A stretch of DNA of 32,018 nucleotides from Parashewanella hymeniacidonis (GTDB taxonomy: Bacteria; Pseudomonadota; Gammaproteobacteria; Enterobacterales; Shewanellaceae). Position numbers and translations under genes: made by a program. Below, in pieces: positions 1-32,018 of this stretch (position 1 is its first letter; every line of letters starts with the position of its first letter). The DNA lies in assembly GCF_016900895.1 (NCBI RefSeq), contig NZ_JAFEUN010000053.1, forward strand, positions 1 to 32,018, in the 5' to 3' direction. Below the pieces are notes generated by a model. The model had not been told where the DNA came from. It saw only the letters and a program-made list of their open reading frames with translations, and did no database searches.

Positions 1-84
1 GGTCACTGTTTTATCAGTTTCTAATTGCTGTCTGACATATGCAATGGTTGCATCAATATCAATGCCACTAACTTTCAAAATAAG
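1..84 (-). pseudogene. Possible IS66-type transposase N-terminus, partial at window edge
   Basis: An open frame on the minus strand begins after an in-frame TAG at 87-85 and runs off the left edge. From a TTG at 78 it reads LKVSGIDIDATIAYVRQQLE and six more residues. That pattern (a short start, then an IDIDATI-like segment and a charged helix) resembles the first residues of IS66-family transposases. No ATG or good ribosome binding site precedes it, so it may be a truncated copy. The assignment rests on pattern memory over only 26 residues and is tentative; the sequence left of the window would decide. Confidence 0.35.
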
Positions 85-413
85 CTACAACTCAATGAAT
101 GATATCAACAGCATGACATGATGGTTAGATCGGTCAAATGATCGTGAAAAATAGTGAGTTGAGTGCAGGTATTTTGTTCATTTAACTTTCAGAGTGCTGA
201 ATAGTTACCTTTTCTTTAAGATAAATTTGAAGCTCTTCAAATCGATTAGAGTTACCTTAGCCAAAAAATTTCTCCTGAAACCCTTCCACGCCTTTAGCTT
301 CGACTTGCACAATTAATCGTTTATTAAAGTGAGATAAAGGTAGTACTGAATTTGTGAGGAGAGGGAAATACCGACTTTACTGTGTAAAGCCAGCATTTAA
401 TCATTATGTGTAA
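85..413. other. Intergenic, no convincing gene
   Basis: About 330 bases between the partial left-edge ORF and the end of rnd. The only structured item is the hairpin at 373-391. Short minus-strand open stretches around 257-396 look faintly protein-like (one ends VEAKGVEGFQEKFFG) but are split by stop codons and frame changes, so at most they are remnants of a decayed gene. No RNA gene or recognisable repeat was seen. Confidence 0.5.
373..391 (-). terminator. Weak hairpin downstream of rnd
   Basis: GACTTTAC, a TGT loop and GTAAAGCC form an 8-bp stem (one G-U pair on the minus strand) about 25 bases past the rnd stop. The minus-strand sequence after the stem has only a short ATTT run, so termination would be weak. 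It is the best candidate end for the fadD-rnd transcript. Confidence 0.3.
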
Positions 414-1541
414 TTACAGCTCTAGTGATGACAATGTGGATAAGGCTAACATCCCTCTCCAACCAACCAGTAATTTAGGATTGTTGCCTTTATTGTCGCT
501 CCAATACCAACTCAAAAAGTCATGAATGTATTTTTTTGAAGCAAATATCTCAATGGGCACTTCATTGTTCTCAGCAATGGAGACCAATTTTGACTTAACG
601 GTTTTAAAGCTTTGTTTATAATCTGGTCGAAAAGCAATCACATCTATTTTTTGGGGTAAGTTTTCTAAATCGGCATTTTGCAGATTAGAAAGAAGGTGTT
701 TTGAGAATTTACGCTTTTCATGTTCATTTAACTCTTTTACACTCGAAAGTTGAGCAAACGTTGTTGCCTTAGACTTAGCTAAGGCAATTAAAGCATGATC
801 TTTAATGATAAAACCAACCGCAATATCTTTTTTAACTGCGGTTTTTAATCGCCACTTCGCAATCGGTTTCAAATAAGCAAGTTGAATTTGACTAAGCTGA
901 AAACCGTTTTTCACTTTTAGATAGGCATTATCATAGTCAATGGCATCTAACCTGCCCTGACACATATTCGCACTTTCTTCTAACGCCCAATCCCATCGCC
1001 CAAATTCTTCGAGCTTTTGTTTTAGCATTGGAAACAAATGATAAAGATAGAATACATCATTAGCTGCATAGGTGAGCTGCTTATCTGATAACGGTCGCTT
1101 AATCCAATCCGTTCTCGATTCACCTTTATCTAATTCAATACCCAAGAGTTGATGAACAAGGTTAGCATAACCGAGTCCATGTCCCATTTTGGCAAAGCCT
1201 GCACCTATTTGAGAGTCAAAATACGGTGTTGGCATTACATCACCATAATGCGCAAAAACCTCAAGGTCTTCGCTGGCAGAATGTAATACTTTGAGAATGT
1301 TTTCGTTTTTAAGCAAACCCCAAAATTCAGTTAAATTAATACCTGAAACAGGGTCGATTAATGCAAGCACATCCCCATTGTATACTTGAATCAAACCTAA
1401 CTGTGCATAGTAAGTACGAGTTCTAACAAACTCGGTATCTAAAGCAATCATATTACTTTGCTTTAACTGCTCTACCAGTTGGTTAAGCGATTCTTGTGTA
1501 TCTATAAAAGTTACTAATGGAAACTTTTTATCAAACATCAT
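414..1541 (-). CDS. rnd: Ribonuclease D
   Basis: RNase D is a 3'-5' exoribonuclease that trims the 3' ends of tRNA precursors and other small stable RNAs in the cytoplasm. The 375-residue protein has the usual size. The DEDDy exonuclease domain is complete: ALDTEFVR gives Asp35 and Glu37, HSASEDLEVF gives Asp92, and YAANDVFYLYHLF gives Tyr158 and Asp162. An HRDC domain follows at about residues 215-290. The gene starts 10 bases after the fadD stop on the same strand, so the two are probably co-transcribed, an order also found in E. coli. Two adjacent ATG codons (1541 and 1538) are possible starts; neither has a strong ribosome binding site. Identification is secure. Confidence 0.96.
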   Translation of the reverse strand: MMFDKKFPLVTFIDTQESLNQLVEQLKQSNMIALDTEFVRTRTYYAQLGLIQVYNGDVLALIDPVSGINLTEFWGLLKNENILKVLHSASEDLEVFAHYGDVMPTPYFDSQIGAGFAKMGHGLGYANLVHQLLGIELDKGESRTDWIKRPLSDKQLTYAANDVFYLYHLFPMLKQKLEEFGRWDWALEESANMCQGRLDAIDYDNAYLKVKNGFQLSQIQLAYLKPIAKWRLKTAVKKDIAVGFIIKDHALIALAKSKATTFAQLSSVKELNEHEKRKFSKHLLSNLQNADLENLPQKIDVIAFRPDYKQSFKTVKSKLVSIAENNEVPIEIFASKKYIHDFLSWYWSDNKGNNPKLLVGWRGMLALSTLSSLEL

Positions 1542-1551
1542 TTAGTGATAC

Positions 1552-3234
1552 TTATCCATTCGTTTTCTTTAAGTCTTCGTCTCGTAATTCACGGCGAAGT
1601 ATTTTACCAACGTTAGTCTTAGGTAATTGATCACGGAATTCAACAAATTTAGGCACTTTATAACCCGTAAGGTGCACCCGACAATGCTTAATGATGTCTT
1701 TTTCAGTTAACTTTTTGCTTTTTGACACCACAAACACTTTAACAGCTTCACCACTTGCCTCATATGGCACGCCAATAGCCGCAACTTCTACAACTTTTGG
1801 ATGTAAGGCAACAACATCTTCAATTTCATTTGGGAACACATTAAAACCAGAAACCAAAATCATGTCTTTTTTGCGATCAACAATATAAAACAGACCTTTT
1901 TCATCCATATAACCGATGTCACCCGTGGATAACCAACCGTTTTCATCAATGACAGCTTTGGTTTCTTCTTCATTGCCCCAGTAGCCTTGCATCACTTGTG
2001 GGCCTTTAATAAACAGCTCACCGGTTTCACCTTGAGGCAATATAAGGCCACTATCGTCACGTACTTGTATGTCCGTGCCTGGTGCAGGTAAACCAATCGA
2101 GCCATTATATCCTTCTGAGTTATAAGCATTACATGAAACTAACGGTGACGCTTCGGTAAGGCCATAGCCTTCCAATAATCGAGTTGTTGTGATCTGTTGC
2201 CATTTATCCGCAACGGCACGTTGCACAGCCATGCCACCACCGATCGATAATTTTAACTTGTCAAAATTAAGGTTGGCAAACTCTAGATTATTCACAAGTG
2301 CATTAAATAGCGTATTTACGCCTGTTAATACTGAAAAATCGTACTTTGACAGTTCAGATACAAACCCAGGAATATCTCGTGGATTGGTAATTAATAAGTT
2401 CTTTGCACCTTTGTGCAGAAATAACATACAGTTCACGGTCAATGCAAAGATGTGGTAAAGCGGTAAAGCAGTAACGACAAGCTCTTTACCATTATCAAGA
2501 ATCGGTGAATAAGCGCCACTGGCTTGCAAAACATTAGAAACTACATTTTTATGGCTTAACATTGCGCCTTTAGAAAGACCCGTCGTACCACCGGTATATT
2601 GCAAAAAGGCTAAATCCTCTTCTTTCAATTCTGGTTTAACATACTGTAAGCGTCGCCCTTTAGATAAGGCCTTACGATATGAAAGCGCATGTGGTAGATG
2701 ATAAGCAGGCACCATCTTCTTAATATATTTAATGACAAAATTAACAACAGTCCGCTTTGGCGTACTTAATAAGTCACCTAAGCTCGAAATAATGACATTC
2801 TCTATAGGGGTTTCATCAATGACTTTTTGCAAGGTATTCGCAAAATTAGAAACGACAACAATCGCTTTAGAGCCTGAATCATTCAGTTGGTGCTTCAGCT
2901 CACGAGGTGTATATAACGGATTAACATTGACCACGACCATTCCGGCACGTAAAACACCAAAAAGTGCAATGGGGTACTGCAAAACGTTTGGCATCATCAA
3001 GGCAACTCTGTCGCCCTTTTTTAACCGCAATTCATTTTGAAGGTAAGCAGCAAAAGCCCGACTTCGTTCTTCAAGCTTTCTATAAGTAACCGTTGCTCCC
3101 ATGTTTATAAAAGCAGGTTGGTCAGCGTACTTGCTTACCGATTCTTCAAACATTTCAACTAATGAAGAATACTTATCGTGCTCAATATCTGCAGGTACAC
3201 CCTCAGGAAGGTTGTTTAGCCAAAGTTGTTCCAC
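1552..3234 (-). CDS. fadD: Long-chain fatty acid-CoA ligase
   Basis: FadD activates long-chain fatty acids to acyl-CoA using ATP, coupling uptake to beta-oxidation at the inner membrane. The 560-residue protein matches the E. coli enzyme in length and motifs. The ATP/AMP signature [13 protein letters not shown] starts at residue 211, [10 protein letters not shown] at 357, [12 protein letters not shown] at 436, the FACS-type [19 protein letters not shown] at 452, and the C-terminal catalytic lysine in [10 protein letters not shown] is Lys544. It lies between an alpha/beta hydrolase gene and rnd, all on the minus strand. A perfect 16-bp palindrome lies 30 bases upstream of the start and may be the operator of a fatty-acid regulator. 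No classical FadR or PsrA box was recognised. Other acyl-CoA ligases share these motifs, but the neighbour rnd supports FadD. Confidence 0.94.
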
Positions 3235-3263
3235 TATGTTCTCCCGATGCTAATAATAGCGAC

Positions 3264-3279
3264 TAAGCAAATTTGCTTA
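3264..3279. promoter_or_regulatory. 16-bp perfect palindrome upstream of fadD
   Basis: TAAGCAAATTTGCTTA is a perfect inverted repeat whose near edge is 30 bases from the fadD start codon. Neither strand has a T-run after it, so a terminator is unlikely. Size and position fit a dimeric repressor operator. It matches neither the E. coli FadR consensus nor the PsrA box as I know them. The regulator is unknown. Confidence 0.4.
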
Positions 3280-3408
3280 TAAAAAGTAAATACGCATCTT
3301 ATTTCTAGTATGTTCTAACAAATGAATCATACCAACTTGCCGAATATCATACGTGCGTTTGAATTTTAGCGGTTCATAATCACATATCTAGAGCAAAAAT
3401 CCTAGTCA

Positions 3409-4269
3409 TCACTGGTCAATGAAAGAGCGAACAGCCTCTGCAACGGGCTTTGGATTGTCCATATGGATATGATGCCCGCCCTCAACGACTTCACTCACAA
3501 GTGAACTGAATTTTATTTGGAATGCATTCATCTGCAGTTGCGCTTTACTTCGACTACCAAAGATGACAAAAACAGGCACTTCAACATGGTCGATTAACGA
3601 ATCAACTTGCTGAAAACTAAAACGCCAAGCGGATGTTAGTTTAAGTTTAGGGTCCGTACGCCAAACAACACCGTTTTCTGTTTGCCTCAAGTTGCGTGAC
3701 ACAATCAATTTAGAATTAACGTAGTTAAGATCAGTAACTTTCTCTCTCACTTTGGCGACTGTCTCGATCGAGGAATAGGTCTTAGGCTTTATATCAGAAT
3801 TTGCCTGAGCGTTATGGTCGATCAAACTTTGTTGTAATCGATGTTTCGCATTAGATTCCATCTCAAACAGCGGCATTAGGATATCAAGCATGATCAACTT
3901 TTCTACATTCTGAGGGAATACACTCGCATACAGCAACGAAATTATGCCACCAAAGGAGTGTGCTAATAGGTTTACTTTATCGATGCCGTATTCTTGCTTT
4001 AGATATTCGATGACTTGCTCAAGGTCGAACACATAGTCCGTTAGGTGAAGTGGATAACCTGTTTGGCGATGTTGTGAAAATCCGTGGCCCGGGAAATCGA
4101 TGGCAATAACTCTGTAATCGTTGAGGAACTCGACGAGAGGCATAAAACTGTTCGAGTTGTCTAACCACCCATGCGTAGCGAGTAAAACAGGTTTACCCGG
4201 AACGCCCCATTCTTGTGCCGCCAATGTAATGTGCGAAAGTTTTAATTCCAGCTCTTTTCCTTTGAACAT
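3409..4269 (-). CDS. Alpha/beta-fold serine hydrolase (SERHL-like)
   Basis: A predicted cytoplasmic alpha/beta hydrolase of 286 residues. ATHGWLDNSNSF near the N-terminus is the oxyanion-hole HG motif followed by the WLDN sequence typical of the serine-hydrolase-like (SERHL) group. DFPGHGFS follows the third strand. LLAHSFGG is the nucleophile elbow with Ser105 and Ala in place of the first Gly of GxSxG. GGHHIHMDNP near residues 264-273 carries the catalytic His. The substrate is unknown. The ATG at 4269 is preferred; the frame opens slightly further at a TTG (4281). It lies 174 bases upstream of fadD on the same strand, so a role with acyl esters or lipids is possible but is only inference. 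Confidence 0.8.
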   Translation of the reverse strand: MFKGKELELKLSHITLAAQEWGVPGKPVLLATHGWLDNSNSFMPLVEFLNDYRVIAIDFPGHGFSQHRQTGYPLHLTDYVFDLEQVIEYLKQEYGIDKVNLLAHSFGGIISLLYASVFPQNVEKLIMLDILMPLFEMESNAKHRLQQSLIDHNAQANSDIKPKTYSSIETVAKVREKVTDLNYVNSKLIVSRNLRQTENGVVWRTDPKLKLTSAWRFSFQQVDSLIDHVEVPVFVIFGSRSKAQLQMNAFQIKFSSLVSEVVEGGHHIHMDNPKPVAEAVRSFIDQ

Positions 4270-4304
4270 CTGTAATACCAAAATTAAAATGAGTAAACGA
4301 ACGG

Positions 4305-4955
4305 TTAGCGAACTTTAAATGCACGATACAGTGCAAAGCAACCAATAATACACCAACAAACAGTCCAGACTTGTGCGGGTAACCAAGTCATTTTAGCGAG
4401 ATTGGCTGCATCACCTACATGCCCTCTCCCAATCAACATTACAGCACTAAATAATCCGTTGAGGATTACCGTCATGCTAATAAATTGAGTCAAATACTTT
4501 AGCCAGCCTGAAGAAGCAAATTTGAGGGGCAAAATGAACAGTGAGGCAATAACCAACAGGATGAGCACCGTCAGTAGATCTCTAACCCATAAAGCTAAGC
4601 ATATGGCGATCAGCAAAATAATTGCAATAGAAATAAATTTAGCGAACTTAGAGGTTGTTGTTGCAGCCAATTGGTAAAGAAGTAAACCAAAACCTGAAGC
4701 ACCAGCATAACCCGAAAATGCAATCAGAATTGGCCATCCACCGTAGCTATAACAATAACCCGCACCATTAGCCAGTAATTGAATTTTACTGATGGTGCCA
4801 CCAGTGATTAGCGTTGCTAAACCATGACTTATCTCATGGAAGAAGGTTTCAATCCAACTAAATGGAATACTGACAATCGGGATTTGAATGACAATAGCAC
4901 TCAAAACAAAAAAGAACCAAAAATGAAATTTGTATCGTTGAGCTTTATTTTGCAT
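4305..4955 (-). CDS. M50-like membrane zinc metallopeptidase
   Basis: A 216-residue integral membrane protein with about five to six hydrophobic segments, the first at residues 11-32. ETFFHEISHGLATLITGG contains the zinc motif HEISH at residues 40-44 inside or next to a membrane segment, followed by a Gly-rich stretch. This is the layout of the small M50B-like peptidase group, relatives of site-2 proteases. Glu41 would be the catalytic base. No PDZ domain is present and no third zinc ligand could be assigned, so proteolytic activity is unproven. It sits in a same-strand run with a small unknown gene 15 bases upstream and the hydrolase 35 bases downstream. Confidence 0.72.
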   Translation of the reverse strand: MQNKAQRYKFHFWFFFVLSAIVIQIPIVSIPFSWIETFFHEISHGLATLITGGTISKIQLLANGAGYCYSYGGWPILIAFSGYAGASGFGLLLYQLAATTTSKFAKFISIAIILLIAICLALWVRDLLTVLILLVIASLFILPLKFASSGWLKYLTQFISMTVILNGLFSAVMLIGRGHVGDAANLAKMTWLPAQVWTVCWCIIGCFALYRAFKVR

Positions 4956-4970
4956 AGGCGTGGTAAAGTG

Positions 4971-5288
4971 CTAAGCGTAAGTATCAATACCTATATTCTG
5001 CCTGATATTTTCTCTTTCTACTGCAAATTGTGTAAGTAAATATTGAGATATGGCTTTATTACTTATTGGGTTTGATGTTTCTATATGAACACGACTGTGT
5101 TGCCATTGCTCAATTGTTATCTGAGTATGAGGTTGACGTCGATGTTCAACTAACTCGCCACTAATTGCTTGAGGAGAGTCAGGGCCTTTATCAACATTAG
5201 ATTGAGGATTGTTGACAGGAACAACACTGGTTGAAGCCGAAGATGTTTGACCGATTGAATTATACGACAAATTTGAGTCGAGGTTCAT
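4971..5288 (-). CDS. Small protein of unknown function
   Basis: A 105-residue protein I do not recognise. The first 60 residues are rich in Ser, Asn, Gln and Pro and are probably disordered. The C-terminal 40 (NPISNKAISQYLLTQFAVER onward) look like an ordered amphipathic helix pair ending IGIDTYA. There is no signal peptide or membrane segment. It lies in the tsaB-fadD interval, where E. coli has the lipoprotein gene yeaY. The ordered tail and codon use like that of its neighbours suggest a real gene. Confidence 0.6.
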   Translation of the reverse strand: MNLDSNLSYNSIGQTSSASTSVVPVNNPQSNVDKGPDSPQAISGELVEHRRQPHTQITIEQWQHSRVHIETSNPISNKAISQYLLTQFAVERENIRQNIGIDTYA

Positions 5289-5399
5289 TTACCTGTCCAT
5301 GAATATAGCTTAAGCAAAGAATAGTTAACGATTTGTTAAATTTCAATATCTATTTAACCTCATTACACTGCCGTTTTTACGGGAGCAACACCTAAAAAT

Positions 5400-6095
5400 T
5401 TACTCTCGGCCTGGTAACTTTTTCCAAGTAACTTCGTCACGCACATAAACCGGTGCTAAATCGTCAACTGGAGTAAATTTTCCCTCAGCCCATGCGCTCT
5501 GACCTAGTTTAAGCATAGATTCCGCTGTAGGGAATTTTGATGTAACGTCAACGTGTGCATTGTTTACGTTCGCTAGTAATTCAGGATATGTATCAATGCC
5601 CGTACCACAGGCTACAAAACGTTCAGCATTTTTATGGGGTAAAGCTACATTTTCAGGGTGAGATACTTTCTCTTTCTCTACAGCCACTATCACGCTATCG
5701 TTAGCAGTGTATTCAGCCCAATAGACTTCATTCATTCTTGCATCAATGGCACAGAAAATATGCTCTGCGCCTAAATCAGCGGCTTGCTGCGCCATAGAAT
5801 CCAGCGTGGAAACACCAAATACGGGAAGATTCTGACCTAATGCTAATCCTTGAGCCATACTCGTGCATATACGAATACCCGTGAAGCTACCAGGACCTCG
5901 ACCATAGACAATTCCGTCAAGATTAGAAAGCGAAATGCCAGCTTCTGCAACCAGTTTTTCAACTAATGGTAAAAGTCTTTGGCTGTGCTCTCTTGGAGCA
6001 TCCACTGCTTCAGAATAGATTTTTTCACCAACTTGTAGGGCTACAGAGCAAAGCTCAGTACAAGTATCAATTGCAAGTAATGTTTTATGAGTCAT
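5400..6095 (-). CDS. tsaB: tRNA threonylcarbamoyladenosine synthesis protein TsaB
   Basis: TsaB pairs with TsaD and TsaE to transfer threonylcarbamoyl to A37 of ANN-decoding tRNAs (t6A). It is an ASKHA-fold protein thought to be a structural partner rather than the catalyst. The 231-residue length equals that of the E. coli protein. LLAIDTCTELCSVAL at the N-terminus is the phosphate-1-like strand, and VYGRGPGSFTGIRIC near residue 64 is the family hallmark. It lies 69 bases downstream of yoaA on the same strand, the same pairing as in E. coli (yoaA-yeaZ). Usually essential, so expression is probably constitutive. Confidence 0.95.
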   Translation of the reverse strand: MTHKTLLAIDTCTELCSVALQVGEKIYSEAVDAPREHSQRLLPLVEKLVAEAGISLSNLDGIVYGRGPGSFTGIRICTSMAQGLALGQNLPVFGVSTLDSMAQQAADLGAEHIFCAIDARMNEVYWAEYTANDSVIVAVEKEKVSHPENVALPHKNAERFVACGTGIDTYPELLANVNNAHVDVTSKFPTAESMLKLGQSAWAEGKFTPVDDLAPVYVRDEVTWKKLPGRE

Positions 6096-6164
6096 TAACG
6101 TTAAAACTTATTCAAACTGGATAAATATATAAGTTCGACATTATAACGAGAATTTACTGAGTTC

Positions 6165-8090
6165 TTATAGACTTTCTAAAAATTCTTTCGCTTTTGTAAA
6201 ACTTCGGGTGCGACGTAGTTCAGGAATTGACGATAAGAAGTACTGTCCATACGCTTTATTAACCAGTCTTTCATCAAATATTGTGATGAGCCCTGAATCA
6301 TTTTCATGTCTTATTAATCTACCAACACCTTGCTTTAGCTTTTGAATTGCACTTGGAAGAATATTATTCGAGAAAGAATCACCTCCTTGCTGTGAAATAT
6401 ATTCACTTTTAGATTGAACAAAAAAGTCATCAGGTGATGGGAATGGTAATTTATCGAAAATGATATTACTGAGTTGATTCCCTTTTATATCGATACCTTC
6501 CCAAAAGCTATAGGTACCAATCAAAACAGCATCGCCTAATATTCGATACTTTTTTAACAATGCTTGTCTCCCTGTTTGGCCTTGCACTAAAACCGGGTAA
6601 TGGAGACTTCTGGTTAATGCTGCACCGATAGTCCGCACAGCTTTATGACTGGTGCACAAGATAAAAGTCTTACCTTTATTGACCTTGATCAGTTTTTCAC
6701 AAAGCTTCTGGAATGCTTGCTGGCGTATGTTTTCATCACGAGGCAATATAGCTCTAGGAATATAAAGCATCGCTTGTCGTTGATAATCAAACGGACTTTC
6801 AATGACAAAACTGTTCGCTTTCCGCAATCCCAATGGCTCCGTGAAGTAATCAAGTTTGCCATTGATGGACAGCGTTGCAGAGGTATATATCGTGGCGGTT
6901 TTGTCATTGATATACTTTGCTAATTCGTGCTTTACGTCATGTAAAATTGCATCAAATTCAAAGCGATCATTTTCAAATTTCAGATATTGAACAAATCGTA
7001 CGTCAGACGTTGTAGCTAATGCTTCCATTTTCTCTTTAAGTTCTTTAAGTTCAACTATATATGTATCGAATTGTTGATTACGACCAACCAGAACGTCTCC
7101 TTGATTGATGATATCAGTGCAGGCATTGATTATGCCCCAAAAATAACTTGCACTATCTCGTTGGGACAACAAATGATTTATGGTTAGTTTCGAAATATTG
7201 TGATGCTTTAACCACTGTTTAAAGTAATCTAAAGCAATATAGAGTGCTTCAATGGCCTTTAAAAAAGGAGGACTGTCGCCAATCTCTGATTTAAATAATT
7301 CAGTCACCTGCTGAATACTTCTACGTATTAAGCTTTCAGAGATAAAAGTTCCACCCAATTGCCCTAACGCGTCAGCTAAAGAGTGCGCTTCGTCAAACAC
7401 CAGCACATCAGCATCAATTTTGTATTCATCATCACCTTCTCTGGCTAAAAAATTCTCATTGAATACAAGGTGGTGATTAATGACTAATATGTCTGATTCA
7501 CTTGCACTTAATTTGGCTTTACGACTATAACATTGCGAGTAAAAAACACATTTTTTACCCGTACAATCGCCTTGTTTAGTTCTGACTAAATTCAAACTGG
7601 ATGAAGATTCGCTAACACCATTGATTTGGTTTAAATCACCGTCCTTCGTAATTTGGGCCCACTGCTGAACTTTCAGTAAATCACTGACTACTGACTCTGA
7701 TAGAGAACTTACGGTACTCAGCTCACGTTCTAAATTACGGATACATAAATAATTACTAAGCCCTTTTAAAATGGCAATACGAGCAGTGGGATGAGTCAAT
7801 CCGACAATGAAGGGTATATCTTTATCAAATAACTGTTGCTGTAGGTTTTTTGTTGCAGTTGAAATGATAACTTTTTGCTTTTTAATCAAAGCTGGCGCTA
7901 AATAAGCGAAACTTTTACCAATACCTGTGCCCGCCTCTACGACAACAGTAGTTTTCGCATTTATGGTTTCAGCGATCGCTAAGGCCATTTGCTTTTGTCC
8001 TGCACGGAACCGATACTGTTTTAATGATTTATCTAACCGGCCACCCGCTGAAAAAAAGTGTTCGACTTGATTGATATATCGGTTAGACAA
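6165..8090 (-). CDS. yoaA: DinG/XPD-family ATP-dependent DNA helicase YoaA
   Basis: An iron-sulfur superfamily 2 helicase of 641 residues, unwinding DNA 5' to 3'. In E. coli, YoaA works with the polymerase III subunit HolC in tolerance of replication-blocking damage. VEAGTGIGKSFAYLAPAL is Walker A (residues 51-60) and VFDEAHSL is the DEAH box (233-236). Four cysteines (116, 176, 181, 187) around GDCTGKKCVFYSQC are placed as 4Fe-4S ligands. SFWEGIDIKG and QGVGRLIRHENDSGLI are the C-terminal helicase motifs V and VI. The start is a TTG at 8090 with AGGA 7 bases upstream. It is divergent from the his operon and heads the run towards tsaB. DinG itself is the main alternative, but the tsaB neighbour favours YoaA. 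Confidence 0.93.
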   Translation of the reverse strand: MSNRYINQVEHFFSAGGRLDKSLKQYRFRAGQKQMALAIAETINAKTTVVVEAGTGIGKSFAYLAPALIKKQKVIISTATKNLQQQLFDKDIPFIVGLTHPTARIAILKGLSNYLCIRNLERELSTVSSLSESVVSDLLKVQQWAQITKDGDLNQINGVSESSSSLNLVRTKQGDCTGKKCVFYSQCYSRKAKLSASESDILVINHHLVFNENFLAREGDDEYKIDADVLVFDEAHSLADALGQLGGTFISESLIRRSIQQVTELFKSEIGDSPPFLKAIEALYIALDYFKQWLKHHNISKLTINHLLSQRDSASYFWGIINACTDIINQGDVLVGRNQQFDTYIVELKELKEKMEALATTSDVRFVQYLKFENDRFEFDAILHDVKHELAKYINDKTATIYTSATLSINGKLDYFTEPLGLRKANSFVIESPFDYQRQAMLYIPRAILPRDENIRQQAFQKLCEKLIKVNKGKTFILCTSHKAVRTIGAALTRSLHYPVLVQGQTGRQALLKKYRILGDAVLIGTYSFWEGIDIKGNQLSNIIFDKLPFPSPDDFFVQSKSEYISQQGGDSFSNNILPSAIQKLKQGVGRLIRHENDSGLITIFDERLVNKAYGQYFLSSIPELRRTRSFTKAKEFLESL

Positions 8091-8278
8091 GCGATATTCC
8101 TATACGTGTAATATTTTCTTAAACAAATTATTGCATACTGCAAAAGCTCAACGAAACATAAATATTTTTTCAAAGCTATTGCATTTAATAAAAAAAATGG
8201 CTAGTTTTAAAAAACACGCTAAAAAGCACATTTTTTAGACTAAAAAATTTATAACAACTTTATACAGAGATATTACTC
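8091..8278 (+). promoter_or_regulatory. Intergenic region carrying the his operon promoter
   Basis: A very AT-rich divergent spacer between yoaA and the his leader. TATAAC (8250-8255) and TATACA (8261-8266) are possible -10 elements, but neither has a good -35, so the start site is unresolved. An AT-rich inverted repeat, CTAAAAA/TTTTTAG, spans 8219-8238. The region must hold the his promoter because the leader peptide starts at 8279. Confidence 0.4.
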
Positions 8279-8329
8279 ATGAATTTATTACCGACGGCAA
8301 CTAAACATCATCATCACCATATGAGATAG
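8279..8329 (+). CDS. hisL: his operon leader peptide
   Basis: A 16-codon ORF reads MNLLPTATKHHHHHMR and stops at TAG. Five consecutive His codons (CAT CAT CAT CAC CAT) are the sensor of histidyl-tRNA charging in attenuation, as in the enteric HisL peptide, which has seven. It sits about 170 bases before hisG and is followed directly by mutually exclusive stems and a terminator. When charged tRNA-His is scarce, ribosomes would stall on the His run and favour the antiterminator. The ribosome binding site (GAGA at 8267-8270) is weak. Confidence 0.93.
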   Translation: MNLLPTATKHHHHHMR

Positions 8330-8368
8330 CCTTCGGTTGATCTCCGCCGAAGGACATTTTCCTTCCGG
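8330..8368 (+). promoter_or_regulatory. his attenuator: alternative pause/antiterminator stems
   Basis: CCTTCGG (8330-8336) can pair with CCGAAGG (8347-8353), a stem that a ribosome stalled on the leader would block. CCGAAGG can instead pair with CCTTCCGG (8361-8368) with one bulge, the candidate antiterminator. CCTTC (8361-8365) is also complementary to GAAGG at 8400-8404, inside the terminator hairpin. This gives the usual set of competing segments. Confidence 0.7.
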
Positions 8369-8390
8369 TGGACTGATAGAAGTTTTAACT

Positions 8391-8420
8391 AAAGCCCCTG
8401 AAGGAATTCAGGGGCTTTTT
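8391..8420 (+). terminator. his attenuator terminator
   Basis: AAAGCCCCTGAA (8391-8402), a GGAA loop and TTCAGGGGCTTT (8407-8418) form a perfect 12-bp stem running into a T-tract (8416-8420). It is an intrinsic terminator between the leader peptide and hisG, and prevents transcription of the operon when histidyl-tRNA is charged. Confidence 0.93.
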
Positions 8421-8499
8421 AGTTTCTGATTTAACCAGTTACCTACAGCTAACTATGCTTAGAAACAGTAAATTGAATTTTTATTAGGACACCAAACAA

Positions 8500-9390
8500 A
8501 TGACAAGATTAAGAATTGCACTTCAAAAATCAGGCCGACTTGCGACCGAATCACTAAAACTGCTTAAAAAATGTGGTATTCGTTTAAATATTAATGAACA
8601 GCGATTAATTGCACATTCAGATAATCTTCCAATTGATATCTTGAGAGTTCGTGACGATGACATTCCGGGCTTGGTCATGGACGGCGTGGTTGACATAGGG
8701 ATCGTCGGTGAAAATGTACTGATTGAAGAGCAGTATGAGCGTGAATTCATCAATAAAGCTGCAAGTTATGAAAAAATACGAGTACTCGATTTCGGTCAAT
8801 GTCGCTTATCGTTGGCAGTGACATCTGAGTTTGACTACCAAGGCATTGAGTCGTTAAATAAACTCCGTATTGCAACATCTTACCCTAACCTGTTACGAAA
8901 GTTTATGAGTAGCAAAGGCTATGAATTTGAAGATTGTAAGCTTAAGGGATCTGTCGAAGTAGCGCCGAGAGCCGGACTTGCTGATGCAATATGCGATTTA
9001 GTCTCAACAGGAGCAACATTAGAAGCTAACGGGCTAATTGAAAAAGACGTTATTTTTCGTTCTAGAGCTTGCGTAATACAATCGGCAAGTAATATTGACC
9101 AAACTAAGCAAGAACTCATTAATAAAATCATGTCTCGTATCAATGGAGTTATACAAGCTAAAGAAAGCAAGTACATTATGCTCCATGCTCCAAAAGATAA
9201 CTTACAAAACATCATCAACCTACTTCCAGGTGCCGGAAACCCAACCATTATGTCATTGACCAATAGAGAAGATATGGTTGCAGTTCACGCAGTCAGTAGC
9301 GAAGACATTTTTTGGGACACCATGGAAGAATTAAAACTATTGGGAGCCAGCTCAATTCTCATTCTACCAATTGAAAAGATGATGGGGTAA
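8500..9390 (+). CDS. hisG: ATP phosphoribosyltransferase (long form)
   Basis: HisG joins ATP and PRPP to phosphoribosyl-ATP, the first and feedback-controlled step of histidine synthesis. The 296 residues are the long, HisZ-independent form (E. coli has 299). The N-terminus [16 protein letters not shown] and DIGIVGENV are characteristic. [27 protein letters not shown] near residue 151 is the PRPP-binding signature. About the last 75 residues form the ACT-like domain that binds histidine. It is the first structural gene after the attenuator; hisD starts 3 bases after its stop. Confidence 0.97.
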
Positions 9391-9393
9391 CAA

Positions 9394-10695
9394 ATGCACA
9401 AAGTCGTTTGGTCTCAGCTCAGTTCGGAACAAAAAAGCGCCGTGCTTCAACGTTCTCAACTTGTGAATGATGAGGCACTTCAAATTGATGTAAATGACAT
9501 CATTCAACAAGTCAGAAGAAATGGTGATTCAACCTTATTTGAATTAACCAAAAAGTACGATGGTGCGGACATAACTAGACTCAAGGTTGCTGCATCAGAA
9601 ATTGCGACGGCGACAACGTTGCTTTCACAAGAACTAAAGCAAGCGATAGATGTTGCCTTTAATAATATCAATGCATTTCATCGTGCACAGCTGTCCCAAA
9701 CTGAGGTAATTGAAACAAGTCCAGGAATAAAGTGCGAGCTAAGAACTGAAGCCGTTCAATCGGTGGGACTTTATATACCAGGTGGAACTGCACCACTCCT
9801 TTCGACCACCTTGATGCTTGCGATCCCTGCCATGATTGCAGGCTGTGAACGTAAAGTGTTAGTTTCTCCTCCTCCAATCAATCCTGCAATTTTATACATT
9901 GCTGATTTATGTGGTGTTGATGAGATCTACCAAGTTGGCGGTGCTCAAGCTGTTGCAGCACTCGCTTATGGTACAGAATCAATTAAGCCAGTGGATAAAA
10001 TCTTTGGCCCGGGTAATCGTTTTGTTACTCAGGCTAAAAATCAAATTGCCGCTGATAATTCAACAACGTGCACCATTGATATGCCAGCAGGACCATCTGA
10101 AGTTTTGGTGATTGCAGACGAGCAAGCTAACCCTAGCTTTATTGCTTCAGATCTTTTATCACAAGCTGAACATGGTGTTGACTCACAGGTGATTCTTGTT
10201 ACTACATCCGATCGTTTAGCGTTTGAAGTTGATAATCAAATAGCCCAGTATCTGAAGCAACTCTCTCGAAGTGAAACCGCTATTGAAGCACTGAAAAATA
10301 GTCGAACAGTTATTGTCAACTCGCTAAAACAAGCTGTTGAGGTTTCAAATTGTTATGCACCAGAACATTTGATCATCCAAACGGATGATGCATCACAGCT
10401 CGTGAATGATATTCGCTGTGCAGGCTCAGTATTTGTTGGTGCATATTCTCCAGAATCCGCTGGTGATTACGCCAGTGGTACTAATCACGTATTACCAACA
10501 TATGGTTACTCAAAATCAGTCTCAAGCTTGTCATTGGCTGATTTTCAGCGACGGTTTACTGTGCAAACACTGAACAAAGACGGTTTTATGAACCTCAGTG
10601 ACACCGTTATTGAGCTTGCTATTGAAGAACAATTGGATGCACACGCTCTAGCGATAGAAGTTCGTAAACAAGCGATTCTACAGGAGAAAACGTAA
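9394..10695 (+). CDS. hisD: Histidinol dehydrogenase
   Basis: HisD is a zinc enzyme that oxidises histidinol to histidine in two NAD-dependent steps, the last reactions of the pathway. The 433 residues are full length. GLYIPGGTAPLLSTTLML, VGGAQAVAALAYGT, KIFGPGNRFV and MPAGPSEVLVIAD are conserved cofactor and substrate segments. LSQAEHGVDSQ contains the catalytic Glu-His pair and zinc ligands, and SAGDYASGTNHVLPT is the C-terminal signature. Its TAA shares its last base with the hisC ATG (TAATG). Confidence 0.97.
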   Translation: MHKVVWSQLSSEQKSAVLQRSQLVNDEALQIDVNDIIQQVRRNGDSTLFELTKKYDGADITRLKVAASEIATATTLLSQELKQAIDVAFNNINAFHRAQLSQTEVIETSPGIKCELRTEAVQSVGLYIPGGTAPLLSTTLMLAIPAMIAGCERKVLVSPPPINPAILYIADLCGVDEIYQVGGAQAVAALAYGTESIKPVDKIFGPGNRFVTQAKNQIAADNSTTCTIDMPAGPSEVLVIADEQANPSFIASDLLSQAEHGVDSQVILVTTSDRLAFEVDNQIAQYLKQLSRSETAIEALKNSRTVIVNSLKQAVEVSNCYAPEHLIIQTDDASQLVNDIRCAGSVFVGAYSPESAGDYASGTNHVLPTYGYSKSVSSLSLADFQRRFTVQTLNKDGFMNLSDTVIELAIEEQLDAHALAIEVRKQAILQEKT

Positions 10696-11771
10696 TGGCA
10701 AAGGAAAATTCTATAGTATCGCTATTAAGGGAAGATTTGTCTGATCTAAAACCTTACCAAAGTGCCCGAAGAATTGGTGGTAAAGGTAAAATATTTATCA
10801 ATGCGAATGAATCTCCATTTGCCAATGTTGATCTTGGTGCTGTGAACTTCGACACGATTAATCGTTATCCTGAACAGCAACCAGAGCGCTTAGTTGAAGC
10901 CTATGCAAACTATGCAAATGTAGAACCTCAAAATGTTGTCTGTACTCGTGGGGCTGATGAAGCCATAGAGCTATTAATTAGAACATTCTGTAACGTAGGA
11001 AAAGACAGCATAAGCTATTTTGCGCCCAGTTACGGTATGTATCAGATATCAGCAAAAACTTGTGGGATCCGTTCTATTCAAGTTCCGTTTAACGATGATT
11101 ACACTCTACCTTCTGACTGGAGTAATACTGAGAAAAGTAAGCTTACCTTCATTTGCAACCCAAATAACCCTACAGGAACAATTATTACACCTAGTGACAT
11201 TAAGGCTGTGCTTAACAGAACACCCTTTGGTTTGGTTGTTGTTGATGAAGCGTACATCGATTTTTCAATAGAAAATACGGTGACAGATTTAGTTAAAGAG
11301 TACCCAAACCTTGTCGTATTACGGACGCTATCTAAAGCTTTTGCCTTAGCAGGATTGAGGTGTGGTTTTTTAATCTCATCACCTCAAGTGACTCAACAGG
11401 TACTTAAGGTACTTGCACCATATCCCGTTTCTGTTCCTGTAGAACAAATTGCGACACAAGCATTGTCTTCAACGGGTATCACACTAATGAAACAACAAAG
11501 GCAACTCATTGAACAAAATAGACAACTGTTAATGGATGCCCTGATAGGTATAGCACAAAAGGTTTTACCGAGTGCCAGCAATTTTGTTTATGCCGAATTC
11601 GATGATGCAGATGCGATTTGGAGTGAATTAGTTGATCAAGAAATTATTGCCCGCAGGTACGTCGTAGAAAAACTAAAAAATGGCATACGATTTACGATAG
11701 GTTCTACAGCAGAGAACTACACTCTCATCAATTTATTTAATAACATAAAGCAACTTAAGGATGAACAGTAA
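10695..11771 (+). CDS. hisC: Histidinol-phosphate aminotransferase
   Basis: HisC transfers an amino group from glutamate to imidazole acetol phosphate, giving histidinol phosphate. It is a class I/II PLP enzyme; 358 residues is the normal length. [10 protein letters not shown] binds [13 protein letters not shown] follows, and the Schiff-base lysine lies in [21 protein letters not shown] near the C-terminus holds the substrate-carboxylate arginine. The start overlaps the hisD stop as TAATG, with AGGAG just upstream, and the stop overlaps hisB in the same way, so translation is probably coupled. Confidence 0.96.
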
Positions 11772-12859
11772 TGCCTCAATACTTACCTACATCAAAAACA
11801 AAAATACTGTTCATCGACCGTGACGGAACATTGGTTAAAGAACCAGAGATAGACAAGCAGCTGGATAGCATTTCAAAATTAGAATTTGAACCCGATGTTA
11901 TCCCTGCACTTGTTGAATTACAAAATTATGGCTACCAATTGGTGATGGTAAGCAATCAAGATGGGCTTGGTACGGATTCGTTTCCTCAAGCTGATTTCGA
12001 TGCTCCACACAATTTATTGATGAATATATTTGAAAGCCAAAATATCCAATTCGACAACGTGCTTATTTGCCCTCATTTTGACGAGGATAATTGCAGCTGC
12101 CGAAAACCTAAACTTGGCTTAGTTAAACATTTACTCATTAATGGTTGCATTGATTTTGAATCGTCTGCCGTTATTGGTGATCGGGTAACAGATGTTGAGC
12201 TCGCAAATGCCATGGGAATTAAGGGCATTAAGTACGACCGAGACAGTATTAATTGGCGAGAAATCGTAAAACTCTTAACTTCAATAAACCGTAAAGCTAA
12301 AGTTGAACGCAATACAAGCGAAACAAAAATAAGTGTCGCTGTAGATTTAGACTCTACAAATAAAAGCACAATTCACACTGGGATTGGCTTTTACGACCAC
12401 ATGCTTGATCAGATTGCTACCCATGGCGGCTTTGAACTGAATCTAATGGTTAATGGTGATCTCCATATCGATGATCACCACAGCGTTGAAGATACCGCAA
12501 TTAGTCTCGGCCAAGCACTACGTAAAGCACTGGGTAATAAAAGAGGCATTAACCGTTTCGGTTTTTCTCTGCCTATGGATGAATCCAGAGGTGAATGCCT
12601 GATTGACTTGTCAGGTCGCGCCTATTGTAAATATGAAGCGGAACTCGGTCGTGAAAAGGTGGGGGAAATGGCCACTGAAATGGTACCACACTTCTTTCGC
12701 TCATTTGCAGATGGACTGGCTTGCACGCTTCATATTAGTGCTGAAGGCGACAATGAACATCATGTTGTTGAAGCATTATTTAAATCTTTAGGGCGTGCGT
12801 TAAGACAAGCGATTAAAGTTGAAGGTACAGAGTTACCATCAAGTAAGGGAACCTTGTGA
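11771..12859 (+). CDS. hisB: Bifunctional histidinol-phosphatase / imidazoleglycerol-phosphate dehydratase
   Basis: A fusion of the two activities, as in enterics, with 362 residues. The N-terminal HAD phosphatase (about 1-165) has [12 protein letters not shown] with the nucleophilic Asp, VSNQDGLGT, the zinc-binding [17 protein letters not shown] and [12 protein letters not shown]. The C-terminal dehydratase (about 175-362) has [18 protein letters not shown] and [17 protein letters not shown], whose His, Asp and Glu residues bind the two manganese ions, and a second metal-binding [15 protein letters not shown]. The two steps are not consecutive (HisC acts between them). The stop overlaps the hisH start codon. 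Confidence 0.97.
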
Positions 12860-13479
12860 CTATGACAAACAAAAGCATGGAGAATGCTACGGTGATTATT
12901 GATACCGGCGTATGCAATTTAACTTCAGTTTATCAGGCGCTCATTAGAGTTACTGACAATGTCATCGTTGCTAGTGACGCACGAACCATCAGCAACAGTG
13001 CAAGAGTGCTATTACCGGGTGTAGGCGCTGCACCTGCTGGAATGAAGTCTTTAAATGATCTTCATTTAATCAACGTGATAAAAAGCCTTCAGCAGCCCGT
13101 CTTAGGCATTTGTTTAGGAATGCAGCTATTAGCGCGATCGTCAACCGAAGGTGGCGTGGTTACTGATTGTTTGGATGTGATATCAACAGACATTATTGAA
13201 TTGGAGTGTCATGAACAATCACTGCCGCATATGGGCTGGAATAAACTATTAGGTTTTGAGCAACATCCAATTTTTGCTGGACTTGATGCTAAAAGTTTTA
13301 CCTACTTTGTTCATAGCTTTTGCGCCCCGGTGAGTAAATTTACCATCGCTACTTGCGAGTATGGGCAACTTTTTAGTGCTGGAATTGCTAGCGATAACTT
13401 TATTGGGCTGCAATTTCACCCAGAAAAAAGTAGCACTATTGGCTCCAAAATTCTCACAAACTTCTGTGCAATGAGGTAA
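12856..13479 (+). CDS. hisH: Imidazole glycerol phosphate synthase, glutaminase subunit
   Basis: HisH hydrolyses glutamine and channels ammonia to HisF. The 207-residue class I amidotransferase shows [12 protein letters not shown] (oxyanion region), [10 protein letters not shown] with the nucleophilic Cys, and LQFHPEKSS with the catalytic His and Glu. The GTG at 12856 is preferred because GGGA lies 5 bases upstream and it overlaps the hisB stop as GTGA. An ATG at 12862 is the alternative and removes two residues. Some ordinarily conserved N-terminal positions differ from E. coli, but the triad is complete. Confidence 0.95.
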
Positions 13480-13481
13480 AA

Positions 13482-14219
13482 ATGATAATTCCAGCAGTCG
13501 ATCTCATTGATGGCAAAGTCGTGAGATTATTTCAGGGCGATTACGCCCAACAAACTGATTTTGATGTTGAACCACTAGCACAACTTCTTAGTTACCAACA
13601 ACAAGGTGCAGAGTGGCTCCACATCGTTGATTTGACGGGGGCTAAATCCCCAAATAAACGACAACTGACATTGATCAAGACATTAGCCGCTAGACTATCC
13701 GCCTCTGTTCAAGTAGGTGGTGGAATACGAACTAAACAACAAGTAAAAGAGCTTCTTGATGCAGGTGTATCTCGTGTCGTTATCGGATCGTTAGCGGTTA
13801 AACAGCCACGACTTGTCTCTGAATGGTTCAAAGAATTTGGAAATGAAAAAATCTGTTTAGCGTTGGACATCAACATTGATGAAAAAGGAAACAAAATAGT
13901 TGCTGTTTCTGGTTGGCAGCAAGCATCTGAATACACAATCGAGCAACTGATTCAACAATATCAAATTGTTGGTCTAAAACACGCTTTAGTGACGGACATC
14001 AGTTGCGACGGCACATTATCGGGATCAAATGTAAATTTGTACAAAGAACTCCACCAGCAGTTTCCAGACATTCACTGGCAAGCCTCTGGCGGTATTGGCA
14101 ATCTGAGTAACGTATCCTCAGTCAAACAGAGTGGTGCGCACAGTTTGATCATAGGCAAGGCACTTTTAATCAATGAGTTTAATGTCGAGGAGGCTATTTC
14201 ATGCTGGCAAAACGCATAA
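13482..14219 (+). CDS. hisA: Phosphoribosylformimino-5-aminoimidazole carboxamide ribotide isomerase
   Basis: HisA performs the Amadori rearrangement of ProFAR to PRFAR. It is a (beta/alpha)8 barrel of 245 residues. [21 protein letters not shown] opens the barrel with the catalytic Asp8; the second acid is in [21 protein letters not shown] and [12 protein letters not shown] are the two phosphate-binding Gly motifs. It has a GAGG ribosome binding site just upstream and overlaps hisF by 19 bases. Confidence 0.97.
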
Positions 14220-14974
14220 TACCTTGCTTAGATGTTAGAGATGGAAAAGTGGTTAAAGGCGTCCAATTCAAAAACCATAAAATCGTTGGAGAAATCGTTG
14301 ATTTAGCGAAGTATTACTCCGATGAGGGTGCAGATGAATTGGTGTTTTACGACATTACAGCCAGCGCTCATGGTTATGGGGTTGATAAGGGTTGGATCGA
14401 AAGCATTGCCGAACAAATAGATATTCCATTTTGTGTAGCTGGTGGCATTAAATCTATCGATCAAGCCCGCAACGTATTGAAGCATGGAGCAGATAAAGTG
14501 TCTGTGAACTCTCCTGCACTTTCTGATCCTAGCCTGATCCAACGATTACAGGATGAATTTGGAAAACAATGCATTGTTGTAGGTATCGACTCGTATTTCG
14601 ATGCTAATACAAACAATTATAAGGTTAAACAATTCACTGGTGATGAACACACATCCTCTTTTACACAGTGGAAAACATTAGATTGGGTAGAAGAAGTACA
14701 AAAACTTGGTTGTGGAGAAATTGTGCTGAATGCGATTAATCAAGATGGTGTTAGAAATGGTTATGACTTAAAGCAACTTGCCCAAGTAAGAAGGATTTGT
14801 GACGTACCATTAATCGCCTCTGGCGGTGCAGGCTCGACTCAACACTTTATCGATGTATTTAAAAACATAAACGTAGACGGAGCACTCGCAGCAAGTATTT
14901 TTCATAAACGTGTAATTTCGATTGATAAGCTCAAAAAAGAATTAGAACATAATGATATTTGCATAAGGCCATAA
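14201..14974 (+). CDS. hisF: Imidazole glycerol phosphate synthase, cyclase subunit
   Basis: HisF takes ammonia from HisH and cyclises PRFAR to imidazole glycerol phosphate and AICAR. It is a 257-residue (beta/alpha)8 barrel related to His[21 protein letters not shown] carries the first catalytic Asp, and [10 protein letters not shown] the second. [14 protein letters not shown] and [12 protein letters not shown] are the phosphate-binding loops. The start lies inside hisA with a strong GAGGAGG at 14187-14193, so the 19-base overlap is real. A normal HisH partner gene lies just upstream. Confidence 0.97.
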
Positions 14975-14975
14975 G

Positions 14976-15590
14976 ATGAAGAAATTAAATGATGAACAGA
15001 TATGCAGCATTGATTGGCAAAAGTTAAACGGCTTGGTGCCTGCTATTGTACAAGACTTCCATTCTGGCCAAGTCTTAATGCTTGGTTATATGAATGAACA
15101 AGCCATTATTAAGACTCAAGTTGAAGAGAAGGTAACATTCTTTAGTCGCAGCAAAAATAGACTTTGGACCAAAGGTGAGTCGTCTGAAAATTATCTGCAT
15201 TTAAAATCAATAGCGGTTGATTGTGACAATGATGCACTTTTGATCCAAGCTGTTCCCGATGGCCCAACATGCCACTTGAACACACCAAGTTGTTGGGATG
15301 AAAAAGATGTTGACCCTTTTCTACTCAATTTAATCAAGCTGATTGAGAAAAGAAAACAAAAAGGTCCGTCATCAAGCTATACCCGCTCACTCTTTGAGTC
15401 TGGTACTAAGCGAATTGCGCAAAAAGTTGGAGAAGAAGGTGTTGAAACTGCTTTAGCTGCTGCAACTGAAGATAAACAAGAATTAATCAACGAAGCTTCT
15501 GACCTAATATTTCATTTGCTAGTATTGCTCGAAGATCAGGAGTTGTCATTTAAACAAGTCATTAATCGTTTAGATGAAAGGCGCAATTAG
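14976..15590 (+). CDS. hisI: Bifunctional phosphoribosyl-AMP cyclohydrolase / phosphoribosyl-ATP pyrophosphatase
   Basis: HisIE carries out steps two and three of the pathway. The N-terminal cyclohydrolase (about 1-110) has MLGYMNEQA, FFSRSKNRLWTKGESS and the zinc residues in VDCDNDALLIQA and PTCHLNTPSCW. The C-terminal pyrophosphatase (about 118-204), a MazG-like helical domain, has SYTRSLFESGTKRIAQKVGE and EGVETALAA. The 204 residues are the enteric fusion length. It is the last his gene. No intrinsic terminator follows; a MITE-like element begins six bases after its stop. Confidence 0.97.
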   Translation: MKKLNDEQICSIDWQKLNGLVPAIVQDFHSGQVLMLGYMNEQAIIKTQVEEKVTFFSRSKNRLWTKGESSENYLHLKSIAVDCDNDALLIQAVPDGPTCHLNTPSCWDEKDVDPFLLNLIKLIEKRKQKGPSSSYTRSLFESGTKRIAQKVGEEGVETALAAATEDKQELINEASDLIFHLLVLLEDQELSFKQVINRLDERRN

Positions 15591-15595
15591 AATAC

Positions 15596-15826
15596 TACCA
15601 ATTACAGTAATTAAGTTCACAACTCAGAGCTCTGTACGCCATCAAAGGGCAAGGCTAAAGCTTTCCAATACTGCGTTAAACGTTTTTGCATTATCCCGAC
15701 AAAAGCACGAAGTGCGTTGAACGCCAGTTTTGTATGGCGGCCGTAGGAAATATTGCTGCAAACATGCGTCTTGTACTGAAAATCTTTACCTCTTGCTGAA
15801 TGGGAAGTTAATTACTGTAATTGGTA
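15596..15826. mobile_element. MITE-like element with 19-bp terminal inverted repeats
   Basis: TACCAATTACAGTAATTAA at 15596-15614 is the exact reverse complement of 15808-15826. The repeats bound a 231-bp stretch with no ORF. If the outermost TA is the target duplication, the arms are 17 bp, as expected for MITEs mobilised by IS630/Tc1-mariner-type transposases; that family assignment is inference. Similarity continues imperfectly inward for several bases. The inside has small hairpin-forming stretches such as GCACGAAGTGC. It fills nearly the whole gap between hisI and the P450 gene. Confidence 0.65.
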
Positions 15827-15830
15827 TAAT
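15821..15830 (+). promoter_or_regulatory. Extended -10 promoter for the P450 gene
   Basis: TTGGTATAAT contains a TGnTATAAT extended -10 with a consensus TATAAT hexamer at 15825-15830. The TG comes from the right repeat of the MITE-like element and the last bases from flanking DNA. No good -35 is seen, as is usual for extended -10 promoters. Transcription would start near 15837, next to the GGAGG ribosome binding site (15838-15842), giving an unusually short leader. Confidence 0.5.
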
Positions 15831-15847
15831 ATTATCTGGAGGAATTA

Positions 15848-17221
15848 ATGCTGTCTCTTAAGGATTTACCTATGCCACCTGCGAGTGGCCTTCTTGGACA
15901 TGTTAGCCTCCTTAATAAACCTGATATTCACAAAAAGCTTATAAGTTGGTATAAAAATTATGGTGACCTCTACAGAATTAAGCTTGGTCTAAATAATGCG
16001 CTCGTAGTATGCGATCGAGCTACAATTCAAGACATTTTGAAAAAGAGGCCATCCATTTTTAGGCGTTCCAGTTTAATCGAAGATAGGTTCGAAGAAGCTG
16101 GGATCAATGGTGTGTTTTCTTCTGAAGGAGATAATTGGGTTCAAAACCGTCAACTTTCAGAAGCCATTTTCGTTTCGAATCATATTCAAAATTTCACCCC
16201 TATTTTAATGAAAATCACTCAGCGTCTTCATAAGCGTTTTTTGCATCTTGCAACCACAGACGCTGATGTAGATTTACTTAAAGAGTTTAAAAGATATACC
16301 GTTGATATAACAACAAATTTAGCATTTGGAGAAGATTTAAATACCTTGAATTTATCAGAGAGTAAACTTGAACAAAGTTTAGAACTGATCTTTCCGATGA
16401 TAAACCAAAGATGCCTTTCTCCTCTTCCACTTTGGCGTTACGTGAAAATGCCCGCAGATAGACGGTTTGACTCCGCAATTAAATACATTAAAGAACAGGT
16501 TCAAAAATTCATTCAGCACCAAAAAGCACTTCTTATTCAGAACCCATCATTGAGTCAACAGCCACAGAATATGCTGCAAATGATGCTGATTGCACAACAA
16601 AAAAATCAAGACCTTAGCGATGAAATGATCATTGCAAACGCCGTTACTATGCTACTGGCGGGCGAAGACACTACCGCAAATACACTTACGTGGATGGTCC
16701 ATCAAATCTCTGATAGACCACTTGTAAAGCAAAAAATATTGAATGAATTAACAGAAATAGATTTTAAAACCACGCCTGAGATTTTGAAGCAGCGATTTAC
16801 ATACATAACAGCAATAGCACTTGAAGCCATGAGGCAAAAACCTGTAGCACCACTGTTATACATTGAGCCAAATAAGAATACCGTTGTGCAAGATGTCATC
16901 GTAAAAGCAGGAACACTTCTCATATTAGCGCTAAATGCATGTTCAAATGATAAATCTGTTTTTGAACGATCTTTTGAATTTGAACCAGAACGATGGCTTG
17001 GAAATCATTCAAACTCAACTAACGAAATTTTGCCCTTTGGTGGAGGAAGTAGAATGTGCCCTGGGCGCTCGTTAGCGATGACTGAAATTAAACTCGCATT
17101 TTCTACCTTAATGAAGGACTTTGATGTTATCCCACTGCAATCAAGTGCCTCAGTAGAAGAGCATTTTACATTTACACTCTCACCAAAAACATTCATGTGT
17201 AAAATTGTGTTTAATCACTAG
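15848..17221 (+). CDS. Cytochrome P450
   Basis: A haem-thiolate monooxygenase of 457 residues. The C-helix WxxxR motif is WVQNR (97-101), the oxygen-activating I-helix is LLAGEDTTANTLTW (269-282), the ExxR pair is Glu326/Arg329 in LEAMRQ, FEFEPERWLG is the PERF-like region, and PFGGGSRMCPGRSLA places the haem-ligand Cys at 404. There is no N-terminal anchor, so it is probably soluble. The substrate cannot be told. The sequence looks more like the CYP4/CYP102-type class with the PPASGLLGH N-terminus than like short bacterial camphor-type enzymes. No ferredoxin or reductase gene is nearby. The start ATG has a strong GGAGG 5 bases upstream. It is convergent with thiH. Confidence 0.93.
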   Translation: MLSLKDLPMPPASGLLGHVSLLNKPDIHKKLISWYKNYGDLYRIKLGLNNALVVCDRATIQDILKKRPSIFRRSSLIEDRFEEAGINGVFSSEGDNWVQNRQLSEAIFVSNHIQNFTPILMKITQRLHKRFLHLATTDADVDLLKEFKRYTVDITTNLAFGEDLNTLNLSESKLEQSLELIFPMINQRCLSPLPLWRYVKMPADRRFDSAIKYIKEQVQKFIQHQKALLIQNPSLSQQPQNMLQMMLIAQQKNQDLSDEMIIANAVTMLLAGEDTTANTLTWMVHQISDRPLVKQKILNELTEIDFKTTPEILKQRFTYITAIALEAMRQKPVAPLLYIEPNKNTVVQDVIVKAGTLLILALNACSNDKSVFERSFEFEPERWLGNHSNSTNEILPFGGGSRMCPGRSLAMTEIKLAFSTLMKDFDVIPLQSSASVEEHFTFTLSPKTFMCKIVFNH

Positions 17222-17243
17222 AGTAGATGCGATTGAGATAAAA

Positions 17244-17292
17244 GAGAGTTGAATAACAGGTATTGAAGCTTAATCGAGGTAATTCAACTCTC
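17244..17292 (-). terminator. Possible terminator after thiH
   Basis: GAGAGTTGAAT (17244-17254) and ATTCAACTCTC (17282-17292) form an 11-bp perfect stem around a 27-base loop in the 87-base gap between the convergent P450 and thiH genes. On the minus strand the stem is followed by TTTTAT, suiting the thi operon. On the plus strand there is no T-run. The long loop weakens the case. Confidence 0.4.
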
Positions 17293-17308
17293 ACAGAAGA
17301 CACTAACA

Positions 17309-18424
17309 CTAGTTAATCCATTCGGATTCCCAGTCTTTAAACACTGGAGTTAAGCCCTTACTTTTAATTGCAGCAACAACTTCATAGACACTTCGTTCAT
17401 CGCCTATTTCAAATTGATTAAGTTCTTCATTAGGATGTAAATAGCCTCCTGGTTCTGTTGAACTTCCTGCACTCGTTTGAGTGATCCCTAAAGAAATAAT
17501 ATTATCCCGAAAATCAGCTGATTCTCGTGTAGACAAACTGATGTCAAGTTGAGGGTTAAATAACCTAAATGCACTGATTAACTGTACAAGACCGATATCA
17601 GTTAATTCAACTTTCGGGTTAACCCCGCCAACACAAGGGCGTAATCTTGGCAGAGAAACACTGTATCGACTTCGCCAGTATTTATGTTCTAGATAATATA
17701 AGTGATGACCCATTAACAGTGCATCAAGACGCCAATCATCCAGACCTAATAATACCCCTAAGCCAATTTTATCTACTTGAGCTCTTCCAAGGCGATCTGG
17801 CGTTTCCAGTCGATATTGGAAGTCGGACTTATGCCCTCGAGTATGATGCTGGCGATAGGTTTCAGGATGATAGGTCTCTTGATAGACCATCACCGCATCC
17901 ATCCCCTTTTCAGCCAGACTCTTGTATTCATTCTCTTTTAACGGTTGAACTTCAAATGCGATATAACTGAAATATTGCTTTATGATTGGCATAATTTCAC
18001 TAAAGTATTTAATGCCAACCTTTGTTTCATGCTCACCAGAAACAATCAAGATAGAATCATAACCTTGTGCTTTGATGATTTCACATTCTTGACGAATTTC
18101 ATCATGAGATAAAATTTTTCTCTTAATTTTATTACTCATAGTAAAACCACAATAGTCGCACTCATTAGCGCATAGGTTTGAAACATACATTGGCAAATAC
18201 ATACCAATATTAGAACCGAATCTTTTGCGAGTATTACTCACAGAGGCCTGAGCCATCTGTTCTATATAGGGCTCTGCAGCTGGCGACAGTAAAGCTAAGA
18301 GACTATCAAGGTTTCGCTCTGGTTGATTAAGCGCCCTTTCGACATCTTTATCCGTTGTCGAATAAATTTTCAATGCCAACTCATCCCGAGGGATGTTTTT
18401 AAACACATCAGTAAAAGTATTCAT
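17309..18424 (-). CDS. thiH: 2-iminoacetate synthase (tyrosine lyase) ThiH
   Basis: ThiH is a radical-SAM enzyme that cleaves tyrosine to p-cresol and dehydroglycine, the C2-N unit of the thiazole ring, and acts with ThiG. The 371 residues match the E. coli enzyme (377). The cluster motif CxxxCxxC is Cys85, Cys89 and Cys92 in NLCANECDYCGF. ILIVSGEHETKVG and SAGSSTEPGGY are further conserved segments. It is the last gene of the thi operon, starting 5 bases after thiG. Use of ThiH rather than ThiO (glycine oxidase) indicates the tyrosine-dependent route. Confidence 0.96.
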   Translation of the reverse strand: MNTFTDVFKNIPRDELALKIYSTTDKDVERALNQPERNLDSLLALLSPAAEPYIEQMAQASVSNTRKRFGSNIGMYLPMYVSNLCANECDYCGFTMSNKIKRKILSHDEIRQECEIIKAQGYDSILIVSGEHETKVGIKYFSEIMPIIKQYFSYIAFEVQPLKENEYKSLAEKGMDAVMVYQETYHPETYRQHHTRGHKSDFQYRLETPDRLGRAQVDKIGLGVLLGLDDWRLDALLMGHHLYYLEHKYWRSRYSVSLPRLRPCVGGVNPKVELTDIGLVQLISAFRLFNPQLDISLSTRESADFRDNIISLGITQTSAGSSTEPGGYLHPNEELNQFEIGDERSVYEVVAAIKSKGLTPVFKDWESEWIN

Positions 18425-18429
18425 AAGGC

Positions 18430-19203
18430 TTACAAAGAAGTTGAATTTAAAAAACCAGTGAGAGGACTGGTATTATTTGCTGTACGAGAAATCGTGCCCA
18501 AACCTGCAACATACGCATCTCGCCCAGCTTTAACAGCGGCTTTGAAGCATTTTGCCATTGTCACAGGATCAGGACTGCTCGCTATGGCTGTATTAACCAG
18601 TACCGCATCCGCACCAAGCTCCATTGCTCTTGCTGCGTGTGAAGGTGCACCTATCCCTGCATCTACAACAACAGGTACTTGAGCCTGCTCAATGATAATT
18701 TTAAGGAAGTCATCAGTCACCAAGCCTTGGTTACTGCCAATTGGTGAACCTAATGGCATGACGGCTGCACAACCAATCTCTTGCAAACGACAACACAACA
18801 CAGGATCAGCATGAACATATGGCATGACAACATAGCCTTGTTCACAGAGTTCTTTTGCAGCTGCAAGCGTTTCAATGGGATCTGGCATTAAATAACGTTG
18901 ATCAGGATGAATCTCCAATTTTATCCAATGCGTACCAAACAGTTCTCTGGACAATTCAGCTGCGAAGATGGCTTCTTTTGCATTTCGTGCACCAGAGGTA
19001 TTAGGCAGTATTTTTATACCTGAATGTTTTAACGGTTCCAGTAAATCATCCGTACCATTTTTTGCATCAATTCTTTTCATGGCAATGGTCGCCATTTCAG
19101 AACCTGATTGAACCAACGATTCGAGCATTAGCTTACTTGAGCTGAATTTACCAGTGCCTGTAAAGAGTCTCGACTCAAATTCTTCATTCGAAATTTTTAA
19201 CAC
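18430..19203 (-). CDS. thiG: Thiazole synthase ThiG
   Basis: ThiG condenses deoxyxylulose phosphate, dehydroglycine and the sulfur of ThiS thiocarboxylate into the thiazole phosphate of thiamine. It is a 257-residue TIM barrel. [10 protein letters not shown] starts the family pattern, the Schiff-base lysine is Lys95 in [11 protein letters not shown], and [18 protein letters not shown] and [20 protein letters not shown] line the active site. The start is a GTG (19203) with GGAGG 6 bases upstream, inside the last codons of thiS. It would form a complex with the ThiH encoded next door. Confidence 0.97.
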
Positions 19204-19204
19204 A

Positions 19205-19417
19205 TCAACCTCCAGCTACTGCTTTGAATACTTCAATTTGATCATTTTCCTGACATGTTGTGTCAGTCCATTTTGAGCGAGGAAGTATTCGTTCATTAAC
19301 AACGACAGCAATAGCATTCACATTTTTTATTTGAGCTACATCTAAAACCAGAAGTGCTTCGATACTAAGATTTGACTCGATTGAGATATTCTCGCCATTA
19401 AACTGAATGTTAATCAT
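19205..19417 (-). CDS. thiS: Sulfur carrier protein ThiS
   Basis: A 70-residue ubiquitin-fold sulfur carrier ending in AVAGG. The C-terminal glycine is adenylated by ThiF and turned into a thiocarboxylate that gives sulfur to the thiazole. [11 protein letters not shown] begins the beta-grasp fold and [14 protein letters not shown] is the typical central strand. Its ATG overlaps the thiF stop (ATGA), with AAGGAG upstream. Confidence 0.95.
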
Positions 19418-20184
19418 GCGACACTCTCCTTGATTACGTGTTGTTCGGTGTTAACGCATACCGAGCAACTGGGGTCCTGTTCCAATAACGCGGTCCGCCA
19501 CTGAAAAGTATTTCCATCGAATAACCAAAGCTTACCGAAAACCTGTTTATCGCCGAGCATGACTTTTAAACCGATTAAAGCCTGCATTGATGCCAAGGTA
19601 CCAACCATGGGACCGAGGATTCCGACACTTCTACAGTTATCATTAACTTCAATTTGTTCTGGGTACAAGCAGTTATAGCAGCCAGACATTGATGGATAGT
19701 AAGCGAATAATTGACCACTAAAATTAGCAGCCGCAGCACTGATAAGAGGCAGCGAGTTTTTAACACAAAATCGATTGATAAGATGTCTGCTTTCAAAGTT
19801 ATCACAGCAATCAAAAACAACGGTTTGTTTTGAATAATCCAGTTGTAATACATCCGTGAACATTTCAGCTCTTACATTGATATGGATATTCGGATATTGC
19901 TGTTGAAGTTTAATAAAAGCCACTGTGGCTTTATTTTTTCCAATATCGTTCTCTGAAAATAAAAGCTGTCTTGGTAAGTTGCTACTTTCGACTTTATCTC
20001 CGTCCACCAGCACGATCTCACCAACACCGGCTGCAGCAAGGTAATGAGCGACAAGAGTACCTAAACCACCAACACCAACAATAATTGCTTGGCTTGTTTT
20101 AATGCGTATTTGGCCATGTTCACCCACATTCGATAACAGTATTTGTCGTGAATAACGCATGAATTCTTTATCACTAATATTCAT
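19414..20184 (-). CDS. thiF: ThiS adenylyltransferase ThiF
   Basis: ThiF is an E1-like enzyme that adenylates ThiS at its C-terminus and helps load sulfur. With the start at 20184 it has 256 residues, close to E. coli (251). FMRYSRQILL opens the protein, GVGGLG (37-42) binds ATP, and NLPRQLLFSENDIGKNKA is the E1 signature. Zinc ligands are Cys169, Cys172, Cys240 and Cys243, and NCRSVG places the reactive Cys at 184, as in E. coli ThiF. An in-frame start at 20214 exists, but the ATG at 20184 forms an ATGA overlap with the thiDE stop and gives the canonical N-terminus. Confidence 0.95.
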   Translation of the reverse strand: MNISDKEFMRYSRQILLSNVGEHGQIRIKTSQAIIVGVGGLGTLVAHYLAAAGVGEIVLVDGDKVESSNLPRQLLFSENDIGKNKATVAFIKLQQQYPNIHINVRAEMFTDVLQLDYSKQTVVFDCCDNFESRHLINRFCVKNSLPLISAAAANFSGQLFAYYPSMSGCYNCLYPEQIEVNDNCRSVGILGPMVGTLASMQALIGLKVMLGDKQVFGKLWLFDGNTFQWRTALLEQDPSCSVCVNTEQHVIKESVA

Positions 20185-21755
20185 ACAGCTTCCTTCCATG
20201 GTGATTGTTCCCATAGATTAGCGAGTACGTTAAATGCTTGTGCTGGCTTATCGGCGAGTGTTACAGCTCTTACAACAGCAACGCCATTAACCCCGGTTTG
20301 CTTAATGATATTGAATTGAGCAGCACTAATTCCACCGATCGCAACTAAGGGTATGCTACTGGACAATAAGCTCACTTGCCTTTTAACTTTACTTATTCCT
20401 TGTGGAATAGAGGGCATATCTTTTGTAGGCGTAGGATAGATATGACCAATAGCGACATAAGATGGCTTTATCTGCTGAGCCAGTAGAGCTTCGAAAACCC
20501 CATGACTGGATAAACCCAAAGCTAATCCTGATGACTTGATTAAATTCAAGTCTGCTTGAAAAACGTCTTCTTGACCTAGGTGAACGCCAAAGGCGCTATG
20601 CTTTATGGCCAACTGCCAATGATCATTAATAAAAACTTGTGCTTTGTGTTGATAACCGAGTTCAATCGCTTTCGCTATTTGTTGCTCCAGCCAATCCGGC
20701 CCATTTTTCTCAACAAGATCTTCTTTGATTCTGAGCTGAATGGTTTGACAACCCGCAGACAACAATAATGAAATAATTTCTGCGCTGTCTACAACTGGGT
20801 ATACACCAATATCCCCAGCCATAGACCTGAAAGGCTTTACTGTATCATTAATTAGAAGCTTTGAAGCTTCACAGATAATGCGAGGAAAGTGCCTTAAATC
20901 AGTCGGCCAACCTGTTTTGGCTATTGGTCCAGCACCCTCTCCAATTTGATAGCTGAATTGTATACCGCTATGTACATAGGCATTCGCTTGCAAAACCGCG
21001 TCCTGAAGAGGATAACCGTGAGCGATAAATGATGCGATTGCCGATGAAAGAGTACAGCCCGTACCGTGTGTGTTATCTGACTTAATTCTCTTATTTACAA
21101 AACGAACAGTTTCATTTTGGTGTAACTCACTACAATGGCTAACATTACGACAAATTAAAATATCTTCTGCGTACAATTGATCATTAGGGTTATCACCTCC
21201 TTTAGCTAACACACTGCAATCCAGTTGATCAGCTAAGAATCGAGCTCTTTCTTTTATCGAAGCATTTTTACAATGTGCCGTTAATTGATGTAGCTCTGAA
21301 TAATTTGGGGTTAACAGCTTAATTACCCCCTTAAATGGAGTGAAATTAACACCTAAATCACTATTCAAACTATCACCACACGTTGCAACCAGCACAGGGT
21401 CAAGTACTACTTGGACATTTGGGTTTACTTCTTTGTATTTGCTTAACCATTGGCCAAGCAAATCAATTTGATGTTGATCGACTAATAAACCGATTTTAAT
21501 AGCCACAGGCGGCAAATCCGTCGAAAGAGTATCCAGTTGTTGCTTTAACATGTTTTGAGTAACAGGTTCTACCAAATCAACTGCAACACTATTTTGTGCA
21601 GTGACACCTGTAATGACAGTACAAGCGTGACAAGATAAGTCATTCATTGTTTGTAAATCAGCTTGTATTCCTGCTCCACCACCAGAGTCTGAAGCAGCAA
21701 TGCTCCAGACAATCGGACGATTAGAACAAGTGCTGAGTTCTAAATCTTCATGCAT
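20181..21755 (-). CDS. thiDE: Fused HMP(-P) kinase / thiamine-phosphate synthase ThiDE
   Basis: A two-domain fusion of 524 residues. The N-terminal ThiD part (about 15-265) phosphorylates hydroxymethylpyrimidine twice: AASDSGGGAGIQADLQTM, ITGVTAQNS, VLDPVLVATCGD and THGTGCTLSSAIASFIAHG. The C-terminal ThiE part (about 310-524) joins HMP-PP and thiazole phosphate: TIQLRIKEDL, VFINDHWQLA, GVHLGQEDV, AIGHIYPTPTKDMP and VAIGGI. Separate thiD and thiE genes are the enteric arrangement; this fusion couples consecutive steps. The ATG at 21755, one base after the thiC stop, is preferred; the frame opens further to 21785, which would overlap thiC. ThiL is not in the window. Confidence 0.94.
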   Translation of the reverse strand: MHEDLELSTCSNRPIVWSIAASDSGGGAGIQADLQTMNDLSCHACTVITGVTAQNSVAVDLVEPVTQNMLKQQLDTLSTDLPPVAIKIGLLVDQHQIDLLGQWLSKYKEVNPNVQVVLDPVLVATCGDSLNSDLGVNFTPFKGVIKLLTPNYSELHQLTAHCKNASIKERARFLADQLDCSVLAKGGDNPNDQLYAEDILICRNVSHCSELHQNETVRFVNKRIKSDNTHGTGCTLSSAIASFIAHGYPLQDAVLQANAYVHSGIQFSYQIGEGAGPIAKTGWPTDLRHFPRIICEASKLLINDTVKPFRSMAGDIGVYPVVDSAEIISLLLSAGCQTIQLRIKEDLVEKNGPDWLEQQIAKAIELGYQHKAQVFINDHWQLAIKHSAFGVHLGQEDVFQADLNLIKSSGLALGLSSHGVFEALLAQQIKPSYVAIGHIYPTPTKDMPSIPQGISKVKRQVSLLSSSIPLVAIGGISAAQFNIIKQTGVNGVAVVRAVTLADKPAQAFNVLANLWEQSPWKEAV

Positions 21756-21756
21756 A

Positions 21757-23860
<2,104 letters not shown>

Positions 23861-23922
23861 TAATCCTTCTTCCATCAAAGAAGAATAGATTAATTTTATA
23901 GGTATTAAGATTCCAGATTTCA

Positions 23923-24005
23923 CTTTTGTTTCCTTCGCAGGTCTTAACCCGACAGGTTCAACGGATCCCGTGTTAACGATCTCAGCCTAATGGCACTCCG
24001 ACAAG
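23923..24005 (-). promoter_or_regulatory. TPP riboswitch (THI element) controlling thiC
   Basis: On the minus strand the sequence reads CTTGTCGGAGTGCC, then GGCTGAGA (23987-23980), CGGGATCCG, TGAACCTG (23960-23953) and a closing ACCTGCGAAGGAAACAAAAG. These are the conserved blocks of the thiamine-pyrophosphate aptamer, nearly identical to the E. coli thiC leader. P1 would pair CTTGT with ACAA(AA)G. No terminator stem with a T-run follows before thiC, so control is probably at translation initiation, as in E. coli thiC. Confidence 0.95.
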
Positions 24006-24012
24006 TAAATAT

Positions 24013-24038
24013 CTTCACAGTAGCTGTGAAGCCTTTTT
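24013..24038. terminator. Hairpin at the 5' end of the thiC leader; also a plus-strand terminator shape
   Basis: CTTCACAG, a TAG triloop and CTGTGAAG form an 8-bp stem at 24013-24031. Read on the plus strand it is followed by CCTTTTTAG, an intrinsic-terminator form, though no plus-strand gene precedes it. Read on the minus strand it sits at the predicted transcript start of the thi operon, just before the TPP aptamer, where it could protect the 5' end. Its role is not decided by sequence. Confidence 0.45.
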
Positions 24039-24068
24039 AGTATAGACATATTGAATTTTTTGATACAA
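24039..24068 (-). promoter_or_regulatory. Predicted sigma-70 promoter of the thi operon
   Basis: On the minus strand TTGTAT (24068-24063) and TATACT (24044-24039) are separated by 18 bases. The -10 matches five of six consensus bases and the -35 three of six. Transcription would begin near 24032, immediately before the hairpin and the TPP aptamer. Confidence 0.5.
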
Positions 24069-24368
24069 GCCGAATTTCAAATACAAAGTAAGAAAACTTG
24101 ATGATGTTCATAGAATTGAAAGGTAAACGCTTATGTTTGGCTGTCATTTGAGCAGTCGTACATATTGTAATTGCGTAATGACGGGCCGTGTGTATGCGGA
24201 GTACGTAATTAACTAATTACTGTAACGGCTGTTGATCTTTCGTGATTGGTTTTGTAGCGGTAACAATGAAAAAACGACCAGTTTACTTAGATGTCTAGTC
24301 TTTGCTGCTCTTCTTGATCAGGTAAACTCTCACATAGCAATAAATTAATCCTGAAAGATAAAAAGTTC
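24069..24368. other. Intergenic between the thi promoter and the AraC-type gene
   Basis: About 300 bases without a supportable gene on either strand. GTAATTAACTAATTAC at 24205-24220 has 7-bp perfect arms and continues into TGTAA; TAATTACTGTAA here is identical to part of the inverted repeat of the MITE-like element at 15808-15826, so it may be a remnant or footprint of that family. No clear terminator for the AraC-type gene was found. Confidence 0.4.
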
Positions 24369-25352
24369 TTAGCTAAGCCACAAATAATATCTACTGGGAA
24401 GAGAGCCTGTCCAACGTTTGAAAGCACGTCTAAAATTGCTGATATCTTGTTCATTTAATTGCTTGGCCGTTTTACTCGGATCATGCTCTGCCAACAGTAT
24501 TAAAGATTTAATTAAGTTCGCTTCATCCTGTATTTGACCAAAACAGGTATCAAATTCTTTTAATCTTCTTTTTAATGTCGCCACACTCATGTCAAGATTA
24601 CTGGCTAACTGTGGCAATTTAAATGACTCTTTTAAAAGGTGACTTTTTACTTTGCGCGGCAATCCAATCTGTTTTGAACTGACCTGTACCTTTTGTATTG
24701 CTGAACTTTTGGCTAACCTATAGTCAAAGTCATATTGCCTCAGTTCAATACGTTCATAACCACTAGCGGAAACACACATAATCGGTGCATCAAATGTGAT
24801 ATTAGAGTTTAAGTACTTTAGGTATTGCGACGTATTTGATGGTTTAGAAAAAGGAAATGAAAATCTCATATCAATATTTTTGAATAGAAAACTCAAAGAT
24901 GAACTAAAAACCTCAAGTATAAATCTGTTATTTGTTTCAAAACCAAAGTCAGGTGAGATCAAAAGGTGCTTTTTAGCATTGATATTGAAGTTAATTAATT
25001 GAATCCATGGTTGTGATAGTTGCAAGAATCGGTAAAAATTTGAGTACTTTACGTTCAAATCATTTGATCTATTAAGTAAATTCGCATGTGTATCGGCTAA
25101 GTCAGTATACAACATCTGACCCAGTAAAAAGGTTAAATCGTTTCCTTCCCATTGTCGATTAGCATTATCAAACAATCGTTTTAGTTGATGTGGAGAAACG
25201 GTAAAATCTAACCGTTGGATGTCTTTAATAAAGATTCCTGTGCCCGTTAAAAGTATCTGCGTACTTAATTTACGTTGGCAAAACAAACCAACAATTAAAG
25301 TGACTATCCGTCTGCAATATAAGGCTTTATCATTCAAGCAAATAAAGGCCAT
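24369..25352 (-). CDS. AraC-family transcriptional regulator
   Basis: A 327-residue regulator. The N-terminal two thirds look like the arabinose-binding-type sensor domain of this family (SPHQLKRLFDNANRQWEGND resembles the ligand-domain opening). The C-terminus carries the two-helix-turn-helix domain: LPQLASNLDMSVATLKRRLKEF, then SNFRRAFKRWTGSLPSRYY, the family signature. The segment leading into the second HTH is short and atypical (TAKQLNEQDIS). The ATG at 25352 has GAGG 9 bases upstream and follows the GGDEF gene stop by one base; the frame opens further to 25367. Co-translation with the GGDEF gene is likely. Target genes are unknown; the divergent TonB/phytase operon is a candidate by position only. 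Confidence 0.82.
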   Translation of the reverse strand: MAFICLNDKALYCRRIVTLIVGLFCQRKLSTQILLTGTGIFIKDIQRLDFTVSPHQLKRLFDNANRQWEGNDLTFLLGQMLYTDLADTHANLLNRSNDLNVKYSNFYRFLQLSQPWIQLINFNINAKKHLLISPDFGFETNNRFILEVFSSSLSFLFKNIDMRFSFPFSKPSNTSQYLKYLNSNITFDAPIMCVSASGYERIELRQYDFDYRLAKSSAIQKVQVSSKQIGLPRKVKSHLLKESFKLPQLASNLDMSVATLKRRLKEFDTCFGQIQDEANLIKSLILLAEHDPSKTAKQLNEQDISNFRRAFKRWTGSLPSRYYLWLS

Positions 25353-25353
25353 A

Positions 25354-26268
25354 TTAAATTGCCTCATTAGAAGCTAACGTAGCTTCTGGTTCTGGTCTCA
25401 GTCTTTGATTCAGCTCTATCAGTAAGTATTCTGAAATCGAAGTCTCTTCAGAATGAAAACCATTCACAAACATATTCACTTCAGTTGGCAATAAAGAGCT
25501 CAATTTGCAGTTGATGTCTGTTTGATTTATTGATTGAGCAATACTACCAGCTAAAGCCTCGACAAGCTGATCATTGCCATCGTTAATCAGCACTACAAAA
25601 CAATCGCCAGCAAAACGACAAACTAAGTCGCATCCTCTCAACTGATAGCACAAAATATTGGCTATTTTTTTCAAGCATTTGTCAGCTTTGTTAAATCCAA
25701 AGCGACTGTTGTACGCACTAAAGTTCTCAATATCAAACGCTACTAACCCATAGCTTTTTTTGCTTTTATTGAGACGTTTTAAGTGTGTTTCAAAACCTCT
25801 TGTATCATTGAGCAGGGTCAATGGATCTGTTAAATGGTGTTGCCTTATATATTGCTCTCTTGTTTGCAATTGACGATTAACCACCTTTTGTTCTTTTCGC
25901 CAGTGCCATAATCCATAAGTGAGAAAAGCCAAGCCTAATGGCATTGGTATCTTTTCAATCAAATTGGTAAAAATGGTAGAGCTGGTTCTTATGAAAATTT
26001 CATCCAATACGTCCAGAAAGCATCCGAATGCATACACACTCAAACCAATGACTAGCAAGCTGGTAACAAACCCCTCAGGTCTTGCAGAGCGAATCACAAA
26101 TATCCAGCTGGTCGCTAAAGCAAAAAGACAAAACTCACCAAAAATATCGATAAAATCAATGTCTATTGTGTATTTCAAAGGCAGATGCAATAACATTATT
26201 AATAAGGGTACAAGCGTTATTACTAACAAGCTGATGATCAAAAACGGCGTTGAGCTTTTTAATTTCAT
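25354..26268 (-). CDS. Membrane GGDEF-domain protein with degenerate active site
   Basis: An inner-membrane protein with about four hydrophobic segments in the first 130 residues and a GGDEF domain after them. LTDPLTLLNDTRGFE opens the domain and AFDIENFSAYNSRFGFNKAD is the metal-site region. The signature reads AGDCF instead of GGDEF, so the catalytic Glu is replaced by Cys and cyclase activity is doubtful. RGCD lies exactly five residues before it, an intact RxxD inhibitory site that binds c-di-GMP. The protein may thus be a c-di-GMP sensor. The ATG at 26268 (MKLKSSTPF) gives a natural membrane-protein start; an upstream ATG at 26313 is in frame, and neither has a good ribosome binding site. 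It is followed by the AraC-type gene. Confidence 0.82.
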   Translation of the reverse strand: MKLKSSTPFLIISLLVITLVPLLIMLLHLPLKYTIDIDFIDIFGEFCLFALATSWIFVIRSARPEGFVTSLLVIGLSVYAFGCFLDVLDEIFIRTSSTIFTNLIEKIPMPLGLAFLTYGLWHWRKEQKVVNRQLQTREQYIRQHHLTDPLTLLNDTRGFETHLKRLNKSKKSYGLVAFDIENFSAYNSRFGFNKADKCLKKIANILCYQLRGCDLVCRFAGDCFVVLINDGNDQLVEALAGSIAQSINQTDINCKLSSLLPTEVNMFVNGFHSEETSISEYLLIELNQRLRPEPEATLASNEAI

Positions 26269-26507
26269 TGTTCTATTTTTAATACAAACATCAATATCTG
26301 TAAAATAATGCATTTTTATTAAGATTTTGTGACTAAACGATTTAAAAACAAAAAGTCAAATTAGCTCAATAAAACACTATCTAACATTTTAAACCCACCT
26401 GAATTCTCAGTTTATTAGGCCTTTAAAGCAATAACACTAATTCAAATCAGTTCATCACCTAAAAATACTAGTGAGGATCTGCGTGAATAAACATCAATGA
26501 AATGTTT

Positions 26508-26525
26508 TCGTCACAAATCTGACAT
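26508..26525 (+). promoter_or_regulatory. Pho-box-like site upstream of the TonB receptor/phytase genes
   Basis: TCGTCACAAATCTGACAT matches 14 of 18 positions of an idealised PhoB box built from two CTGTCAT half sites spaced by four bases. It starts 71 bases before the receptor ATG and is followed 8 bases later by a weak -10, CTTAAT (26534-26539), the usual Pho promoter layout. The remainder of the 265-base divergent spacer (26314-26578) holds nothing else I can name. Regulation by phosphate starvation is consistent with the phytase downstream. Confidence 0.5.
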
Positions 26526-26578
26526 TTCTCTCTCTTAATGTTTGCCCTGACTTTTGACCCCTCAGGATAAATAGAACA

Positions 26579-29341
26579 ATGAAAAAGCCATTTAAATTAT
26601 CTGCAATATGTCTGGCTCTTTGCAGTATCGGAATATCTGCACAAGCCATCGCTGTAGGAAAATTTGAAGGAAGTGTGAGAGCTGAACAAAGTAAACAACC
26701 TCTATCAGGTGCTATTGTAACCATTCAAGAACTTAATCAAAGCCAAACAGCAGGCCGTGATGGCCGCTTCTTTTTTAATGGCCTAAAAGCGGGTAACTAC
26801 ACCGTTTCAATTTCATATTTAGGTGTGCCAACACAAACAAGAAAAATTACTGTCACCGATAATCAAACTTCAGATCTCATTGTTGAGCTTGCAGGTAATG
26901 AAATTGAGCGAATTACCGTAACAGGCCATACGGGGTCATTAAGTAAGTCTTTAAATCGACAACGCAGTGCAGATAACCTCGTTAGTGTTATCAGTGCTGA
27001 TGTATTAGGTAACTTCCCTGATAGTAACGTCAGCGAAGCACTACAACGTGTTCCGGGCGTGTCAATTGAACGTGACCAAGGTGAAGGAAGATTCGTCCGT
27101 ATACGAGGGTTAGCTCCAGATTATAACTCTGTATCAATGAATGGTACACGACTACCAGCCCCTGAAGATGATCGCCGTGCTGTTGCTCTTGACGTTATTC
27201 CTTCAGATCTTGTTCAATCGGTTGAAGTCAGTAAAACAATAACTCCTGACATGGATGCCGATTCACTTGGTGGCGCTGTAGAAGTAAAGAGTCTATCCGC
27301 TTTTGATCGCGATGAATTGTTTTTCAATCTATCAGGTGAAGCCAGTTATAACGGATTAACAGAACAAACCAGTCCGAAGTTCGCAGCGAGTTACAGCGAT
27401 ACGTTTAATGAAAAATTTGGTGTGGCCGTTGCTGCAAGTTGGTATAACCGCAAATTTGGCAGCGAAAATGTTGAAGTTGATGGCGGTTGGGATCTAGATG
27501 ACGAAAAGCTAGAAGAAGTCGAAGCACGTAACTATGACATTAACCGTGAACGTATTGGTTTAGGTATCAACCTAGATTACCGTCCAACCGAAGATCATGA
27601 CCTATTCTTACGTTCTTTATACAGTAAATACGACGATGATGAAGTGAGAAATGCATCAGGAGTTGAATGGGAAGATGCAACTGACACGCAAACACTGTCG
27701 CCTGCAGAAGTTAAACGTTCATTAAAGGCCAGAACAGAAGAACAAGACATAACTTCATTTGTACTCGGTGGACAATCAAGATTAACGAAGTGGACAGTTG
27801 ACTACCAAGCTTCCTATTCCCGTGCAACTGCAGCAAAGCCTTTACATATTGGTGGTGCTGAATTCGAAGCTGAATTTGATAAACTGGGTTTCCAAGGTAC
27901 GCAAAAACCGATTATTTTAGCCAATGAAGATTACTATGATGCTTCCGAGTATGAGTTAAAAGAAATTGAAATTGCAGACACACGTTCAACAGACACTGTA
28001 AAAGGTGGAAAAATTGATTTTACGCGTTCATTTGAACTTGGAAAAAATGGTGCTGAGATAAAATTCGGTGCAAAGGCCAGCACAAGAGAAAAAACAAACC
28101 GTGAAGATGTTTGGATTTTTGAAGATTTTGAGGACTTCGGTGTTTCTGAAGACCTTTTATCTTTAGGTGCATACAGTAATTCAACAGTCACCTACGGACT
28201 GAGCGAGTTTGGTCCATCGATTTCAACGGATTCTATTTGGGGCCTAGTAAACGCCATGAATGCGAGTGAGTTTGCTGATGACATTGAATCTAAAATTGGT
28301 GATTTTGACATTAATGAAGACCTTACAGCGGCTTACATCATGGGCACAGTTGATTTTGACCAACTCAAGGTCATTGCCGGTGTGAGATACGAAAACGTTG
28401 ACTGGGACTCTCAAGGCTACAGATTCAATGAAGATGAAGAGTTTATTGCAAGTAACTCTAAACGTTCAGAAGACCACTTACTACCATCTATTCATGTTCG
28501 CTATGAGTTCAATGAGAATACAATTTTCAGAGCATCTTGGACGAATACAATCACTCGCCCAACGTTTGATCAAATTGCACCTGGCTTCTTGTTAGAAATT
28601 GACAAGGATGAAGATAATGAGACTGGTGAAGTTGAGATTATCCGTGAAGCTGAGTTTGGTAACCCTGATTTAAAATCCCTCGAATCAATGAATGTCGATA
28701 TAAGCTTAGAGCACTATTTCGATGGTGTTGGATTATTGAGCGTTGGTGGTTTTTACAAAGACATTGAAAACTTCATTTACGAGGCTGACCTAGCCGGGCG
28801 AAGTGAATACGTTAATTATAAAAAAGCACTGACTTTCGTAAATGGTAATAATGCTGACTTGTACGGTTTTGAATTAGCTTATGTGCAAGAATTTAACTTC
28901 TTATCTGAGCCATTTAATGATCTGTTAATCAATACAAATATCACCTACACCGACTCTAATGCCGAAATCCAATGGTTTGATGATGATGAATTACTCGCAC
29001 GATATATTCCATTACCAAGTCAGTCTGACTTATCTGCAAACTTCTCAATTGGATATGAAAATGCGTATACAAGCGTTTGGCTTTCAGCTGCTTATAAATC
29101 GGAATACCTACAAGAAGTTACTGAAATTAACGATGAAAAGTATGACATGTACGAAGATGATCACTTACAGTGGGACTTCGTTGCGAAAGCGCATATAACA
29201 GAGGCAATGACAGTATATTTTAAAGCTATCAACATCACTGATGAGCCATTTTATAGCTATGCTGGCAGTCGTCGTTTCAACAATCAATACGAAGAGTATG
29301 GCAGAACGTTCCAACTAGGCATTCAAGTAGTTAATTTTTAA
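26579..29341 (+). CDS. TonB-dependent outer-membrane receptor
   Basis: A 920-residue outer-membrane receptor. A Sec signal peptide ends near AQA (residue 23). Residues about 28-105 are a carboxypeptidase-regulatory-like beta domain (LSGAIVTIQELNQSQTAGRD, GLKAGNYTVSISYLG). A TonB-box-like IERITVTG is at 109-116, and a plug domain at about 128-240 contains VSEALQRVPGVSIERDQGEG and VRIRGLAPDYNSVSMNGTRL. The rest is the 22-strand barrel ending in aromatic GIQVVNF. This class (as in Xanthomonas and Alteromonadales) often imports carbohydrates or phosphoesters. The phytase gene begins 10 bases downstream, so inositol phosphates or their products are the likely cargo, by inference. A Pho-box-like site is upstream. 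Confidence 0.93.
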   Translation: MKKPFKLSAICLALCSIGISAQAIAVGKFEGSVRAEQSKQPLSGAIVTIQELNQSQTAGRDGRFFFNGLKAGNYTVSISYLGVPTQTRKITVTDNQTSDLIVELAGNEIERITVTGHTGSLSKSLNRQRSADNLVSVISADVLGNFPDSNVSEALQRVPGVSIERDQGEGRFVRIRGLAPDYNSVSMNGTRLPAPEDDRRAVALDVIPSDLVQSVEVSKTITPDMDADSLGGAVEVKSLSAFDRDELFFNLSGEASYNGLTEQTSPKFAASYSDTFNEKFGVAVAASWYNRKFGSENVEVDGGWDLDDEKLEEVEARNYDINRERIGLGINLDYRPTEDHDLFLRSLYSKYDDDEVRNASGVEWEDATDTQTLSPAEVKRSLKARTEEQDITSFVLGGQSRLTKWTVDYQASYSRATAAKPLHIGGAEFEAEFDKLGFQGTQKPIILANEDYYDASEYELKEIEIADTRSTDTVKGGKIDFTRSFELGKNGAEIKFGAKASTREKTNREDVWIFEDFEDFGVSEDLLSLGAYSNSTVTYGLSEFGPSISTDSIWGLVNAMNASEFADDIESKIGDFDINEDLTAAYIMGTVDFDQLKVIAGVRYENVDWDSQGYRFNEDEEFIASNSKRSEDHLLPSIHVRYEFNENTIFRASWTNTITRPTFDQIAPGFLLEIDKDEDNETGEVEIIREAEFGNPDLKSLESMNVDISLEHYFDGVGLLSVGGFYKDIENFIYEADLAGRSEYVNYKKALTFVNGNNADLYGFELAYVQEFNFLSEPFNDLLINTNITYTDSNAEIQWFDDDELLARYIPLPSQSDLSANFSIGYENAYTSVWLSAAYKSEYLQEVTEINDEKYDMYEDDHLQWDFVAKAHITEAMTVYFKAINITDEPFYSYAGSRRFNNQYEEYGRTFQLGIQVVNF

Positions 29342-29351
29342 GGTATAAGTG

Positions 29352-31238
29352 ATGAATAAGAATAAAACAAAAAATATCTTCAAATATGGATTATTAGCTT
29401 CTCTTGTATCAGCAACACTGGGGATCTCAGCATGTAATGATGATGCATCACCATCAGTACATGCTGAAGCTCAATCTAAACCTATATTTACAACAGGTAA
29501 GGAAAACGCTGTTAAAACCTTGATTGGCCTAAAAGGAAGTCAAGGTGTTCGACTCAATAATGGCTGGTTGCTTGCAAGCGAGAAGTCAGGCTTAGTTTCT
29601 TGGAATGGTGAGTCCGATAAAGGCAACACCATAGCTAAAGGGGAATATAAGTACCTTCAAGCTTCTAGTGATATTGCGATAACGGTTGATACTAAAACAG
29701 ACCGTGTTCAGCCATTTTCAGTTGTAAACGGCACACTGACTAAGCTTGCCCTTATGCCTGAACTTGATTATGAAATAAACTGGGTTTGTTTACAGCCAAG
29801 ACAGCAAGATGGGTTGACTTATGTTTGGCTTGGTGGCGAATCAGGCAACGCACAACAGTGGGTATTAGGCCACAAAGGTAATTGGAATCCAAAATTTATT
29901 CGCAGCATATCAGTACCTATGGGGACACTTAATTGCTCTTTAGATTCTACGACAGATACACTGTATATTGCAGAGCAACAAGCTGGAATTTGGGCAATAG
30001 ATGCACACCCTCAAGCCGTTAAAGAAACTGAGCTTGTCGTTGCAAAACCACACAACACGTTGACTTCCGTTTTTGCTGATGATGGACACGTGTTTTATCA
30101 AGATGAAACTGGGCGTGTCTTTACTGATGGCAACCAAGTCGCTATTAATAAAGGCGATGAAGTTGAAGGATTAACCGTTTTCACTCACAATGAGAAACAA
30201 TCCGTACTCAGCTTCGATGACGAACATGACCTATACCTTCTCTCAAATTGGAGTATGAAGCTACAACCAAAAGATAAAGCAGAGAAGATCCGTGAAATTC
30301 CAGCATGGGTCGAAAGCACGAGTTCAGATCGTGCCGGAGATACTATGGATGACCCTGCAATTTGGGTTAATAAAACATCACCTGCAGACAGCTTGATTCT
30401 AGGCGCTCATAAGCGCTGGGGGTTGTTAGTATTCGATATGCAAGGCAACCAAGTACAGTCTATTGGCACTGGTCGCATTAATAATATCGATATAAGACAA
30501 AACCTACAAATCAATGGTGAAACTAAGAGTATTGCGATAGCCAGTTTGCGTGATGGAGATAAACTTGCCGCGTACGAAATTGCTCATAACGGCCATGTAA
30601 CACAAACTGCAATTTTGGATACACATTTAAATGACATTTATGGCATGTGTTTATATCACGATGGGTCACAGCTATATGCATTTGCAAATGAGAAATCAGG
30701 TAAAACCATACAGTATCGTGTCAATTTTGATACACAAATTTCTATCACTAAAGTACGCGAGTTCTCTGCTCCATCGCAAGTCGAGGGCTGTGTAGCCAAT
30801 GATCAAACAGGTGAGTTATTTGTTGGTGAAGAGGACCAGGGAATTTGGAAGTATGATGCCAATGCTCAAGCTTCATCACAAGGTGAAATGATCATCAAAG
30901 TCGGGGGCCCATTAGTCGACGATGTCGAAGGCCTAGATTTGTATCACGGGAATAACAAATCTTATCTTGTTGTTTCAAGCCAAGGTAATGATTCCTATAT
31001 CCTTTATGACTCTGAAACCCCTTATCAGTTTATAACTCAATTTAGAATTGGGACTAATTTTGATAAAGGTATTGATGGTAGCTCAGAAACCGATGGTTTA
31101 GCTGTTACTTCACTTCCTGTTGGTGACGGCCCTTGGTCACAAGGTATGCTTGTAGTTCAGGATGGAAGAAATCGCATGCCAGATGCAAACCAAGATTTTA
31201 AGTGGATTCCTTGGAGCAGTATCTTTAATAACGATTAA
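29352..31238 (+). CDS. Two-domain beta-propeller phytase lipoprotein
   Basis: A secreted or outer-membrane lipoprotein of about 628 residues that would hydrolyse phytate in a calcium-dependent way. The signal ends in the lipobox GISAC, with Cys28 lipidated. The C-terminal half (from about residue 320) is a full beta-propeller phytase: DDPAIWVNK, LGAHKRWGLLVFDMQGNQVQ, GRINNIDIR, EVEG-type acidic repeats and ETDGLAVTSLPVGDGPWSQG are calcium- and phosphate-binding segments. The N-terminal half (about 45-310) looks like a second, incomplete propeller, as in known dual-domain phytases. The ATG at 29352 is chosen (AAGG 8 bases upstream); a GTG precedes it in frame. It is co-transcribed with the TonB receptor. 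Confidence 0.9.
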   Translation: MNKNKTKNIFKYGLLASLVSATLGISACNDDASPSVHAEAQSKPIFTTGKENAVKTLIGLKGSQGVRLNNGWLLASEKSGLVSWNGESDKGNTIAKGEYKYLQASSDIAITVDTKTDRVQPFSVVNGTLTKLALMPELDYEINWVCLQPRQQDGLTYVWLGGESGNAQQWVLGHKGNWNPKFIRSISVPMGTLNCSLDSTTDTLYIAEQQAGIWAIDAHPQAVKETELVVAKPHNTLTSVFADDGHVFYQDETGRVFTDGNQVAINKGDEVEGLTVFTHNEKQSVLSFDDEHDLYLLSNWSMKLQPKDKAEKIREIPAWVESTSSDRAGDTMDDPAIWVNKTSPADSLILGAHKRWGLLVFDMQGNQVQSIGTGRINNIDIRQNLQINGETKSIAIASLRDGDKLAAYEIAHNGHVTQTAILDTHLNDIYGMCLYHDGSQLYAFANEKSGKTIQYRVNFDTQISITKVREFSAPSQVEGCVANDQTGELFVGEEDQGIWKYDANAQASSQGEMIIKVGGPLVDDVEGLDLYHGNNKSYLVVSSQGNDSYILYDSETPYQFITQFRIGTNFDKGIDGSSETDGLAVTSLPVGDGPWSQGMLVVQDGRNRMPDANQDFKWIPWSSIFNND

Positions 31239-31254
31239 AGGCCATAAAATATCT

Positions 31255-31279
31255 CATCGCCCTATCAACTAGGGCGATG
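31255..31279. terminator. Bidirectional intrinsic terminator
   Basis: CATCGCCCTA, a TCAAC loop and TAGGGCGATG form a perfect 10-bp stem between the convergent phytase and Cys-repeat genes. The plus strand continues ACTTTCAATTACTTTTTAC and the minus strand AGATATTTTATGG, so it probably ends both transcripts. Confidence 0.75.
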
Positions 31280-31287
31280 ACTTTCAA

Positions 31288-31785
31288 TTACTTTTTACTT
31301 CCACATTTTCCTTCATGAGCTTTACGGTTTTCTCCGCACCGACCTTCGCCGCATTTCCCTTCTTGAGACATTTTTCCGCCACATTTCCCTTCTTGAGACA
31401 TTTTTCCGCCACATTTCCCTTCTTGAGACATTTTTCCGCCACATTTTCCTTCTTTACTTCCTTTTTGGTCAACACCGCACTTGCCTTCGCCACATTTTCC
31501 TTGATTTGCTTTACGCTTCGCACCGCAACGTCCTTCTCCGCATTTGCCTTGTTGAGACATTTTGCCACCACACTTTCCGTCATGTGCTTTTTTCCCACCA
31601 CATTTTCCCTGGCCGCATTTACCATCTTTGATTTTATCTGCACCGCCTGAGGATTGATTATCAGCAATTTGATAACCTTGATGAAGTTGATTAAAACTAA
31701 ATTGACTGGAATTTGCTAATGCTACAGGGGCTAAAATAACGGTACCAATAGCGACAGCTATGGCTTTTTTGTTTAATTTACTCAT
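31288..31785 (-). CDS. Secreted EGKCG-repeat protein, HvfA/bufferin-like RiPP precursor
   Basis: A 165-residue low-complexity protein. Residues 1-25 form a Sec signal peptide ending in PVALA. A short ordered stretch follows, then from about residue 53 a Lys/Gly/Cys-rich array. All 13 cysteines lie in [E/D/Q]G[K/R]CG: six EGKCG, two EGRCG, three QGKCG, two DGKCG. HvfA-type and bufferin precursors with a signal peptide and EGKCG repeats are substrates of MNIO (DUF692) enzymes, which turn the cysteines into copper-binding heterocycles; that family knowledge is the basis for the call. No MNIO, HvfC or DoxX gene is adjacent, unlike usual operons, so this copy looks orphan. AGAGG is 5 bases upstream of the ATG. 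An unmodified metal-binding protein is the alternative. Confidence 0.75.
   Translation of the reverse strand: MSKLNKKAIAVAIGTVILAPVALANSSQFSFNQLHQGYQIADNQSSGGADKIKDGKCGQGKCGGKKAHDGKCGGKMSQQGKCGEGRCGAKRKANQGKCGEGKCGVDQKGSKEGKCGGKMSQEGKCGGKMSQEGKCGGKMSQEGKCGEGRCGENRKAHEGKCGSKK
31351..31440. repeat. Three 30-bp tandem repeats inside the Cys-repeat gene
   Basis: The unit at 31351-31380 recurs at 31381-31410 and 31411-31440 with a single change at its first base, and a fourth partial copy follows. Each encodes the ten residues KMSQEGKCGG on the minus strand. Near-identity at DNA level suggests recent expansion by slippage. There are no spacers, so it is not a CRISPR array. Confidence 0.9.
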
Positions 31786-31906
31786 TAATACCTCTTACCG
31801 GAAGAACCGAACAGACTAAGGTGTTGAATAGTTAAATTAAAACAGTACACGAAAAAAGTCGCATTTAAATTGTTATATGGAAGAATTTTTTTAAAAGTTA
31901 AAGAAT

Positions 31907-31980
31907 CCACCTTCTTAGAAGGTGGCTTTGCCTTTCGCCCCCTGTAAGGGGGCTGGTGCTTGCCCTCTTAGAAGGCAAGC
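31907..31980. mobile_element. Three successive triloop hairpins, possible end of an IS200/IS605 (TnpB-type) element
   Basis: Hairpin 1 is CCACCTTC-TTA-GAAGGTGG (31907-31925), hairpin 2 GCCCCCT-GTA-AGGGGGC (31937-31953), and hairpin 3 a 10-bp stem GCTTGCCCTC-TTA-GAAGGCAAGC with one mismatch (31958-31980). Read on the minus strand the run ends in a stem close to a poly-A/T-rich flank, as the right end of IS605/IS1341-type elements, which encodes the omega-RNA of TnpB, often does. The tnpB gene would lie beyond the right edge on the minus strand. A REP-like repeat or structured RNA is the alternative. Confidence 0.4.
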
Positions 31981-32018
31981 TGTTGTCCCCGATATTTATG
32001 AATTAAAAATCAAACCCT

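Follow-up and report, generated by a model that had tools for sequence, protein, structure and literature searches.

By its sequence, a solitary gene near the end of the window (the whole stretch of DNA that we analysed, which is the complete contig C257, 32018 bp, of a 307-contig assembly of Parashewanella hymeniacidonis) encodes a Sec-type precursor of the HvfA family, and this orphan is probably a diverged, relocated paralogue of hvfA whose product is modified in trans by the HvfB and HvfC enzymes (HvfBC) encoded on another contig, C23. A preliminary description of the gene had placed two explanations side by side, enzymes acting in trans from another locus and an unmodified copper sponge. 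We favour the first, because HvfB and HvfC on C23 are intact, the orphan's leader resembles that of HvfA and selection on the gene is purifying; the second is less supported.

The orphan gene and its surroundings

The features on which the argument draws are these:

31288..31785, minus strand: orphan HvfA-family (EGKCG) precursor gene, 165 amino acids, 13 cysteines (open reading frame, NF050137, motif count)
31714..31785, minus strand: Sec-type signal peptide, residues 1-24, its boundary predicted from the residues; aligns to the HvfA leader profile
31666..31701, minus strand: leader motif FSFNQLHQGYQI at residues 29-40, whose counterpart in the genome's own HvfA is FGFEEMKAGYQL (the whole leader scores 43.9 bits on the leader profile)
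31291..31626, minus strand: core array, residues 54-165, with 13 [EDQ]G[KR]CG motifs (motif count, shuffles)
29349..31238, plus strand: convergent phytase gene, a neighbour outside the system (Pfam PF02333, 244.7 bits)
31254..31280, no strand: bidirectional terminator-like hairpin between the phytase gene and the orphan (hairpin search)
31781..31890, minus strand: upstream region conserved with the orthologue in G001, a closely related genome of the same genus (110 bp at 95.5% identity, taking in the gene's first 5 bases)
31895..32018, no strand: end of a multicopy three-hairpin element, at the contig end (8 matches in the genome, two partial)

The position of the open reading frame is exact, with an ATG start codon. 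As the preliminary description had stated, every cysteine of the protein (13 of 13) lies in an [EDQ]G[KR]CG motif, always preceded by lysine or arginine and followed by glycine, so that the orphan shares the repeated EGKCG-type motifs of oxazolin-type precursors; 20,000 shuffles of residues 25-165, which are rich in glycine (35 of 141) and cysteine (13), gave a mean of 0.03 motifs and a maximum of 2. The hydrophobic N-terminus, ending ...APVALA-N, fits the proposed Sec signal peptide when read by eye, and the proposed family link is borne out by NF050137 (KCGExKCG_twice), a curated HvfA-family domain that the orphan matches at 65.7 bits against a cut-off of 19.5. On NF050188, the HvfA equivalog, the orphan reaches 35.3 bits against a cut-off of 95, a shortfall of little weight: the genome's own HvfA, with 80.7 bits, falls short too, and since that protein is encoded beside hvfBC on C23, the cut-off must be narrow. 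A Pfam search with the orphan protein came back empty at E up to 1, and a structure prediction from a two-sequence alignment was discarded (mean pLDDT 37.7, pTM 0.12). One earlier impression did not hold: an array of 13 cysteines is not unusually long, as the genome's own HvfA has 12, relatives have up to 17, and the available text of PMC12452194, which describes Buf_EGKCG/oxazolin precursors, gives 58 for the longest family member.

The gene was rightly described as solitary, ending at the convergent phytase gene and the terminator-like hairpin: neither hvfB (MNIO) nor hvfC (DUF2063) adjoins it, the phytase gene lying on one side and, in the syntenic G001, a tRNA cluster on the other. An Rfam scan of 30000-32018 found nothing at the gathering threshold. 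Together with the TonB-dependent receptor gene that precedes it (window 26579-31238 for the two), the phytase gene forms what looks like a phytate-use pair; the same pair occurs in G001, G002 and G003, and in the latter two genomes no orphan follows the phytase gene.

The orphan's start codon lies 233 bp from the contig end, where its upstream side is cut off. On the syntenic contig of G001 (C37, L049), genes for tRNA-Leu, tRNA-Cys and tRNA-Gly stand about 115 bp upstream of the start codon (L049 8000-8290), with other genes beyond the cluster, and the two MNIO matches of that genome lie away from the orphan's contig, on C51 and C5. The matching tRNA stretch of the window's genome (G000) is on C74, whose agreement with G001 breaks off no more than four bases from the window's own divergence point. 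Because the two contigs leave the G001 sequence at nearly the same place, the three-hairpin element was likely inserted between the orphan and the tRNA genes in the window's strain. The window's copy of this element has a predicted RNA fold of -42.4 kcal/mol (z -3.7), and we presume from its hairpin ends that it is probably IS200/IS605-like; this copy and the four others that were fetched all sit at contig ends, so the element breaks this assembly. The conserved stretch 31781..31890 is the probable promoter and ribosome-binding site of the orphan, and a sigma-70 consensus found no match there. A BLASTN comparison of the upstream regions of hvfA and the orphan gave nothing in common beyond chance-level short matches, and co-regulation is thus not supported.

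Modifying enzymes and EGKCG genes in relatives

The idea that the orphan is modified would fall in a genome devoid of MNIO genes; the window's genome has two. On C23, hvfA, hvfB and hvfC stand in a row in an intact locus, so that an HvfC and a further EGKCG protein are also present, and both enzymes pass their equivalog cut-offs (HvfB, NF003818, 438.4 bits against 360; HvfC, NF050145, 283.4 bits against 142). Beside this row lies a gene that we take to encode a tRNA-dihydrouridine synthase-like protein. The other MNIO, on C93, is BufB-type (NF050167, 385.7 bits, cut-off 310) and is encoded with a BufA2 precursor (136.2 bits, cut-off 60) and a DUF2063 partner. Pfam (PF05114, PF09836, PF22106) is consistent with NCBIfam for the enzyme calls, and two DoxX genes are found on C245 and C94.

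Across 60 relatives, the EGKCG domain occurs in 40; MNIO is present in all 40 of these and in 8 of the 20 others, a co-occurrence that is largely explained by MNIO genes adjoining the EGKCG genes. In the family, the orphan protein has matches in 122 of 126 genomes, HvfB is found in 123 at E <= 1e-60, and every one of the 122 EGKCG-bearing genomes has an EGKCG place at most 3 kb from HvfB. This distance check covered the 150 EGKCG matches listed and one HvfB place per genome (there were 126 HvfB matches for 123 genomes, and the second one of G083, G093 and G115 was left out). Among the matches listed, an EGKCG copy away from HvfB occurs only in G000, G001 and G002, all of the window's genus; G003 and G004, of the same genus, show no EGKCG match outside their hvfA. 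A wider contig search with the orphan confirmed only one relative, Shewanella sp. OPT22. Three other genomes deserve mention. The hvfB of G083 (C1:2993999-2994809), next to an EGKCG gene, lies in two overlapping pieces, one with an internal stop, and is possibly broken; G143 has HvfB (C111:8916-9728), yet the orphan protein matches nothing there at E <= 0.001; and an apparent orphan in G051 was rejected, as its two EGKCG pieces terminate two different contigs, one of them next to the MNIO gene, and are probably one gene split by assembly.

Two EGKCG genes contrast with the window's orphan. That of G002 (L050 8678-9133) occupies another place in its genome than the window's orphan does, beside what we assume to be minE-like and minD-like genes. 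Canonical motifs hold 6 of its 12 cysteines (one of the 12 lies in the signal region), GYQ is lost, and hvfA and HvfB are present elsewhere in the genome; this copy may have ceased to be a substrate. A stretch common to both orphans, KxSQQGKCGEGRCG, suggests that they are of one origin. The second gene, in G040 of another family (L057 7563-7973), has no adjoining hvfB or hvfC and a leader without GYQ, and it adjoins a gene resembling the synthase gene on C23. Its product is a candidate for an unmodified EGKCG protein, in a genome with two MNIO genes, each by a precursor that looks bufferin-like by eye.

Leader, selection and rival readings

The orphan retains the signal-peptide and leader region of HvfA, including FxFxxLxxGYQ. 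We compared it with a profile of 28 distinct HvfA leaders, taken from L002 and from L009-L037 (30 loci in all; two identical leaders were dropped and one leader is cut short). All 28 contain GY, and 24 of them have the full GYQ. The G001 orphan scores 44.0 bits, close to the window's orphan; the G040 protein reaches 12.9 bits, the G002 orphan -0.5, and three unrelated leaders of the window's genome 0.9-1.1, among them that of BufA2 at 0.9 (E-values from this profile refer to eight sequences only). Counting against modification in trans, the orphan's 43.9 bits place its leader well below that of the genome's own HvfA at 77.0, although the latter is itself in the training set. Junger et al. reportedly described in 2026 that the Sec signal of a bufferin acts as a leader.

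The orphan is under purifying selection, leader included. Between the G000 gene and its syntenic G001 orthologue (NG86), dN is 0.039 and dS 0.547 overall, 0.016 and 0.371 in the leader (53 codons), and 0.051 and 0.666 in the core (102 aligned codons), and both orphans keep 13 of 13 motifs although their arrays differ by an indel. Repetitive arrays and a short leader make these sequences poorly suited to a tree.

These results bear on three other readings. That the orphan is a thiol sponge, a paralogue that escaped modification and whose free cysteines bind copper or other soft metals in the periplasm, we consider unlikely. EGKCG genes with a GYQ-less leader do exist, one in G002, which encodes HvfB at another place, and one in G040, where neither hvfB nor hvfC adjoins it, and an array may therefore persist unmodified in some lineages; but the window's orphan has a conserved leader and a low dN in a genome that encodes intact HvfBC, and even G040 retains MNIO genes beside its bufferin-like precursors. 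We regard it as highly unlikely that the orphan is a decaying duplicate without function, a fate that the degenerate G002 copy, with half its cysteines in canonical motifs and no leader motif, and the empty results for G003 and G004 might suggest, but which purifying selection and the complete set of motifs in both G000 and G001 contradict. Modification in trans by the C93 bufferin enzymes instead of HvfBC is hardly credible, for although a BufB MNIO and a DUF2063 partner are encoded there with their precursor, the orphan's leader is HvfA-like, that of BufA2 barely registers on the same profile, and the available text of PMC13097082 keeps Lys-Cys and Cys-Lys precursor groups separate and places BufA2 in the latter.

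If the C23 enzymes do act on it, the orphan's product would be an oxazolin-type precursor, modified by the HvfB-HvfC complex and then exported through Sec: HvfC would bind the leader, HvfB would turn the 13 cysteines into 5-thiooxazoles, and the exported product would bind copper. A separate gene with its own upstream region could let the cell supply more substrate at a different dose or when conditions differ. We further propose, tentatively and with more doubt than conviction, that a single HvfBC pair acts on two substrates from separate genes, that the orphan, with its single-EGKCG spacing and an upstream region of its own next to a tRNA-Gly/Cys/Leu cluster (as in G001), is a specialised second oxazolin with another metal-binding geometry or timing, and that the arrays of G002 and G040, having lost the leader motif, became enzyme-independent EGKCG proteins.

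Published experiments inform the modification of the orphan by HvfBC in both directions. In the portion of PMC13419390 available, HvfBC yields no product if either partner is missing, and full-length HvfA is modified far better than signal-less HvfA, for which the figure is less than one cysteine per peptide, a result that, in its authors' view, is consistent with a leader role for the Sec signal. A conserved leader is nevertheless no proof of recognition, because every single alanine change before the core of a shortened FonA was tolerated and no residue there was strictly required (PMC13097082, available text); Sec export by itself could account for some of the conservation. As to the core, the same text reports that FonBC, acting on shortened FonA, modified a two-repeat but not a one-repeat peptide, that it tolerates alanine, arginine and threonine at position 3 and only glycine or alanine at position 5, and that glutamate at position 1 is not strictly needed, aspartate and glutamine going unnamed there. 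The orphan's 13 motifs fit these tolerances at positions 3 and 5.

Relation to known systems

If the orphan is indeed modified in trans, an adjoining MNIO gene is an unreliable guide to the modification of EGKCG proteins, for which the leader would be the better predictor. The window's orphan (leader kept), the G002 copy (leader lost, HvfB elsewhere) and the G040 gene (leader without GYQ, enzymes not adjoining) offer a small natural test set for recognition by HvfC. Stand-alone MNIO-type precursor genes are, as far as the available text of PMC12452194 goes, already in print: the legend of its Fig. 3, on Buf1, Buf2 and Buf_EGKCG organizations, calls some stand-alone precursors genuine single-gene units with the family unnamed, and its body speaks of unlinked precursors only in the case of Buf1 and Buf2. 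We found no published account of the orphan gene itself in open PMC papers. New here are the genome-wide answer for the orphan, the comparison of its leader with those of two contrasting EGKCG genes, and its restricted distribution.

Set against known systems, the orphan resembles the stand-alone MNIO-type precursors of PMC12452194 in being unlinked to an MNIO gene, although the available text describes neither the orphan nor a retained leader. FonA/fontiphorin and MmrA of Microbulbifer, in the parts of the reports available, likewise carry EGKCG arrays and are modified by an MNIO and a DUF2063 partner, but, unlike the orphan, they are encoded in their own gene clusters. BufA2 on C93, a metallophore precursor with an MNIO and a DUF2063 partner, differs from the orphan in core, in leader and in having its own adjoining enzymes. 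The closest likeness is to HvfA/oxazolin of Haemophilus and the Buf_EGKCG/oxazolin family, with which the orphan shares the Sec signal, the EGKCG-type repeats and the HvfA domain, and to the HvfA of relatives, whose leader F-x-F-x-x-L-x-x-GYQ it also carries; it departs from HvfA/oxazolin in lacking adjoining hvfB and hvfC. Its array also has a rhythm of its own: the cysteines of the core (spacing 5/10/10/5/11/5/12/10/10/10/5/11) fall into doublets 5 residues apart and singles at 10-12, whereas those of the genome's own HvfA strictly alternate 5 with 12 or 14.
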